A DNA stretch of 64,000 nt from Pseudomonas grandcourensis (GTDB lineage: Bacteria > Pseudomonadota > Gammaproteobacteria > Pseudomonadales > Pseudomonadaceae), in NCBI RefSeq assembly GCF_039909015.1, contig NZ_CP150919.1, forward strand, positions 3,386,501 to 3,450,500. Reading direction: 5' to 3'. The first letter of the stretch is position 1, and every line of letters starts with the position of its first letter. The notes below the pieces were generated by a model that saw only the letters and a list, made by a program, of their open reading frames with translations, ran no database searches and was not told the origin of the DNA. Made by a program: the position numbers and the translations under genes. Shown one piece after another: positions 1-64,000 of this stretch.

Positions 1-624
1 ACCGAGGCTGCGCTTTCAGCGGAGTACGAACTTTCTACCGGCACGGTGCGCAAAGCGATTGATGCGTTAGTCAGTGAGGGCATTCTGGAGCGTCAGCAGG
101 GGCGAGGGACTTTCATTCGTCGTCCACAATTTCAATCCTCTCTGTTCCGCTTCTTTCGATTTCAGTCTGCTTCTGGTGAGCGCCAGGTACCGGAGAGCCG
201 CATCCTGTCAATCGAGCCCGTTGCCGCGCCCTCGGCCGTAGCCCAAGCGCTTGGGCTGCCCTCCGATGCACCGGTGATTCGCATTGTTCGTTTGCGTTTG
301 CTGGAGGTTCAGCCAGTACTTGCCGAAGAAATCTGGTTGCCGCGCAGCCGTTTCCAACCCTTGCTTGAGACCGACCTCAGCCTGAAAGGGCCATTGCTGT
401 ATCCAATCTACGAAGACCTCTGCGGCCAGGTCGTTGCCTATGCCGAAGAGACCCTCACCGCCGAGTCGGTCAACGACGTACACGCACGCCTGTTGCAGGT
501 GCCGATTAACAGTCCGGTGGTAGTGATCGAACGGCTGGCCCGTGATTACGCCGGTACGCCACTGGAGTGGCGTCGTTCTCGTGGCCACGCAGAGCATTTC
601 CGTTACAGCGTGGATATTCGCTAG
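1..624 (+). CDS. GntR-family regulator, HutC/UTRA type, 5'-truncated
   Basis: The reading frame is open from base 1, so the gene begins upstream of the window; the GTG at 46 is only an internal codon. The first residues form the end of a winged-helix DNA-binding domain (STGTVRKAIDALVSEGIL, then QGRGTFI, the usual GntR wing). The rest fits a UTRA effector-binding domain, with the typical IRIVRLRLLEVQPVLAEEIWL and VVVIERLARDYAGTPLEW segments. HutC-type proteins bind small carboxylates or amino-acid derivatives and usually repress adjacent genes. It lies 133 bp upstream of an MFS carrier on the same strand and probably regulates it. The ligand is unknown. Confidence 0.9.
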   Translation, partial: TEAALSAEYELSTGTVRKAIDALVSEGILERQQGRGTFIRRPQFQSSLFRFFRFQSASGERQVPESRILSIEPVAAPSAVAQALGLPSDAPVIRIVRLRLLEVQPVLAEEIWLPRSRFQPLLETDLSLKGPLLYPIYEDLCGQVVAYAEETLTAESVNDVHARLLQVPINSPVVVIERLARDYAGTPLEWRRSRGHAEHFRYSVDIR

Positions 625-757
625 CGCCTGCCCGTGTAGTGAGTTGTTCAGCGGCGAATAAGTCGTCGCTGGTTTCCTGTTTGTTTGCCAAAACTGGCCC
701 TGTAGCGGTGCGGTTCGCTCTCGGCTGCCTTACGTTCCACTTATAAGGATAAGAACC

Positions 758-2047
758 ATGTTCAGCTGGTATCGCCAAGTCACTCCTCGGGAGCGCAAAA
801 CGTTTTGGGCCTGCTTCGGCGGATGGTCGCTCGACGCACTGGAAGTACAAATGTTTGGCCTGGCGATTCCGGCTTTGATCGGCGCCTTTGCCCTGACCAA
901 GGGCGACGCGGGGCTGATCAGCGGAGTGACTCTGGTCACTTCAGCCATCGGTGGCTGGGTAGGGGGGACGTTGTCCGACCGCTACGGCCGGGTGCGTACG
1001 CTGCAGTGGATGATTTTGTGGTTCTCCTTTTTTACCTTTCTCTCCGCGTTTGTGAGCGGCTTCAACCAGCTCTTGATCGTCAAGGCGCTCCAGGGTTTCG
1101 GCATCGGCGGCGAGTGGGCAGCAGGTGCAGTATTGATGGCCGAAACCATCAATCCGCAGTATCGCGGCAAAGTGATGGGCACCGTACAAAGTGCCTGGGC
1201 CGTGGGTTGGGGGCTGGCCGTCGGAGTGTTCACACTGATTTATTCCTTCGTGCCGCAGGACATGGCGTGGCGCGTGATGTTCCTGGTCGGGCTGCTACCG
1301 TCGTTCCTGATTATCTGGGTGCGTCGTAATGTCGAGGAGCCCGACAGCTTCCAGCGTCTGCAAAAAGAAAACGCCATCCCGCAAAGTTTCTTCAAATCCT
1401 TGGCCGGCATCTTCCGCCCCGATTTGATCCGCGTAACGCTGTTCGGTGGTCTGTTGGGTTTGGGCGCGCACGGTGGTTACCACGCGGTGATGACCTGGCT
1501 GCCGACGTTCCTCAAGACTGAGCGCAATCTGTCCGTACTGAACTCTGGCGGCTACCTGGCGGTGATCATCTTCGCGTTCTGGTGTGGGTGTGTAGTCAGC
1601 GGCTTTTTGATCGACCGTATTGGCCGACGCAAAAACATCGTGCTGTTCGCGCTTTGCTGTGTCGTCACTGTGCAGAGTTATGTGTTCCTGCCGCTGACCA
1701 ATACCCAGATGCTGTTCCTGGGGTTCCCGCTCGGCTTTTTCGCGGCCGGTATTCCCGCGAGCCTTGGAGCACTGTTCAACGAGCTGTACCCGGCGGATGT
1801 ACGCGGTGCCGGTGTGGGCTTCTGCTACAACTTTGGCCGAGTGCTTTCAGCTGTGTTCCCGTTCCTGGTCGGTCACATGAGCGACTCCATGTCCCTTGGG
1901 TCTGCGATTGGTATCGACGCCGGGATTGCCTACGGCGTTGCGGTGATCGCGGCACTTTGTCTGCCGGAAACCCGTGGACGCAGCCTCGAAGCTTCGAGTG
2001 CATCGATGCCAGCAACGGTCAACGGCAACGAGAGTGCGCGGGCCTGA
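758..2047 (+). CDS. MFS transporter, organic/aromatic acid:H+ symporter type
   Basis: This 429-residue protein of the major facilitator superfamily has about twelve hydrophobic segments. The loop between segments 2 and 3 carries the family signature (GGTLSDRYGR, about residues 68-77), and a related RIGRR loop lies midway. Length and signature fit proton-coupled symporters of organic acids. The ATG is preceded by AAGGATAAGAACC. A LigI-like amidohydrolase follows after 19 bp and a UTRA-type regulator precedes it, so the trio looks like one uptake and hydrolysis unit. The substrate cannot be read from the sequence. Confidence 0.88.
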   Translation: MFSWYRQVTPRERKTFWACFGGWSLDALEVQMFGLAIPALIGAFALTKGDAGLISGVTLVTSAIGGWVGGTLSDRYGRVRTLQWMILWFSFFTFLSAFVSGFNQLLIVKALQGFGIGGEWAAGAVLMAETINPQYRGKVMGTVQSAWAVGWGLAVGVFTLIYSFVPQDMAWRVMFLVGLLPSFLIIWVRRNVEEPDSFQRLQKENAIPQSFFKSLAGIFRPDLIRVTLFGGLLGLGAHGGYHAVMTWLPTFLKTERNLSVLNSGGYLAVIIFAFWCGCVVSGFLIDRIGRRKNIVLFALCCVVTVQSYVFLPLTNTQMLFLGFPLGFFAAGIPASLGALFNELYPADVRGAGVGFCYNFGRVLSAVFPFLVGHMSDSMSLGSAIGIDAGIAYGVAVIAALCLPETRGRSLEASSASMPATVNGNESARA

Positions 2048-2066
2048 TGCCCTTTACCTTCTATAG

Positions 2067-2921
2067 ATGAACGCTATGACTGACACCTGTTCTACGCCGA
2101 TCACCGGCATCGACTCCCATGCTCATGTGTTTAGCCGTGATCTAAATCTGGTCGGTGCACGGCGCTATACCCCTGATTACGACGCCACGCTTGAGCAGTA
2201 TCTGACGCACTTGCACGCTCATGGTCTGAGTCATGGCGTATTGGTGCAACCGAGCTTTCTCGGCACCGACAATAGCTACTTGCTGGCGGCGTTGAGGCAA
2301 GCGCCGGATAAGTTGCGAGGCGTGGTTGTGCTGGAACCAGGCGTCAGTCGCGCCATATTGAATGACATGGATCACCTGGGCGTGGTCGGCGTTCGCTTGA
2401 ACCTGATGGGTAAGGCGTTACCTGATTTTCGTAACAGTGCCTGGAGAGAGTTTTTCAGCCACATTGCTGATCTTGACTGGCATGTCGAGTTGCATCGGGA
2501 GGTAAAGGATCTGCCGGGACTGATCCATCAATTGACGCCGTTCGGTTTGAAGTTGGTGATTGATCACTTTGGTCGGCCGGATGCCAATTCGGGCGTCGAT
2601 CAGCCCGGGTTTTGCGAGTTACTGGAGTTGGGATCGAAAGGTTCGATCTGGATGAAGGTATCGGGAATCTATCGTTTGGGAGGTACGCCGCAACAGAACA
2701 TCAATTTCGCTCGAATGGCATTACCGCTGTTCGAACAAAGTTTCGGCCTTCGTCAGTTGGTGTGGGGCAGCGACTGGCCGCATACGCAGCATGAGCAAAG
2801 CATCGGTTTCGGCACCGTAGTCGATCAGTTGCAAGCCCTGGAGTGTTCGACGCAGGTTAGCTATTCGTTGCTGGTGCAAGCACCTCGAAGGTTATTCGGT
2901 TTTGCAAAAGGCGAAAGCTGA
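2067..2921 (+). CDS. Amidohydrolase family 2 protein, LigI-like (2-pyrone-4,6-dicarboxylate lactonase-like)
   Basis: The product has 284 residues and a TIM-barrel metal-dependent hydrolase pattern. GIDSHAHVF near the N terminus supplies the HxH pair, VELHREVKD and LVIDHFGRPD supply further barrel-strand residues, and LVWGSDWPHTQHE carries the catalytic Asp. This arrangement is typical of PF04909 members such as LigI lactonase and sulfomuconolactone hydrolase, which open lactones from aromatic ring cleavage. A start at the second Met (2076 or so) is also possible. It follows the MFS gene closely. The lactone or amide substrate is unknown; the family assignment is firm. Confidence 0.85.
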   Translation: MNAMTDTCSTPITGIDSHAHVFSRDLNLVGARRYTPDYDATLEQYLTHLHAHGLSHGVLVQPSFLGTDNSYLLAALRQAPDKLRGVVVLEPGVSRAILNDMDHLGVVGVRLNLMGKALPDFRNSAWREFFSHIADLDWHVELHREVKDLPGLIHQLTPFGLKLVIDHFGRPDANSGVDQPGFCELLELGSKGSIWMKVSGIYRLGGTPQQNINFARMALPLFEQSFGLRQLVWGSDWPHTQHEQSIGFGTVVDQLQALECSTQVSYSLLVQAPRRLFGFAKGES

Positions 2922-3077
2922 GACTTACGCCTGCATTTGCAGATGACCATTCATCTCACCCATTTAAACGAATACATACAGAACGTTCGAAGTGCGACGT
3001 TGCAGTAAAACCTACCGTGCCTCATCGAGAAGTTCTGTGTAATAGCAGCATATTCCAATTACAAGAGAGTAGATTCC

Positions 3078-3221
3078 ATGAATACGTCACCCAATGCCGA
3101 AGTTGAAAGCATCCACACGACGTTTGGTTTATCGCGTGCGCTGACAGGCGTTACGGTTTCAAACTTCTCTTTCAAATCTGAGTTCAGTTTGAGCGCCAGC
3201 CCAACCGAGATCCTTTCATGA
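3078..3221 (+). CDS. Small 47-residue ORF translationally coupled to the GntP carrier
   Basis: An ATG at 3078 lies 7-8 bases after AAGAGAG, a plausible ribosome binding site, and opens a 47-codon frame whose TGA overlaps the ATG of the GntP gene (ATGA at 3218-3221). The peptide begins MNTSPNAEVESIHTTF and has no recognisable domain, signal peptide or run of rare residues. The GntP start itself has only a weak upstream GAGATCC. The frame may be a leader peptide that couples translation, or the remnant of a lost gene. I do not recognise it. Confidence 0.4.
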   Translation: MNTSPNAEVESIHTTFGLSRALTGVTVSNFSFKSEFSLSASPTEILS

Positions 3222-4603
3222 CTCCTTTAGATATAGACCTCTTACTGACCGCATTGGTGAGCGTCCTGGTGCTGGTGGCGCTCATCGTGTCGCGTCTCAA
3301 AATGCACCCGCTCCTGGCCTTGCTAGTAGTTTCCGTTGGCGTTGGCTTTGCAACCAGTATGGAGCCAGAAACCATCGTCTCCCACTTGATCACCGGCGCC
3401 GGAAAGACACTGGGGGCAGTAGGGGTCGTAATCGCGCTTGGAGCGATGCTAGGCAAAATTCTTGCTGACGCAGGCGTCACAGAGCAGGTCGCCGAGGTCA
3501 TCCTCAAGCGAACATCGGATCGGATGATACCTTGGGCCATGATGATGGTTGCATTTGTAATTGGCATTCCCATGTTTTTCGAGGTGGGCTTGGTGATCAT
3601 GCTGCCACTGATATTCAGCGTGGCGCGAAAGCTGGAAAGCCAGGCTCGCTTCAAAGGTTCAGCGTATGTGTATGTGGGTGTTCCGGTGATTGCGGCACTT
3701 GCAGCCATGCACGGGATGGTACCGCCGCACCCTGGCCCCTTGACGGCCATCGCCGCGCTCAAAACCTCGGTTGGGCCCACAATGCTCTATGGCTTCCTTG
3801 CGGCTATTCCTGCAATGATTTTAGGCGGCCCGCTTTATGGCGCATTCATTTCGCCGCGCATGAGCACTCGGCCCGATCAGGTTTTGCTAGATCAGTTCAC
3901 CCTAGCTGAAAAAGCCGACGGTCAACCAAGCACCAGCGTATGCCTTGGCGTGCTGGCAGCCTTGCTACCGGCGATCCTGATGCTGATTCATGCCGTCGCT
4001 GAGATGGTATTACCCAAGGGCAATGCGATCCTGAAAATGGCAAGTTTCTTGGGCAATCCCCTGATAGCCATGCTCCTAGGCGTGCTGTTCGCAGGGGCAA
4101 GTCTGGTACTCGTGCGGGGCGGCGATGCGGGGCAGTTGCGCGAATCCCTGGGCAAGAGCCTCAAGCCAATCGCCTCAATCATCATGATCATCGCCGGCGG
4201 TGGTGCCTTTCAGGAGCTGCTGACCAGCGCCAAGGTGGGCGATGCCATTGTGCACCTGACTCAGCAGTCTGCGTTCCCTCCGCTGATCTTGGGTTGGTTG
4301 ATCGCGATGTTGCTCTCGGTATCTACCGGTTCTGCCACTGTAGGTATCGTTGGTGCTGCGGGCTTGCTGGCGCCGCTTGCAGGTGCTGATCCCAGCCTCA
4401 ACCTGCCTCTGCTTGCCTTGTCCATAGGCTGCGGCTCGCTGTTCTTCAACTATGCGAACCATGCGGGCTTCTGGATGGTGAAGGAATCCTTCGGCATGAC
4501 TATGGGCGAAGCCACCAAGACCATTTCGGTGGTTCAATCCATCGTAGCCGTGGTCGGTTTGATTGTGGTGTTGATGTTGAATGCGGCTGTCACGGTGATT
4601 TGA
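3218..4603 (+). CDS. GntP-family proton symporter (gluconate/hydroxy-acid type)
   Basis: This 461-residue, highly hydrophobic protein fits the GntP family (PF02447). It has the repeated glycine- and proline-rich segments of that family, for example AAMHGMVPPHPGPL (about residues 165-178) and STGSATVGIVGAAG (about 367-380). Family members import gluconate, fructuronate, glycerate or related hydroxy-acids with protons. The start overlaps the stop of a 47-codon ORF. It is separated by about 300 bp from the amidohydrolase upstream, so it may be a separate transcript. Substrate unknown. Confidence 0.88.
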   Translation: MTPLDIDLLLTALVSVLVLVALIVSRLKMHPLLALLVVSVGVGFATSMEPETIVSHLITGAGKTLGAVGVVIALGAMLGKILADAGVTEQVAEVILKRTSDRMIPWAMMMVAFVIGIPMFFEVGLVIMLPLIFSVARKLESQARFKGSAYVYVGVPVIAALAAMHGMVPPHPGPLTAIAALKTSVGPTMLYGFLAAIPAMILGGPLYGAFISPRMSTRPDQVLLDQFTLAEKADGQPSTSVCLGVLAALLPAILMLIHAVAEMVLPKGNAILKMASFLGNPLIAMLLGVLFAGASLVLVRGGDAGQLRESLGKSLKPIASIIMIIAGGGAFQELLTSAKVGDAIVHLTQQSAFPPLILGWLIAMLLSVSTGSATVGIVGAAGLLAPLAGADPSLNLPLLALSIGCGSLFFNYANHAGFWMVKESFGMTMGEATKTISVVQSIVAVVGLIVVLMLNAAVTVI

Positions 4604-4777
4604 GTCAGGATCTGTTCGCAGGTAGTGACCCTGCCCGAGCGAGTTAGCCGAGGGTGGGAGATAGAGTTACGTTCCACAGGGTGTTTACCATCGAACTTGA
4701 ATGCTCAGTGTTCGCTGGTAAGCATGGAGCGTTTTACTCGGCTCTAACCCTAAAGTGTCGGCACCCGTAAGCCACGC

Positions 4778-4906
4778 ATGTTTAAGGTCTATAAAACCCC
4801 TCACACTGGCGAAGTCGTCGAAACCAAAGGTGGCAACCACAATCAACTGAAGGAATGGAAAGCAGAGCACGGTTCCGCGACCGTTGAGTCCTGGCTGACC
4901 AAGTGA
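4778..4906 (+). pseudogene. 3' fragment of an mvaT/mvaU-type H-NS-like gene
   Basis: These 42 codons encode the C-terminal DNA-binding domain of a Pseudomonas MvaT/MvaU protein: KVYKTPHTGEVVETKGGN, then LKEWKAEHGS and TVESWLTK, stop. The KGGN loop is the AT-rich minor-groove contact of this family. Intact proteins have about 115-125 residues; the oligomerisation half is absent and an in-frame TAA lies nine codons upstream of the ATG. A related intrinsic terminator follows immediately. The last 34 bases recur at 5845-5878. It may be expressed as a mini-protein, but no ribosome binding site is visible. Confidence 0.8.
4873..4906 (+). repeat. Direct repeat copy 1 (mvaT/mvaU 3' end)
   Basis: These 34 bases match 5845-5878 at 32 positions. 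They encode SATVESWL(T/S)K and the stop codon. Similarity continues more loosely through the following terminators. The spacing between copies is 972 bp. Confidence 0.85.
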
Positions 4907-4924
4907 GTTCGATTTGAGTACAAC

Positions 4925-4949
4925 AGGGCCTCCGAAGGCCCTTTTTATT
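4925..4949 (+). terminator. Intrinsic terminator after the mvaT/mvaU fragment
   Basis: The stem AGGGCC/GGCCCT (4925-4930 and 4937-4942) is closed by a TCCGAA loop and followed by a T run. Confidence 0.8.
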
Positions 4950-5049
4950 TGCAGTTTGTCGAAGTCAGCGACCAAATCCTCAACCGACGTTTCCGGCTAT
5001 CTGCTAAACCTCCATTCGTGTGCTTCGAAAACCTTCAACAGAGGCAAGG

Positions 5050-5829
5050 ATGATGAATTCAAGCTGGGCAGATCAGGTGGCGCTTGTGAGTGGAGCGGGC
5101 AGTGAGCTTGGAATTGGTATGGCAATTGCCCATCGTCTTGGGGCTCAAGGGGCCAAGCTGATCGTCACGGCAAGCAGCGCACGCATCAATGAGCGGGTTG
5201 CGGAGTTACGCGCCGCCGGCTTCGAAGCAGAGGGTCGACCGGTAGACTTAACTCAGGAAACTCAGGTTAGTGAATTCGTCGCTTGGGCTGAGGCCGTCTG
5301 GGGCCGCATCGATATTCTTGTAAATAATGCCGGTATGGCGATGCAAGGGAGTCCAGAACCGTTCGCCGAGTTCACGAATACGAGCCTCGAAACCTGGAAT
5401 CTTTCCATCGCTAGAAATCTGACAACTGCGTTCCTGTTAACTCAAGGGGTGTTGCCTGGGATGCGGGCTAGAGGCTATGGCCGCATAGTAAACATCAGCT
5501 CAACCACAGGCACACGAGCCAGTAATCCAGGAGAGGCTGCTTATAGTGCAGCAAAGGCCGGAATGGTAGGGATGAACATGAGTCTCGCTCTTGAGGTTGC
5601 TCATCTAGGTATCACGGTGAATTCAGTTGCCCCTGGTTGGATAGCTACAGGGTCGAGCACTCCTGATGAAGTCAAAGCAGCACGCTCTACACCTCTTGGG
5701 AGAGCGGGTCGGCCAGAGGAAGTGGCCGCTGCCGTTGTATTCTTGGCTTCACCTGAAGCGAGTTACATCACAGGTGAGTTGCTCGTGGTGGATGGGGGCA
5801 ATTGCTTGGTTGAGAACAAAGCTTATTAA
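5050..5829 (+). CDS. Short-chain dehydrogenase/reductase
   Basis: This 259-residue classical SDR has a dinucleotide-binding motif SGAGSELGIG (residues 14-23), NNAG (92-95), a catalytic Ser in NISS (about 150-151) and YSAAK with Tyr165 and Lys169. It probably oxidises or reduces a hydroxyl/keto group with NAD(P)H. The ATG at 5050 follows GAGGCAAGG; the alternative frame start at 5020 has no such site. The gene stands alone between two copies of an mvaT/mvaU 3' end and is followed by its own terminator-like tail, which suggests insertion as a single-gene unit. Substrate unknown. Confidence 0.9.
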   Translation: MMNSSWADQVALVSGAGSELGIGMAIAHRLGAQGAKLIVTASSARINERVAELRAAGFEAEGRPVDLTQETQVSEFVAWAEAVWGRIDILVNNAGMAMQGSPEPFAEFTNTSLETWNLSIARNLTTAFLLTQGVLPGMRARGYGRIVNISSTTGTRASNPGEAAYSAAKAGMVGMNMSLALEVAHLGITVNSVAPGWIATGSSTPDEVKAARSTPLGRAGRPEEVAAAVVFLASPEASYITGELLVVDGGNCLVENKAY

Positions 5830-5844
5830 GACTTTTTTAATCCC

Positions 5845-5878
5845 TTCTGCGACCGTTGAGTCCTGGCTGAGCAAGTGA
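5845..5878 (+). repeat. Direct repeat copy 2 (mvaT/mvaU 3' end)
   Basis: This is the second copy of the 34-base sequence at 4873-4906. It stands 15 bp after the SDR stop codon and encodes only the last eleven codons of the mvaT/mvaU frame. Confidence 0.85.
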
Positions 5879-5893
5879 TTTTGGTTGGAGTAC

Positions 5894-5918
5894 AAAAAGG
5901 CCCGAGAGGGCCTTTTTT
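5894..5918 (+). terminator. Intrinsic terminator after repeat copy 2
   Basis: The stem AGGCCC/GGGCCT (5898-5903 and 5908-5913) has a GAGA loop, with A-rich and T-rich flanks, so it can act on both strands. It serves the SDR gene and perhaps the convergent FMN reductase gene. Confidence 0.85.
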
Positions 5919-5972
5919 GTTAAACACGACGAGTGAATAGACTTAGGTATTGGTATCGTCTCGGATAGCCTT

Positions 5973-6530
5973 CTACGAGGCTGCTTTGATTTCACTAATC
6001 AAGTCATCAACGGCGGCAAGCATGAACTCAATCGTTTTTTCATCAATGAATCTGCCGTCCTGGATCTTTTCATTGACGCCCGGAATGACTATCTGAGGGC
6101 CGCGAATGACTCTGGAAAGGGTCGCTGATAGCGTCTCTCTCAATTGTGCCTGGGCGCGCACCCCGCCAAGCACGCCTGGTGAAGACGTCATGATGAGCAC
6201 GGGTTTATTTTTCAACGATGAGTTGAAGCCCGGGCGAGATGCCCAATCCAGTGCATTTTTCAGCACGCCGGAAGTACCGTAGTTGTATTCAGGCGAGCAG
6301 ATGATCAAGCCATCGGCTTGTTCGATAGCATCTTTCAGCACCGCCACTGATGCAGGCAGCATCTGCGCTTCGAGATCTGAGTTGTAAAGGGGGATCTCAT
6401 TCAGTGCGAAGAGACTCATGTCTACCTGATGGCCCAACCGATTGGAGAGGGTCTTGAGTACCGCTGTATTGGTTGATTGTGAACGCAGGCTACCTGAAAT
6501 ACCGAGTAGACGATGAGCGACGGTGGCCAT
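5973..6530 (-). CDS. NADPH-dependent FMN reductase family protein
   Basis: The 185-residue protein has a flavodoxin-like fold of family PF03358. GISGSLRSQSTNTAVL near the N terminus is the FMN-phosphate loop, PEYNYGTSGVLKNALDW (about residues 77-93) is the isoalloxazine-contact segment, and SSPGVLGG follows. Relatives reduce FMN, quinones or chromate with NAD(P)H. It is the last gene of the minus-strand unit running from 8950, and its ATG follows GAAGGA. In this setting it may keep quinone intermediates reduced or feed reduced flavin. Exact substrate unknown. Confidence 0.88.
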   Translation of the reverse strand: MATVAHRLLGISGSLRSQSTNTAVLKTLSNRLGHQVDMSLFALNEIPLYNSDLEAQMLPASVAVLKDAIEQADGLIICSPEYNYGTSGVLKNALDWASRPGFNSSLKNKPVLIMTSSPGVLGGVRAQAQLRETLSATLSRVIRGPQIVIPGVNEKIQDGRFIDEKTIEFMLAAVDDLISEIKAAS

Positions 6531-6563
6531 AAAAATCCTTCAGAGAGATGGATAATCAAAAAA

Positions 6564-7115
6564 CTACACGACCTGTTTCTTTGGAGATGACACGCCGATC
6601 ATCACAAACAGTGCTCGGGCAATCCCCTCACTTTTGTTGCGCCATGCGTGTCGTGTGCCATTTTGTATAACGATGTCTCCCGCCTTTACGAGACGGCTTT
6701 GACCGTTATCCAGCTCCAGCCACATCTCGCCCTCCAGAATGATTCCGTAATCAATGGTGGCGGTGGTGTGCATGCCCGGATTTTCCGGTTCAAAGCTTTC
6801 GATCAAGCCAGGCAAAGCCGCCCCCAACTCTTCATAGGCCCGCACACCATCGACGGGGTTCTGCATCACCGAGTCCGGTGGGAAATCGAACATGGCGATG
6901 CTGGTGCCGCCCTGAGGAGGAATCAGTGAAGGGTTGCCTAGCGTGGGATCACGTTCCTGTTCGAGGCGTACCGGATTTGCTGGGGTCACCCACAACTGCG
7001 CCATGGCATGTCCAGGGATTGAGGCAAAAGATTGAGCTCTTGGGGCGTAGTCATCTGAAACGAACACGGAGTTCCCTTGTTCGTCGTGACCGGTCACGAT
7101 TCTTCTTATCTTCAT
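6564..7115 (-). CDS. Cupin-domain protein (copy 1)
   Basis: This 183-residue single-domain cupin has its barrel in the C-terminal half. MHTTATIDYGIILEGEMWLE (about residues 113-132) is cupin motif 1 and QNGTRHAWRN (about 153-162) is motif 2, together giving potential metal ligands His, Glu and His. The N-terminal half (MKIRRIVTGHDEQG and so on) is shared with the cupin at 29193-29729. Both copies lie directly downstream of paralogous zinc-type dehydrogenases, so the pair works together. It may be a small-ligand sensor, isomerase or decarboxylase; nothing in the sequence decides. Confidence 0.85.
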   Translation of the reverse strand: MKIRRIVTGHDEQGNSVFVSDDYAPRAQSFASIPGHAMAQLWVTPANPVRLEQERDPTLGNPSLIPPQGGTSIAMFDFPPDSVMQNPVDGVRAYEELGAALPGLIESFEPENPGMHTTATIDYGIILEGEMWLELDNGQSRLVKAGDIVIQNGTRHAWRNKSEGIARALFVMIGVSSPKKQVV

Positions 7116-7183
7116 TTGGATTACTCAACGAGCAGTCAAAGAGGCAGCGAGGGAAGGGCGAACCGCTCCACTCGCTGCGTGCA

Positions 7184-8299
7184 TCAAGGACAAATGACGT
7201 AGTTGCTGAAGCCGCCATGGCGGTTTTCGATACCGGTAATCGCGTTGTTGACGTCTTCTAGCTTGAAAGCCGTATTTTCAAAAAATGAAAGATCCAGCAC
7301 ACCGGACTCAACCATGTCAGCCATGGCTTGTCCTTGACCAGTGGTGAACCAGGCAGATCCACTGATCTGGATGTCGTTGTCCATGATCCAATGCAGGTCT
7401 ATAGGGACTTCACCGGCGATAGCGCCAATGTTCACTAAGTGTCCGCCTCGATGCAGAGATTTGAGAGCTTGGGTCAGGCTTTCGTGCGGTGCGCCTGGGC
7501 CCAAGGCATCAATAACCACATCCACGCCCTCGCCATGCGTAACCTCATGGGCCCATTCGTTGGTAGGAATAGTACCGAGCGTGTGAATTTCAATTCGCCC
7601 AGGAGCTGCGAGGTCTTTCACCTTCTGGAACAAATCTTGATTGCGGGCAGTGCCGAGAATTTTACGAGCACCTAGAGCAAGCGCCAGGACGACGGCACCG
7701 AGACCAAGCGTCCCACTAATCCCGTTGATGAGCACGGTACTGCCAGGGCCAACATTCGCCTTGAGAAGCGCCTTGTAAGCGGTGCCCATGTAACCCAAGC
7801 GTGCAGCCGTTTCAAAACTGATATTGTCAGGCAGCTTGACCAAGCTGTATTGGGGCGCAGGGATGTACTCGCAGAGGCCGCCGTAAGGGTAATCCTCGAA
7901 CATGCGGGGACTTTTTGGCGTGAAACCGAAGTAGCCGTTGAAGGTATAGGCAGTGCACGCAATGGTGTTGCCCGCACGGCATGCCCGGCAGGAACCGCAG
8001 TATCTGCCAGGGTTAACGTACACCCGCTCACCCACCTTGAAGTCGTAGACCTGAGCACCTACTGCTTCGACGACACCTGATGGGTCGAGCCCGAAAATGG
8101 CAGGAAGTTTCGGCAGCGGATTTTGAGGGAACCACTTAACCCAATTTGTCAGAATGTTGTGCAGGTTTGGGACGATCCCACATGCCTTCACCTTGACCAG
8201 CACCTCAGTAGGGCGGATTTCGGGTACAGAAACTTGCTCGATGACCATGGGTTTGCCGCCTTCGTACAGGCGTGCAGCGCGCATTGTTTTTGCAGTCAT
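7184..8299 (-). CDS. Zinc-type medium-chain dehydrogenase (copy 1)
   Basis: This is a 371-residue MDR-superfamily protein. A structural zinc loop is present (CGSCRACRAGNTIAC), as is a Rossmann motif (GISGTLGLGAV). The segment that normally reads GHE and supplies the catalytic zinc ligand reads GLD here (AIFGLDPSGVV), so classical zinc catalysis is doubtful. The start at 8299 follows TTGGAG; a TTG five codons upstream is less likely. It is paralogous to 28026-29138, and in both places a cupin gene follows. It probably acts on an alcohol, aldehyde or quinone-like intermediate of the aromatic pathway. Confidence 0.88.
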   Translation of the reverse strand: MTAKTMRAARLYEGGKPMVIEQVSVPEIRPTEVLVKVKACGIVPNLHNILTNWVKWFPQNPLPKLPAIFGLDPSGVVEAVGAQVYDFKVGERVYVNPGRYCGSCRACRAGNTIACTAYTFNGYFGFTPKSPRMFEDYPYGGLCEYIPAPQYSLVKLPDNISFETAARLGYMGTAYKALLKANVGPGSTVLINGISGTLGLGAVVLALALGARKILGTARNQDLFQKVKDLAAPGRIEIHTLGTIPTNEWAHEVTHGEGVDVVIDALGPGAPHESLTQALKSLHRGGHLVNIGAIAGEVPIDLHWIMDNDIQISGSAWFTTGQGQAMADMVESGVLDLSFFENTAFKLEDVNNAITGIENRHGGFSNYVICP

Positions 8300-8368
8300 G
8301 ATGTTCTCCAACACATATTGTTTTTGTAGTGGTACCTAACCTTTGGAGCACGCTTCAAATCTAAGGCA

Positions 8369-8950
8369 CTAACGCAGTCCGTCTTCGCCCTTTACGTCGG
8401 AGGCAGCGAGACCGCCCAATCGTGCATGTATTCGTCCGCCTGTAGCCATGGCTAGGCCAAAGGCAATTTCGCCACGGCGAGGGCCATCCCATACAGTCAT
8501 TTCAGCAACGCCGAAATGGCTACGAACGTATGCAGCTTGGATATGCCCTAGTGGGATCATCACTCGGCAGCCTGGGCCGCCAATAGTTTTGGCCGCAGGA
8601 ACTATCGCCTTCGGGTTGCCTAGCGCTTCGCGCATTGCCCAGCCACCTGCTTCGTGCCATACGGCGCCGTGCTCTAACTCACCGTCTTCACCAACGATTG
8701 CGCCCTTGCCATAGGCCTGTACGTGTTTAGCTCCGCCCAGGGTTTGGATCAGTTGCTCCGACAGCTCTGCGCCTAAAGCTCGCAGTTCCTGCATAAACGG
8801 CAGCAAGTCTTCTACATACTTACCTGCGTAAGGATTGGCGACCACCGCGGTGGCTACTGCAATCCGCAGCGGGGCTGACAAACGAGGCCCGCCCTCGTGG
8901 AATACCTCTTCAACGTCCAGCTTGACCTTACGAACCATCACAAGCGACAT
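8369..8950 (-). CDS. Amino acid synthesis (AA_synth, PF06684) family protein
   Basis: The 193-residue protein matches the AA_synth family in length and in its conserved segments (RIAVATAVVANPYAGKYVED, AIVGEDGELEHGAVWHE, GGPGCRVMIPLGH). The family name comes from early genetic work; no reaction is firmly established, and members often sit in catabolic clusters with FAH-type hydrolases. The ATG follows a strong GGAGG. It is the first gene of the minus-strand unit, divergent from the FAH gene across a 124-bp promoter region. Its role here is unknown, but the position suggests a pathway enzyme. Confidence 0.8.
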   Translation of the reverse strand: MSLVMVRKVKLDVEEVFHEGGPRLSAPLRIAVATAVVANPYAGKYVEDLLPFMQELRALGAELSEQLIQTLGGAKHVQAYGKGAIVGEDGELEHGAVWHEAGGWAMREALGNPKAIVPAAKTIGGPGCRVMIPLGHIQAAYVRSHFGVAEMTVWDGPRRGEIAFGLAMATGGRIHARLGGLAASDVKGEDGLR

Positions 8951-9074
8951 GCGTAACCTCCAGAACCGAGAGCCTCATGGGCTCGCTATTTTTTAAACCG
9001 GCCTTTTGCATTATGCATTTAATGATGTATGGTGCAAGAAGTTAGTTTTTATGCACAAAAATAGGAGAGGCAAG
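8951..9074. promoter_or_regulatory. Divergent promoter region with putative GntR operators
   Basis: This intergenic region separates the AA_synth and FAH genes. It contains the near-palindrome TGCATTATGCA (9007-9017) and TTTTATGCACAAAA (9047-9060). The latter differs at one base from TTTTATGCGCAAAA at 13162-13175, next to the FCD-type GntR gene. A common repressor for both divergent units is therefore likely. Confidence 0.55.
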
Positions 9075-9926
9075 ATGAAGCTGATTTCGTACCGTAAAGA
9101 AGGAGAAGCCCATTTCGGTGCCGTGTCCGGTGACGGAGTGGTTGAACTGACCAACCGTTTCTCGGAAGTGCCAGATCTCGCGACTTTTCTGAGCAACCCG
9201 TCCTTGCTTCAGGAGGCGCGCAAGATTATTGATGCTGCGCAGCCTGACTACCCATTCTCGAGTATCCAGTTGGAATCAGTGATACCCAATCCTGGAAAGG
9301 TGATTTGCGTAGGCATTAACTATGTTGCTCACGCTGAAGAGGCGGGCCGAAAGGTCGGCGAGTTTCCAGTGATTTTTCAGCGTTTCGCCGAAACTCTTTT
9401 GCCCCACGGCGAACCACTGGTTAGACCTCAAGTCTCAGAGCAATTTGATTTCGAGGCCGAATTGGCGGTTGTGATCGGGAAAGGTGGTGCACATATCGAT
9501 CCGGCGGACGCGATGGATCACGTTGCGGGTTACACCTGCTTCAACGATGCCAGCGTCCGCGATTGGCAGTTCCATACGCACCAGTACGGTATGGGTAAGA
9601 CCTTCAGAAAAACGGGTGCTCTGGGGCCTTGGCTCGTTCCGGCATCGGAAATTTCAGACTACCGAAAGCTAGTTGTGCGGGGGGTACTTAACGGCGAGCA
9701 ACTGCAGGAAGGCAGCCTTTCGGAGCTGGCATTCGACATTCCTCATTTGATTTCGTATGTATCGAAAGCGCTTTCATGGAACCCTGGAGATATTCTGGCA
9801 ACTGGTACTCCGAGCGGCATTGGCTTCAAACGCAATCCACCGATTTTTCTGAAGCCAGGTGATGTTTTTGAAGTGGTGATTACTGAGATTGGCACGCTGT
9901 CGAATGGTGTTATTGACGAAGTCTAA
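9075..9926 (+). CDS. Fumarylacetoacetate hydrolase (FAH) family protein
   Basis: The 283-residue protein has the FAH catalytic domain in its C-terminal three quarters. Metal-binding acidic residues lie in FDFEAELAVVIGKGG, and GYTCFNDASVRDWQ and ATGTPSGIG are family hallmarks. Such enzymes hydrolyse C-C bonds of acylpyruvates or isomerise and decarboxylate ring-fission acids. The ATG at 9075 follows AGGAGAGGCAAG; the longer upstream frame lacks a good site. It heads a plus-strand unit with a VOC dioxygenase-like protein and a flavoprotein hydroxylase, which places it after ring cleavage. Confidence 0.9.
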   Translation: MKLISYRKEGEAHFGAVSGDGVVELTNRFSEVPDLATFLSNPSLLQEARKIIDAAQPDYPFSSIQLESVIPNPGKVICVGINYVAHAEEAGRKVGEFPVIFQRFAETLLPHGEPLVRPQVSEQFDFEAELAVVIGKGGAHIDPADAMDHVAGYTCFNDASVRDWQFHTHQYGMGKTFRKTGALGPWLVPASEISDYRKLVVRGVLNGEQLQEGSLSELAFDIPHLISYVSKALSWNPGDILATGTPSGIGFKRNPPIFLKPGDVFEVVITEIGTLSNGVIDEV

Positions 9927-9966
9927 GCGTTGCCCTCTACACAATCATAAAAACTGGAGGTTCCAA

Positions 9967-10527
9967 ATGTCCGCATTACCTAAAATCAATTTCACCCACT
10001 CTGGTGTGTTTTGCGAAGACCTCGACCGGATGGTTGATTTTTACTGCCGCACCTTGGGTTTCATCGTAAGTGACAAGGGGGTCGCTTCTACAGGTCACCG
10101 TTTGTTCTTCATGACTCAGAACCCTGAGTTACATCATCAGGTCGTTCTCTTTGACGGAAAACCAGTCGACCTACCGTTCAACCCGATCAATCAGCTTTCG
10201 TTTCTCCTGGACTCCCTCGACGACCTGAAAACGTACTATCAATTCGCCAAGAAAAGCGGAATTGAAGGGATTGCACAGGTGGATCACGGCAACGCTTGGT
10301 CGATGTACTTCAAAGATCCTGAAGGCAATCCCATCGAAATGTATGTCGATGCGCCGTTCTACACCGCACAACCTTGCAAGGAACCGCTGGATCTCGAGAT
10401 GCCGACTGAGGCTATCCTCGCCCAGACCGAGGCTATGTGTAAGCGCCGTCCCGGTTTCCAGACTCGCGAGCAATGGAAGGAATCCATACGGGCGAAGATC
10501 GAAGAGCAGCGCGTTCGTATCGGCTAA
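9967..10527 (+). CDS. VOC-superfamily protein, probable extradiol ring-cleavage dioxygenase
   Basis: This 186-residue vicinal-oxygen-chelate protein has two beta-alpha-beta-beta-beta modules. Candidate iron ligands are His in NFTHSG (about residue 13), His in ELHHQ (about 59-60) and Glu in GNPIEMYVD (about 122), the 2-His-1-carboxylate set of type I extradiol dioxygenases. Single-domain members are shorter than the two-domain catechol 2,3-dioxygenases. The ATG follows CTGGAGG. Its position between a hydroxylase and an FAH hydrolase supports ring cleavage, although a glyoxalase-type or isomerase role is possible. Confidence 0.8.
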   Translation: MSALPKINFTHSGVFCEDLDRMVDFYCRTLGFIVSDKGVASTGHRLFFMTQNPELHHQVVLFDGKPVDLPFNPINQLSFLLDSLDDLKTYYQFAKKSGIEGIAQVDHGNAWSMYFKDPEGNPIEMYVDAPFYTAQPCKEPLDLEMPTEAILAQTEAMCKRRPGFQTREQWKESIRAKIEEQRVRIG

Positions 10528-10652
10528 TGACATTTGGAAGGGCTATATAGCCTGCTCCAATCAGTGGTCGTTGAAGCCTGGTTGATGGGGGCGCAAAAGT
10601 CTGCTCATCAACCAGAAGTCGCAGTAGAGAAAAACAAAAAGCGGAGTTGACG

Positions 10653-12299
10653 ATGGACTACGATGTCATCATTGTTGGAATGGGGCCAGTGGGTGCTCTG
10701 TGCGCAAATCTCGCCGGCATGTGGGGGCTAAGCGCTCTCGTCGTGGATAAGTCCGAGACGGTGTACACCAACCCTAGGGCTATGGGTTTTGATCACGAAG
10801 TGATGCGTGTGTTCGGCAACATTGGGTTGGCCGATGACATTGCTGAGCATGTCATGCCGTATCGTCCTTCGGAGTACCGTACCACCGGTTCTCAGTTGAT
10901 CAAACGCATTGACGCCGCCAAACCTCCCTATCCGCTGGGTTGGGCGCCTAACTATGTCTTCTCACAGCCCCCCGTCGAGCGCGCCCTACGCAGTAAAATT
11001 GCGGATATGAAGTCCGTCACCGTGGAACTCGGTTCAGAGGTTCTGTCGGTAGATTCCAAAGGTTCACAGGCGGTTGTTCGCATCCAGGCCAAGGATGGAA
11101 CCGAGCGCACAGTCACTGCGGACTATGTGTTGGCGTGTGACGGAGGCACCAGTCCAATCCGTACCCGTCTAGGGTTGAAAATGGAGGATCTAGCCTTCGA
11201 CGAGCCATGGCTCGTGGTTGACGTAATCCTCAACGAAGGGGCGGGCGAGCATCTACCAAAGACCAACGTGCAATTTTGCGAGTTGGCCAGGCCATGTACC
11301 TTTGTCGTCGGGCCGGGTCAGCATCGACGTTGGGAATTCATGATTAACCCTGACGAACAGCCGACGGAAATCTCACAACCCGAAGCGATCAAAAAGCTGA
11401 TCGCCCGTTGGTTGCCTGAGGGCGACTATCAGCTGTGGCGTGCCTCTGCCTACCGATTCCATGCACTGATTCTGGAGCAGTGGAAGTCCGACCGGGTGTT
11501 TTTCCTCGGGGATGCAGCGCACATGACACCCCCCTTTCTGGCACAAGGCATGTGCCAAGGGATTCGCGACGCATTGAATCTGGTCTGGAAACTGGCGCTT
11601 GTTAAAGGAGGCCTAGCTTCTCCGGCGTTCCTGAATACCTACCAGACCGAGCGTATTCCCCATGTCCGCCAAACTACGATGGCGGCAAAAGAATTCGGTG
11701 GTGTCATTTGCGAGCGTGACAGCGAGAAAGCCGCTATCCGCGATGCGCGCTTGATTCAGCAGATGAAGGAAAACCCGGGAGGCACCATCAGGCAATCGCT
11801 GATTCCTGGCTTGAACCAAGGCTTCGTCGCCAATGTTCCACCTGCCGGCGAGCTGTTTCCGCAACCGATGGTCATCAACCATGCCGGCAAGAAGGCACTG
11901 CTGGATGAGTTTACCGGACAGTCCTTTCGAGTGGTCATTGCGCCAGGGTTCGACGCCAGCGCGCTATTAAGATGTCTGCGAAGTAGCCAATCGCTGAAAG
12001 GTCTGCCTATCCAGGTCGTTCGGTTAGTCAGTTCCCAACAGTCTGGCACACGCGCTGTTGATGATTACGAAGAGGTTGACGGCGTGCTGGCCGAATGGCT
12101 GGAGCGTCGTGGCTGCAATGTGGTCATCGTGCGGCCGGATCACTACGTTTACGGCGGGGCAGTCACTGTCGCCTGGGCGATGGAGATGCTTGAGGGCATG
12201 GAGCTTGCGTTGTGGTGCAAAGAACCTGAGCAGGCTCTGCAGAGTAGTGGCGGCGCTTGCGATAAGACTATCAGGTTTGCGCAAGCGATACCCTTGTAA
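10653..12299 (+). CDS. FAD-dependent aromatic hydroxylase, MhpA-like
   Basis: This is a 548-residue class A flavoprotein monooxygenase. GMGPVG near the N terminus binds FAD, CDGGTSPIR is the DG motif, and FLGDAAHMTPPFLAQGM is the GD motif that binds the FAD ribityl chain. The overall pattern resembles 3-(3-hydroxyphenyl)propionate hydroxylase. It should insert a hydroxyl group into a phenolic ring with NAD(P)H and oxygen, giving a catechol for the neighbouring VOC protein. GCGGAG precedes the ATG at 10653. A second, TfdB-like hydroxylase lies at 38283. Substrate unknown. Confidence 0.88.
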   Translation: MDYDVIIVGMGPVGALCANLAGMWGLSALVVDKSETVYTNPRAMGFDHEVMRVFGNIGLADDIAEHVMPYRPSEYRTTGSQLIKRIDAAKPPYPLGWAPNYVFSQPPVERALRSKIADMKSVTVELGSEVLSVDSKGSQAVVRIQAKDGTERTVTADYVLACDGGTSPIRTRLGLKMEDLAFDEPWLVVDVILNEGAGEHLPKTNVQFCELARPCTFVVGPGQHRRWEFMINPDEQPTEISQPEAIKKLIARWLPEGDYQLWRASAYRFHALILEQWKSDRVFFLGDAAHMTPPFLAQGMCQGIRDALNLVWKLALVKGGLASPAFLNTYQTERIPHVRQTTMAAKEFGGVICERDSEKAAIRDARLIQQMKENPGGTIRQSLIPGLNQGFVANVPPAGELFPQPMVINHAGKKALLDEFTGQSFRVVIAPGFDASALLRCLRSSQSLKGLPIQVVRLVSSQQSGTRAVDDYEEVDGVLAEWLERRGCNVVIVRPDHYVYGGAVTVAWAMEMLEGMELALWCKEPEQALQSSGGACDKTIRFAQAIPL

Positions 12300-12302
12300 G
12301 GA

Positions 12303-12328
12303 GCAGTACGCCCTTTGCTTCGTACTGC
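12303..12328 (+). terminator. Hairpin between convergent hydroxylase and GntR genes
   Basis: GCAGTACG (12303-12310) pairs with CGTACTGC (12321-12328), just after the hydroxylase stop. No T run follows directly, so its use as a terminator is only probable. Confidence 0.45.
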
Positions 12329-12444
12329 CCACGAAAGCAGTTGCGAGGTGAAGGGTTTTTTGTGGGATACGTTAAATGCAGCTGTCGATGACGCGTGGCA
12401 ACGTCATCGAGCCGGAAACCCGAAACCAGTGGCAGGTCGATGAT

Positions 12445-13128
12445 TTACTGAAGCGTAGCTTGTTGACGCTCGATGGCTTCTACGGTTCGACCCAAGGTGT
12501 TTTGGATGTGATCGCGTAAGAGCGTCACAGCTTTTGAGTCTCGTGCCAGAGCAGCATCCATCAACTCTTGATGCTCATTTCCCTTATGTCTTGGAGTGAT
12601 CCGCTGCTTGGCGGAAAAGCGCCTGTAGCGCTCTGCTCTGTCGAATAGAGAGTCGATCATCTTTAGCATCAGCGGTGATGGACATGCCGCAAACAGCGCG
12701 AAGTGGAAGGCCTTATGCCGGGTAGACCACTCATCGTCGAGTGCGAGTACGCCACTTCCCAGTTTTTTCTCAATCAGATTCAAACGGTGAAACGCACCCA
12801 GTACATCGGCTTCCCAGGCATCGTCGCCAAACTGGATGGCATCACTTAGCGCTTCGCACTCGAGCAGGCAGCGCATCCGCGTAATGTCACGGAAGTCGGT
12901 AGTGGAGATCGGTGCGACCCTGAACCCCTTGTTGTCGCTGGCTTCTACGACACCGTCCTGGGTCAGTCGATTAAGCGCTTCACGAATGGGGGAGCTGCTG
13001 AGCCCATAGGTTTTGGACAGTTCGGCAACCTTGAGTTTTTCGCCCGGGGCCAGTTCGCAGCAAACAATCGCTTTTTTCATCTTCGTCAGCGCGACATCGA
13101 TTAGCGGACTGCCGGGGGAGGTGATCAT
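12445..13128 (-). CDS. GntR-family regulator, FCD (FadR) type
   Basis: The 227-residue protein has an N-terminal winged helix (LKVAELSKTYGLSSSPIREALNRLTQDGVV, residues about 32-61) and an all-helical FCD effector domain in the remainder. The FCD acidic/His metal pattern appears in the ECEALSD, RHKAFHFALF and NEHQELMDA segments. Members repress catabolic operons until an organic acid binds. It is convergent with the hydroxylase and divergent from the gene at 13554. Several inverted repeats stand in the 425-bp region before it, so autoregulation and control of both cluster-1 units are likely. Confidence 0.9.
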   Translation of the reverse strand: MITSPGSPLIDVALTKMKKAIVCCELAPGEKLKVAELSKTYGLSSSPIREALNRLTQDGVVEASDNKGFRVAPISTTDFRDITRMRCLLECEALSDAIQFGDDAWEADVLGAFHRLNLIEKKLGSGVLALDDEWSTRHKAFHFALFAACPSPLMLKMIDSLFDRAERYRRFSAKQRITPRHKGNEHQELMDAALARDSKAVTLLRDHIQNTLGRTVEAIERQQATLQ

Positions 13129-13553
13129 GGTCGGAGCTTCCTGGAATTTGCACTAAACGGATTTTATGCGCAAAACGCCATTTAGTGCAAATGGCTAATG
13201 CCTGAATTGCGCATAAATTTCCCCGCGCCGCAAGCATAAAATAGTTAGCGACTCTGCCGGACGCTCTAATTCGCCTTCTATCTCTACAGCGCCCACCTGT
13301 ATCCCCTCCCGATTCTTTCCTTACCTCCTGAACGTTCCGTCGTTTGAGCCCCCAACCGGGTGGCACCGTATGCCGCCTCCACATCTCGCCCGTATCTACG
13401 CAACGAATACTTGCCCTCGAGAATCTTCTTGACTTTAAATTTGCCCAGGATTACGTTTTGTGCACAAAGACACATTAAGTGCATTAAACACGTTAATACG
13501 CATAGTTGTCTTGGCTTACATCGATCCCGAACCCAAGGTTCAAGAGGCGTGTG
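13129..13553. promoter_or_regulatory. Divergent regulatory region with several putative GntR operators
   Basis: No gene is supported in these 425 bp. The region holds ATTTGCACTAAA (13146-13157) and its exact reverse complement TTTAGTGCAAAT (13181-13192). Between and beyond them are TTTTATGCGCAAAA (13162-13175), TTGCGCATAAA (13207-13217) and the perfect 12-bp palindrome TTTGTGCACAAA (13457-13468). These flank the starts of the GntR gene and of the plus-strand export unit. Confidence 0.65.
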
Positions 13554-13970
13554 ATGAAAACGAAGCGGGTTCTCGAGTTGGCGGACGCTGAATTGATGCT
13601 CTTGGCTGCCATGGAAAAAGCCACCAAGGAGAGCTGGAAGGTATCCATGGCCGTGGTCGATGAGGCGGGTTGCTTAATGACGTTCAGAAGACTTGATGGC
13701 GCATCCGTCTCGTCTGTCCAAACGGCCATTGATAAAGCCCGCAGCGCTGCAGTCACGCGCCGGCCAACCAAGTTTTTTGAGGAGATGGTCGCTGAAGGCC
13801 GATCCGGCGCTTCGAGGATTCACGGCGTCTTTGCCATCGAAGGCGGCCTTCCAATCGTTGTTGAGGGTGAAGTCGTAGGCGGGTTTGCCGTCAGCGGGTT
13901 GAAGTCGCAACTGGATATCGTCCTCGTGGAGGCCGGCTTGCAAGCATTGGCCGCGCATCTGGAACGATAA
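13554..13970 (+). CDS. GlcG/HbpS-like heme-binding family protein
   Basis: This 138-residue protein fits PF03928 (GlcG/HbpS). VSMAVVDEAGCLMTFRRLDG (about residues 23-42), AIDKARSAAVTRRPT and GGLPIVVEGEVVGGFAVSG are the family's typical segments. Relatives bind heme or a cobalamin-like cofactor, or have no known ligand, and are common in glycolate and aromatic catabolic operons. The ATG at 13554 follows AAGAGGCGTGTG; the longer frame from 13506 has no such site. It is the first gene after the operator-rich region. Its function here is not known. Confidence 0.78.
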   Translation: MKTKRVLELADAELMLLAAMEKATKESWKVSMAVVDEAGCLMTFRRLDGASVSSVQTAIDKARSAAVTRRPTKFFEEMVAEGRSGASRIHGVFAIEGGLPIVVEGEVVGGFAVSGLKSQLDIVLVEAGLQALAAHLER

Positions 13971-14077
13971 GGCGGGAAACAAAGGCGCTCGGAGCGTTAT
14001 GCAGCACCCCGATGTATTCGCAGCCAATGCTGCGAGTGGATGACCTTTTACAAAAACAAAAAAACAGGAACATCTCC

Positions 14078-15730
14078 ATGAAAACAGCCAACCAGCGGCT
14101 CTGCCCGTTGCCGGTTTCCAGCATCGCCTGCGCGATTAGCGCAACGGTACTGTTGGGCCTTTCAACGCCATCGCAAGCCTTCCAGATCGACACCGGCAAT
14201 CCCGATCTTTCGGCGACCTGGGATAACACGATCAAGTACAGCAATGCGTGGCGGGTGAACAAGCTCGATAGCAAGGTTGCGGCCGGCCCTGGCACTTCCA
14301 ACAGCAATCCCAACCTGGACGATGGCGACCGAAATTTCAGTCGAGGCCTCATCTCCAATCGTCTGGATGTCTTGTCCGAATTAGACATCAAATACAAGGA
14401 CGTCGGGGCCCGCCTCAGCGCAGCGTCCTGGTACGACAACGTCTACAGCCATGACAATGATAACAACTCACCGGCCACCGCCAACTCCGTGAGCGTCGAT
14501 CACGATCAGTTCACCAGTGACACTCGTCGCGTCCATGAAACGAGTACTGAAATCCTCGATGCCTTCGTCTATGGCTCGAAGGAAATCGGCAGTACCTCGT
14601 TGTCCGGGCGGTTGGGGCAGTTCACGCAAATCTACGGTGAAAGCCTGTTCTTTGGTGCCAACGGTATTGCCAATGCGCAGTCCACGGTTGATCTCGTAAA
14701 GCTGCAATCGGTGCCGGGGTCTCAGTTTAAAGAGATTCTGATGCCGACCAAGCAGGTGTCCGGTAACTGGCAGTTGAGCGATACGGTCAGTGTCGGTGCC
14801 TATTACCAATTTGAGTGGAATAAAACTCGTCTTCCTGCAGCAGGAAGCTATTTCAGCGGCGCGGATTTCGTCGGCGAGGGGGGCGAACGGGTATTTTTTC
14901 CTACTGGCCCGCTACTTCACGGCAAGGACATCGATGCCAAGGACTCAGGCCAATTTGGCGCTCAGGTGAAATTCGCTATCGAGGACTGGGAGTTCGGTTT
15001 ATACGCCGCGAAGTATCACGAAAAAACCCCTGTATTTTACTTCCGGCCGGCTGCGCTTGTCCCCGGTGCAGATGACACGTTCATCAACGTTTATCCCGAG
15101 GATATCAAGGTGTTCGGGGCGAGTTTCAGCACCTTGGTCGGCGAAGCTAATATAGCCGGCGAAACGTCTATTCGCGTCGACACCCCATTGGCGGGAGTCG
15201 GCGGAACAATCATTACCGGACTGGATTCTGATAATGATTCCAACCCGGCGTACCCGATTGGCCGGTCGTGGCATGCCCAAGTGTCGATGGTCAATGTCTA
15301 CGGCGGATCAGCACTCTGGGACGGCGCTTCTTTGATCGGTGAGCTTGCGTTTAACCGCCGGCTGAGTGTGACCAAAAATGCCGATCAGCTGGATCCCAAC
15401 ACAACGCGCGACGCCTTCGCGCTGCGGTTCACCTTTGAGCCTCAGTACTTCCAAGTCTTCCCCGGGGTCGACATTCAAGCGCCAGTCACCATCGGCTACA
15501 ACCCATCCGGGCGTTCTTCAGTCACACCTCAGGCATTTGGCCCTGAGCACGGCGGGGATCTGACGCTAGGTCTCAAGGCGGATTACAAGAAGCAATGGTA
15601 TGCCTCTCTGAGCTACACCAATTTCTTTGGTGAGGCAGGCCCGGTCATCAACTCATCCAACTCATACACCTTCCAGCAAAACATGAAAGACAGAGATTTC
15701 GTGGCGTTTTCGATCCAGCGAACCTTTTAA
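14078..15730 (+). CDS. DUF1302 family outer-membrane protein
   Basis: The 550-residue protein has a signal peptide (residues about 1-35, ending near PSQAFQ) and a sequence rich in alternating polar and aromatic residues, ending in IQRTF, which suits an outer-membrane beta barrel. DUF1302 proteins are common in Pseudomonas and normally sit next to a DUF1329 gene, as here. The ATG at 14078 follows AGGAACATCTCC. It probably forms the outer-membrane part of a transport system with the three genes downstream. Its cargo is unknown; hydrophobic aromatic compounds are a reasonable guess. Confidence 0.85.
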   Translation: MKTANQRLCPLPVSSIACAISATVLLGLSTPSQAFQIDTGNPDLSATWDNTIKYSNAWRVNKLDSKVAAGPGTSNSNPNLDDGDRNFSRGLISNRLDVLSELDIKYKDVGARLSAASWYDNVYSHDNDNNSPATANSVSVDHDQFTSDTRRVHETSTEILDAFVYGSKEIGSTSLSGRLGQFTQIYGESLFFGANGIANAQSTVDLVKLQSVPGSQFKEILMPTKQVSGNWQLSDTVSVGAYYQFEWNKTRLPAAGSYFSGADFVGEGGERVFFPTGPLLHGKDIDAKDSGQFGAQVKFAIEDWEFGLYAAKYHEKTPVFYFRPAALVPGADDTFINVYPEDIKVFGASFSTLVGEANIAGETSIRVDTPLAGVGGTIITGLDSDNDSNPAYPIGRSWHAQVSMVNVYGGSALWDGASLIGELAFNRRLSVTKNADQLDPNTTRDAFALRFTFEPQYFQVFPGVDIQAPVTIGYNPSGRSSVTPQAFGPEHGGDLTLGLKADYKKQWYASLSYTNFFGEAGPVINSSNSYTFQQNMKDRDFVAFSIQRTF

Positions 15731-15754
15731 GCAAAATAAAGGCGGGCCCTGATA

Positions 15755-17107
15755 ATGACAAAAATTAAACTGCTGCTGCTTTCCACCCTGTCTATCTCAA
15801 TGTTTGCCAGCACCGCATTTGCGGCAGTGAGCCCTGAAGAGGCGGCGAAGCTAAAGACCACATTGACCCCAATGGGCGCCGAAAAAGCAGGCAATGCTGA
15901 AGGCTCCATTCCCGCCTGGACAGGCGGGTTGACGAAAGAAGTGGCAGGGGCGAAGTTGGGCGATATGCCGGCGGATCCATTCCCAGGCGAGAAGCCGGTG
16001 CTGCAAATTACCGCCAAGAACGCTGCACAGTACGCGGACAAGTTGAGTGAAGGCACGAAAGCCTTGCTGGCGAAATATCCCGACACCTTCCATCTGGATA
16101 TTTACCCGACTCACCGTACAGCCGCGGCACCTGACAGCGTTTATCAAAACACCTTCGCCAATGCGACCCGTTGTAAGACGACCAGCAACGGAATGTCGGT
16201 GGAGGGGTGCTTTGGCGGCATTCCATTCCCGATCCCTAAAACCGGCAACGAAGTCATCTGGAATTTCCTGCTTCGGGTAGAAGCGGAATCCATTCAGATG
16301 GGGTATGCCAACGTCATTGGCAATGCTGACGGAACTCGAACGCTGGCCAGCCGTGGCGTCGAGAACTGGCAGTACCCGTATTACTACAAGGACGGCGCCG
16401 CCGATAAATGGTCGGGGCAATACGCGCTGCTGCGTTTCTTGACCAACGAACCACCGTTCAAAGCCGGCGAGTCGTTAGTTACACACGACAGCATCAACGC
16501 CCAAGAACCACGTGAAGCCTGGCAATACCTGGTTGGCCAGCGTCGCGTGCGTCGTGCCCCGACCGTGGGTTACGACACGCCAGACTTCGTGGCTTCCGGT
16601 GCTAACTACTTCGATGAGGTGCATGGCTTCATCGGTCACCCGGATCGCTATGACTGGAAGCTGGTCGGCAAGAAAGAGTTGTACATCCCATACAACGACA
16701 ACAAATTCAACGCAGAAAAACGAGACGACGCCTTCGTGGCTAACCACCTCAATCCAGACAAAGTGCGGTGGGAACTCCATCGTGTCTGGGAGCTTGAGGC
16801 CACTGTTGCACCGGGCAAGCGCCATGCAGTGCCTAAACGCAAATTCTTCATCGATGAAGACAGTTGGACGGTCTCGCTGGTGGATGGTTACGACGCCGAA
16901 GGCAAACTGTGGCGTGTGTCCCAGGTGCTTCCATTCGTGGTGCCTTCCATACCGGCGGTGGTGGTGAAACCGGTTGTGATCTACAACCTGCAAGCCAAGA
17001 CGTACAGCGTCGTACAGAGTCTGAACGGCGAAACCTATAGCGTCATATCACGCAAACCCGAGAACTTCTTTACCGGTAATTCGGTAGCGTCTGGGTCGGT
17101 GCGCTGA
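15755..17107 (+). CDS. DUF1329 family periplasmic protein
   Basis: This 450-residue protein has a clear signal peptide (MTKIKLLLLSTLSISMFAST, cleavage after AFA) and the tryptophan- and tyrosine-rich body of DUF1329. Family members share a fold related to lipoprotein carriers and outer-membrane lipid shuttles, and are encoded beside DUF1302 barrels. Only 24 bp separate it from that gene. A periplasmic shuttle between the RND pump and the barrel is a plausible role. This is inferred from context, not seen directly. Confidence 0.85.
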   Translation: MTKIKLLLLSTLSISMFASTAFAAVSPEEAAKLKTTLTPMGAEKAGNAEGSIPAWTGGLTKEVAGAKLGDMPADPFPGEKPVLQITAKNAAQYADKLSEGTKALLAKYPDTFHLDIYPTHRTAAAPDSVYQNTFANATRCKTTSNGMSVEGCFGGIPFPIPKTGNEVIWNFLLRVEAESIQMGYANVIGNADGTRTLASRGVENWQYPYYYKDGAADKWSGQYALLRFLTNEPPFKAGESLVTHDSINAQEPREAWQYLVGQRRVRRAPTVGYDTPDFVASGANYFDEVHGFIGHPDRYDWKLVGKKELYIPYNDNKFNAEKRDDAFVANHLNPDKVRWELHRVWELEATVAPGKRHAVPKRKFFIDEDSWTVSLVDGYDAEGKLWRVSQVLPFVVPSIPAVVVKPVVIYNLQAKTYSVVQSLNGETYSVISRKPENFFTGNSVASGSVR

Positions 17108-17195
17108 GCCTCGCAACAACTTTTTCAAACTTGTGTTCCATGGACGCGGTGTCACTGGCGCGGCGTCCACTGAACCGCATCATCGAGGCTCGCAA

Positions 17196-18320
17196 ATGCG
17201 TAATCAAACACCAGGATTTATCGTTGGTCATCCGCTCAAGGCACTGCTGTTGAGCGCGTCGTTCGTGGCGGTGTTCCTGTGCACTTCAGCATCCGCACAA
17301 ACCGATGGTTTGCCAATGCAACCATCGATCATCAGTTCAATGGCAGCCCAATCAGTCATGCTCAGCGTTGCGCGGGCCGGGCATCGCTTGGTAGCTGTCG
17401 GCGAACGTGGGTTCATCATTGTCTCCGATGACAATGGTACTAGCTGGTCGCAAGTCGGTTCCCCCGTCAGCGTGACGCTGGTCAAGGTTAGGTTCATCGA
17501 CGATGTCGAAGGATGGGCCGTCGGACATGCCGGGATCGTCTTACACACCCGGGATGGCGGACTGAGCTGGAACAAGCAGTTGGATGGCGTCCAGGCGGCC
17601 GAAATCGAGTTACAGGAAGCCAAGCAGGCCACTGGAGGCTCCGACGACGCTGAAAAGGCGCAGGAGCGTTTAGCTCAAGCACAGCAACTCGTGGACGATG
17701 GCCCCGACAAGCCGCTGCTTGATCTTCTCTTCCTGGACGCCAAAAACGGACTGGTGGTGGGCGCTTACGGTCTGGCGTTTGTCACCCATGATGGCGGGTT
17801 TAGCTGGCAATCGATCCGTTCCCGTATCGATAACCCAAACGGATTGCATCTCTACAGCATCGAACGGGTGGGTGGGGATCTCTTCATCGCCGGCGAACAG
17901 GGCACTCTGTTGCGCTCAAGTGACGATGGGAAAACCTTCGAGCCGCTGGCGTCACCTTACGAGGGCACGACCTTCGGGCTACAGGCGACAAACAGCAGTT
18001 CCATTTTGGCATTTGGGCTTCGCGGAAAAGCGTTTGAGTCCAAGGATCGCGGCGATACCTGGCAGCCCCTCGACACCTTGCAGCCCGTCACATTGACCAG
18101 TGGATTGCGTCTTGCCGATGGATCGATGCTGCTCTCCGATGAGTCGGGAAGGGTGTTGCGCTTCGCGAATGGCGATAGCAAAGCGGCTGTCCTTCAGATT
18201 GCTCAACCCAGTTATTTCACAGGCATGGCGCAAGCTGCGAACGGCAACCTGATCATCAGTAGTGCACGCGGCATGCTGTCGTCCGCAGTTGCAGTGGACT
18301 CGCCGGAGCACGATCAATGA
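17196..18320 (+). CDS. Ycf48-like beta-propeller protein
   Basis: This 374-residue secreted protein has a signal segment (residues about 13-37, ending ASAQT) followed by repeated blades of the BNR/Ycf48 type: ISDDNGTSW-like and HTRDGGLSW, then VTHDGGFSW, RSSDDGKTF and ESKDRGDTW. A charged linker rich in Ala, Glu and Gln (about residues 135-170) interrupts the propeller. The start at 17196 is chosen because it directly precedes the signal segment. Its stop overlaps the next start (ATGA at 18317). In this gene order it is probably a periplasmic accessory of the RND pump. Confidence 0.82.
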   Translation: MRNQTPGFIVGHPLKALLLSASFVAVFLCTSASAQTDGLPMQPSIISSMAAQSVMLSVARAGHRLVAVGERGFIIVSDDNGTSWSQVGSPVSVTLVKVRFIDDVEGWAVGHAGIVLHTRDGGLSWNKQLDGVQAAEIELQEAKQATGGSDDAEKAQERLAQAQQLVDDGPDKPLLDLLFLDAKNGLVVGAYGLAFVTHDGGFSWQSIRSRIDNPNGLHLYSIERVGGDLFIAGEQGTLLRSSDDGKTFEPLASPYEGTTFGLQATNSSSILAFGLRGKAFESKDRGDTWQPLDTLQPVTLTSGLRLADGSMLLSDESGRVLRFANGDSKAAVLQIAQPSYFTGMAQAANGNLIISSARGMLSSAVAVDSPEHDQ

Positions 18321-20719
18321 ATAGCTATACACGTTCTGCGCAGCATCACACTATCCCTCAGCCGGATGCTTTCGACCCGTCCTCTGGCACCTTGGTTGAA
18401 CGGCTTCTGTTCAATCATCGCAGCATCATTTTGGGCATTTGCGTATTGCTCAGTCTGATACTTGGCTACCAGGCATTGAGTTTGAAACTTAATGCCGCCT
18501 TCGAAAAAATGATCCCGACAGATCACCCTTATGTGCAGAACTACCTGAAAAACCGGGGCCAGTTGGGGGAGGGTGGAAACACCTTGAGGATTGCGATAGA
18601 GGCCAAACAGGGCAGCATTTTTGATGCTGCCTACCTTGAGACGGTCAAGAAAATCAACGATGAGGTATTTCTACTTCCCGGCGTCGACCGCTCATATATG
18701 AAGTCCCTGTGGACTCCGGCGACCCGTTGGATCGGCGTGACTGAGGAGGGGTTCGATGGTGGGCCAGTCATACCTGACGATTACGATGGTTCTGCCAAGA
18801 GTCTTGATCAGGTTCGTCAGAACGTTGATCGGTCGGGCGAAGTAGGTCGGCTCGTAGCCTCCAATTTCAAATCCAGCATCGTACTGTTGCCTCTTCAGGA
18901 CACTACGTCGGACGACGGCAAACCTCTGGACTACAACGCGCTTTCCGGCCAGCTCGAACAGATCCGGGCCAAGTACGAAACCGACAACATCAAAATCCAC
19001 ATCACTGGCTTTGCCAAAGTGGTGGGCGATCTGATTGACGGCATGCGGCAGATGCAGCTGTTCTTCGCTGCGACATTGGTAATTTGCGGCATCGTGCTGT
19101 TCTGGTACACCCGTTGCGTACGCAGCACATTGTTGGTGTTGCTATGCTCGATTATCGCGGTTGTCTGGTTACTGGGATTACTGCCCACCTTGGGGTTTGA
19201 TCTCGATCCATACTCGATCCTCGTCCCGTTCCTGGTGTTTGCGATTGGGTTGAGTCATGGCGCCCAGAAAATGAACGGCATCATGCAGGACATCGGGCGT
19301 GGAGCCGACAAGCTCGTGGCGGCACGCTTCACCTTTCGCCGGTTGTTTCTGACCGGGCTGATGGCATTGGTGGCTGACGCCGTAGGTTTCGCTGTGCTGA
19401 TGATCATCAAGATTCCGGTCATCCAGGATCTGGCTATCGCCGCGACGATCGGCGTGCTGACGTTGATTTTCACCAACCTGATTCTGCTACCGATTCTGTT
19501 GTCGTACACCGGGGTCAGCAAAGCAGCTGCACAACGAGAAGCGGCGAACGACAAGTTCTCTCAGTTGGATGCGCATCATACCCGCCATCCATTTTGGGCA
19601 TTTCTGGATAGATTTACTGAACGTAAATGGGCGAGCGGAGCAATCATCGTCGCCGTGATTCTAGGCGTCGCAGGCTTTGCGGTGAGCCTTCATGTGAAGA
19701 TCGGCGATCTGAATCCCGGTGCACCGGAATTGCGTCCTGAATCGCGTTACAACAGCGATAACCGCTTCATGGTCAGTAACTTTTCCGCCAGTAGCGACAA
19801 GTATGTAGTGATGGTGAAAACGCCCCAATACTACTGCGCCAATTACCAGACCCTGGTGTCAGTCGATGCGCTGGAAGCGCAGCTTCAGCAGTTGCCGGGT
19901 GTTGTGTCCACGACGTCTTTAGCGGCACTGAGTAAGCAGGCGGCGGCCGGCATGAATGAAGGCAGCATGAGCTGGTACGAGATACCCCGTAACCAGGGAC
20001 TGTTGAACGCGATTATCACCCGCGCCCCGCGAGAACTGTTCAACCAGAATTGCGATCTGCTGACGGTGTATGTCTATCTGAAGGATCACAAGGCGGACAC
20101 GCTCACCAGCGTGGTTCAGACAGTCGAACAGTTCGCGGCGACCCATAACTCGGATCAGATCCAGTTCCTCAATGCGGCGGGCAATGCCGGCATCGAAGCG
20201 GCCACCAATATCGTGGTGAAGCGTTCGAACGTGCAGATGCTGTTCATGGTGTACGCGGCTGTCATCGCGCTGTGCTTCATTACGTTCAGATCCTGGCGTG
20301 CGGTCGTGTGCACGGTGCTGCCGCTGATGCTGACCTCCATTTTGTGCGAAGCCTTGATGGTCGGGCTTAACATCGGCGTCAAGGTCGCGACGCTGCCCGT
20401 GATCGCATTGGGGGTGGGTATTGGTGTGGACTACGCGTTGTACATCCTCAGCGTAACACTCACCAATTTGCGAAATGGCAGAAGCCTGTCAGAGGCTTAC
20501 TACCTTGCGTTGCTGTCTACCGGGAAGGTCGTGGTGATGACAGGTATTACACTGGGCATTGCAGTGCTCACCTGGGTGCTGTCACCTATCAAGTTCCAAG
20601 CTGACATGGGCATCTTGCTCGGGTTCATGTTCATCTGGAACATGGTGGGCGCGCTGGTACTGGTTCCGGCACTGGCGCACTTTCTGCTCAAGCCAAAATC
20701 TTTTCCTGTAACAGCGTAA
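18317..20719 (+). CDS. RND/MMPL-superfamily transporter
   Basis: This 800-residue inner-membrane protein has two halves. Each has one N-terminal membrane helix, a large periplasmic domain and a five-helix bundle (first bundle about residues 235-405, second about 635-795). GVGIGVDYALYIL (about 695-707) is the conserved helix-4 segment of RND proteins. MMPL-type members export lipids, hopanoids or other hydrophobic compounds by proton exchange. It is translationally coupled to the Ycf48-like gene and ends the DUF1302-DUF1329-Ycf48-RND unit. It is not of the HAE1 drug-efflux length (about 1,040 residues). Confidence 0.88.
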   Translation: MNSYTRSAQHHTIPQPDAFDPSSGTLVERLLFNHRSIILGICVLLSLILGYQALSLKLNAAFEKMIPTDHPYVQNYLKNRGQLGEGGNTLRIAIEAKQGSIFDAAYLETVKKINDEVFLLPGVDRSYMKSLWTPATRWIGVTEEGFDGGPVIPDDYDGSAKSLDQVRQNVDRSGEVGRLVASNFKSSIVLLPLQDTTSDDGKPLDYNALSGQLEQIRAKYETDNIKIHITGFAKVVGDLIDGMRQMQLFFAATLVICGIVLFWYTRCVRSTLLVLLCSIIAVVWLLGLLPTLGFDLDPYSILVPFLVFAIGLSHGAQKMNGIMQDIGRGADKLVAARFTFRRLFLTGLMALVADAVGFAVLMIIKIPVIQDLAIAATIGVLTLIFTNLILLPILLSYTGVSKAAAQREAANDKFSQLDAHHTRHPFWAFLDRFTERKWASGAIIVAVILGVAGFAVSLHVKIGDLNPGAPELRPESRYNSDNRFMVSNFSASSDKYVVMVKTPQYYCANYQTLVSVDALEAQLQQLPGVVSTTSLAALSKQAAAGMNEGSMSWYEIPRNQGLLNAIITRAPRELFNQNCDLLTVYVYLKDHKADTLTSVVQTVEQFAATHNSDQIQFLNAAGNAGIEAATNIVVKRSNVQMLFMVYAAVIALCFITFRSWRAVVCTVLPLMLTSILCEALMVGLNIGVKVATLPVIALGVGIGVDYALYILSVTLTNLRNGRSLSEAYYLALLSTGKVVVMTGITLGIAVLTWVLSPIKFQADMGILLGFMFIWNMVGALVLVPALAHFLLKPKSFPVTA

Positions 20720-20734
20720 TTTCCAAGCACGAGT

Positions 20735-20763
20735 GCGGATTCAGTAACGCTGAATCCGCTTTT
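20735..20763 (+). terminator. Intrinsic terminator of the export unit
   Basis: GCGGATTCAG (20735-20744) pairs perfectly with CTGAATCCGC (20750-20759) and TTTT follows. Confidence 0.85.
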
Positions 20764-20800
20764 CGTGGTGCAACTCAAACACAATGGCTTGATTAATTGA

Positions 20801-21601
20801 ATGATCAAATATGCAGCAAACCTCACCTTGCTCTTCACCGAATGGTCTTTCGAGGATCGATTTAGCGCCGCGCGGGACGCAGGCTTTGAAGCCGTTGAGT
20901 TCAGTTTTCCACGAGACATGGCGGCAGCAAAAATAGCCGAACAGTTACGTCGCACAGGCCTTCAACAGGTACTGGCAACAATGCCATTGCAACCTGGCAG
21001 TAAGGGGCTGGCTGCTCAGTCTGGAAAGGCTGGGGACTTCCGTAAGGATTTTAACCTGGGACTCGAATATGCCGTGGAAGGAGGCAGTCCACTGCTTCAC
21101 GTGTTATCCGGTGTGGTCGAGCAGACAAATTACGCTGCATCGAGTGGGCAATTTGTCGACAACATGAACTGGGCCATCGAGGAGGCCGCCCGTCATGACG
21201 TAAAGGTTGTGATTGAAGCCATCAATCAAATTTCAGTGCCTGGGTATTTTATTCGAACACTGGCGGGAGCCGTCGGTTGGACGCAAAGATTAGAAGGGCT
21301 AGGCCTGATTCTGGATCTTTATCATGCTGCGATGGAACGGCTGGATCCTCTTACTTGCCTCGATCTCTATCTTCCTCAATCCGTCTATTTACAGATCGCC
21401 GGATACCCAGGACGGCACGAGCCTAATATAGGTAATTTGAACCTACCTAGAGTTCTTGATTCGATAAATGCACATTCTTATACAGGCTGGGTTGGGTGTG
21501 AGTATCAGCCTGCTATTGGCACACTCGAAGGTATGAGCTGGCTTGATCGTTGTTTTGCGATTGAAGAAGGAACTGAGTCGCACAGTGATTTGATTCAGTG
21601 A
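20801..21601 (+). CDS. Hydroxypyruvate isomerase-like TIM-barrel protein
   Basis: The 266-residue protein resembles hydroxypyruvate isomerase (Hyi) and related sugar isomerase/epimerases (PF01261). It begins MIKYAANLTLLFTEWSF, typical of Hyi, and contains VVIEAINQISVPGYFI with the metal-binding Glu and GLILDLYHAAMER with the Asp/His pair. Such enzymes interconvert hydroxypyruvate and tartronate semialdehyde. It lies 81 bp after the RND gene, beyond a terminator. A role in processing a C3 fragment or a sugar acid is possible; a different 2-keto acid substrate cannot be excluded. Confidence 0.82.
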   Translation: MIKYAANLTLLFTEWSFEDRFSAARDAGFEAVEFSFPRDMAAAKIAEQLRRTGLQQVLATMPLQPGSKGLAAQSGKAGDFRKDFNLGLEYAVEGGSPLLHVLSGVVEQTNYAASSGQFVDNMNWAIEEAARHDVKVVIEAINQISVPGYFIRTLAGAVGWTQRLEGLGLILDLYHAAMERLDPLTCLDLYLPQSVYLQIAGYPGRHEPNIGNLNLPRVLDSINAHSYTGWVGCEYQPAIGTLEGMSWLDRCFAIEEGTESHSDLIQ

Positions 21602-22201
21602 GCGTCATCTCATGGTGAAAGGTCGAGCGCGGCAAAGCCTAAGGAGGGCCTAAGGAAATCCAGAGAGGGCTATCAAGAGAAATATCCTCAATGTGATATC
21701 GGCATGCTTGCATGCTAGCATTTATGTGATGCATCATCACAGCGCATAAAAATAATAGATCGTATGAGAGCTGCGCGGTTTCTGATCCTATTTAGCTGTA
21801 TCAGCAAGGATTGTCTCACTCGCGAGACAACGGACTCGGCTAGCCACTCCTCACAAATTGTGTGAGTGGATCGTCTCTTCATGCGTTTCAGAGAGAACCT
21901 AAAGCGCTCCCATTGCGCCGTACAAGGTGTCTACAGATGACGTCTCACAAAGCTCGCTGCTTCACGACATTGATCAAGTCCTTACTGCATATTCCTCAGG
22001 GCGGAACGCTGAACCAGCATTGCATTGCCTCAGCAGTTCGCAATACCGCTCCAGCGTTCTACCCCCGTGGACTCCGGGGAATATTTGCCTAGCCAGGCCT
22101 GCTACTTCTCTCTGCTCCAGCTCACCTAAACCAGAAGGTATCTACGCAGCTGCTGTTAATCCGGCTGCATGGTGGATTCTTATATTAGTACGGAGATATA
22201 C
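21602..22201 (+). promoter_or_regulatory. Long structured leader of the pnt operon with a shared operator
   Basis: No gene is supported in these 600 bp. TTGCATGCTAGCAT (21708-21721) is the palindromic core found before the Region 5 transcription units. GCGCATAAAA (21742-21751) resembles half of the cluster-1 operator. Two hairpins follow: TTGTCTC/GAGACAA (21811-21817 and 21824-21830) and a 26-bp one at 21844-21869 with CCACTC/GAGTGG ends. The operator stands about 480 bp before the pntAA start, so a long untranslated leader is implied. Confidence 0.5.
21708..21721 (+). promoter_or_regulatory. Putative GntR operator, copy upstream of pnt
   Basis: The sequence TTGCATGCTAGCAT is identical to the copies at 31539 and 31666 and contains the palindrome ATGCTAGCAT. 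Confidence 0.6.
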
Positions 22202-23323
22202 GTGAAAATCGGTGTTCCTCTCGAAACCCTGACGGGTGAAACACGGGTCGCTGCAACCCCGGAAACGATCAAGAAGCTGATAGGCCTGGGTCATAAGGTC
22301 ACTGTACAAAGCGGCGCCGGCATTAAAGCCAGTGTTGTTGACAGTGCCTATGAAGCGGCAGGCGCAACCATTGGCAGCGCCAACGATGCGTTTGGTGCCG
22401 AGCTGATTCTCAAGGTAGTCGCTCCCAGCGATAGCGAGCTGACGCTGATTAAAAGCGGCACCGTTGTGGTCGGCATGCTCAACCCGTTCAGCAATGAAAC
22501 CATTGCCAAGCTGGCCGAGTGCGGTATTACCGCGTTCGCGCTGGAAGCTGCGTCACGCACCTCCCGTGCGCAGAGCCTGGATGTGCTGTCCTCCCAAGCG
22601 AACATTGCCGGCTATAAAGCCGTGCTGTTGGCCGCTCACTACTATCCACGCTTCATGCCGATGCTGATGACCGCTGCCGGTACCGTGAAAGCCGCTCGCG
22701 TGCTGATCCTCGGTGCCGGTGTGGCCGGTTTGCAGGCCATTGCCACGGCCAAGCGCCTGGGTGCAGTGATCGAAGCCTCGGACGTACGCCCTGCGGTGAA
22801 GGAGCAGATCGAATCCCTCGGCGCCAAGTTCGTCGACGTGCCCTACGAGACCGATGAAGAGCGTGAATGCGCCGTCGGTGTCGGCGGTTACGCGCGACCC
22901 ATGCCGGCCAGCTGGATGCAGCGTCAGGCCCTGGCCGTGCACGAACGCGCCAAACAGGCCGACATCGTCATCACCACCGCCCTGATCCCGGGCCGCAAGG
23001 CTCCGACACTGTTGAGCGCCGAAACCGTGGCGCAGATGAAGCCTGGCTCGGTGGTCATTGACCTCGCGGCAGCCCAAGGCGGCAACTGCCCGCTGACCGT
23101 GGCTGATCAGGTGGTCGTCGAGAGTGGCGTGACCATTTGCGGCCCGACCAACCTGGCCGGCACAGTCGCGGCAGACGCTTCGGCCCTGTACGCCCGCAAC
23201 CTGCTGGACTTCCTGAAGCTGGTCTTCAACAAAGAAGGCCAGTTCGAAGTGAACCTCGAAGACGACATCGTCGCCGCGTGCCTGATGTGCCGCGACGGCC
23301 AAGTCATCCGCAAAAACGCCTAA
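22202..23323 (+). CDS. pntAA: NAD(P) transhydrogenase alpha subunit, part 1
   Basis: The 373-residue protein is the NAD(H)-binding domain I of proton-translocating transhydrogenase. It starts KIGVPLETLTGETRVAATPE, has the Rossmann motif VLILGAGVAGLQAIATAKRLGA and the mobile loop around GGYARPMPASWM. A GTG start at 22202 matches the length of known PntAA proteins; an ATG 33 bp upstream in frame would add an unconserved tail. With PntAB and PntB it couples proton entry to NADPH formation. Its G+C-rich codon use differs from the leader before it. NADPH for hydroxylases is a reasonable role. Confidence 0.93.
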   Translation: MKIGVPLETLTGETRVAATPETIKKLIGLGHKVTVQSGAGIKASVVDSAYEAAGATIGSANDAFGAELILKVVAPSDSELTLIKSGTVVVGMLNPFSNETIAKLAECGITAFALEAASRTSRAQSLDVLSSQANIAGYKAVLLAAHYYPRFMPMLMTAAGTVKAARVLILGAGVAGLQAIATAKRLGAVIEASDVRPAVKEQIESLGAKFVDVPYETDEERECAVGVGGYARPMPASWMQRQALAVHERAKQADIVITTALIPGRKAPTLLSAETVAQMKPGSVVIDLAAAQGGNCPLTVADQVVVESGVTICGPTNLAGTVAADASALYARNLLDFLKLVFNKEGQFEVNLEDDIVAACLMCRDGQVIRKNA

Positions 23324-23338
23324 GCAAGGATTCTGACT

Positions 23339-23692
23339 ATGGAAGAGCTTATCTCCCCCGGTATCAACAACCTGATCATCTTCGTGCTGGCGATTTATGT
23401 CGGTTATCACGTGGTCTGGAACGTTACACCTGCACTGCACACGCCATTGATGGCCGTGACCAACGCCATCTCGGCGATCGTCATCGTCGGCGCCATGCTG
23501 GCTGCGGCGCTGACCGTCACGCCACTGGGCAAAACAATGGGCACCCTCGCGGTCGCCCTGGCAGCCGTCAACGTGTTTGGCGGCTTCCTGGTGACCCGGC
23601 GGATGCTGGAAATGTTCAAGAAGAAAGCGGCTTCAGCAAAAGCGCCGGCAGCCAAGGCCGCCGCAGTCAACGCTGAGGTGCAGCAAGCATGA
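23339..23692 (+). CDS. pntAB: NAD(P) transhydrogenase alpha subunit, part 2
   Basis: This 117-residue membrane protein has three hydrophobic segments (residues about 8-28, 33-53 and 61-83) and an Ala/Lys-rich tail. It forms the smaller part of transhydrogenase membrane domain II in bacteria with a split alpha subunit. It lies 15 bp after pntAA, and its stop overlaps the pntB start (ATGA at 23689). Confidence 0.92.
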   Translation: MEELISPGINNLIIFVLAIYVGYHVVWNVTPALHTPLMAVTNAISAIVIVGAMLAAALTVTPLGKTMGTLAVALAAVNVFGGFLVTRRMLEMFKKKAASAKAPAAKAAAVNAEVQQA

Positions 23693-25125
23693 GCATGAAC
23701 CTGGTTACTTCCCTGTATTTGATCGCCTCGGTCTGCTTCATCCAGGCGCTCAAGGGCCTTTCGCACCCCACCACGTCGCGTCGCGGCAACCTGTTCGGCA
23801 TGCTCGGCATGGGCCTGGCGATTCTCACCACGGTCGGCCTGATCTACAAGTTGGGTGCCGAACTTGCCCACGACGGTATCGTCTACGTGATCGTCGGCCT
23901 GCTGATCGGCGGCACCGCCGGTTCGATCATGGCCAAACGTGTTGAAATGACCAAGATGCCCGAACTGGTCGCCTTCATGCACAGTATGATCGGCCTGGCC
24001 GCGGTGTTCATCGCCATTGCGGCGGTCGTCGAGCCGCAGTCGCTGGGTATCGTTGCGCAACTGGGTAACGCGATCCCGGCCGGTAACCGCCTGGAACTGT
24101 TCCTCGGTGCCGCCATTGGTGCGATCACCTTCTCCGGTTCGGTCATCGCCTTCGGCAAGCTGTCGGGCAAGTACAAGTTCCGCCTGTTCCAGGGCGCACC
24201 GGTACAGTTCACCGGCCAACACAAACTGAACCTGTTGCTGGGCGTGGCCACACTGGCGCTGGGCATCACCTTCATGCTGACCGGCGACCTCAACGCCTTC
24301 GCCTTGATGCTGGCCCTGGCCTTCGTCATGGGTATGCTGATCATCATCCCGATCGGTGGCGCGGACATGCCGGTGGTGGTGTCGATGCTTAACAGCTACT
24401 CCGGCTGGGCGGCGGCAGGTATCGGCTTCTCGCTAAACAACTCGATGCTCATCATCGCGGGTTCGCTGGTGGGCTCAAGCGGTGCGATCCTCTCGTACAT
24501 TATGTGCAAGGCGATGAACCGTTCGTTCTTCAACGTACTGCTCGGTGGTTTCGGCAACACGGCGGACGCGGCCGGCCCTGCTGGCTCGAAAGAAGCCCGC
24601 CCGGTGAAATCCGGTTCAGCTGACGACGCGACCTTCCTGCTGACCAACGCCGACACTGTGATCATCGTTCCGGGCTACGGCCTGGCCGTGGCACGGGCGC
24701 AGCACGCGCTGAAAGAACTGACCGAGAAACTGACCCATCGCGGCGTGACGGTGAAGTATGCGATCCACCCGGTTGCCGGTCGCATGCCTGGCCACATGAA
24801 CGTGTTGCTGGCGGAGGCAGAAGTGCCTTACGACCAAGTGTTCGAGATGGAAGACATCAACTCCGAGTTCGGTCAGGCCGACGTGGTTTTGGTGCTTGGC
24901 GCCAACGATGTGGTCAACCCGGCCGCGAAGAATGACCCGAAATCGCCGATTGCCGGCATGCCGATTCTCGAAGCGTTCAAAGCCAAAACCATCATCGTCA
25001 ACAAGCGCTCGATGGCCAGCGGCTATGCCGGTCTGGACAACGAACTGTTCTACCTCGACAAAACCATGATGGTCTTCGGCGACGCCAAGAAAGTCATCGA
25101 AGACATGGTTAAGGCGGTCGATTAA
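23689..25125 (+). CDS. pntB: NAD(P) transhydrogenase beta subunit
   Basis: This 478-residue subunit has eight or nine membrane helices over the first 270 residues, followed by the NADP(H)-binding domain III. IIVPGYGLAVARAQHALKEL is the nucleotide fold, AIHPVAGRMPGHMNVLLAEA follows, and the C-terminal NKRSMASGYAGLDNELF loop contacts NADP. The full length is as in other bacteria and no damage is visible. All three pnt genes are intact, so the operon should give a working enzyme. Whether a second pnt operon exists elsewhere cannot be seen here. Confidence 0.94.
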   Translation: MSMNLVTSLYLIASVCFIQALKGLSHPTTSRRGNLFGMLGMGLAILTTVGLIYKLGAELAHDGIVYVIVGLLIGGTAGSIMAKRVEMTKMPELVAFMHSMIGLAAVFIAIAAVVEPQSLGIVAQLGNAIPAGNRLELFLGAAIGAITFSGSVIAFGKLSGKYKFRLFQGAPVQFTGQHKLNLLLGVATLALGITFMLTGDLNAFALMLALAFVMGMLIIIPIGGADMPVVVSMLNSYSGWAAAGIGFSLNNSMLIIAGSLVGSSGAILSYIMCKAMNRSFFNVLLGGFGNTADAAGPAGSKEARPVKSGSADDATFLLTNADTVIIVPGYGLAVARAQHALKELTEKLTHRGVTVKYAIHPVAGRMPGHMNVLLAEAEVPYDQVFEMEDINSEFGQADVVLVLGANDVVNPAAKNDPKSPIAGMPILEAFKAKTIIVNKRSMASGYAGLDNELFYLDKTMMVFGDAKKVIEDMVKAVD

Positions 25126-25272
25126 ATCTATTGGCTAGGGATGGCCATCTATCTACTGCTCGCGCGCAAAAAAAGCGCGCGGCGGCCGAAACCTTCAGTG
25201 TTCAGGTCGTGTGCTCTAGTAGTTGTGAAAAACAATAGCTTCTTCAGACTCGTAAGCGAGCATGAGAAAATA

Positions 25273-27381
25273 ATGAAAATAAAATCTCTTCAGTTGAGCA
25301 TTATGTTCTACGCAGGATCCGCCATTCTCTCAGTAGTGGCTGCATTAGTGCTTTATGCGCTGATCTCTGGAGAGAAAACCCAGAACTGGGTTGGTGAGAA
25401 AACTAGAGAGATTTTGGGGCTTGAAGTTAAAGAGCACTTGCTAGGCCTTTCAAAGTATCAAGTTAGCCAAATTCAGAGGCAGTTAGATCAGCCAATTGAG
25501 GTTGCAAAAAATCTTGCAAGGGCCAATGTTCTGGCTGTATCCAAGCCTAGCGGTGATCGTGATGCAGAAGGAAAGTTGCTCAGTGATCTTGCTCTTGATG
25601 CACTCGTTCAAAACCCGCAGCTAGTGACCACCTACATAGCTTGGGAACCAAAAGGTATTTTTCAGCCAAATGCTAATAGTGGATTGAGCGAGCAAGAGCG
25701 TTTCTTGCCCTTGTGGTCTCGCGCGGAAGCCGGGAAATATAATCTTTCAAAGCTGTATTCTATGGAGAGTGAGGCGTTTCTGCCCACGGGCGTAAGAGAG
25801 GGTGAGTTTTATTTGTGCCCAAAGGAAAGTCGCTCTGCCTGTGCAACCGACCCGGTAATTTATACAATTAACGGAAAGTCGGTGCAATTGACTGCGTTTA
25901 CCGCTCCAATCCTTATAAAGGATAAATTTAAAGGCATTGCTGGTGCATCGTTAGATCTGGAGTTCGTCCAAAAAATCCTTGAAAAAGCAAATCGTGAGTT
26001 GTATGGAGGGGTTGGTGAAATGGCCCTAATTTCCGGCAACGGCCGTTTCGTAGCTTACACAGCAGAGGCAAGTAAAGTAGGGAAATCTGCCAGCGAAACT
26101 TTTGGAGCAGAACTGGTTAGCTCATTTTCAAAGCTAAGCACTACAGATGAGAATTATAGCCTTGATAAAAGAGGAATGATTCAACTTGCACTTCGTTTTA
26201 CCGTAGCTAACACCGCTACGAAATGGACGCTTTTGGTTCGGCTCCCAGAAGATGTCGTTTTCAAAAGCGTTAGCGATTTGAAAGGTCTCTTGGAGCAGCA
26301 CTACGTTTCTGAAGCACGCTCGATGGGATTAGTCGGCTTGCTGGTGAGTGGCTTCGGAATTCTGATTGTTGGATTCGTGGCCCGTGGAATCGTTCGTCCA
26401 CTTCAAAGCATGCTTGCGATGATAAAAAATATCGCTAAAGGGGAGGGGGATCTAACTCAACGGCTGAGTAGTTCGCGTGCGGACGAGTTAGGGCTTATTG
26501 CTCAAGAGTTTAATGTCTTTTTAGAGCAGTTGCAGAGCTTAATTATTAAGGTCATACGCTCAACTAGGATGATTGCTGACACAACTTCCGACGGTGCCGC
26601 TATAGCTGCGCAAACACATCAAGGGATGCTGAGTCAACAGAGTGATGTTGAGCAGATTGCAACAGCAATTAACGAGATGACCGCATCCTCGCAGGATGTC
26701 GCAGCAAATGCCATGAATGCTGCAAAAGCAGCGGGGCGTGCAGAACAAGCGGTAGGCGATGGAAAAGTTGCGATGGAGGATGCCGTCGCCGCTATTAACG
26801 CTCTCGCTATACGCATGGAGGACTCTGTTAAGACGGTGAAAGTACTCGAAGAAAGCAGCAATGATATAGGGGCTGTTGTGACTGCTATCCGTACTATCGC
26901 CGAACAAACCAATTTGCTTGCACTCAACGCTGCCATTGAAGCCGCACGAGCGGGTGATCACGGTCGTGGTTTCGCTGTTGTGGCTGATGAAGTTAGAAGC
27001 CTGGCGCAAAAAACCCAGCTTGCGACCGAGGAGGTTAGATTACTCATCGAGCGTTTGCAGGGTGGCAGTCAGTCGGTTACCCATTCAATGCTTGAAAGTC
27101 ATACCCACACTCAATCATGTTTACAGCAAGCGCAGGTGGCCGCGCATTATTTCTTGGGCATCACGGCGTCCGTAAACATCATCAATGAGATGAATAATCA
27201 AATTGCTGCAGCAGCAGAGCAGCAAAGCCAGGTAGCTGAAGAGATCAATTACACGATAACTGGGATGGGGCAAATTACAGATCAAGTCGCCACAGCAGCT
27301 AAGAAGGCGTTGGAGTCAGGTTCAACCCTGCGTTCACTCTCCGAACAACAGTGCGACTTGGTTGCTCAATTCAGGGTTTGA
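25273..27381 (+). CDS. Methyl-accepting chemotaxis protein with a dCache-like sensor
   Basis: This is a 702-residue chemoreceptor. A membrane helix lies at about residues 10-32, and a roughly 300-residue periplasmic sensor of the double-Cache type follows. A second helix is at about 355-378, then a HAMP domain ([20 protein letters not shown]). The signalling hairpin contains [20 protein letters not shown] and [16 protein letters not shown], the CheA/CheW-binding tip. The start at 25273 begins [15 protein letters not shown], the usual N terminus; the longer frame from 25141 lacks support. It may sense the aromatic substrates of the clusters on either side. Confidence 0.9.
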
Positions 27382-27386
27382 TTCGT

Positions 27387-27419
27387 CATTGCCCTCATTG
27401 CCCTCATTGCCCTCATTGC
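27387..27419 (+). repeat. Short tandem repeat, unit CATTGCCCT
   Basis: Three exact 9-bp units (27387-27395, 27396-27404 and 27405-27413) and a partial fourth lie six bases after the MCP stop codon. The unit length keeps any frame running through it open. Confidence 0.9.
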
Positions 27420-27700
27420 GGATGCTGACGGCTATTTTGTGCAATTCTAGTCCCCTGTGAGTTTCCAAAAAGGTTTCGACAACCGTGTGCCAGGCTCCGT
27501 CTGGCACGCTAGAACAGGGGCCGATTAAGTGTACGTCTCGCCATTTCAGATCCCCGTTGAACGTGATGTACACCACCCCGATGCCGTCGAGATGCTTGGG
27601 CTCGATTACCTCTCAGGATGTGCGCGGTTACGGCAATCTTGAGGCGGTTGAGCTGATAGACGAGGCTCGTCGCAAGGTAAGGTGAGACAAGGGGTGAGCG
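27420..27700 (-). pseudogene. Possible decayed minus-strand coding remnant
   Basis: On the minus strand an open frame from about 27630 down to 27387 reads HLDGIGVVYITFNGD, then WRDVHLIGPCSSVPDGAWHT, and runs into the tandem repeat as NEGNEGNEG. A stop separates it from similar-looking coding sequence further upstream in another frame. The composition looks coding, but I do not recognise the protein and its 3' end overlaps the MCP gene. A frameshifted remnant is more likely than an active gene. Confidence 0.3.
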
Positions 27701-27724
27701 GTGAATTCATTCAAGAAAAAACAC

Positions 27725-27738
27725 TTGCATGCTAGTAT
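27725..27738 (+). promoter_or_regulatory. Putative GntR operator before the dehydrogenase-cupin-porin unit
   Basis: TTGCATGCTAGTAT differs at one base from the copies at 31539 and 31666. Downstream bases are also shared with the 31666 copy, including GATGATT and CAACAACAAAA. About 290 bp of leader with no supported gene separate it from the ATG at 28026. Confidence 0.6.
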
Positions 27739-28025
27739 TTAAGTGGGCAAGATGATTCCAACAACAAAAAAATGGTGCAGCATGAAAATGTCTCCCGCAG
27801 CCCTGTTTTCCACTCCTGTCTTTCGCTCTGTTGGCCCTTTAGGGCTCAATCCCAAGAGCTCGACTTTCCACTGTTTGCTACCCCCCTGATATGCCTTTCA
27901 GAAGCACTCAGCGATGCGCATCTCCTTGCGAATCACCTAGCTGATCAACCCGAACATAAGTCAAATCCATTACATCTGCCGGTGGCGGGTGTCTCCGTGC
28001 ACGCTCTCCTAATAAGGATAAAACC

Positions 28026-29138
28026 ATGAGCAAAATGCAAGCTGCTCGACTTCACGAAGTCGGCCCAACCTTCACAATTGACCAGATTGACATTCCGTCC
28101 TGTGGCCCGACAGACGTCCTTGTTGAGGTGAAGGCCTGCAATGTCGTTCCAAACCTACGCAACGTCACTGCCCATTATCCAACCTGGTTTCCATACCTGC
28201 CTTTGCCGAAGCTTCCGGCCATCTATGGCCTGGATGCTGCTGGTGTAGTCAAATCAGTCGGTAGTCAGGTGCACAACGTCAAACCTGGGGACAGGGTTTA
28301 TGTAAATCCGGGGCGTGGCTGTGGCTCTTGTCATTCGTGTCTACGTGGGCAGCATTTGAATTGCACCGCGTTCACGTTCCAAGGCTATTTTGGTTTTGGG
28401 CCAGGATCTCAACGAGTCTTCGAGGACTATCCATATGGTGGATTCTGCGAATACATGACTGTGCCTGTTAATAGCTTGGTCAAACTTCCTGAGGCTATTA
28501 GCTTTGAGCAGGGTTGCCGATTTGGCTACCTGGGCACTGCTTATTCCGCTCTTCGTAAGGCGAATGTCGGTGCTGGTCAAACCGTTTTGATCAGCGGTGC
28601 TTCAGGCACGCTGGGGCTTGGCGCGGTCATGCTTGCGCTCGCAATGGGCGCAACGAAAGTACTCGCCATGGCACGTAACCCTCAACTGCTGGAACGCGTC
28701 CGCCAGCTTGATCCCACTCGTGTCCACATACACTCAATAGGTGAAGAGTCCATCGAATCTTGGGTGCATGGGCATACCGATGATTTAGGGGCAGATGTAT
28801 TTATCGACGCTATCGGGCCGGGTGCGCCGCATCAAATCAGCGTCGCTGGTATCCAGGCATTGCGTCGTGGTGGCCGGATGGTCGACATCGGTGGGATGTC
28901 GGAAGACCTTCCAGTGCCAATGTTCAAGCTAATGTGCTACCAGATCAGCGTAATTGGTTCGTTGTGGTTTTCTGTGGCGGAAGGTCAGGACATGGCTGAA
29001 ATGGCGGCTGCTGGAACATTGGATCTAACGGTTTTTGATCAGGAAGTTTTCCCGCTGTCTCGTGTCAACGAGGCACTGGATGCGTTGGAAGATCGAAAGG
29101 GCGGTTTTACCAACGTCGTTGTCACTCCAGGGCACTAA
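28026..29138 (+). CDS. Zinc-type medium-chain dehydrogenase (copy 2)
   Basis: This 370-residue MDR protein is paralogous to the one at 7184-8299 along its whole length. It has the structural zinc loop CGSCHSCLRGQHLNC and the nucleotide motif GASGTLGLGAV. As in copy 1, the usual catalytic GHE motif reads GLD (AIYGLDAAGVV), which removes a classical catalytic zinc ligand. The ATG follows ATAAGGATAAAACC. A perfect 8-bp-stem hairpin separates it from the cupin gene downstream. It probably handles a related alcohol, aldehyde or quinone intermediate in cluster 2. Confidence 0.88.
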   Translation: MSKMQAARLHEVGPTFTIDQIDIPSCGPTDVLVEVKACNVVPNLRNVTAHYPTWFPYLPLPKLPAIYGLDAAGVVKSVGSQVHNVKPGDRVYVNPGRGCGSCHSCLRGQHLNCTAFTFQGYFGFGPGSQRVFEDYPYGGFCEYMTVPVNSLVKLPEAISFEQGCRFGYLGTAYSALRKANVGAGQTVLISGASGTLGLGAVMLALAMGATKVLAMARNPQLLERVRQLDPTRVHIHSIGEESIESWVHGHTDDLGADVFIDAIGPGAPHQISVAGIQALRRGGRMVDIGGMSEDLPVPMFKLMCYQISVIGSLWFSVAEGQDMAEMAAAGTLDLTVFDQEVFPLSRVNEALDALEDRKGGFTNVVVTPGH

Positions 29139-29146
29139 AACTTTTC

Positions 29147-29168
29147 GGCGCCACGATTCAGTGGCGCC
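29147..29168 (+). other. Intercistronic hairpin between dehydrogenase and cupin genes
   Basis: GGCGCCAC (29147-29154) pairs perfectly with GTGGCGCC (29161-29168) across a GATTCA loop. The following bases are only mildly T-rich, so it may trim or attenuate the message rather than end it. Confidence 0.6.
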
Positions 29169-29192
29169 TCTTCTAAAGAAAGGCTGATCAAC

Positions 29193-29729
29193 ATGACTAT
29201 CAGACGTCTAGTGACTGGAACTGTCGATGGCCGCTCAGTGATCCTGAGTGATGGAGCAGTACCTCGTCATCATCAATACCAGAGCATCCCAGGTTTTTCC
29301 ACGGCGTTAGTATGGGCAACTTCCCCATCGAGTTCACATTTGGAAGCGGTTGATGATCCGATCACACCAGCTTCTTCTTATGTCCCTGCACCGGGTGAAT
29401 CGCGTCTGTTGATCGTGACGTTCCCCCCAGACTCGGTATTTATGTCTGAGGATTTTGACCCGGCGGCCGCCTATGCAGAGCAACAGAAACAGCTGACAGG
29501 TTTGGTTGAGCATTTTGACCCTGAGAACCCCGGTATGCATACCACACCTACCATCGACTACGGCATTGTGCTCGAAGGCACTGTTTGGTTGGAGTTAGAT
29601 GGTGGTGTTGTCGAAAAACTTGAGAAACATAACGTGATTATCCAACAGGGTAATGTTCATGCTTGGCGAAATCGCAGCGAACAACCAGCCACACTTGCCT
29701 TCATTCTAATCGGGTCTCGGCGAGACTGA
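29193..29729 (+). CDS. Cupin-domain protein (copy 2)
   Basis: The 178-residue cupin is paralogous to copy 1 at 6564-7115. It begins MTIRRLVTGTVDGRS and has motif 1 as GMHTTPTIDYGIVLEGTVWL and motif 2 as QQGNVHAWRNRS. The shared DPENPGMHTT-type segment precedes the barrel in both. An AAGAAAGG site precedes the ATG. The constant pairing of this cupin with the GLD-type dehydrogenase in two otherwise different catabolic clusters implies a joint function. The reaction is unknown. Confidence 0.85.
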   Translation: MTIRRLVTGTVDGRSVILSDGAVPRHHQYQSIPGFSTALVWATSPSSSHLEAVDDPITPASSYVPAPGESRLLIVTFPPDSVFMSEDFDPAAAYAEQQKQLTGLVEHFDPENPGMHTTPTIDYGIVLEGTVWLELDGGVVEKLEKHNVIIQQGNVHAWRNRSEQPATLAFILIGSRRD

Positions 29730-29776
29730 CTTAAAGAGCCAGCTTCTTCCGAAGAATCCACATAAAGAAAACAAAA

Positions 29777-30694
29777 ATGAGATTGCTTATGAAAGCTCAT
29801 GCTAGCGTGTGCCTGCTAATCGCTGCTGCCTCTTATATGGAGGTGGGTTTTGCTACTGAGAATGGCGACACTACGTGGCCGCTAGGGGTGCAAACCGTTG
29901 TTCCTGCTCTGATGCCTCCGCCTGGAGTTACCGAGTTCTATAGCTATACCGTGTATTATCACGCTGATAGCTTTAAGGATAATTCCGGAAAGTCGGTGGT
30001 GCCAAACTTCAAATTGGAAAACTTCGTTCAGGCGTTGAGGCTGGTTCATACTTGGGATTATCAGACTGACTCTGGGGTGCAATTTTCTAGCGGTATTATT
30101 GCTTCTGGCGGGCATATAAAAGTTAAGGCGGGCGGGCAGTCGGACGAGAAAACAGGAATGCGGCAAGCTTACATTACGCCGCTCAATGTTCTCTACTCAC
30201 CTACGCCTGAACTGCATCTGTTAGGTGGTTTAAGCGTATTTGCGCCGCTGGGTGGCTATGATAAAGATGAACTGGCGAATACAACGCCTAACTACCTGAC
30301 GTATATGTCAGAGTTTGCGCTAACATGGTTTCCACACCCTAACTGGGAGGTGTCGCTCGCACCAACGTACTCATTCAATCAGCGAAACAGAGACACAGAC
30401 TATCGCTCGGGTGAAGTTTTTAATGTGGATTACATGGTTGGATATCGGTTTGAGTCTATGCCGAAGCTACAGCTGGGGCTCGCGGGTTACTACACCAAGC
30501 AAACCACAGATGACGACATCAATGGTGACCGAGTACCTGGAGGGAACCGCCTGGAAAAGTTTGCCGTAGGCCCTCAGCTGTTTTACTCCTTCGACCAAGC
30601 AACCGGTGTCGTATTGAAATGGTTGCATGAGACGAATGTTAAGAATGGCCCAATGGGCGACTCGATTTGGCTGGAAGCTGCTCTACCACTTTGA
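29777..30694 (+). CDS. Outer-membrane protein of the meta-pathway/phenol-degradation (COG4313) family
   Basis: This 305-residue protein has a signal peptide (about residues 1-27, ending VGFAT) and a predicted beta-barrel pattern ending in LEAALPL. The sequence fits the Phenol_MetA_deg/SphA-like family, which occurs in aromatic catabolic operons and is thought to help hydrophobic substrates cross the outer membrane. A Met four codons downstream is an alternative start. It follows the cupin gene by 47 bp and converges on the GntR gene. Confidence 0.8.
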   Translation: MRLLMKAHASVCLLIAAASYMEVGFATENGDTTWPLGVQTVVPALMPPPGVTEFYSYTVYYHADSFKDNSGKSVVPNFKLENFVQALRLVHTWDYQTDSGVQFSSGIIASGGHIKVKAGGQSDEKTGMRQAYITPLNVLYSPTPELHLLGGLSVFAPLGGYDKDELANTTPNYLTYMSEFALTWFPHPNWEVSLAPTYSFNQRNRDTDYRSGEVFNVDYMVGYRFESMPKLQLGLAGYYTKQTTDDDINGDRVPGGNRLEKFAVGPQLFYSFDQATGVVLKWLHETNVKNGPMGDSIWLEAALPL

Positions 30695-30699
30695 GTGAT

Positions 30700-30735
30700 A
30701 ATGACCGTCACTGCCCTCAGGCGGTGGCGGTCATT
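30700..30735. terminator. Bidirectional terminator between porin-like and GntR genes
   Basis: AATGACCG at 30700-30707 and an adjoining CACTGCC segment pair with GGCGGTG and CGGTCATT (30720-30735), and TT follows. The right arm overlaps the last codons of the convergent GntR gene. Confidence 0.7.
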
Positions 30736-31394
30736 TCAATATTCTCAGGCGCTTGTAAGGCTTCGACGACGTGCCGTGAGACACTTTCTATATGTTTCAT
30801 CGCGGCAATTTTAGAAATTTCACTATTGCGTGTCGTCAGCGCAGCAATAATTTCATCATGCTCATCTGTAACATCGTGCAGGTGGGCACCAAAACCGCAG
30901 CTTTGGACGATAAAAAAGTCGGAAAGCTCGAAGTTGGCCATTTGGCGTGTCGATACGATCGGTGATCGTGCCATAGCATGTAGAAGCCTATGAAAATCTA
31001 CATTAAGGCGGCGGTAGCTATCTGATGCATCGCTGTGCGTAGGATTAATCTGCGCGATTTTCTCATTAAGCTCCTTCATCCTGGCAACCTCGGCAGGTGT
31101 TCCCCGCTCTGCTGCCAGACTGGCGATAAGCCCCTCTGTGTTCGCGAACATCTTATAAAAATCCGCTACCTCGTCGGCACTGGGCTGAACGACTTGGCAA
31201 CCTACCTGCGCGATGATCTGCACAAAACCCCGCTCCTGGAGGCTGTTCAGCGCAGTCATGATGGGTTGCCGGCTTACCCCCGTAGACTCACTTATTTCTT
31301 TGACAAAGATTTTTTCGCCGAAGAGATACCGCCGGGTCAAAAGGCGTTGGAGAATTTCCTGATAGATCGCGACTTTCTTATTAGACGTATTCAT
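30717..31394 (-). CDS. GntR-family regulator, FCD type, probable repressor of cluster 2
   Basis: The 225-residue protein has a winged-helix domain (IFVKEISESTGVSRQPIMTALNSL, about residues 30-53) and a helical FCD domain with DFHRLLHAM and DEHDEIIAAL as likely metal and effector contacts. The start at 31394 (MNTSNKKVAIYQ) gives a normal N terminus; the frame also extends 54 bases further. Two copies of TTGCATGCTAGCAT lie upstream, at 31539 and 31666, between it and the divergent mhpB gene. This suggests autoregulation and control of the meta pathway. E. coli uses an IclR-type regulator (MhpR) for this job. Confidence 0.88.
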   Translation of the reverse strand: MNTSNKKVAIYQEILQRLLTRRYLFGEKIFVKEISESTGVSRQPIMTALNSLQERGFVQIIAQVGCQVVQPSADEVADFYKMFANTEGLIASLAAERGTPAEVARMKELNEKIAQINPTHSDASDSYRRLNVDFHRLLHAMARSPIVSTRQMANFELSDFFIVQSCGFGAHLHDVTDEHDEIIAALTTRNSEISKIAAMKHIESVSRHVVEALQAPENIEMTATA

Positions 31395-31538
31395 AGGTCT
31401 TCGGAATATGTGGTGGTTTTTCGCCGAAACGGACTTCAGACGAGTCACTTTAGTAGGCAGAGCATTGATCTACAAGGATGAATTAGTCTTGAAGCATGAC
31501 TGCAGAATTGACCAGTTGGCTACATAGAGATTGACATC

Positions 31539-31552
31539 TTGCATGCTAGCAT
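31539..31552 (+). promoter_or_regulatory. Putative GntR operator, GntR-proximal
   Basis: TTGCATGCTAGCAT, followed by GTG; its palindromic core is ATGCTAGCAT. Confidence 0.65.
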
Positions 31553-31665
31553 GTGTTGCCAGTTTGCGACAGCATTGAGCTGGATGGTTTTGCTATCGGG
31601 TCGAGGCTATGCAGAAACCGTAGGTCGGAATGCAGAGTGAGTTGAGATCACTGCTGAAAATGCAC

Positions 31666-31679
31666 TTGCATGCTAGCAT
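31666..31679 (+). promoter_or_regulatory. Putative GntR operator, mhpB-proximal
   Basis: TTGCATGCTAGCAT, preceded by CAC and followed by GTG, so the symmetry extends to CACTTGCATGCTAGCATGTG with mismatches. Flanking bases resemble those at 27725. Confidence 0.65.
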
Positions 31680-31866
31680 GTGAGAGTGCATGATGATTTC
31701 ACCAACAACAAAAGCGTACGCATAACGACGTGCTTCACTCCTAGGCCATGCCTGGGAATGGCAGGCCGCTGCAGCCAGCAAGCGCCGCATTGAATCCGAA
31801 GCCGTCGTTAATGTGCCCCGGGAGTGTTTTCACACCGCTCTCCAGCGCAGAACAAGGTGTATGGGT

Positions 31867-32814
31867 ATGAGTGTTCTTTTGCATTGTCTGTCGCACACCC
31901 CTTTGGTCGGCCTGGTCGATCCAGCTCCTGCAGTGCTTGCAGAGATCGACGCCGATGTCGCTGCGGCCCGAGACCGAATCGCGCAGTTTGACCCAGAGCT
32001 GGTCATCCTCTTTGCCCCAGACCACTACAACGGTTTCTTCTACGACGTGATGCCATCTTTCTGCATCGGCACCGCCGCTGAAGCAGTAGGTGATTTCGGG
32101 TCTGTTGCTGGCACCCTCACGGTACCTATGGACTTGGCTGAGCAGTGCGCCAGTGCTGTTCTGGATTCAGGAATCGACGCTGCTGTGTCCTACCGGATGC
32201 AAGTCGACCATGGTTTTGCCCAACCTCTCGAGCTTCTGCTAGGGGGGCTAGATCGCTGCCCTGTCATTCCGATATTCATCAATTGTCTTGCTAAGCCCAT
32301 GCCGAACTTCAAGCGTGTTCGGCTAATGGGCGAAGCGGTTGGTCGGTTCGCGTTGAGCTTGAACAAACGAGTATTGCTACTGGGCTCTGGCGGGCTATCC
32401 CATCAACCTCCCGTACCTGAGTTGGCTACGGCGAACCCGCGCATGAAAGATCGGCTGCTGGGTAGTGGGCGCAACTTGCCGCCAGACGAGCGTGAGGCTC
32501 GGACGCAGCGAGTGATCGAAGCCGCGTATCGATTTGTTGAGGATCAAAATTCCCTCCATCCATTAAACCCGGAATGGGATCAATACTTTCTCGACACCCT
32601 TGAGGCCGGGCGCATCGAGGAACTGGATGCGCTAGTGAATGACGAGCTATCGGCAGTTGCGGGCAAATCGACGCATGAGGTCAAAGCCTGGGTAGCTGCT
32701 TTTGGAGCGCTTTCAAGTTATGGGCGCTACCAAACAACTAATCGTTATTACCGAGAGATCCCGGAGTGGATTGCAGGCTTTGGTGCGCTTAGCGCTCACC
32801 CGACCAATCGCTGA
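31867..32814 (+). CDS. mhpB: 2,3-dihydroxyphenylpropionate 1,2-dioxygenase
   Basis: The 315-residue enzyme is a class III extradiol dioxygenase that opens the ring of 2,3-dihydroxyphenylpropionate. It starts [15 protein letters not shown] and has [19 protein letters not shown] and [13 protein letters not shown], which hold the active-site His residues known from E. coli MhpB (His115 and His179). The length matches (314 in E. coli). The ATG at 31867 is 7 bases from AAGGTG; the frame opens earlier without a suitable site. It heads the mhpB-C-D-F-E-T unit. Confidence 0.93.
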
Positions 32815-32892
32815 ACTACGTGTTGTAGCTCACGGAACCGGACTTTCATCAACGGGATTTTCCTGTCTTCTAATTAAATGAAGGAATACGAG

Positions 32893-33762
32893 ATGACATC
32901 TACCAGCCAGACTTTTACCGAAGCCAACACCAGCAAGCTCGTTCGAATTAAAGAGGGCGATCTCGAATTTCAATTGCACTACAACGACGCAGGTGAGGGG
33001 AATGAGACCGTCATCATGCTTCACGGCTCGGGGCCGGGTGCCAGTGGCTGGGCCAACTTCAACCGGAACATCGACACCTTTGTCGATGCAGGTTATCGCG
33101 TCATCCTTATGGACTGCCCCGGCTGGAGTAAAAGCGATCCGGTCGTGTGCACGGGTTCACGCTCACACTTGAATGCGGTCGCTTTGAAGGGCTTCGTTAA
33201 TGCGCTAGGGCTGGATCGCGTCCACCTCGTAGGTAACTCCATGGGTGGCCACACCGCTGTGGCCTTCGCATTGGACAACCCTGAGCGGGTAGGGAAGTTG
33301 GTCTTGATGGGTGGTGGTACCGGCGGGGCCAGTTCTTTTGTGCCAATGCCAACTGAAGGCATCAAACTGATCCAGGGCGTTTATCGCGAGCCAAACATTG
33401 AAAACCTCAAAAAGATGATGAAGGTTTTCGTCTATGACAGCAGCGCTCTGACCGATGAGCTTTTCCAGGGGCGTCTGGACAATATGCTGAGCCAGCGCGA
33501 ACACCTGGAAAACTTCGTCAAAAGTATCGATGCCAACCCTAAGCAGTTCCCTGACTTCGGGCATCGGCTCTCAGAGATCAAGGCGCAGACGTTGGTTATC
33601 TGGGGGCGCAACGATCGCTTCGTGCCGATGGACACTGGTCTGCGGTTGATCGCTGGCATTCCAAACTCCGAGCTGCATGTTTTCAACGCTTGCGGACACT
33701 GGGCTCAGTGGGAGCATGCCGACAAATTCAATCGAATGGTGCTTGATTTCCTAACCCACTGA
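32893..33762 (+). CDS. mhpC: 2-hydroxy-6-oxononadienedioate C-C hydrolase
   Basis: This 289-residue alpha/beta hydrolase acts on the product of MhpB, releasing succinate and 2-hydroxypenta-2,4-dienoate. [13 protein letters not shown] forms the oxyanion-hole region, GNSMGGHT (nucleophile Ser near residue 110) is the elbow, and RNDRFVP and CGHWAQWE supply the catalytic Asp and His. The ATG at 32893 follows AAGGAATACGAG. The length equals that of E. coli MhpC (288). Confidence 0.93.
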
Positions 33763-33880
33763 TCGGGCTCCTGGCGCCGGCGGACTTCGGTTCCTCCCAC
33801 TCCGGCGTTAGGCATGCCCGATACCCTCCAGGCAGGGTTTCGGGCTGAGCTTGTGCAGCGTGCAACTTTAGAGGTGAGTT

Positions 33881-34675
33881 ATGAGTGTGACACAACAGAC
33901 CTTGGAACAACTGGCCGGAGCCTTGCGCCAGGCCCAGATTAGCGGTGAGCCGATCGAGCCATTGCGCGACCGGATCGGTGAAGACAATGCCCAGGCTGCT
34001 TACAGCATCCAGCGCCTAAATGTCGCTCACGCGTGCGCCGAGGGACGACGAGTAGTCGGCAGGAAGATCGGCCTGACAAATAAGAAGGTTCAACAGCAAC
34101 TAGGGGTAGACCAGCCCGATTTCGGCACTCTGTTTGCTGATATGTGTTTCGGCGACAACGAGACAGTCCCGGTCAAAAGTATTTTGCAGCCAAAGATCGA
34201 AGCTGAGATTGCTCTAATTTTGGAGTCAGATTTGCCTCGCATCGATACCAGTTTTGCCGATGTTATGGCTGCAACTGGTTGGGTGGTTCCAGCGTTGGAG
34301 GTGGTGGGTAGCCGCGTGCAGGGTTGGAACATTCGGTTTGTCGATACCGTTGCTGACAATGCATCCAGTGGATGCTTTGTACTGGGTGGGCCGGCTCGCC
34401 GCTTGGATGGCGTCGATTTGCGCGAAGCGACGATGCAGATGACCCGGAATGGTGAAGAGGTTTCCGCTGGTAGTGGAGCTCAATGCCTAGGGCACCCGCT
34501 CAACGCCGCGGTCTGGTTGGCGCGCACCATGGCTAGCTTGGGTGAACCGCTCAAAGCGGGAGACATAATTTTGACCGGGGCACTGGGGCCAATGGCGCCA
34601 GTTGCGGCAGGCGATCGCTTCGAAGCAACTATTAGTGGAATAGGCACAGTTGCGGTGGAGTTCAGTGCCGAGTGA
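33881..34675 (+). CDS. mhpD: 2-keto-4-pentenoate hydratase
   Basis: The 264-residue protein adds water to 2-hydroxypenta-2,4-dienoate to give 4-hydroxy-2-oxovalerate. It has the FAH-like hydratase fold with conserved [20 protein letters not shown], acidic metal ligands in [12 protein letters not shown] and the C-terminal [12 protein letters not shown]. The ATG follows GAGGTGAGTT. It is 118 bp after mhpC; the gap contains an imperfect inverted repeat with ends ATCGGGC (33762-33768) and GCCCGAT (33816-33822). Confidence 0.92.
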
Positions 34676-34708
34676 TCGGTCAGTTGCGAGCACACAGAGA
34701 ATAAAACC

Positions 34709-35644
34709 ATGAAAAAATTAAAAGTCGCAATCATTGGCCCAGGTAATATCGGCACTGACCTGATGATTAAGATCATGCGCAATTCCAAACACTTGGAAAT
34801 GGGCGCGATGGTCGGTATCGATCCAAACTCTGACGGTTTGGCTCGAGCCGCTCGCCTAGGTATTGCGATTACTCATGAAGGTGTAGAAGGGCTGACGAAG
34901 CTGCCGATTTTTTCAGAAATCGATTTCGTATTCGATGCGACCAGTGCAGGTGCCCACGTAAAAAATGATGCCTTTCTTCGCAGTGTCAAACCAGGCATTC
35001 GTTTGATTGACCTGACACCAGCGGCAATTGGCCCGTACTGCATTCCCGTAGTGAATCTTGAGGCCAACCTGAAGGCCTTAAATGTCAATATGGTCACCTG
35101 CGGTGGCCAGGCGACGATACCAATGGTGGCGGCAGTATCGCGCGTGGCGAAAGTCCATTACGCAGAAATCATCGCATCTATCGCTAGTAAATCAGCGGGC
35201 CCTGGCACTCGTGCGAACATTGATGAATTTACCGAAACCACCTCTAAAGCAATTGAGGTCGTTGGTGGCGCTGCTCGTGGTAAGGCGATCATTGTGATGA
35301 ATCCTGCTGAGCCGCCTTTGATGATGCGAGATACCGTATTTGTTCTGTCCGAAGCGGTTGATCAGGCACAAGTCGAAGCGTCTGTCGAGGAAATGGCTGC
35401 GGCGGTAAATGCCTATGTGCCTGGGTACCGTTTGAAGCAAAAAGTTCAGTTTGACGTTATTCCTGAAAATGCTCCGCTGAACATCCCTGGCCTTGGCAAA
35501 TTCTCTGGTTTGAAAACCTCGATCTTTCTTGAAGTTGAAGGTGCCGCCCATTATTTGCCGGCGTATGCCGGCAATCTCGACATCATGACGTCTGCTGCGC
35601 TGGCTACTGCAGATCGCATGGCACAGTCGATGCTGAACGCTTGA
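34709..35644 (+). CDS. mhpF: Acetaldehyde dehydrogenase (acylating)
   Basis: This 311-residue enzyme converts acetaldehyde, CoA and NAD to acetyl-CoA. The Rossmann motif is [14 protein letters not shown] near the N terminus; [13 protein letters not shown] holds the catalytic Cys (near residue 130). It normally forms a channelled complex with the MhpE aldolase encoded next to it. The family has 307-316 residues, so it is intact. Confidence 0.94.
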
Positions 35645-35655
35645 GGAGAACCGTC

Positions 35656-36675
35656 ATGACCATCGATTTGACAAAAAAACTCTACATCTCTGATGTGACC
35701 CTACGTGACGGTAGCCACGCTATCCGCCACCAGTACTCCATCCAAAATGTTCAGGACATTGCACGTGCGCTTGATCTTGCCAAGGTCGATTCGATCGAGG
35801 TTGCTCATGGTGATGGCCTTCAGGGCTCCAGCTTCAACTACGGATTTGCTGCGCATACAGACCTCGAGTGGATCGAGGCGGCGGCCGATGTGATCAAACA
35901 CGCCAAGATCGCTACCCTGCTGCTGCCAGGTATCGGCACGGTGCATGATTTGAAGGCTGCTTATAATGCTGGGGCACGTGTAGTTCGGGTGGCGACACAC
36001 TGCACGGAGGCAGACGTCTCTAAGCAGCATATTGAATATGCCCGCGAGCTGGGGATGGACACTGTGGGCTTTCTAATGATGAGCCACATGGTCGCGCCGG
36101 AGAAACTCGCCGAGCAAGCGAAGCTGATGGAAAGCTACGGCGCGACTTGCGTGTATATGGCTGACTCCGGTGGAGCCATGAACATGCAGGACATCCGTGA
36201 TCGATTCCAAGCGTTCAAGGCTGTGCTTAAGCCTGAGACTCAGACTGGTATGCATGCACATCACAATCTGAGCCTCGGAGTTGCTAACTCCATCACTGCA
36301 GTAGAGGAAGGTTGTGATCGAATCGACGCCAGCTTAGCAGGCATGGGCGCAGGGGCAGGTAACGCGCCTCTTGAGGTTTTCATCGCGGCGGCAGAGCGAC
36401 TCGGCTGGAATCATGGGACAGACCTCTACACCCTGATGGATGCTGCAGACGACATTGTGCGTCCACTGCAGGATCGACCTGTGCGCGTTGACCGTGAAAC
36501 GCTCGCATTGGGTTATGCCGGTGTCTACTCGAGCTTTCTACGTCACTCCGAAATTGCAGCAGAAAAATACGGACTCAAAACCATCGATATCTTGGTCGAG
36601 CTTGGTAAGCGCCGAATGGTGGGTGGCCAAGAAGACATGATTGTCGATGTCGCGCTCGATCTTCTTAAACGATGA
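35656..36675 (+). CDS. mhpE: 4-hydroxy-2-oxovalerate aldolase
   Basis: The 339-residue TIM-barrel aldolase splits 4-hydroxy-2-oxovalerate into pyruvate and acetaldehyde. [14 protein letters not shown] near the N terminus holds the Arg and Asp of the active site, and [15 protein letters not shown] the metal-binding His pair. The ATG at 35656 follows GAGGAGAACCGTC and stands 11 bp after the mhpF stop. A TTG 15 bp upstream in frame is not needed. Together mhpF and mhpE complete the pathway to central metabolites. Confidence 0.94.
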
Positions 36676-36860
36676 GTTTCTGGCCGCTTTTCACAGCGGC
36701 CATTCGATTCACCACATAGAACAATAACAATGGGTCAACACCATGAAAACGCTCCACGACTTTTTGGTGGGTGAGGATTCGCTCGTCCGCGATTTTCCTT
36801 GTAAAAAATTCTTGTCTCCCTGCAGCCTACTTGTTCGGTACTTAAACTGGAGGAGGCTCG

Positions 36861-38111
36861 ATGAACATTTCCTCTGTCACCCATTCGCGGGTTCGACTTG
36901 TTACTACGATCATTCTTTGTTTCATGGTTGCACTTATGGAGGGTTTGGATCTCCAGGCTCCAGGTATCGCAGCTCAAGGAATGATGGCGGCATTTGAGAT
37001 CGACAAGCTGCACATGGGCTGGATTTTCAGTGCCGGTATATTGGGCATGCTCCCGGGCGCGTTCATCGGTGGCCGTTTGGCGGATCATCTTGGCCGCAAG
37101 CGCGTATTGATGGGATCTGTTGCACTTTTTGGCATTTTCTCGTTGGTCACAGCAGTCGCCTGGGATTTCAACAGCCTTGTTGTTGCTCGCTTCCTGACCG
37201 GTGCTGGATTGGGAGCATCCTTACCAAACCTGATTGCTCTCACCTCCGAGGTTGCTGGTGCAAAGCTTCGTGGGACGGCAGTAAGCATGATGTATTGCGG
37301 TGTACCTCTTGGTGCTGCATGCGCCGCAATGATAGGTGTGAACGATTTTGGTGTGGGCTGGCAGTTGGTCTTTTACGTAGGTGGATTTGTACCGCTTTTG
37401 ATCGTGCCGTTACTCGGTTTTTACCTGCCAGAATCTCAGGCCTATGAAAAAGCCACAGGGGAGGGCTTCACCTTACCTGCGCTGTTGTTCAAGGAAGGAC
37501 GGGGCAAACCAACGACATTGTTGTGGGTTAGTTTCTTTTTCACTCTGATGGTTACCTACATTCTAATTAACTGGCTGCCCAGCCTACTTATCGCGCAAGG
37601 CTTCACCAGCAAGGAAGCGAGTTGGGTGGTGCTTTCTATGCAAATTGGAGCAGCAGTTGGAACACTTTTGCTTGGCGCGCTAATGGACAGGCTGCCGACC
37701 TGGGTGATGTCTGTGGTCATTTACCTAGGTATTTTGAGTGCGTTGGCTGCACTTTACTTTTCAGTATCGTTGGCGGCGATGGTGGTTGCTGGATTTATAG
37801 CAGGAATGTTTACCACCGGCGGGCAGAGCGTGCTCTACGCGTTGGCCCCGATGTTCTACCCAGCGCTTGGGCGAGTTACAGGTGTAGGTAGCGCGGTGGC
37901 TATTGGTCGCCTAGGAGCCATGAGTGGCCCTCTGGTGGTAGGGAAAATGTTGGCGATGGGCACCGGTACGGCAGGTGTGATGCTTGCTTGTGCACCAGGC
38001 ATTGTCGTTGCCGCAATTTCTCTGTGCTTCCTGTCTGGCGCGAGGAAAAGTGCCGAAGATCAGCCCAAATTTGGCTCTGCAGCTAAGGCAGTTGTGCTCG
38101 GCGAAAGCTGA
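36861..38111 (+). CDS. mhpT: MFS aromatic-acid transporter, MhpT-like
   Basis: This 416-residue carrier has twelve predicted membrane segments and the loop-2-3 motif GGRLADHLGRKR. The start, with VALMEGLDLQAPGIAA (about residues 18-33), is characteristic of the aromatic acid:H+ symporter group that includes MhpT and PcaK. ACTGGAGGAGG precedes the ATG. It lies 185 bp after mhpE, beyond an imperfect hairpin (36681-36702), in the same unit, and probably imports the phenylpropanoid substrate. The exact substrate is inferred from the neighbours. Confidence 0.85.
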   Translation: MNISSVTHSRVRLVTTIILCFMVALMEGLDLQAPGIAAQGMMAAFEIDKLHMGWIFSAGILGMLPGAFIGGRLADHLGRKRVLMGSVALFGIFSLVTAVAWDFNSLVVARFLTGAGLGASLPNLIALTSEVAGAKLRGTAVSMMYCGVPLGAACAAMIGVNDFGVGWQLVFYVGGFVPLLIVPLLGFYLPESQAYEKATGEGFTLPALLFKEGRGKPTTLLWVSFFFTLMVTYILINWLPSLLIAQGFTSKEASWVVLSMQIGAAVGTLLLGALMDRLPTWVMSVVIYLGILSALAALYFSVSLAAMVVAGFIAGMFTTGGQSVLYALAPMFYPALGRVTGVGSAVAIGRLGAMSGPLVVGKMLAMGTGTAGVMLACAPGIVVAAISLCFLSGARKSAEDQPKFGSAAKAVVLGES

Positions 38112-38147
38112 TGAGAGGGGGGCAAACAATATTTACTGTGAATCACC

Positions 38148-38163
38148 TGCATGCTAGCATGCA
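38148..38163 (+). promoter_or_regulatory. Putative GntR operator, perfect 16-bp palindrome
   Basis: TGCATGCTAGCATGCA is its own reverse complement and is the most symmetrical of the copies. It stands 120 bp before the TfdB-like hydroxylase gene. Confidence 0.7.
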
Positions 38164-38282
38164 AGATAATGGTTCAGCAGCGACAAGTTGACGCACCTGC
38201 CTGACGCTTGCCGAGGTGCAAGCGAGCAAATAGCTAAAGCCAGAAAATAACTACAAATCTGCGTTTGATGGAGATAACAAAA

Positions 38283-40040
38283 ATGAACGATTCCAAGCAG
38301 TTCGATACCGACGTACTTGTGGTTGGCACTGGGCCTGCAGGCGCCACCACAGCCCTGGCATTAGCTACGTACGGGGTACGTGTTCGGGTCATCACAATGT
38401 TCAACTATCTAGCGAACTCCCCGCGGGCCCACATCACGAACCAGCGTGCTATGGAAGCCATGCGGGATCTCGGGGTGGAAGATGTCGTGCTAAAGCATGC
38501 GACCCCTTGGGAGCAGATGGGCGATACCCTAATCACTACAAGTCTCGCGGGTGAAGAAATCGCTCGTATGAGAACTTGGGGTTCCGGTGAAGCGCGAAAA
38601 GGTGACTACATTCTGGGCAGTCCATGCCCTATGGTAGATATTACTCAGCCGCTTATGGAACCGATTTTGGTGCAGCACGCGGCGGAAAGGGGAGCGCAGT
38701 TCTCTTTCAATACCGAGTACATGAGTCACGTCCAAGACGACGACGGCGTTACTGTCACGCTCAAGGATGTACTGAGTGGGCGCGAATATACCGTGCGGAC
38801 TCAATATCTGGTTGGAGCTGACGGTGCCCGCTCCAAAATTGCCGAACACATTGGTCTCCCAATCGAAGGTGAGATGGCGCGCGCGGGGACAGCTTATGTG
38901 ATTTTCAACGCTGACTTGAGCCGCTATGTTGCTCATCGCCCAAGCGTACTCCAGTGGATCGCAAATCCTGTGGCTGGTTTCGGCGAAATCGGCTTAGGTT
39001 TACTGCGGGCAGTACGGCCTTGGGATCAGTGGATCGCTGGCTGGGGCTTCGATATGTCCAAGGGCGAACCCGACTTCTCTCCAGCGCACGTGCTGGAACG
39101 CATTCGCACTCTTGTCGGCGATCCAGAGCTCGAAGTTGAAGTTGAGAAAAACTCGACTTGGTACGTGAATCAGGCGTATGCCACTTACTACTCAAAAGGA
39201 CGCGTGCATTGTGGTGGTGATGCGGTGCATCGCCATCCACCTTCCAGCGGCCTGGGATCTAATACCTCTCTCCAAGATGGATTCAACCTAGCTTGGAAGC
39301 TTGCTTACGTAATTAAAGGCTACGCGGGTGAGGCACTGTTGGACTCATATTCACTGGAGCGAGCGCCGGTTGGTAAACAAATCGTGACGAGGGCCAATCA
39401 GTCTCGCGCCGACTACGCACCATTCAAAGAATGCTTCCGCATGAATCAGGAAACCGACACTGTCGAGAAGCTGCTGCAGCGGATGCGTGACCCTTCTGCC
39501 GAGGGTGTTCAAACTCGCGAGCTGCTACAAAAAGCCCTTGAACTCAAAAACTATGAATTCAATGCCCAAGGGGTTGAGCTCAACCAACGCTATGAATCCA
39601 ATGCCGTAGTAGTAGATGAAAAGGCAGGTGAAGAACGCTGGTCACGTGACAAGCAGCTCTATCTGCAAGCCACTACACGCCCTGGTGCCAAAATCCCTCA
39701 CGTGTGGCTGGTCGACAAAAATGGATTGCGTACCTCAACACTTGATGTGACGGGTAAAGGGAAGTTCTCCCTGGTTACAGGCTTGGCTGGTCAGGCATGG
39801 GTGGAAGCTGTTCGGGAGCTGAATTTGCCATTCCTCCGTACCGTGGTTACAGGTGCCAAGGGAACAGCCGATCCGTATTTCGATTGGCAGCGTGTCCGGG
39901 AAATCCATGAAGCCGGGGCCATCCTTGTTCGGCCTGACGGTTATATCGCATGGAGACAATCAGAAGCGGTATGGAGCGAGAGCGAAGCCTTGAATCAGTT
40001 GCGGAGTGCATTGGAAGGGATCCTCGACACTAGCCTCTGA
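38283..40040 (+). CDS. FAD-dependent phenol hydroxylase, TfdB-like
   Basis: This 585-residue class A flavoprotein monooxygenase has VLVVGTGPAGATTALALA for FAD binding, VGADGARSKIAEHIG as the DG motif and CGGDAVHRHPPSSGLGSNTS as the GD motif. The N-terminal NSPRAHITNQRAMEAMRDLG segment and the length fit 2,4-dichlorophenol/phenol hydroxylases (TfdB type) better than MhpA. In this operon it probably makes the catechol cleaved by MhpB. The ATG at 38283 is preceded by GGAGATAAC; the frame extends 18 bases upstream. It has its own operator and promoter region. Confidence 0.88.
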   Translation: MNDSKQFDTDVLVVGTGPAGATTALALATYGVRVRVITMFNYLANSPRAHITNQRAMEAMRDLGVEDVVLKHATPWEQMGDTLITTSLAGEEIARMRTWGSGEARKGDYILGSPCPMVDITQPLMEPILVQHAAERGAQFSFNTEYMSHVQDDDGVTVTLKDVLSGREYTVRTQYLVGADGARSKIAEHIGLPIEGEMARAGTAYVIFNADLSRYVAHRPSVLQWIANPVAGFGEIGLGLLRAVRPWDQWIAGWGFDMSKGEPDFSPAHVLERIRTLVGDPELEVEVEKNSTWYVNQAYATYYSKGRVHCGGDAVHRHPPSSGLGSNTSLQDGFNLAWKLAYVIKGYAGEALLDSYSLERAPVGKQIVTRANQSRADYAPFKECFRMNQETDTVEKLLQRMRDPSAEGVQTRELLQKALELKNYEFNAQGVELNQRYESNAVVVDEKAGEERWSRDKQLYLQATTRPGAKIPHVWLVDKNGLRTSTLDVTGKGKFSLVTGLAGQAWVEAVRELNLPFLRTVVTGAKGTADPYFDWQRVREIHEAGAILVRPDGYIAWRQSEAVWSESEALNQLRSALEGILDTSL

Positions 40041-40047
40041 ATAAGGG

Positions 40048-40075
40048 TGGGGGCGTTCAAGCGTGACGCTCCCTT
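40048..40075 (+). terminator. Hairpin after the TfdB-like hydroxylase gene
   Basis: GGGGGCGT (about 40048-40055) pairs with ACGCTCCC (about 40065-40072) with one mismatch, and TTT follows. It may terminate or attenuate before the aldehyde dehydrogenase gene. Confidence 0.4.
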
Positions 40076-40171
40076 TCCCCATGGGGCTCAACTCCTATCT
40101 TCCGTGAAGGCGATATGCCTAGTCACATTCGCGTGACGGCTTTCGAGATCTTCAACCGCAGGAAAATATTG

Positions 40172-41755
40172 ATGCCTATAGTTCTTGGTCAGCATTTCAT
40201 TGGAGGCGGTCGCAGCGGTTTTGGCCAACCTCTGCATAAGAGTATCGATGCCACCACTGGTGAAGTCTTGCCTTACAGCTTCTACCAGGCGATCGACGCT
40301 GAAATCAATGCTGCTGCTCAGGCTGCAAAGGCAGCATTTTGTGAATTTCGCCAGATAAGTACGGTTCGCCGCGCGGAGTTCCTTGACGCCATTGCTGACG
40401 AGTTGGATCAGTTAGGTGATGATTTCGTTGCGATTGTATGTCAGGAAACTGCGCTACCAATTGCGCGCATCCAAGGCGAGCGAGCGCGTACGAGTGGCCA
40501 GATGCGGTTATTCGCTAAAGTCGTCCGCTATGGAGATTTCCTTGGTGTTCGCATTGACCAGAGCCTTCCAGACCGCAAGCCGATGCCCCGTGTCGACTTG
40601 CGCCAGTACCGAATCGGTATTGGCCCAGTAGCCGTGTTCGGTGCCAGTAACTTTCCGTTGGCTTTCTCCACCGCAGGAGGGGACACCGCCGCTGCATTGG
40701 CTGCCGGCTGCCCAGTTGTATTGAAGGCCCACAGTGGTCATATGGCCACAGCGGATATGGTGGGCTGCGCAATTGTCCGGGCTGCTGAGCGCTCCGGCAT
40801 GCCGAAGGGCGTGTTCAATATGATCTTTGGTTCCGGCGTCGGAGAGGGGCTGGTGAAACATCCGGCTATACAAGCAGTAGGTTTTACCGGCTCTTTGGCC
40901 GGTGGCACTGCCCTATGTAAGATCGCCAGCGAACGTCCACAACCAATCCCGGTGTTCGCTGAAATGTCGAGCATCAATCCGGTGGTTTTACTCCCAGGTG
41001 CGTTGGCCGCTCGCGGTGTAACGATCGCGAGGGAGCTTGCTGCTTCGGTGGTGATGGGAGCCGGCCAGTTTTGTACCAATCCGGGCTTGGTTATCGGTAT
41101 TCGCTCGGTTGAACTGGATGCCTTCACCGATATTCTAAAAGAGCATCTAGGTGCTCAGGCACCACAAACCATGCTTAATTCAGGTGGTCTGCGCAGCTAC
41201 CGTCAGGGCGTGGAGCATCTGCTGTCGCACCCAGGTGTGACCCATCTTGCAGGCAAGACTCAGGAAGGTAAACAGGCCGAGGCTCAGCTATTCAAAGCCG
41301 ACGTGAGTTTGCTGCTTAATGGTGATCTGTTGTTGCAAGAGGAGGTATTTGGCCCTACCACCTTGCTGATCGAAGTCGCTGATGACACCGAGTTGGAGGG
41401 CGCATTGCGGGCCTTGCGCGGCCAGCTAACGGCCACACTAATCGGTGAGCCGACCGACCTGAAGCGGTACCAGTGGCTGGTTCCTTTACTTGAAGAAAAA
41501 GTCGGCCGCATCTTGGTCAACGGTTACCCGACTGGCGTTGAAGTCTGCGATGCGATGGTTCATGGCGGCCCGTACCCGGCGACCTCCGATGCTCGCGGTA
41601 CTTCAGTGGGTACTCTGGCGATCGACCGATTCCTGCGCCCTGTTTGCCATCAAAATTTTCCGGACGCTTTACTGCCTAAGGCCTTGCAGAACGCCAACCC
41701 ACTCGGACTTAAACGTCTGGTAAATGGCATCTGGACTAGCGATCCCATCTTCTGA
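40172..41755 (+). CDS. Aldehyde dehydrogenase (NADP+), ketoglutarate-semialdehyde dehydrogenase type
   Basis: The 527-residue ALDH belongs to the long subgroup that includes 2,5-dioxovalerate dehydrogenases. FGASNFPLAFSTAGGDTAAA forms the cofactor pocket, FAEMSSINPV holds the general-base Glu and GAGQFCTNPG the catalytic Cys. The ATG at 40172 follows AGGAAAATATTG; the frame runs further upstream without a better site. It ends cluster 2 and may oxidise an aldehyde formed from the side chain of the substrate. The precise substrate is unknown. Confidence 0.85.
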   Translation: MPIVLGQHFIGGGRSGFGQPLHKSIDATTGEVLPYSFYQAIDAEINAAAQAAKAAFCEFRQISTVRRAEFLDAIADELDQLGDDFVAIVCQETALPIARIQGERARTSGQMRLFAKVVRYGDFLGVRIDQSLPDRKPMPRVDLRQYRIGIGPVAVFGASNFPLAFSTAGGDTAAALAAGCPVVLKAHSGHMATADMVGCAIVRAAERSGMPKGVFNMIFGSGVGEGLVKHPAIQAVGFTGSLAGGTALCKIASERPQPIPVFAEMSSINPVVLLPGALAARGVTIARELAASVVMGAGQFCTNPGLVIGIRSVELDAFTDILKEHLGAQAPQTMLNSGGLRSYRQGVEHLLSHPGVTHLAGKTQEGKQAEAQLFKADVSLLLNGDLLLQEEVFGPTTLLIEVADDTELEGALRALRGQLTATLIGEPTDLKRYQWLVPLLEEKVGRILVNGYPTGVEVCDAMVHGGPYPATSDARGTSVGTLAIDRFLRPVCHQNFPDALLPKALQNANPLGLKRLVNGIWTSDPIF

Positions 41756-42245
41756 AACGGACGGGAGCTGACCTCGGATTTGGCATCAAAAATCAATAAG
41801 CCATCGCGTTGGTAAGTGCTGGATCTGCTGCCGACACCAAAAGCTGAAGCTACTAAGAAATTCAGAACAGAACTTTTCGCAGCCATCGACGCAATAGCTG
41901 CTGTAGACATTCAGCACCTTTATCGGTGCTGCGTGTACGTGACGTATAACCCATCACGGCGTGTTCCTTTGTGAAGTTAAACTTCCCTTCAATGGGGTCG
42001 GGCGGCAAGGTGATCCTTTGCTGCCTTTTTTTTCGGCTTCAGTAGCAAATCTCTGCAACCGAACTGGAGCCAGTTTTCGGAACAAGTTTTTAAGTATACC
42101 AGGAGAGTTTGTTTTTTCGGTGGCTGCCCTTTTTCTTCAAAGAGACGCGACCCGTGGTCAGCACTCTGCTCTCTCCACATCCGCTCGACTGGTCGGTAGT
42201 TAAGGGGGCGAACCAGTTGCTGTTCGACCTCACTGGCGATTGGCT
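41756..42245. other. Stretch without a supported gene
   Basis: A 52-codon plus frame from a GTG at about 41816 (LDLLPTPKAEATKKF) and an 86-codon minus frame ending at 41989 are open, but neither is recognisable nor well placed. It looks like decayed sequence at the cluster-2 boundary. Confidence 0.4.
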
Positions 42246-42455
42246 TCACTCAGACGTCATAAGCACAGCAAGCGTCATGTTGATGAACACCTCATTCTTG
42301 CTGATTGTGTCCAAAGCACCACGAACGTTGCCGGCGACTTCCGCTGATCCACGCTGCTCAACCCAAAGCGTCAGCTCCATGATTGCGGCTTCGAGGGCGA
42401 GTTGGTTCTGATTGATCTTGAAGAGTAGGGAAGGGAGTAGGTCTGAATCCGACAT
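42246..42455 (-). CDS. Small conserved-type Pseudomonas hypothetical protein
   Basis: This 69-residue protein (MSDSDLLPSLLFKINQNQLA, then IMELTLWVEQRGSAEV) is probably all-helical, soluble and without Cys. The sequence looks like a real coding region, with an AGGTATCCCC segment before the ATG. I associate this type of small protein with Pseudomonas genomes but know no function for it. It lies beside a decayed gene in a junction region between the catabolic cluster and the next operon. Confidence 0.6.
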   Translation of the reverse strand: MSDSDLLPSLLFKINQNQLALEAAIMELTLWVEQRGSAEVAGNVRGALDTISKNEVFINMTLAVLMTSE

Positions 42456-42558
42456 GGGGATACCTCCATGGAAAGAGGTCAGCGTAGCAGGCTGGTGCTA
42501 TTCCCGTTCTAGCTACCGGGCGATTAAGATCACCGCTTCCATTTTAGAAATCAGCTCT

Positions 42559-42774
42559 CTAAGCATCTGCATAAGGGCGAGCGAGATGCTCTGTCGGCAA
42601 AGTAGGAACATCCACGCACCAACGGTATCGAGTGTTCAGCACTGAGGAAACAGCATCCACCTCTGTCCTGACCCGGAACACATCATGCTTTCTAGCTGAA
42701 CCTCCCTCTACAAAATCAACGACCTCTATCGCGTGGTGTCATCGCCTAGTGTGGTGGTCAATCACCTTAAATCT
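42559..42774 (-). pseudogene. Decayed homologue of the 66-residue protein at 47586-47786
   Basis: Reading the minus strand from 42774 gives RFKVID, a stop (TGA), then IEVVDFVEGGSARKHDVFRV and RTEVDAVSSVLN. The intact relative at 47586 reads RFRVIE and then RVVDLVEGGSASKHGVFRV and RTEADAVCSTLN. The region between is shortened and out of frame, and the C terminus diverges. The copy is therefore a broken relative of that gene about 5 kb away. Confidence 0.7.
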
Positions 42775-42898
42775 TGACTGTGTGGTGCGATCTCTGCTGA
42801 AAGCGCAGTTTTAAAGAAGCCGGCAACACGTACCGACTTAAACTTCGTAACTGGCTTCATTAAAAGCGCAGAAACGATCCCTCCCTGCCGCTTTGAGA

Positions 42899-43678
42899 TC
42901 AATCTAAATTCCGCGCGGAGTTGGTCAACGCACGAGAGCATTGCAACAGCGCCGGTGCCAGTTGCCGCTCGGCATCCGCGCGGCTCCAGCGACTGGTAGG
43001 TGCTACCACATGCACCGCAGCTACCGGTCGGCCATTAGCGCCCAGCACAGGTGCACCGATGGTCATATCACCGAGAAAAAGTTCTTGGGTATTGACCGCA
43101 TAACCTTGCTCGCGCACTTCCTCAAGAGACTCCAGGATCTTGTCGACCTGCGTCAACGTATGGCTGGTGTGAGCGATTCGCTGGCTATTTTCAATCAACA
43201 CCAACGCTTCATCCTGTGGCAGCGCGCTTAAGTAAGCCCTGCCGGACGCAGTGCAATACATCGGCACGCGCGACCCAATCGGCATATGCACCGGCACAAA
43301 ACCTGAGCTGACAAATCGCGCAATGTAGGTCATGTCGTAGCCCGCTGGCTCAGTAAGGCAGGAGGTCTCCCCGGTCAGGCGCGTCAGTTCGGAAAGGAAC
43401 GGGTTGGCCACTTCAATCAGCGAATGGGCATCCAGGTAACTGAAGCCGAGTTCCAGCACACGTGGTGTCAGTTGGTAATGGCGTGTGCGGGAGTGTTTCC
43501 GAAGGTAACCAAGGCTTTCCAGAGTAAACACCATGCGTTGCGCGGAGCTTTTGGTCATGCCAGCGGCGTCAGCCACCTCTGCAAGGCTCATGCTACGGCG
43601 CTGTGCGCTGAATGCCTTGAGTACCGACAGGCCTTTTTCCAGGGATTGATTATGCAAACTGTTGCGTTCTTCGGTCAT
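42899..43678 (-). CDS. IclR-family transcriptional regulator
   Basis: This 259-residue regulator has an N-terminal winged helix (SLEKGLSVLKAF, SLAEVADAAGMTKSSAQRMV) and a C-terminal effector domain with GSRVPMYCTASGRAYLSALP and AVHVVAP, typical of IclR proteins. The start at 43678 (MTEERNSL) is preferred to the frame's earlier GTG-like start. It is divergent from an amino-acid ABC transporter. The shared promoter carries a 10-bp inverted repeat suited to a dimeric regulator. The effector may be the imported amino acid or amine. Confidence 0.9.
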   Translation of the reverse strand: MTEERNSLHNQSLEKGLSVLKAFSAQRRSMSLAEVADAAGMTKSSAQRMVFTLESLGYLRKHSRTRHYQLTPRVLELGFSYLDAHSLIEVANPFLSELTRLTGETSCLTEPAGYDMTYIARFVSSGFVPVHMPIGSRVPMYCTASGRAYLSALPQDEALVLIENSQRIAHTSHTLTQVDKILESLEEVREQGYAVNTQELFLGDMTIGAPVLGANGRPVAAVHVVAPTSRWSRADAERQLAPALLQCSRALTNSARNLD

Positions 43679-43753
43679 GGCCCACTCGTTGTCAGTTGGA
43701 TCAACTCTCAGGAGATTTCTACACCACAAAGCAAAAATTGACCATTAAATATC

Positions 43754-43802
43754 GCATATCGATACGAATGATTCATTTAGCGCAATTTATCAATCGATAT
43801 GC
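43754..43802. promoter_or_regulatory. Inverted repeat, candidate IclR operator
   Basis: GCATATCGAT (43754-43763) and its exact reverse complement ATCGATATGC (43793-43802) are 29 bp apart, between the IclR and ABC-transporter genes. Confidence 0.6.
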
Positions 43803-43892
43803 ACTCCTGATTAATCGGAATGGCATGAGGCTTGCGATTGTTCTCTTGCCGCTAGCGGTACTGACAATCCGTTTTCCTTCTGGAGTAACCCG

Positions 43893-44675
43893 ATGAACAG
43901 TCTTTCACACGTGTTTCGCCGCATTGCCTTCGGCCTATGCGCCACCCTTTGCGTGTCCACCGTGCACGCGGCCAGTGCGACCTCGTACAAAGTTGGTGCA
44001 ACCGCCAGCGGTTCGCCGTTTACATTCCTTGATATCAAGAGCAACAGCATTCAGGGGGTGATGGTCGATGTTGCGCAGGCGGTAGGCAAGGCTGGGGGCT
44101 TCACCAGCCAGATCGAACAGACCAACTTCGCCGCGCTTATTCCTTCGCTAACGTCCGAAAAGCTCGACTTCATTTCCGCCGGCATGCTGAAAACCGAAGA
44201 GCGTAAAAAAGTCGTCGACTTCAGTAGCCCGGTCTACGCCTACGGTGAAGGCCTGATCATCAGCGCCGATGACAATGCCGCATACCCCGACCTAAGCCCG
44301 CTCAAAGATCAGGTCGTTGGTGTACAGGCCGGCACCATTTTTTACGACCAGCTCAACAAGCTCGGCATCTTCAAGGAGATCCGCACCTACGACTCCATTG
44401 GCGAAATGATCCGTGACCTGTCCCTGGGTCGCATCAAGGCTGCCGTGGGTGACCAGCCGGTGGTGGCCTACCAGATCCGGCAGAACCTGTTCAAAGGCGT
44501 GAAACTAGCCGCCGACTACAAACCCACCAATGTCGGCGAGGTTTGCCTAGTGGTGCGCAAGGGCGATACCGAAACCCTCGAGCGATTGAATCAGGCCATC
44601 GCCAGTATCAAGGCTGACGGAACCCTGGCAAATATCCTCAAGAAGTGGGGGCTTGATGCCCAGGTGAACCTATGA
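43893..44675 (+). CDS. Amino-acid ABC transporter substrate-binding protein
   Basis: This 260-residue periplasmic protein of the SBP_bac_3 family has a signal peptide (about residues 1-27, cleavage near VHAAS). The family's first-domain pattern is GSPFTFLDIKSNSIQGVMVD, and the EKLDFISAGMLKTEERKKVV segment is typical of polar amino-acid binders. The ATG follows CTGGAGTAACCCG. Its stop overlaps the permease start. The ligand is unknown; an amine-containing compound fits the oxidase at the end of the operon. Confidence 0.9.
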   Translation: MNSLSHVFRRIAFGLCATLCVSTVHAASATSYKVGATASGSPFTFLDIKSNSIQGVMVDVAQAVGKAGGFTSQIEQTNFAALIPSLTSEKLDFISAGMLKTEERKKVVDFSSPVYAYGEGLIISADDNAAYPDLSPLKDQVVGVQAGTIFYDQLNKLGIFKEIRTYDSIGEMIRDLSLGRIKAAVGDQPVVAYQIRQNLFKGVKLAADYKPTNVGEVCLVVRKGDTETLERLNQAIASIKADGTLANILKKWGLDAQVNL

Positions 44676-45340
44676 GCCCCACTGAATTCCTGCAAAGCGC
44701 CGTGGATTTTTTACCCATCCTGCTTCAGGGCGCCTGGGTGACTATCCAGATCACCGTGCTGTCGTTCCTCCTCAGCAGCGCGATCGGCCTGGTGTTGGCG
44801 CTGCTCAAGCTGTCACCGATCCGTGTGCTGTCGGTAACGGCGAGTACGGTGATCAACGTGATTCGCGGCCTGCCGATCATCGTGCAGCTGTTTTACATTT
44901 ACTTCGTACTGCCGGACATGGGCGTTCACCTGACCGCCTTCCAAGCTGGGGTGATCGGCATGGGCATCGCCTATTCCGCCTATCAGGCCGAGAACTTTCG
45001 CACCGGCATCATCGCCGTGGAGCAAGGACAGCGCGAAGCCGCCGAAGCCTTGGGCATGCGCTCGGTACTGATGATGCGCCGCGTGATTCTGCCCCAGGCA
45101 TTCCGTATCGCCTTGCCACCCTATGGCAACACCTTGGTGATGATGCTCAAGGACTCCTCACTGGTATCCACCATTACCGTCGCCGAGATGACGCGCCAAG
45201 GGCAATTGATTGCCTCATCCACCTTTCAGAACATGACTGTTTATACCCTGGTGGCTTTGCTCTACCTGCTGATGAGCCTGCCGTTGGTGTATGGCCTGCG
45301 CCGCATGGAACAGCATCTGAGCCGGAGGAAAAAAGCATGA
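44672..45340 (+). CDS. Amino-acid ABC transporter permease
   Basis: The 222-residue inner-membrane protein has about five helices and the HisM/GlnP-type EAA loop ([20 protein letters not shown], then [15 protein letters not shown]). One permease gene suggests a homodimer. It overlaps both neighbours by ATGA (44672 and 45337). Confidence 0.92.
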
Positions 45341-46089
45341 TCGAGATTCGCCAGCTGCAAAAACAATACGGCAGCCACCGGGTGCTGCACGGCGTAGACC
45401 TTGACGTCGCCAAAGGGGAGGTGGTGTGCCTGATCGGCCCCTCCGGCTCGGGCAAGTCCACGTTGCTGCGCTGCATCAATGCACTGGAAACCTACGAAGG
45501 CGGTGTTATCACCGCGTTCGGCGAAACCGTGCAACGGGGCAGTAAAACCGTGCACGCGCTGCGAAGCCGCATGGGCATGGTGTTCCAGCGTTTCAACCTG
45601 TTTCCCCATCGCACTGTGTTGGAAAACGTCATGGAAGGCCCGGTATACGTCAAGGGTGAGTCACCCAATCAAGCGCGTGCAGAAGCCTTGGCCTTACTGG
45701 AAAAGGTTGGTCTCTCGGCAAAGGCGGACGCCTATCCGGAACAACTTTCCGGTGGCCAGCAACAGCGGGTGGCCATCGCGCGCGCCTTGGCGATGAAGCC
45801 CGAAGCCATGCTGTTCGACGAACCTACCTCGGCCCTCGACCCTGAACTGGTGGGTGATGTACTGGCAGTCATGCGTACCCTCGCGGATGAGGGCATGACC
45901 ATGATCGTGGTCACCCATGAAATGGGTTTTGCCCGCGAAGTGGCTGACCGCGTGTGCTTCCTCCATGGCGGTTACATCGTTGAAAGCGGCCCGGCGGAGC
46001 AAGTCCTGGGCAATCCGCAGCAGCCGCGAACCCAAGACTTTTTGCGCCGGGTACTGCATCCGACCGCCAGCACCCGGAGCCTGTCATGA
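45337..46089 (+). CDS. Amino-acid ABC transporter ATP-binding protein
   Basis: This 250-residue ATPase has Walker [10 protein letters not shown] (residues about 32-40), Q-loop at [13 protein letters not shown], signature [16 protein letters not shown], Walker [14 protein letters not shown] and switch His in VVTHEMGF. It powers the importer formed with the two preceding genes and is coupled to the oxidase gene by an ATGA overlap at 46086. Confidence 0.94.
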
Positions 46090-47354
46090 AGTCACTATGG
46101 GCAGCGACGGCACCACCTGCCGTACCAACACCAGCATTGAGCGAGTCGTTGAAGGTGGATGTGGCGATTGTGGGGGCGGGGTATACCGGTTTGTCGACGG
46201 CCCTGCATCTGGCGGAGAAGGGTGTAAGGGTCTGCGTCTTGGAAGCTAACGAACCTGGTTGGGGTGCTTCGGGCCGTAATGGTGGGCAGGTCAACCCGAC
46301 GTTGAAATACGATCCGGATCAACTGGTGCAAATGTACGGCGCTGAGCGCGCTGAACCATTGATCGACACCGTGTCGAGTTCTGCTGACCTGGTGTTCGAT
46401 CTGATCAAGCGGCATGAGATTGATTGCGCGCCGATACGAAAGGGCTGGATGCAGGTTTCCTACTCGGACAAAGGCGTGGCCGGGCTGCATGCCCGGGCGG
46501 ATCAGTGGGCCCGTCGTGGTGTGCCGGTGCAGTATCTGGATGCCAGCGCAGTGGCTACGCGCATGGGCAGTGAAGCCTTTGCCGGCGGTTGGCTGGATGG
46601 TCGAGCGGGGGCGATTCAGCCTTTGGCCTACGCACGCGGATTAGTACGCGCGGCGCTGGCAGCAGGTGTGCGGATTCACGGCCAGAGTGCCGTGACTGAG
46701 TTGCAGCGCCAGGGCTCTGGGTGGCAAGTGCAGACTGCCTGCGGCGCACAAGTCACGGCGGATCAGGTGGTACTGGCAACCAACGGCTACAGCAGCAACC
46801 TGTGGCCGGGGATGGCGCAGAGCATATTGGCCGCCAATAGTTTTATCGTCGCCACCAAACCGTTGAGCGGGTCGGTAGCCGAAAGTATTTTGCCAGGGCA
46901 GGAAACGGTTTCTACGTCGCAACGACTGCTGCTGTATTTCCGTAAGGATGCCTACGGTCGCCTGTTGATGGGCGGGCGTGGGTTGTTCAACGATCCCGCC
47001 GGGCCGACGGACTTTGCTCACCTTGAACGCTCGCTGGCATTGCTGTTTCCGCAGTTGGGGCCACTGGAGTTTGAGTATCACTGGGCTGGACGGATCGCGA
47101 TCACTAGAGATTTCATGCCCCATGTTCATGAGCCGGCGCCAGGGCTGACTTTGGCGCTTGGATGTAATGGTCGTGGGATCGCTTTATGTACCAGCCTTGG
47201 TCAGCAGTTGGCTGGGCGCTTGTGTGATAACCGCGCGGCGTTTGCGTATCCGGTGTCGCCATTGCAGCGGTTACCATTACATGGACTGCAGCGCTTCTAC
47301 ATTGGCGCTGGGGTGGCTTGGTATAGCTTGTTGGATCGATTAAATGGGAGCTGA
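46086..47354 (+). CDS. FAD-dependent oxidoreductase, DAO/PuuB-like
   Basis: The 422-residue flavoprotein has the dinucleotide fold [21 protein letters not shown] near residue 20, [14 protein letters not shown] (flavin contact), and a C-terminal [20 protein letters not shown] segment. This is the pattern of gamma-glutamylputrescine oxidase (PuuB) and related amine/amino-acid oxidases. Encoded in one overlapping operon with an amino-acid importer under an IclR regulator, it probably oxidises the imported compound. The substrate is unknown. Confidence 0.88.
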
Positions 47355-47585
47355 AGGAATCTCATTTATCAAGCTAAAAAACCGCGCCGATCTTGCCGTG
47401 CGGTGTGCGACGATCGGTAGGCGGAGCACGCGAAAAGCTAAGAAGCAAAAACCAATGTAGCCTGTGTCGTGGGAGTGCCTATGGAAGAGCTCCCACTGCT
47501 CAAATTTGAATGATTGGCGTCAGCATCGTTTTTCAAATTTGGCGGAAAATAAGTAATTGCATATGAGATGCCGTAGCTGTTCACA

Positions 47586-47786
47586 CTAGGTGCTATGCAA
47601 TGCCCGCGTTGCCAACTGCATCGGATGATCAGCATTCAATGTCGAGCAAACAGCGTCTGCCTCTGTCCTGACCCTGAAGACACCATGTTTGCTTGCTGAG
47701 CCGCCTTCTACGAGATCAACGACCCTGTATCGCTTGCTGCCATCCTCCAGTGTGGTGGTCTCAATCACTCTGAATCTAAGGTGCAT
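47586..47786 (-). CDS. Small hypothetical protein with a decayed relative in the window
   Basis: This 66-residue protein starts at 47786 (MHLRFRVIETTTLEDGSKRY) after AGGGAAAGCAACC. The body RVVDLVEGGSASKHGVFRV and RTEADAVCSTLN is repeated in broken form at 42559-42774. I do not recognise a domain. A longer frame to 47831 exists, but the first 15 residues have no counterpart in the relative. Confidence 0.6.
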   Translation of the reverse strand: MHLRFRVIETTTLEDGSKRYRVVDLVEGGSASKHGVFRVRTEADAVCSTLNADHPMQLATRALHST

Positions 47787-48213
47787 GGTTGCTTTCCCTG
47801 CATGAGATTGATGTCCTACAAGTACCGGCAAAAGGAGACGAATTCAAGAACGGAACGGGCTTAAGCTGAGACAATTTATGACGGTGCACCATACCTCTCA
47901 TCTCACGAAGTACGGCTTGGCAGTAGGTGCCGTGTTGAGCCATTTTTCTCTAGTCGATGCTTCGGGCCAGCAGGGCCCGGCTATCGCATCTTCGGGTAGG
48001 GCCCCGCTGAAGCGGAGTGTTAGAGATGGACACACCCTTGATCGAGTCAGCTCTCTCCATCACTGGCCGCAGGCGGCCTTCCGTGAGTGCCTAAAGGAAG
48101 CGCGTATTGCTGTCTCATTTCTCCTGGGCATCACCAGCCTGTCCGCTATCCCAGGCTTCAGTGAGCTCGACTATTCGATCCGCAATCTGAGGCGTTTTTG
48201 ATAGGACTAGGCA
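47787..48213. other. Stretch without a firmly supported gene
   Basis: A plus-strand frame (47878-48201, 107 codons) is open and begins with ATG, but it has no recognisable domain and no good ribosome binding site. I see no repeat or structured site here. Confidence 0.4.
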
Positions 48214-48357
48214 TCAAGTGTTGCCGACAAATTCTTCAATCAGATACACAGCGTCGCCGACATCCAGTTCCAGCTCTTGCAGTGCCTCATCGGGAATCCG
48301 GATTGCACCGTCACCATCCCAATCTTCGATGGTGATTTTCATAGGTGGATTTTTCAC
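48214..48357 (-). CDS. Small AbrB/MazE-like antitoxin-type protein
   Basis: A GTG at 48357, spaced 8 bases from GGAG, opens a 47-codon frame. The product reads KITIEDWDGDGAIRIPDEAL, then QELELDVGDAVYLIEE. It has the swapped-hairpin pattern of AbrB/MazE antitoxins: a short strand, IP(D/E) turn, a helix, then LxVGD and a final strand. An ATG at 48342 is an alternative start. No toxin gene is visible next to it. This could be an orphan antitoxin or a transcription factor fragment. Confidence 0.6.
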   Translation of the reverse strand: MKNPPMKITIEDWDGDGAIRIPDEALQELELDVGDAVYLIEEFVGNT

Positions 48358-48419
48358 GTGCGATCTCCGTTGCTATGAGCCGGCAAGCCATTCCCGTCTG
48401 TAGATTCTCGGTGGCCCGT

Positions 48420-48701
48420 TTACAGATCCGAATAATCATCAAGCTTAAGGCTAGGAGCGCCTCCGTCCTCCGGTTCGCGCTCAGGCGTATGTATCACTCC
48501 AGCTTCGGCATCTACGCGCATCTGCTCAAGCTCTTTGTGAAAAGCTTTGTCCTGAACCGTGGGTTTGCTGGTGTACGGTTTTCGGTCAGGTACAGGCTGG
48601 GCTGCATAAGTCGTTACCGCGTCTGGGTCGTGCTGTAGTTTTTCTTGAACTTGCGATTCCAGCATTGCACGGAGCGCGTCTTTATCGGGACGGTTAAGCA
48701 A
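48420..48701 (-). CDS. Hypothetical protein, 93 residues, TTG start
   Basis: A TTG at 48701 follows AGGAG by seven bases and opens a 93-codon frame (LLNRPDKDALRAMLESQVQE). The protein is very hydrophilic, rich in Asp, Glu, Lys and Pro, and contains QDKAFHKELEQMRVDAEAGV, so it is probably helical and partly disordered. The frame can be extended to 48860, but that part is of poor composition. I do not recognise a family. Confidence 0.55.
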   Translation of the reverse strand: MLNRPDKDALRAMLESQVQEKLQHDPDAVTTYAAQPVPDRKPYTSKPTVQDKAFHKELEQMRVDAEAGVIHTPEREPEDGGAPSLKLDDYSDL

Positions 48702-48958
48702 TTTGTTACTCCTATTCGGAAGCCAGGCACTAGCTATTCGATTCGTACATTGAGCAGTTGGTGAGGGCAGGGCCGTTTTTATTTGTGGTTGCATCGCAGA
48801 TTGGCAGTTATCTGGATTGCAGGTTAAGAATCCAGTAAGCCTACCAAGGCTTGGCGGCAACCGTTTGTGATGAAAATGATGTCATAGCTACAGTTTAGGA
48901 AGCAGTTTTCGAGATGACTGAAGTGGCCAAACATTCATCTGCCATTTTGCATGCATGC

Positions 48959-49264
48959 TCAGAGCCCAGCGAGCAGTCGCTCAAGCTGTTCTCGCTCCCA
49001 GGCGCTCAATAGCTCGACAGGATCAGCTCCGTCGCGCTGCCAGAGCTCAAGTGTCCCGACTCGGTCATCAGGTGACCTGCAGTACTCGCAGTAGTCCACG
49101 GTGTCACAGCCATTGAAGAGGGTGAGACCCCAGCCATCAGTGCTCACGGGCATGAGGCCATGATAGATCTCATTCCGTGAATGGATGGAGCTTCAATTCA
49201 TAATTCGTTTGCCGAGCACGACGTCCGTCAGCAGTTGGCTAACCTCGCCGACCGGGAGGAGATG
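48959..49264 (-). pseudogene. Relative of the 63704-64000 protein broken by an in-frame stop
   Basis: From about 49246 the minus strand reads EVSQLLTDVVLGKRIMN, stop (TGA at 49193-49195), then SSIHSRNEIYHGLMPVSTDG and WGLTLFNGCDTVDYCEYC. The protein at 63704 aligns without gaps: EVHQVLRDVTVGSRSM, then TWNEIYCGLM and CGELDYCDSC. One nonsense codon thus interrupts the gene. Translation could restart at the Met at 49153 to give 64 residues that keep the C-x2-C pair. The family is unnamed to me. Confidence 0.7.
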
Positions 49265-49577
49265 GGGGATTGTTCAAAGTGTTCTGCGCTCGGGTTATCG
49301 CACGCCCATAGCTGAGTTGCGGTGTGAAGTGGCGTTAACGAGGAGGTCGAACCTGCGGGCTGGGGTACATTTTGTGCTCCTGTGATCGGATAGATCAGTT
49401 GAGTGCAATTGCAGATACCGACTTCAACTGGCATCTCTAAGGTCGTCCAGATGTCACTCGCAATAGTAAGGACGCCCTAGACCAGATGGCATATCGAAGT
49501 GCTACCATCGTGCGTTTTGTCGCCATTGAATCCTTCGAAGATCCCGATGGCTTCCTAGGTCAACAAGGAGGTGCAAG

Positions 49578-50642
49578 TTGGTGCAGGTCATTACAGTGAA
49601 TGCCCGGCTTCGTAGGGGCGTTCGTTCTTTTCAACAGGCTCTCATCGACCTGGCGGAGTATCGTGGAAACATAGAGTGGGCGTTTCCGAGTGGGGATAGG
49701 GCTCCATGCCGTACCTATGCCTTGGATACCGATCTCGGCGAAATGCTCTTCGCTGTTCCTCCTCCCTGGGATGGACGACAAGCGCACTTGTTCAAGTTAG
49801 GCTTCGAGGGCGGCACTCTCTCCCCCGATGCTGAGATCAACATTCCGGATGGCCTAAACCGCAAGGTCTCAGGTGTGTTGGTAGCAGATCCTGGCGGTGA
49901 AACTTTGATATGCCATCGTGGCACCTTCACAGCATTTCGTGGCCGGGTGCCTCGCGCGGACGCTTTCGAGCATTTCCAAGATTGGTTGATGCAGGTTGAT
50001 GATAACGGCAGATCGGCAGAGGTAATTGCCGTTTCTTCAGCGAGCTCTCCCAGCATCGCGAATGACATTGCCGAGTTCCTGTTCAAGGTGAAGCAACTAA
50101 AGGAGCGGAGGAAGGCTGAGCTTGCAGATGCCGTTGACGATTCAACAGAGGTTATCGACGAAGACGACGAATCGGACGCGAAGTGGCGGGAGCAGGAAGA
50201 GTTCGAGGGCAGTAAGTCGTATACCCCAAACCAAGATAAATGCGAGTACCAGTATCTCCACGGCCCGCTTTGCAACGCTCTTCACCGCAAGCTAAATGAG
50301 CTTGTTGAAGGTCATGCCGAGCTCAGGGTTGGTAAGCATCGTGTCGACCTGGCGCTAGTAGATAGGGCTTCTGATAAGGCCAAGGCGATTTTTGAGGTCA
50401 AGACCAGCAGCTCGATGTCGGCACAGCTCTACACTGCTTTCGGCCAGCTTGCGTATTACCAACATCGCTTCGGTAATGCTGATACCAAGCTCTTCCTAGT
50501 GCTGCCAGCGAACACTGCATCCGACTTCGCAGCAGCGGAGTTCTTCACGCAGGCCAACATTCAGGTGCTATTCGGGGAAGGCGGGGCTTTTGAGAGCGCT
50601 GATGGCTCAAGGCTGGAAGTTATGCTGAGCAGCATCCTGTAA
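49578..50642 (+). CDS. PD-(D/E)XK nuclease-like hypothetical protein
   Basis: The 354-residue protein starts with TTG, well spaced from AAGGAGG. The C-terminal third holds a likely restriction-endonuclease fold: RVDLALVD (Asp257), IFEVKTSSS (Glu273, Lys275) and a helix with AFGQLAYYQHR, typical of archaeal Holliday-resolvase-like and defence nucleases. A central acidic, coiled segment (about residues 160-215) links it to an unrecognised N-terminal domain. A HelD-like helicase gene follows on the same strand after about 550 bp. Defence or DNA repair is plausible; no target is evident. Confidence 0.7.
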   Translation: MVQVITVNARLRRGVRSFQQALIDLAEYRGNIEWAFPSGDRAPCRTYALDTDLGEMLFAVPPPWDGRQAHLFKLGFEGGTLSPDAEINIPDGLNRKVSGVLVADPGGETLICHRGTFTAFRGRVPRADAFEHFQDWLMQVDDNGRSAEVIAVSSASSPSIANDIAEFLFKVKQLKERRKAELADAVDDSTEVIDEDDESDAKWREQEEFEGSKSYTPNQDKCEYQYLHGPLCNALHRKLNELVEGHAELRVGKHRVDLALVDRASDKAKAIFEVKTSSSMSAQLYTAFGQLAYYQHRFGNADTKLFLVLPANTASDFAAAEFFTQANIQVLFGEGGAFESADGSRLEVMLSSIL

Positions 50643-51195
50643 CTGCATATGAGGCCGATCAGTCCCAGAAGGCCAGCTCGGTCTGCATCGAGCATGGCAC
50701 AGTGGTGTTCTCGGAAGCTAGAGGTCTTCGTTGGGCGGCGGGAATGTAGATACCTCGAGCGTCATTCACCGTACCTCCAAGACGAGGTGCTTCGTCAGCG
50801 GTTGCTCAACATGATTCACCGGCTTAATTAGGACTCCAATGAATTGCGAATGGCGCGGGACGATATCCAAGGTGGTGCCATAAAGCTCGCGTGATCGGTC
50901 TCGCAGGATTTCTGTGTTCGCTCCTTCGGGCCAACGCGGCCCGGCTAAAACCTTGTTTTCTGGCACAACAGAAAACCGGCACGCGGCAATCCCACGCGGG
51001 AGTTGGAGCATCTCAGCCGTGTCGCAGAGGTGTTCAATATTTAGTGGCCAGACCGAAACCGTCATCGATCCTATGCGGAGATCAAGGCATCTTAACCGGA
51101 GGTTTTTTGCTTGAGCTAAAGGGCGAATTGGTAGCCGGTCATCGGAAGGATTTGGGCTCTGGTAAGCTGGCTTCTTTTAGACCGTGATCACCAGC
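50643..51195. other. Stretch between nuclease-like and helicase genes without a supported gene
   Basis: A minus-strand frame of 99 codons (50766-51065) and short plus frames are open. One plus stretch reads KASSVCIEHGTVVFSEARGL, which looks like coding sequence but ends after a few codons. This is probably the remnant of a lost gene. No clear promoter is visible. Confidence 0.35.
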
Positions 51196-53967
51196 ATGAC
51201 AACGCAATGGAAGCCATCTTGGTTAGGACGACTACTCACACGCTCGCAGCCGTGGCAGCTGACCCTCGAGGGCGACCGATTAATACTTCGTATCGGCGAT
51301 CGGATTTATCCTCTCACGGCTGAAAATTTCGCCAGAGGCGGAATTAAACGTGGTCTGGTCTGGACGAATGTGACGGTGTTCGTCGGGCATAAGCTCAGGC
51401 TAGAGGGCCTTTCCAACTCTGAACAGCCAACCCTGAGCCAGGCGTTTATCCACCTGGAACAACTCAAGCATCAACGACTGTTCGAAGCGTACTACGCGAA
51501 AGTGACCCAGTGGCTTGAGGAGGTCGCTTGTGCGATAAAAACCGTAGATGCTGAGTGTCGTTGGCTCACTCACGACCTGCAGCAGGTGTTATTGGAATCT
51601 AGGGCATCGTTGGGTGTTAATGACGCAACGTTAGGTACGCTTTTCGCCCTTCCTGAGGTTCAGTCACTACTGGGAAGTAAAGCTTTCCGAGTGAAGTCCC
51701 ATCTAGACGACTGGGCATCAAATTGGTCAGAGCGGTGGGATGCGCGCAATAAGCTGCATTTGGAGCGCGAGCTCGAAGCATGCGCGACCTTGTTACAGAA
51801 GGTCGAAAGCAGACCGCTCACCGATGAACAATCTCGCGCCGTCCTTTGTTTCGACAATCGTGTTCAGGTCATTGCCTCGGCAGGATCCGGAAAGACCTCG
51901 ACCATGGTGGCCAAAGCTATCTACGCGGTTCACCGGAAGCTGGTCGCTCCCGCCGCTATCATCATGTTGGCGTTTAATAAACACGCAGCCACTGAGCTGA
52001 AAGCACGTGCTGCTGAGTCGCTTGTTCGCTTGGGAAAGGAAAACATCGTAATCAACGCGATGACCTTCCATTCTCTGGGGCTGAATATTATTGGAGGCGC
52101 AACCGGGAAGAAGCCTCACGTACCGGACTGGGCCTGTGAAACGCTTCCTGGACTCGAAAAGCTGGCGGAACTGATAGATGCCTTGAAGGATCAATCAGAA
52201 GCCTTCCGCACCAATTGGGATCTCTTTCGCCTTGTCTTCGGCCGCGATTATTCTTCAATGTCGATTGAAGATTTGTTTGAGGCCTTTGATAGCGAAGGGA
52301 ATGCGCGCCTTGTCAGCCTGAATGGCGATCGTGTGGCCAGCCAAGAAGAACGCCTGATCGCCAACTGGCTGTTCTACAACGGCGTGGAGTATGCCTACGA
52401 GAGGCCTTACGAACACGACACTGCTACTGCGGAGCGCAGACAATATTTCCCTGACTTTTACTACCCGAAGATCAATCTATATCACGAGCATTTTGCGTTC
52501 GATGCCAACGGTCAGGCACCGGCACATTTCGAAGGCTACCTAGAAGACGCCAACTGGAAGCGAGCGCTTCACAAATCTAAAGGCACCCAGCTGATGGAGA
52601 CCACGTCTCACCAGCTGAACTCAGGCCAGATATTCAATCATCTGAAGTTCGAGCTGACTTCACGTGGGATTACTCTCGACCCCAACCCTGATCGACCCCT
52701 ACCTGATTCAGGGTTGGCGCCGATGGAGCACGTGGAACTTATAAAAGTGCTGCGATCGTTCATCACTCACTTCAAGAGCAACAGTCTCAACGAAAAGACG
52801 TTGTATGAGCGCCTCAATACCCTCCCGGTGAATGCATTCAAGTACCGCTACCAGATGTTTTTAGAGCTCGCTATTCCAGTCATCAGGGCCTGGAATAAGG
52901 CACTGCACATGGAGCGGGGCATCGATTTTGAAGACATGATCAATCTGGCTGCGGAACACCTCGAGCGTGGACACAAATCCCCTTATCAGCTTGTTATGGC
53001 CGATGAATACCAAGATGCCTCGCGTGCTCGTGCTCGCCTATGTCGAGCATTGGTCGCAGCGCCGCATCGCTTCCTGTTCGCGGTAGGGGATGACTGGCAG
53101 TCAATCAATCGCTTCGCCGGCGCTGACGTCTCTGTCATGACAGGCTTTCGTGAGTGGTATGGGCATGGCCAGGTTCTGCATTTAGAAACAACGTTTCGAT
53201 GTCCGCAGGCAATTTGCGACGCCTCCAGTCGTTTTGTGTCCAAGAATCCTGCACAGCTGAGGAAGAATGTTGTTTCTGTAACACCCGCAGTTGGCCCGGC
53301 ACTTCAGGCATTCCAGGTGTCAAGTCAGGGTGACGTGCGTGACGCAATCAGCCAGTACCTTGAGACCTTGTATACCGGTCTCTGCGATGGCTCAGTCCCG
53401 CAAAATCGTAACGGGAAGATCACTGTCTTCGTTCTAGGTCGCTACAAGAACGACAGGCAATACGTCCCTGAAGGATGGAGTCATCGGTACGGCGATCGGT
53501 TGGAGCTGCGGTTCAAATCGATCCATACATCCAAAGGTGACCAAGCGGATTACGTGATCCTTCCGGGAATGGTGGCTAAAGGTTTCCCTAACCTCAAAGG
53601 TGATGACCCAGTGTTTGGCTTGGTCATGCCTGAAGGGGACACCTTTAAGCACGGCGAGGAGCGCCGTCTGTTTTATGTGGCACTGACTCGGGCTCGTCGA
53701 TCAGTCGCTATGTTCACCGTGTCCGGACGGTGCTCGCCATTTCTGGATGAATTGGTGAAAGATGGCGCAGTGACAATCACCGATATCAAGGGAGAAGCTG
53801 TCCAGGAGGATCGATGTCCGGTGTGCAAAGTTGGAGTCATCGTGGAGCGCAACGGAAAATATGGAGACTTCAAGTCCTGTTCAAATTTTCCACGATGCAA
53901 ATTCAAGCCAAGACAAAATGCGTCTCCTCAACCTAAGCGGAGTGCCTACCGGTCTCGTAAGTTTTGA
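51196..53967 (+). CDS. UvrD/Rep-family helicase, DNA helicase IV (HelD)-like, with C-terminal zinc finger
   Basis: This 923-residue superfamily 1 helicase resembles E. coli HelD: an N-terminal HelD-type domain, Walker A AGSGKT (Lys233), MADEYQD (Asp603-Glu604), HTSKGDQADYVI and VALTRARR near the C terminus. As in HelD, an insertion with QYFPDFYYPKINLYHEHF separates the motor parts. The tail has a topoisomerase-type zinc finger (CPVCKVG, CSNFPRCKF), which makes it about 240 residues longer than HelD. A GTG 12 bp upstream is an alternative start. It may act with the nuclease-like protein upstream. Confidence 0.85.
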   Translation: MTTQWKPSWLGRLLTRSQPWQLTLEGDRLILRIGDRIYPLTAENFARGGIKRGLVWTNVTVFVGHKLRLEGLSNSEQPTLSQAFIHLEQLKHQRLFEAYYAKVTQWLEEVACAIKTVDAECRWLTHDLQQVLLESRASLGVNDATLGTLFALPEVQSLLGSKAFRVKSHLDDWASNWSERWDARNKLHLERELEACATLLQKVESRPLTDEQSRAVLCFDNRVQVIASAGSGKTSTMVAKAIYAVHRKLVAPAAIIMLAFNKHAATELKARAAESLVRLGKENIVINAMTFHSLGLNIIGGATGKKPHVPDWACETLPGLEKLAELIDALKDQSEAFRTNWDLFRLVFGRDYSSMSIEDLFEAFDSEGNARLVSLNGDRVASQEERLIANWLFYNGVEYAYERPYEHDTATAERRQYFPDFYYPKINLYHEHFAFDANGQAPAHFEGYLEDANWKRALHKSKGTQLMETTSHQLNSGQIFNHLKFELTSRGITLDPNPDRPLPDSGLAPMEHVELIKVLRSFITHFKSNSLNEKTLYERLNTLPVNAFKYRYQMFLELAIPVIRAWNKALHMERGIDFEDMINLAAEHLERGHKSPYQLVMADEYQDASRARARLCRALVAAPHRFLFAVGDDWQSINRFAGADVSVMTGFREWYGHGQVLHLETTFRCPQAICDASSRFVSKNPAQLRKNVVSVTPAVGPALQAFQVSSQGDVRDAISQYLETLYTGLCDGSVPQNRNGKITVFVLGRYKNDRQYVPEGWSHRYGDRLELRFKSIHTSKGDQADYVILPGMVAKGFPNLKGDDPVFGLVMPEGDTFKHGEERRLFYVALTRARRSVAMFTVSGRCSPFLDELVKDGAVTITDIKGEAVQEDRCPVCKVGVIVERNGKYGDFKSCSNFPRCKFKPRQNASPQPKRSAYRSRKF

Positions 53968-54165
53968 GGTTGATTGCCGTTCTAGTGATAGCCGTCTCCA
54001 ATTCGTTCACTCGCTTTCGTGCCTGAGGTGACTGGTCAATTCTCGGCCGCGTGATGCGCCTTGCTGATCGAACATGTTTATCCAAAGTCATAGTGAATTA
54101 TCAAAACGACACTGGTAATGTCCCGGCCACGTTCGTCAAACCATTAAGGGATGGAGGCGAAAATA

Positions 54166-54204
54166 GAAGCCCTAGAGGCGCGAACCTCCGAGGCTTCGTT
54201 TTTT
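54166..54204 (+). terminator. Intrinsic terminator downstream of the helicase gene
   Basis: GAAGCC (54166-54171) pairs with GGCTTC (54192-54197), with a further AGG/CCT pairing inside; TTTTTT follows after one G. Confidence 0.75.
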
Positions 54205-54525
54205 CTACTCTGCTTGCACGCAGTCAATCAACAGATCACTTCACAGCGTGCTGACGTGACTGGCTTTCGGCGCAAATCGGCATTCGAATCGTCATCCTTG
54301 TTATGAGGTGACTGTGGTGGTGACGAGATAAAAACCCTGTCGATTCCACAATGAAACCCTCTGGCGCTTAAGTCGGCACACTGAGGAGCGAGATGCATCA
54401 AGTCATATGGATCAAAAAGTTCCTCAGATGCCTTGATGTCTAACTGCTATCATTGTATTCATGGGCAGCGTGTGGCCTTAAGCGGGTTTGTACGTTTCGG
54501 TAAGGCGTATGTTCTTTATCCTTAA

Positions 54526-54531
54526 TATAAT
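54526..54531 (+). promoter_or_regulatory. Candidate -10 box of the cyclase-like gene
   Basis: TATAAT lies 22 bp before the ATG at 54553. No good -35 hexamer is visible at the usual spacing. Confidence 0.4.
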
Positions 54532-54552
54532 GCTTGTAAGTCAGGTTGATAG

Positions 54553-55452
54553 ATGAAAGCAGTTCAGTGGACAGTATTTATTGATATGCTGGGGTTTTCT
54601 GAGATGAATTCCAAAGTTATATCGGATGTGCAGGCTCAAGATTTAATACAGTTCATGAGTTCTAATCTTTCTTTTATGGGGAACTACGAGAAGGAGGTAA
54701 AGACAAGATACGAGGGAGATCAAGGGTTCAATCTCTACGAATGGTATGATGTGAAGACAGCTTTTATCTCTGATTCTTTGGTCTTGACCTTTAAGCCGCG
54801 TCAGGTCGAAAGGAAGGAGCCTAGGGAGAAGGTTTTAATGCACTCGGCTAATGCCCTTATTCTCATCTGCTGGCGTTTAATGGAGTTAATGCAGAAATGT
54901 CTTGCAGAGAAGCGGATAATATTTAGGGGAGGAATTTCAACTGAGTTTTGTGACATAGACGGAAGCTTCGCGGTAGGGAAGGGATTGTCTTTGGCTCATC
55001 ACGCGGAATCGAAAAAGGCCGTGTACCCTCGGTTAGCATTGGCTGATGATGTACTAGAGAATCAAGCTCTTGTTGAAAAAATAAAATGGCTTTATAGAAA
55101 AATGTATGGCCGTAATGGATTTATTCAGCGTGATGGTAGTGTGTGGAGTGTGAATATTCTACAGCTAATGTTAGCAAGTGCTGACCCTTCTACCCCTAGC
55201 GCGAAGTGGCAGATGAGAGATTATCATATTAGGGCTACAATAATTGAAAGTAGAAGAAAGGTTGAGGCGATGCTTCAGCATCAAAAAGAATTAGTTAGAG
55301 ATTCTATTTCAGAAAATTTTTTACGATACAGGTCTAGTTACCAAAATCAATCCAAGCGGGAGCTTTATCGGAAAATACTTAAGAAGTATTTTTGGCTAAG
55401 ACGTCACCATAATAAAGAAATACTTGGCAGTTTCAGTAGGTTCAAGATTTAG
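54553..55452 (+). CDS. Nucleotide-cyclase-like protein of unknown product, possible immune signalling enzyme
   Basis: This 299-residue protein comes from markedly A+T-rich DNA. It shows the layout of class III nucleotidyl cyclase-like domains: WTVFIDMLGFS with Asp11, AFISDSLVLTF with Asp74, and FRGGIS (125-129) followed by FAVGKGLSLAHHAE. The two Asp residues sit where cyclases bind metal ions. The C-terminal third is Lys/Arg-rich and helical. Related domains occur in Pycsar-type antiphage enzymes, but no TIR or membrane effector is adjacent. The next gene, 181 bp on, encodes an unrecognised nuclease-like protein. Confidence 0.55.
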   Translation: MKAVQWTVFIDMLGFSEMNSKVISDVQAQDLIQFMSSNLSFMGNYEKEVKTRYEGDQGFNLYEWYDVKTAFISDSLVLTFKPRQVERKEPREKVLMHSANALILICWRLMELMQKCLAEKRIIFRGGISTEFCDIDGSFAVGKGLSLAHHAESKKAVYPRLALADDVLENQALVEKIKWLYRKMYGRNGFIQRDGSVWSVNILQLMLASADPSTPSAKWQMRDYHIRATIIESRRKVEAMLQHQKELVRDSISENFLRYRSSYQNQSKRELYRKILKKYFWLRRHHNKEILGSFSRFKI

Positions 55453-55633
55453 CTGATTCTAAGTCTGGTTGGTTTTTCGATGTCAGCAGACCAGCTATAT
55501 TAAGTTATATTCGAAGCCCCGTGTCTTTTGGTCTTTGCGAGAAATAATCCCTTTCGAAAGGGGGGGATGGTTCGCAGGAACTGAACTCTGGAACTACGCT
55601 GTGGGCCACAGTGTTGCAGAGGGGGTTTTGTAA

Positions 55634-58222
55634 ATGCCGAATGAGTCTGGCGCAGAACTGACGGGTCGATTGAGATCTAGGCCTTTACGGATAGCCTTTC
55701 TCGTCGAGCTAGGCGAGCATGCTGATCTGATGCTGGATGGAATATTCGCTGATTGCTATTCACGATGGGGCGGGCGGTTCAGTCTCATCGCTCCGTGCGC
55801 GGATGGCCAAATTGTTGCTGGTTACTGGCAGTGGTTGGAGACGTTTGATCCGGACATTGTCTACTCCTATATCGTTTTGAACGCTGAGGCTGTTCTTGAA
55901 GTTCACGAGCGCTTGGTTCCAGCTGACTACATCGTTCACCGGTTGGGCGACCAACCGAGATTAGATGTGCACGGCTTTCGGCCACAGTACCCGCCGGCGC
56001 TTTCCTCACTCTCAACCGTGTTTCGTCTTGCCCGGCATAGTCCATTGGCCGCCGGCCCAAAAGTCAAAATCATCGACACTTGGCATACGGAAAAGCCGAG
56101 CAGATTTTTGACAGACAATTTTGGTACCTATCACACGAGCGCGGCTACGGGGGTTTATCCAAATGACGCTCGTTCAACAGCTGGTCTACTGACGATTGTA
56201 TCGGATGATTATTTTCATAACCGTGAATACGGGGTACCACGGGATCTTGATCGAGTCATATCCGAGGACATGGCCTTTTTTGAGTTTGTGAGTCGGCGTG
56301 TCACGAGCATGAGTATGTTGTCGTCGTTGTATGCAGCGCGCCTTCAGATCCGTGACGGTCGATGGAGTGATGGATTCAATTTAGTGATTGGTGACTCATT
56401 TGAGGACAGGCTCATGTTCTGGAATGCGAGGTTGCTGACTCCCGCATGGCTCGATGGTGACTTATGCTGCTTCCGACTGACACTCGATCAGTTAAAAGAT
56501 GAGGACACACTGAGCCAGGTCGCCCATATGATCAACTCGCGGAATCATGTGAATGGTGGCGGCGGGGGGCAGTCGCAGCTTCGGGTACGTTCGGTGTCAC
56601 ATAGTATCGAAGAGCTTAATGAAGTCGTTAATTTGCTCCGGGCTGCAAAGGTTTGGAGTGCCCATGGGGCAGCTGAGGTCATCCCAGGCGGGCATGTTAT
56701 TCCAAGCAATGAATCTCTCGAACATGCTCGTGAGTTGGCTCAATTTACAGACGGATCTCGAGGCGGAGGCTGGTATGAATTTCGGTGGAGACCGCCGGTT
56801 GCTCACCCTCCTGAAAGAGAACCAGAGCATTTGAGAGATGCGCCGCCGGGACAATTGTTTACTCTTGGCCTGTGGTCGCTCGATTTCAGCTTTGAGTTTG
56901 AGCTTGATAAGCCAAGATTGGCCCAAGACAACATGTGGATGCTCCCGAAACGATGGCGCATGGCGGACGCTTTTGTTGCCAAATTCGCAAGTCGTGGTTC
57001 AGCCCAGAACCACATTTCTCTTATGCCGCGTACGAGTAGGCACGGTCTTTTGACTGTATTTGCGGGATTCAACCGAGTGCTCGAGTCTGTGAGTGTGCCC
57101 TCTATAGGTAACGCTATGCGGAAAGCGTTGTGCTGGGATTCAGCGATGAGGCGTGTTGGCCCTAAGGATCCGCCTTGGCCTGCACAGAAAATTGCGTGGA
57201 TGCGAAAGTCAAATGAGAGTCCCCATTTAGCTGGAGTCCTAGGGATGGCCGGAGGGCTGGCTGGCGCCAAAAGTCTTCTTCTGCATCCCTTTCTTCGGGA
57301 TGTATTCGCCAGCATAGGGGGAACTCCGAATCTCGCGGATGGGGACTTCCTGGCAACTGCAAACTCCCTCGCGAAGCGCGCTCGGGGACGGCCGGTGTTC
57401 GATCTCCAACTTGAAAGTGAGCGTACGGCTTTAGCAGGGTTGATAGTGAAAGCTGCGCAATCAGTCAAAGCCCCCAGAATGTATTTGTCACTCGATTATC
57501 TGCGCAGTCATTGGAAAGCTCATAGAGAACGCTATTGGGCGGAAAATCCGTTACAACACAAAGGGGATGAAGAGGAAGCAGCAGAATGGGATGCTCGAGA
57601 GCAACAGGCCTTAGAGGATCGACTTGGTGAAATGCGAACACGTCGCATGCTTTTTCAAGGATACCCTTGGGTTTGTGGTACCTGTCAGCATCGTAACTGG
57701 ACAGACTTCCAAGCTCTAACGCCGTCTCTTGAGTGTGATGTCTGTCGCACGGAAACGGATCTGCCTGTCGGGATACCATGGTACTTCAGGCCAAATGAAT
57801 TCCTCATCGAAAGCCTTCGCTCTCATAGCGTGTTGTCGCTTGTTTGGACTCTTTCAGCCCTCCGTGAACGAGCGCACTCGTCATTCATGTATTTGGGGCC
57901 AACCTGTTTTGGCTACGAGAACGACTCCAAGAATTCTGATGCGGAAGCAGATCTTCTGGCTATCGTCGATGGCCAAGCAGTTCTTTGTGAGGTGAAGTCG
58001 GCATGGCGCAGTCTTCGGGCCGTGCACATCGAAGATTTTATCCTTCAGGCAAAGCGTCTCAGGCCAAATCTAGCAATCCTCGCCGTTATGGAGATTGGCA
58101 GTCGATTCGAAAAGGAGCTGAAAGCGGCAAGTGAGTTACTGAAGTTGGAAGGCATAAAGTTTGAGCTACTGACACCAGATAAATATGATGTCCAAGACGA
58201 TCCGTATCTTGCTGGATACTGA
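55634..58222 (+). CDS. Unrecognised 862-residue protein with zinc ribbon and PD-(D/E)XK-like C terminus
   Basis: I do not recognise the family. The N-terminal 150 residues look like a Rossmann-type domain (LRIAFLVELGEHADLMLDGI, then DPDIVYSYI). The middle is globular without clear motifs. Near the C terminus, Cys681, Cys684, Cys701 and Cys704 (CGTC and CDVC) form a zinc ribbon, followed by a likely nuclease core: EADLLAIVDG (Asp773) and CEVKSAW (Glu786, Lys788). The ATG follows GAGGGGGTTTTGTAA. It lies in an accessory region beside a cyclase-like gene, so a defence role is suspected but unproven. Confidence 0.6.
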   Translation: MPNESGAELTGRLRSRPLRIAFLVELGEHADLMLDGIFADCYSRWGGRFSLIAPCADGQIVAGYWQWLETFDPDIVYSYIVLNAEAVLEVHERLVPADYIVHRLGDQPRLDVHGFRPQYPPALSSLSTVFRLARHSPLAAGPKVKIIDTWHTEKPSRFLTDNFGTYHTSAATGVYPNDARSTAGLLTIVSDDYFHNREYGVPRDLDRVISEDMAFFEFVSRRVTSMSMLSSLYAARLQIRDGRWSDGFNLVIGDSFEDRLMFWNARLLTPAWLDGDLCCFRLTLDQLKDEDTLSQVAHMINSRNHVNGGGGGQSQLRVRSVSHSIEELNEVVNLLRAAKVWSAHGAAEVIPGGHVIPSNESLEHARELAQFTDGSRGGGWYEFRWRPPVAHPPEREPEHLRDAPPGQLFTLGLWSLDFSFEFELDKPRLAQDNMWMLPKRWRMADAFVAKFASRGSAQNHISLMPRTSRHGLLTVFAGFNRVLESVSVPSIGNAMRKALCWDSAMRRVGPKDPPWPAQKIAWMRKSNESPHLAGVLGMAGGLAGAKSLLLHPFLRDVFASIGGTPNLADGDFLATANSLAKRARGRPVFDLQLESERTALAGLIVKAAQSVKAPRMYLSLDYLRSHWKAHRERYWAENPLQHKGDEEEAAEWDAREQQALEDRLGEMRTRRMLFQGYPWVCGTCQHRNWTDFQALTPSLECDVCRTETDLPVGIPWYFRPNEFLIESLRSHSVLSLVWTLSALRERAHSSFMYLGPTCFGYENDSKNSDAEADLLAIVDGQAVLCEVKSAWRSLRAVHIEDFILQAKRLRPNLAILAVMEIGSRFEKELKAASELLKLEGIKFELLTPDKYDVQDDPYLAGY

Positions 58223-58452
58223 CCGTGAGGCAGCTACGTCACCTGGGAATTTCATTTCTGACTGCAAGTTAAAGAGGCAATGTCGTAACTTCGCGCAGTG
58301 AAGGTGGACTGAACAGACCTGCGGCCGCGATACGCTGCTTAGCTATCATTTCCGTGGTGTCGTAAAGGTAATTTCAATGCTTACTCAGCGCGCGAGTTCC
58401 TGTATCGACTGAAACTTTTCACCGTTCCGCCTGGCGCCTATGGATATGAGCA

Positions 58453-58893
58453 ATGAAAATTGAATACCAGCCTGCTCCGTCCCTCTCGGATAGTATTTGG
58501 GAGACCGTGGGTTTGCCTGCGCGCGGAACAAGGTTGTATGGCCTTGTACACAAGGGCCTTCAATTCGAGTTACTAGATCAGGTGGCGAGCCTGCTCCAGG
58601 TGCAACGGACGGATATCTCCAAGGCGATCTGCATATCGCCCACAACGTTGGCACGAAGGATGAAATCTGGTCGCTTGAACACTGCTGAAAGCGATCGCCT
58701 GGTCGCATTAATAGCTCTGTAGGAAGAGGCCATTTCCCTATTCGAGAGGGATACGGTCGCTGCCGTAAAATGGATGAGCTCGCCAGTGCAAGGTCTGGGG
58801 CTGAAGCGGCCAATAGACATGTTAGGGACGAGGGCGGAAGTGAACGCTGTTTTGGATCTGATTGGTAGGCTCGAAAGGAGAGTACTGGTCTGA
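58453..58893 (+). pseudogene. ParS/MbcA-type antitoxin gene broken by a stop codon
   Basis: The frame begins MKIEYQPAPSLSDSIWETVG and carries the Xre-like helix-turn-helix part (DISKAICISPTTLARRMKSG). A TAG at 58720-58722 interrupts it. In the same frame, coding continues as EEAISLFERD, KWMSSPVQGLGLKRPIDML and NAVLDLIGRLERRVLV, the C-terminal toxin-binding domain, and ends at 58893. Only the one codon spoils a protein of about 146 residues. No RES-type toxin gene follows. A diverged copy lies at 60655-61067. Confidence 0.8.
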
Positions 58894-59038
58894 GGCGATC
58901 CGATATCGTATTCCGGATTTAGGTAATCCCAAAAAATGCGCTTGACGTAAGCTATAGAAATAAAGCAATTCTCAATTGCATAGAAGGCGAATCCAGATCG
59001 TAGCGTTTGAGGACGACAGCACGGATCGTAATGCATGC

Positions 59039-59067
59039 AAAAAAGTCCCTTAATTGGGACTTTTTTT
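59039..59067. terminator. Bidirectional terminator
   Basis: AAAAAAGTCCC (59039-59049) and GGGACTTTTTTT (59056-59067) flank a TTAATT loop, between the convergent antitoxin pseudogene and the 68-residue ORF. The equivalent place in the second copy (about 61240-61265) has lost the stem. Confidence 0.85.
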
Positions 59068-59206
59068 GCCTTAAATTCGAGAATGAATTTGGCGCGGCCC
59101 TTGCGCAACGCACCTTAAGGTTGCTGAGCACGATGCCATTGCTGTCTTGCCATCGCTCCTTCGAGCCATAGGCTCGGCTGCTTGGACACTGAATGAACCG
59201 TAATGG

Positions 59207-59413
59207 TCATCGCACGAATCGCTTGAGTGACTGTCGATTCGCTATCACTTTCTCTCGAATCTCGTTGGGATCAATCGACATGCCGCCGTCTGGCGTAACG
59301 CGAAGAGATTTCAGATTGTTGAGAGAGACTATGAACGCGCGATCTCCCGCTTGCTCTGAGCTTGGTCTTTTGTCCTTGAAGAAAAGAGCCATGCATCGCT
59401 CGAACATTTTCAT
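59207..59413 (-). CDS. Small hypothetical protein, 68 residues (copy 1)
   Basis: The protein begins MKMFERCMALFFKDKRPSSE and ends VIANRQSLKRFVR. It differs at only a handful of positions from the copy at 61395-61601, mostly by conservative changes (for example D/E, F/L and R/G), which supports a real coding sequence. GGAG lies nine bases before the ATG. It is basic and probably helical. No family is recognised. Confidence 0.65.
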   Translation of the reverse strand: MKMFERCMALFFKDKRPSSEQAGDRAFIVSLNNLKSLRVTPDGGMSIDPNEIREKVIANRQSLKRFVR

Positions 59414-59656
59414 ACCGCGCTCCGTTGTCCATGAACCATGGAACGCATCTTCAGCGATGGGCCGTAAAATGTCCTGGCTTTTTTCGGCCAGTCACTCGTG
59501 TGGCCTCAGCAGTCGAGCCCTTGTGCGCCTCGTGAGTGAGTCATTGGCGGTGGATGAAGAGCTCGCCATCGTCGACCAGGGCGGAGCACATGTGACGTCT
59601 TACTCACTCTCTTGCCGTGTGATACATGCGGCTCCAGCAGCCATGCTATTGATGGT

Positions 59657-59719
59657 CTGTAACGTAACTTTGTGCTTTGTAACGCTGCTTACGTTACAGC
59701 GCACAAATATACGTTACAG
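59657..59719. repeat. 63-bp imperfect palindrome, element copy 1
   Basis: Two 28-bp arms (59657-59684 and 59692-59719) match at about 24 positions around the loop CTGCTTA. Each arm holds two TGTAACG boxes 20 bp apart. A further conserved stretch runs to about 59850, including GGGCCAAGACC and CTTGGTTCACGACAGCC. The whole block recurs at 62740-62945 in the same orientation. Confidence 0.8.
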
Positions 59720-59863
59720 GCCCAGAAGGCGAGGGCACAGGCAAGCGGAGCGCGTGGGCGTGGTGATGGAAGCCCGAAGGGCCAAGACCGCCGCCTCGCG
59801 CCGGGCTTGGTTCACGACAGCCATCCCCCGAAGGGACACGCCACAACACAAAGCATCAGGAGC

Positions 59864-60428
59864 TTATCGAGCCGCGCGTTGATCATGCGTCCGAGGCGTC
59901 ACACCTGAAGCGCAAAGATCATAAGTCCTACGCAGCGCCCTCTCGTCGTCGGAGCTGACACTTGAATGCGCGAAGATCGTTGACAGGAACCGCTTGCGCT
60001 CGACATTACCGAGCTCCGACCATACTCGTGGCTGACTTTGTATGTCCGGGACTGCAAGGCGATCCAGAAAATACTCTTCCAAGCTGTGCAGTCGTTGATG
60101 CCCATCGAGGAGGATTTCACTGTTCTCCGCCGCAGCTCCCCCCCGCGTAATCGCACCACTCATTGGTGAGATAGCTCCCCAGATCTGTGCCTGACCAGGC
60201 AGCAGCAATGAAGCGAGCCTTTTGCCCAACATTCCATACAAGCTCACGTTGCCAAGACGTAACGGGAATACCCATTACGAAGCGTGCTGCCCACGGGTAC
60301 TTATCGTGAACAGATGAGGGGTCAGGGGCGCCGAGACATCCGCAGTACCGCTCAAATGTTCGCGTCGTAAGCCTTGATCGCTGCCGCCACTGACGGGTGG
60401 CTGCCCACGCAGGCTGCTTTTTCCGCAA
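59864..60428 (-). pseudogene. DUF262/GmrSD-like gene with a frameshift at a C7 run
   Basis: The frame ending at 60117 reads MGIPVTSWQRELVWNVGQKA and ARFIAAAWSGTDLGSYLTNE, the N-terminal DUF262 pattern. The other frame, down to 59864, continues with ENSEILLDGHQRLHSLEEYF, RVWSELGNVERKRFLSTIF and DERALRRTYDLCASGVTP, matching the DGQQR and RRFL segments of that family. The switch falls at seven consecutive C (plus strand, about 60138-60144). The joined product of about 185 residues would be only the DUF262 core. Family members include nucleases against modified DNA. Confidence 0.65.
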
Positions 60429-60654
60429 AGAGCTCTGCCAACCGTCTCAACCAACCTACCTTCAATCTCACTACGTCATGCTCCACCTATCCGAGGGCGA
60501 TTACCTTTTCCCATCCCCCAAGAGATCCGCAGCGCCCAATGTCGAGGCCCGCGTTGGCCGTGCTGTTATCCTCCTGGTCTCACGAAGAGAGCATCGAAGC
60601 GGGGCTTGTCACTCCGCATGGAGTTCGCACCACGAATAGATATGGATTTGAGAA

Positions 60655-61067
60655 GTGAATTTCGAATACCAACCTGGCCCATCAGTCTCTGGGAGTATTT
60701 GGGAAGCCCTAGGATTGCCTTCACGCGGAACAAGACTCCATGACCTCATTCACGAGGGTCTATCTTTTGAGCTACTTGATCAGGTATCGAGCCTACTGCA
60801 GATGCGGCGAGCGGATATCTCCAAGGCGATCTGCATGTCTCTCACAATGTTGGCGCGTAGGGCGAAAACAGGTCACTTGAACACAGCTAAAAGCGATCGT
60901 CTGGTCGCATTGATAGCTGTGTTTGAGCAAGCCCGTTTCCTATTTGAGAGCGTGCCGCCGCTGCGAAGAAATGGATGAATTCTTCAGTTCGTGGTCTTGG
61001 CTTGAGGCGTCCGCTCGACATGTTGGGGACTAGGGTGGAAACGAACGCGGTGTTCGATCTCATGTGA
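60655..61067 (+). pseudogene. ParS/MbcA-type antitoxin gene, frameshifted (tandem copy)
   Basis: It begins MNFEYQPGPSVSGSIWEALG and aligns throughout with the copy at 58453. Near 60945-60960 one base is missing relative to that copy. The current frame then ends early (VPPLRRNG, stop at 60978), while the original frame continues as KKWMNSSVRGLGLRRPLDML and ends at 61067. The two copies therefore carry different inactivating mutations. Confidence 0.78.
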
Positions 61068-61394
61068 CTATTAGAGATGAGAGTGCTTGTGTGAGAGTGT
61101 CCGTGCTCGTTTTTTGCGGCTAATCCTGAAATATGCGCTTAACGTAAATCATGTATGGATATACAGTTTTCTCAATGGCATAGACGGTGCCAATCCTGGT
61201 CGTAGCCTCTGGGGGACGCCAGCACGGATCGTGATGCAAATCGAAAAATGGGGCTTTTTTTTGCCTGAAAATCGAGTATGAATTTGGTGGCCCCTGCGCA
61301 ATGCACCATAAGGTCGCTGAGCACGATGTAAGCTGTCCCGCCATCGCTCCTTCGAGCCAACGGCTCGGCCCAGCACACCAAATGAATCAAACGG

Positions 61395-61601
61395 TCATCG
61401 CACGAATCGTTTGAGTGACTGCCGATTCGCTATTACTTTTTCTCGAATCTCGTCGGGATCAATCGACATGCCACCCTCAGGTGTCACGCGCAGAGATTTC
61501 AGATTGTTGAGAGCAGCTATGAACGCGCGATCTCTCGCTTGCTCTGAGCTTGGTCTTTTGTCTTTCAAGAAAAGAGCCATGCATCGTTCGAACATTTTCA
61601 T
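61395..61601 (-). CDS. Small hypothetical protein, 68 residues (copy 2)
   Basis: This copy begins MKMFERCMALFLKDKRPSSE and has the same length, start context (GGAGCGCGGT before ATG) and C terminus (LKRFVR) as the copy at 59207. While the linked antitoxin genes decayed, both copies of this ORF stayed open, which suggests selection. Function unknown. Confidence 0.65.
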   Translation of the reverse strand: MKMFERCMALFLKDKRPSSEQARDRAFIAALNNLKSLRVTPEGGMSIDPDEIREKVIANRQSLKRFVR

Positions 61602-61814
61602 ACCGCGCTCCGTTGCACATGAACCATGGAACGAATCTTCATCGAAGGGGTGGAAAATGTCCTGGCTTTTTTCGACCAGTCTCTAGTGTGACCTTGGCAG
61701 TTGAGCACGTGCGCTCCTCGTGTATGAGTAACGGAGGTGCCAGCGCTGATAAGCTGAATACCACACACGCAGGGTGAACTATGTCGGCTGCATTACTACA
61801 CGAGAGCTCCTCAA

Positions 61815-62117
61815 ATGAAGCCATCTGATGCCATTAAAGGTAAGGCAGATGAGATCAGAAAGATCATAGAGTCATACGGATTTGTGGCGCCCGGGATTTT
61901 TGGATCGACAGCGCGTGGAGAGGATCTCGAGGGAAGTGATCTCGACCTGCTAGCGACCATCCCAGAGGGCATGGCCGGTCTGATTTCGCTGTTTGACATC
62001 GCCGATATGCAAGATGAGTTCGAGCAGATGCTCGGAGTGGTTGTAGATTTCAATGTCGAAAACAACATGCCAGAAAGCTACAGGGCATCGATTGAGCCTG
62101 AGGTGATCAAGCTGTAG
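61815..62117 (+). CDS. MntA-like minimal nucleotidyltransferase
   Basis: This 100-residue protein has the minimal nucleotidyltransferase motif GSTARGEDLEGSDLDLL: Gly30-Ser31, then Asp42 and Asp44 after ten residues, with Asp79 in VVVDF as the third acidic residue. Such proteins act as antitoxins that AMPylate a HEPN-domain toxin (MntA/HepT). No HEPN gene is recognisable next to it; only a 30-codon frame overlaps its stop codon (TAGTG at 62115-62119). It may be an orphan or act on another protein. All catalytic residues are present. Confidence 0.82.
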   Translation: MKPSDAIKGKADEIRKIIESYGFVAPGIFGSTARGEDLEGSDLDLLATIPEGMAGLISLFDIADMQDEFEQMLGVVVDFNVENNMPESYRASIEPEVIKL

Positions 62118-62209
62118 TGGGGCGTCATTGGCGTTCGATAAGAGCGAACCCTCGTCAACTCGAGACAGTCGTAGAGTTGAAAGCGTTGCGGTTGGTCGTT
62201 CTGCATTGA
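62117..62209 (+). CDS. 30-codon ORF coupled to the nucleotidyltransferase
   Basis: GTG at 62117 overlaps the preceding stop by one base. The product VGRHWRSIRANPRQLETVVE and eleven more residues is basic and not recognised. It stands where a HEPN toxin would be expected and may be the leftover of one. Confidence 0.3.
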   Translation: MGRHWRSIRANPRQLETVVELKALRLVVLH

Positions 62210-62235
62210 GCACCCGGCTGGCTCAACCGGACGCA

Positions 62236-62598
62236 TTAAATGAGTGAGCGAGTAGCAGCCAAGTATTGGATAACTTGCTCGAGTCCTGTTCGGCATGTGA
62301 TGAGATCACGCGGTCGACTACTCAGACCACGATTCCTGCTACTTAGCCAGATCTTTGCATTTTGCTCGGTTCCTACGAGCGCGAGCAATGACTGATACAA
62401 CTCAACCAAAAGCAAGGCCCGGCTCCATGCTTCAGTGTTGGGTTGCGGTTCCTGTCCATGGCGTAGAAGCATTACCGGGGAAACATGCTCACCCAGGACG
62501 GCTGATAGCTCATCGTCATCAAGCCCCAGCCCTTCGCCAGCGCGGATAAATGCTTTGCCAGGCACACCGTTTTTAGCGCTCGATGTGACTGATTTCAT
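62236..62598 (-). CDS. Xre/MbcA/ParS-family antitoxin-like protein
   Basis: The 120-residue protein ends with the DUF2384 toxin-binding pattern (IWLSSRNRGLSSRPRDLITC, then GLEQVIQYLAATRS). Its N-terminal half (LGLDDDELSAVLGEHVSPVM) is a helix-turn-helix of the Xre kind. It is intact, in contrast to the two related pseudogenes at 58453 and 60655, but only distantly similar to them. No RES-domain toxin gene is found on either side. It may be an orphan antitoxin. Confidence 0.75.
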   Translation of the reverse strand: MKSVTSSAKNGVPGKAFIRAGEGLGLDDDELSAVLGEHVSPVMLLRHGQEPQPNTEAWSRALLLVELYQSLLALVGTEQNAKIWLSSRNRGLSSRPRDLITCRTGLEQVIQYLAATRSLI

Positions 62599-62739
62599 GC
62601 TCCACCATATGGCCTGTGATCTGGTTTGTGATGACCGAATTTATTAACCCAACTCCATCGACCAGTATGGCCGCTTCTGACCCAAAATCGCACCATCGAC
62701 AATAAGCATCTTGGCACCAGCAGCTAGGCGATCAATGGC

Positions 62740-62802
62740 CTGTAACGTAGTTTTGTGCGCTGCAACACTGCTTACGTTACAGCGCAAAAAGTTTCGTTAC
62801 AG
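62740..62802. repeat. 63-bp imperfect palindrome, element copy 2
   Basis: Arms at 62740-62767 and 62775-62802 match at about 22 of 28 positions around the same CTGCTTA loop as in copy 1. Boxes TGTAACG/TGCAACA and CGTTACA/CGTTACA keep the 20-bp spacing. The conserved tail continues to about 62930 with GGGCCAAGACC and CTTGGTTCACGACAGCC. No gene is supported between 62599 and 63048. Confidence 0.8.
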
Positions 62803-63048
62803 AGCGCGTCGGAAAGCAAGCGGAGCGCGCAGGCCGACGGCCGTAGGCGTGCGGATGGACGCCCGGAGGGCCAAGACCAGCGCCTTGCGCAAGGGCTTGG
62901 TTCACGACAGCCCACCCCTGAAAGGGGGACGCACAAACCACAACGATTAAAGCCCTTTTGATAAGCCACCAAAAATATTTCACTCTTTCGCTAAAGGTTT
63001 TCTTCAAAGCATCCGTTGTTATCTTTAACAGCAACGAAATGGTGATTT

Positions 63049-63573
63049 GTGAGCAAAACTGAAATGCAACCGGCAGTGTTTTTTGCGGAGCGCGAATTTA
63101 CGTGCTGGCGAGAACGTGAGTGTAAAGACGTGTACCCGTGTCAGGTGTCCAGGCAGGGTAGTGATGGTGTGAGGCTGAAGCTAGATGATGTATCCATTAG
63201 GTTTTCAAAGGGCGTAGCGCAGGAAATTGCGCATTGCCTTAAAGATGCTTTTTTGGTGAATCTTGGTAACCAGGTGAACGTGTTATTTACGTCAAAGAAG
63301 CGTAAAAGTAAGTTGGAGAGAAAATTCCACAAAGACGTATCGGGTTGCTGGAGTTATAGGGCTGACGGACGATTCAAATATCAGCAGACGGAGAATGAAG
63401 TTTATTTCAGCAAGCTAGCCAAGATTCCGGGCGATACGATGGAGGAATTAGGAGTTTACACAGTTGAAGATGGGGGAATAGAACTCGTTTTTGACTTCAT
63501 GTGCTATTCGTTCAGTATACAGGATGCTTTTTGGCTTGCTGAGAGTTTAATGGACGCCAACAGGTATGAGTGA
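63049..63573 (+). CDS. Hypothetical protein, 174 residues
   Basis: A GTG start at 63049 gives 174 residues; an ATG four codons later (MQPAVFF) is an alternative, and neither has a strong ribosome binding site. The sequence has Trp- and Phe-rich strands at both ends (FFAEREFTCWRERECKD and GIELVFDFMCYSFSIQDAFW) and a basic Lys-rich loop near residue 80-90 (SKKRKSKLERKF). I do not recognise a family. The DNA is A+T-richer than the flanks, as for other accessory genes here. Confidence 0.6.
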   Translation: MSKTEMQPAVFFAEREFTCWRERECKDVYPCQVSRQGSDGVRLKLDDVSIRFSKGVAQEIAHCLKDAFLVNLGNQVNVLFTSKKRKSKLERKFHKDVSGCWSYRADGRFKYQQTENEVYFSKLAKIPGDTMEELGVYTVEDGGIELVFDFMCYSFSIQDAFWLAESLMDANRYE

Positions 63574-63703
63574 CCGGGTACCTTGGAAGCCATTTTCATC
63601 AGGGCAGATCGATAGCGGTATTGATCCTAACGGATCACTCCTGTGCCAGTGAAGGCTCGATACGCAGGTCTCGCAGCGTGTTCGATCAATGTCTGATGGT
63701 GGA

Positions 63704-64000
63704 TCAGATACGACGAAGCAGTTCTTCTAACTGTCGATGCTCGTCAGGTAAAAGAAGCTCGACAGGATCTATGGCATCCCGTGAGCTAAAGTCGTACTTT
63801 CGGCCGTCAGGGCTGTAGCAGCTATCGCAATAGTCAAGCTCACCGCAATCTTCGAAAAACGTGATCACCCACCTATCTACTTCGACGGTCATCAATCCAC
63901 AGTAAATCTCGTTCCATGTGATCTCTGTGATTCGGCGCATTGAGCGTGAACCGACAGTAACATCACGGAGTACCTGGTGAACCTCTTGAGCGGTGAGCAA
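63704..64000 (-). CDS. Hypothetical protein with C-x2-C pair, possibly 5'-partial
   Basis: The frame is open to the end of the window; TTG at 64000 could be the start, or the gene may begin beyond it. It reads EVHQVLRDVTVGSRSM, TWNEIYCGLMTVEVDRWVIT and CGELDYCDSCYSPDG, then a Leu-rich C terminus (ELLLPDEHRQLEELLRRI). The Cys residues may bind a metal. A nonsense-mutated relative lies at 48959-49264. The family occurs as small accessory proteins; function unknown. Confidence 0.65.
   Translation of the reverse strand: MLTAQEVHQVLRDVTVGSRSMRRITEITWNEIYCGLMTVEVDRWVITFFEDCGELDYCDSCYSPDGRKYDFSSRDAIDPVELLLPDEHRQLEELLRRI

Follow-up and report, generated by a model that had tools for sequence, protein, structure and literature searches.

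Two adjoining genes in a Pseudomonas chromosome, one for a 299-residue cyclase-like protein and one for an 862-residue protein with nuclease features, raise the question of whether they act together as one immune system or lie side by side independently. They sit in a stretch of 64,000 nucleotides of Pseudomonas grandcourensis (contig NZ_CP150919.1, positions 3,386,501 to 3,450,500; hereafter the window), for which an earlier note had proposed an undescribed antiphage system of a cyclase with a signal-activated nuclease. The ORF list contains both reading frames on the forward strand with 181 bp between them, as that note had described (Table 1). Since each gene belongs to a conserved family, the observed pair of genes, as genes, is not a product of chance, and the common strand and 181-bp gap make co-transcription possible at this locus. 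A terminator-like scan of the gap region gave no more matches than shuffled sequences. The GC content is 40.1% in the cyclase-like gene, 51.9% in the gene of the 862-residue protein and 52.6% in the uvrD-like gene upstream.

Table 1. Features of the two genes, in window coordinates
Feature	Position	Strand	Remarks
Cyclase-like gene, 299 aa	54553..55452	+	Class III nucleotidyl cyclase fold and helical C-terminal part
Asp11, first metal-binding Asp position (FIDMLGF)	54583..54585	+	Invariant 37/37 in A1, 20/20 in A3; hhalign to class III motif
Asp74, second metal-binding Asp position (ISDSLV)	54772..54774	+	Invariant 37/37 in A1, 20/20 in A3; hhalign
RGGIS, residues 125-129, counterpart of class III RxGI motif	54925..54939	+	R125 and G126 invariant in A1 and A3; hhalign
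GKGLSLAHHAE, residues 142-152, counterpart of class III GxxVNxAxRLE	54976..55008	+	hhalign; Asn replaced by S146, Arg by H150, both columns variable
Conserved C-terminal helix motif KYFWLRRHHN, residues 278-287	55384..55413	+	K278, H286 and N287 invariant 37/37 in A1
Intergenic gap, 181 bp	55453..55633	.	14-bp palindrome at 55549-55562
862-aa gene	55634..58222	+	ORF; Rossmann-like N-terminal part, C4 ribbon, PD-(D/E)XK nuclease; AlphaFold2 pLDDT 85.4
N-terminal Rossmann-like part, residues 9-341	55658..56656	+	R44-R48 (RWGGR), G253, D258, R259, W263, N264 and R266 invariant
Four-Cys ribbon C681, C684, C701, C704	57674..57745	+	Invariant 50/50; weakly RanBP2-like
PD-(D/E)XK nuclease domain, residues 731-855	57824..58198	+	AlphaFold2 model, structure comparison
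Catalytic-type motif E771-x-D773 ... E786-x-K788	57944..57997	+	Invariant 50/50 in A2

The class III layout that had been read in the 299-residue protein (Asp11, Asp74, RGGIS) was borne out by its relatives. In an alignment of the window protein with 36 of its 55 other matches (A1, 37 rows), D11, D74, R125, G126, G127 and S129 are invariant, with residue 128 being I in 35 sequences and V in 2. In a second alignment of 20 sequences (A3, 7 near and 13 distant), the invariant residues are D11, S73, D74, R125, G126 and E152, with G (17 sequences) or A (3) at position 127. When compared by hhalign with a class III profile, A3 reached a probability of 94.9 (E 4.6e-8) and A1, forced end to end, 58.3 (E 1.4e-5); the target consisted of 18 PF00211 loci, picked out of 30 in related genomes for the motif around the first Asp, which is hence presupposed in this comparison. 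D11 and D74 align with the two metal-binding Asp of class III cyclases; the segment VNLASRLE of the latter aligns to L145-E152, with S146 at the Asn position and H150 at the Arg position. Structure comparison also supported the cyclase fold that the earlier note had anticipated, with a low whole-chain TM-score (0.36 by query). The protein matched no Pfam or PADLOC family at E<=10, its single NCBIfam match (E 0.092) is meaningless, and in PHROGs residues 112-196 matched phrog_23933, a family of unknown function (E 1.8e-9). This is an unnamed class III-like family in which both metal Asp are kept, the Asn/Arg pair is not, and a C-terminal K...HN helix is invariant.

According to PMC4886424, class III cyclases are marked by three features, the residues for metal, substrate and transition state, and several established members are without the Asn; loss of Asn and Arg together would be more severe than loss of Asn alone. 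It is possible, albeit doubtful, that the window protein is a class III fold put to another use, such as NTP binding, and makes no second messenger. The columns of the catalytic residues vary in A1 (S/I/G/T/V at 146; E/K/H/L/I/Y/D at 150) and A3 is without both residues except for two N at column 150, whereas the invariance of both metal Asp throughout A1 and A3 argues against a repurposed fold. So do Rv1900c, in which His replaces Asn and which is cited as a cyclase in PMC4886424, and the PycC-like protein L079, read by eye, which keeps the Asn and has Lys at the Arg position. In our preferred reading, the protein probably uses D11/D74 to bind two metals along with an NTP and yields a nucleotide product, by a chemistry that would probably be non-canonical because the usual Asn and Arg are absent.

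For the 862-residue neighbour, the C-terminal PD-(D/E)XK core proposed by the earlier note is supported by the AlphaFold2 model and its structural matches. In an alignment of the window protein with 49 of the 120 matches listed of 295 (A2, 50 rows), all four Cys of the proposed ribbon and D773, E786 and K788 are invariant, as is E771, which had not been pointed out before. Profile matches of the ribbon in the PDB were TRABID (E 0.52) and ZRANB1 (E 1.6). The Rossmann-like N-terminal part fared less well: the model has the alternation of strands and helices but the structural matches are weak, so that this is the least certain item of the description. As to a CARF domain for binding cyclic oligoadenylate, some structural alignments of the protein to Cdn1/Card1 begin near residue 95. 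The protein had no matches in Pfam or PADLOC at E<=10, and none in NCBIfam or PHROGs. Its family comprises at least 295 protein clusters (725-916 aa among the 120 matches listed) and turned up in 2 of 398 genomes of the genus (G000, the source genome, and G336), in 2 of 398 from the phylum and in 3 of 343 from the taxonomic family, with the source genome counted each time.

Relatives of the nuclease were followed in six loci, namely G336 (L015), G630, two plasmids, one viral contig and G1033 (L096), the flanking ORFs of L015 and L020 being scanned in part. In the surroundings, L015 has genes for a protein kinase and an FRG protein; L016, an integrase gene and a large one that matches AAA weakly; L019, genes for a helicase and a RecB-like protein; L020, a gene of helix-turn-helix type; and L096, HNH, Mrr and integrase genes. 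The relative on a Burkholderia glumae plasmid is directly preceded by a run of three genes annotated as tyrosine recombinases and by a 174-aa gene (L018:4395-9746). An unlikely reading is that the protein works for a mobile element, in its integration, maintenance or exclusion, and not in host defence. Tyrosine recombinase genes do occur in the flanks of L016, L018 and L096, co-directional with the nuclease gene in the first two, and an integrase lies ~5.9 kb downstream of the window gene. However, the recombinase distances are unequal (~0.7, 3.9 and 6.1 kb), the L096 integrase is on the opposite strand, the nearest annotated recombinase of L019 is ~7.5 kb off, and recombinases carry defence genes around as well. 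We favour a stand-alone nuclease, probably directed against phages or mobile elements, in which the Rossmann-like part would be the sensor, the C4 ribbon a putative nucleic-acid contact, and the Can2-like PD-(D/E)XK core would cut with E771/D773/E786/K788.

The cyclase-like family is a broad one without a Pfam or PADLOC model. It consists of 56 protein clusters (that of the window and 55 others), the closest relative being P0002 of P. fulva (76%), and the profile search found it in 16 of 398 genus genomes: strongly in the source genome, G133 and G422, and as distant relatives in the remaining 13 (E 9.3e-4 to 6.1e-11). Eleven loci were compared, nine from genome contigs (including L011, a broken copy), L021 from an IMG/VR viral contig, and L047 from G133. 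L004 and L005 have common surroundings, L048 is, by its length, the L004 contig and was left uncounted, and the P0002 locus lies outside the sample. The relatives adjoin a PDC-S32 candidate gene (L007), a GTPase gene and a PDC-S35 candidate with TIR (L009), a gene that is weakly HEPN-like (L008) or an integrase (L003); the ORF upstream in L010 is masked sequence. A QatB match downstream in L006, under the curated cut-off (50.4 vs 100 bits), and an Imm26 match among the L008 neighbours could be read as defence-like. A constant neighbour of the cyclase-like gene was rejected, since the adjoining genes differ among L003, L004/L005, L006, L007, L008, L009, L021 and L047. It is highly improbable, in our view, that the family is a portable signal generator that uses any nearby effector (AbiJ-type in L007, TIR in L009, weakly HEPN-like in L008, the Can2-like nuclease in the window); what it makes would then be a new nucleotide signal, given that the metal Asp pair is kept and the transition-state Asn/Arg are lost.

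Two observations concern distant relatives of the cyclase-like protein. In L031:1258-3005 and L036:1558-3362, read by eye, the start of the relative overlaps the end of a ParA-like ATPase gene, and the two may form a conserved two-gene unit. In L024 and L033, the adjoining gene resembles, by eye, what we take to be a P2-type tail gene D, which suggests that these relatives may be prophage cargo.

The earlier note had set conserved adjacency of the two families as the test of its proposal, and in the loci compared the homologues are not neighbours. A six-frame profile search of the flanks found the nuclease family in none of the 11 cyclase loci, and no cyclase relative appeared in the flanks of the six nuclease loci, even with the broader A3 profile. 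The flanks extended up to 10 kb, less at contig ends in L009, L010, L011 and L020; the scans pick up only relatives with short exact patterns in common, and the samples, of 11 and 6 loci, are small. As none of the 10 intact cyclase loci is paired, a true pairing rate above ~26% is unlikely (95% bound, loci treated as independent). Among the genus genomes searched, both families occur together only in the source genome; their sizes, 56 vs at least 295 clusters, are about fivefold or more apart; and none of the 120 nuclease matches listed is long enough for a fused cyclase. DNA homology on the cyclase side starts at the earliest at window position 54549 (L003), and at 54553 in four other loci, whereas that on the nuclease side starts at 55589 (L015), or at 55680, within the gene, in L096. 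The homology blocks are thus separate, each stopping just outside its own gene. The GC content of the cyclase gene is below that of its flanks in all 11 loci (window, L003-L010, L021 and L047; differences of 0.014 to 0.173), widely so in the window (0.401 vs 0.525) and little in L006 (0.523 vs 0.537). The window nuclease gene equals its flanks (0.519 vs 0.514); in four of six loci, among them that of the window, gene and flanks differ by no more than 0.005, while the gene has the lower value in L019 and L020 (L096 is outside this count).

Because there is no common neighbourhood in the 11 and 6 loci, the homology blocks are separate, and GC and family sizes are unlike, the two are probably independent cargo genes, neighbours by chance in a variable, defence-rich region of the Pseudomonas chromosome. 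The caveat of the earlier note that they might have arrived separately was right: they would have been acquired independently and come to lie side by side, and the output of the cyclase-like protein would be independent of the nuclease gene. A very unlikely reading is the two-gene immune system in which the cyclase senses infection and its nucleotide signal binds the Rossmann-like part and switches the nuclease on: common strand and 181-bp gap, two compatible folds, a nuclease domain like those of Can2 (activated by cA4, according to PMC7969007), Card1 and Cdn1, and a nearby Gabija are outweighed by the unpaired loci, the differing composition, the separate homology blocks, the unequal families and the want of a fused-cyclase length among the 120 matches listed. 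A defence role of each gene by itself is plausible, and the two proteins may be partners in trans.

Beyond the window, the nuclease gene is followed by the integrase, a KfrA-type gene and then, ~8.3 kb downstream, a Gabija GajA/GajB pair (L017:13052-16707, ~66551-70206 in window numbering; E 2.5e-285 and 0). Among the uncharacterised predicted defence clusters of PMC13092281, PD-(D/E)XK is the most frequent recognised domain (9%), so that a gene of this type is nothing unusual in a region of this kind. The protein encoded at window 51184-53967 resembles UvrD/helicase IV, ends in a zinc ribbon of the topoisomerase type and in PADLOC comes closest to GajB helicases (E 6e-40). Positions 58439-59541 and 60641-61729 form a 1.1-kb direct repeat of 77.7% identity; ORFs at 58453 and 60655, in its two copies, match Xre-like antitoxin helix-turn-helix, and an antitoxin-type gene thus seems duplicated. 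Window 48400-48696 and 62809-62859 show 84.5% and 82.7% identity to L015 15959-16261 and 16427-16477 (G336, a carrier of the nuclease family), perhaps as shared repeats or element borders. Window 4759-4946 and 5846-5918 are 83-86% identical to one place in L096 (G1033), possibly a dispersed repeat.

This outcome removes the false lead of an operon for cyclase and nuclease, and two questions can now be taken separately. One is what is made by the class III-like family, which has no name and whose relatives occur in genomic islands and on a viral contig; the other is whether the likewise unnamed family of the 862-aa nuclease, its active-site residues like those of Can2 and its genes accompanied by integrase and restriction-type genes at several loci, is a single-gene defence. 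A literature search by topic words turned up no paper on either family.

Among known systems, the class III adenylyl/guanylyl cyclases (CyaC, P. aeruginosa CyaB, mammalian adenylyl cyclases) share the fold and the two metal Asp with the window protein, but have the catalytic Asn and Arg; the window family is without these as conserved residues and has an extra helical C-terminus (K278/H286/N287 invariant). The class III fold is also common to the PycC of Pycsar (Foldseek matches 8jsz, E 4.3e-3, and 8jsf, E 4.8e-3). Membership in Pycsar was rejected, as no PADLOC family matched the window protein at E<=10 or any of the 20 A3 members at E<=0.01. The TIR or membrane effectors of Pycsar, said earlier to be absent beside the cyclase gene, are indeed so: the 862-residue protein has no recognisable cyclic-nucleotide-binding, TIR or transmembrane match in Pfam and PADLOC at E<=10. 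Across the whole source genome, the PycTIR model reached E 2.2e-12 at best, vs 5.7e-121 in the best genome of the search. The DUF2652 proteins, uncharacterised bacterial class III-like proteins without the Asn according to PMC4886424, have this missing residue in common with the window family, which is without the Arg as well; none of the 20 A3 members matched DUF2652 or any Pfam cyclase model at E<=0.1. On the nuclease side, the PD-(D/E)XK domain resembles that of Can2, Card1, Cdn1 and VC1899; those proteins have ~360-440 aa, whereas the window protein, at 862 aa, has the C4 ribbon and extra central parts.
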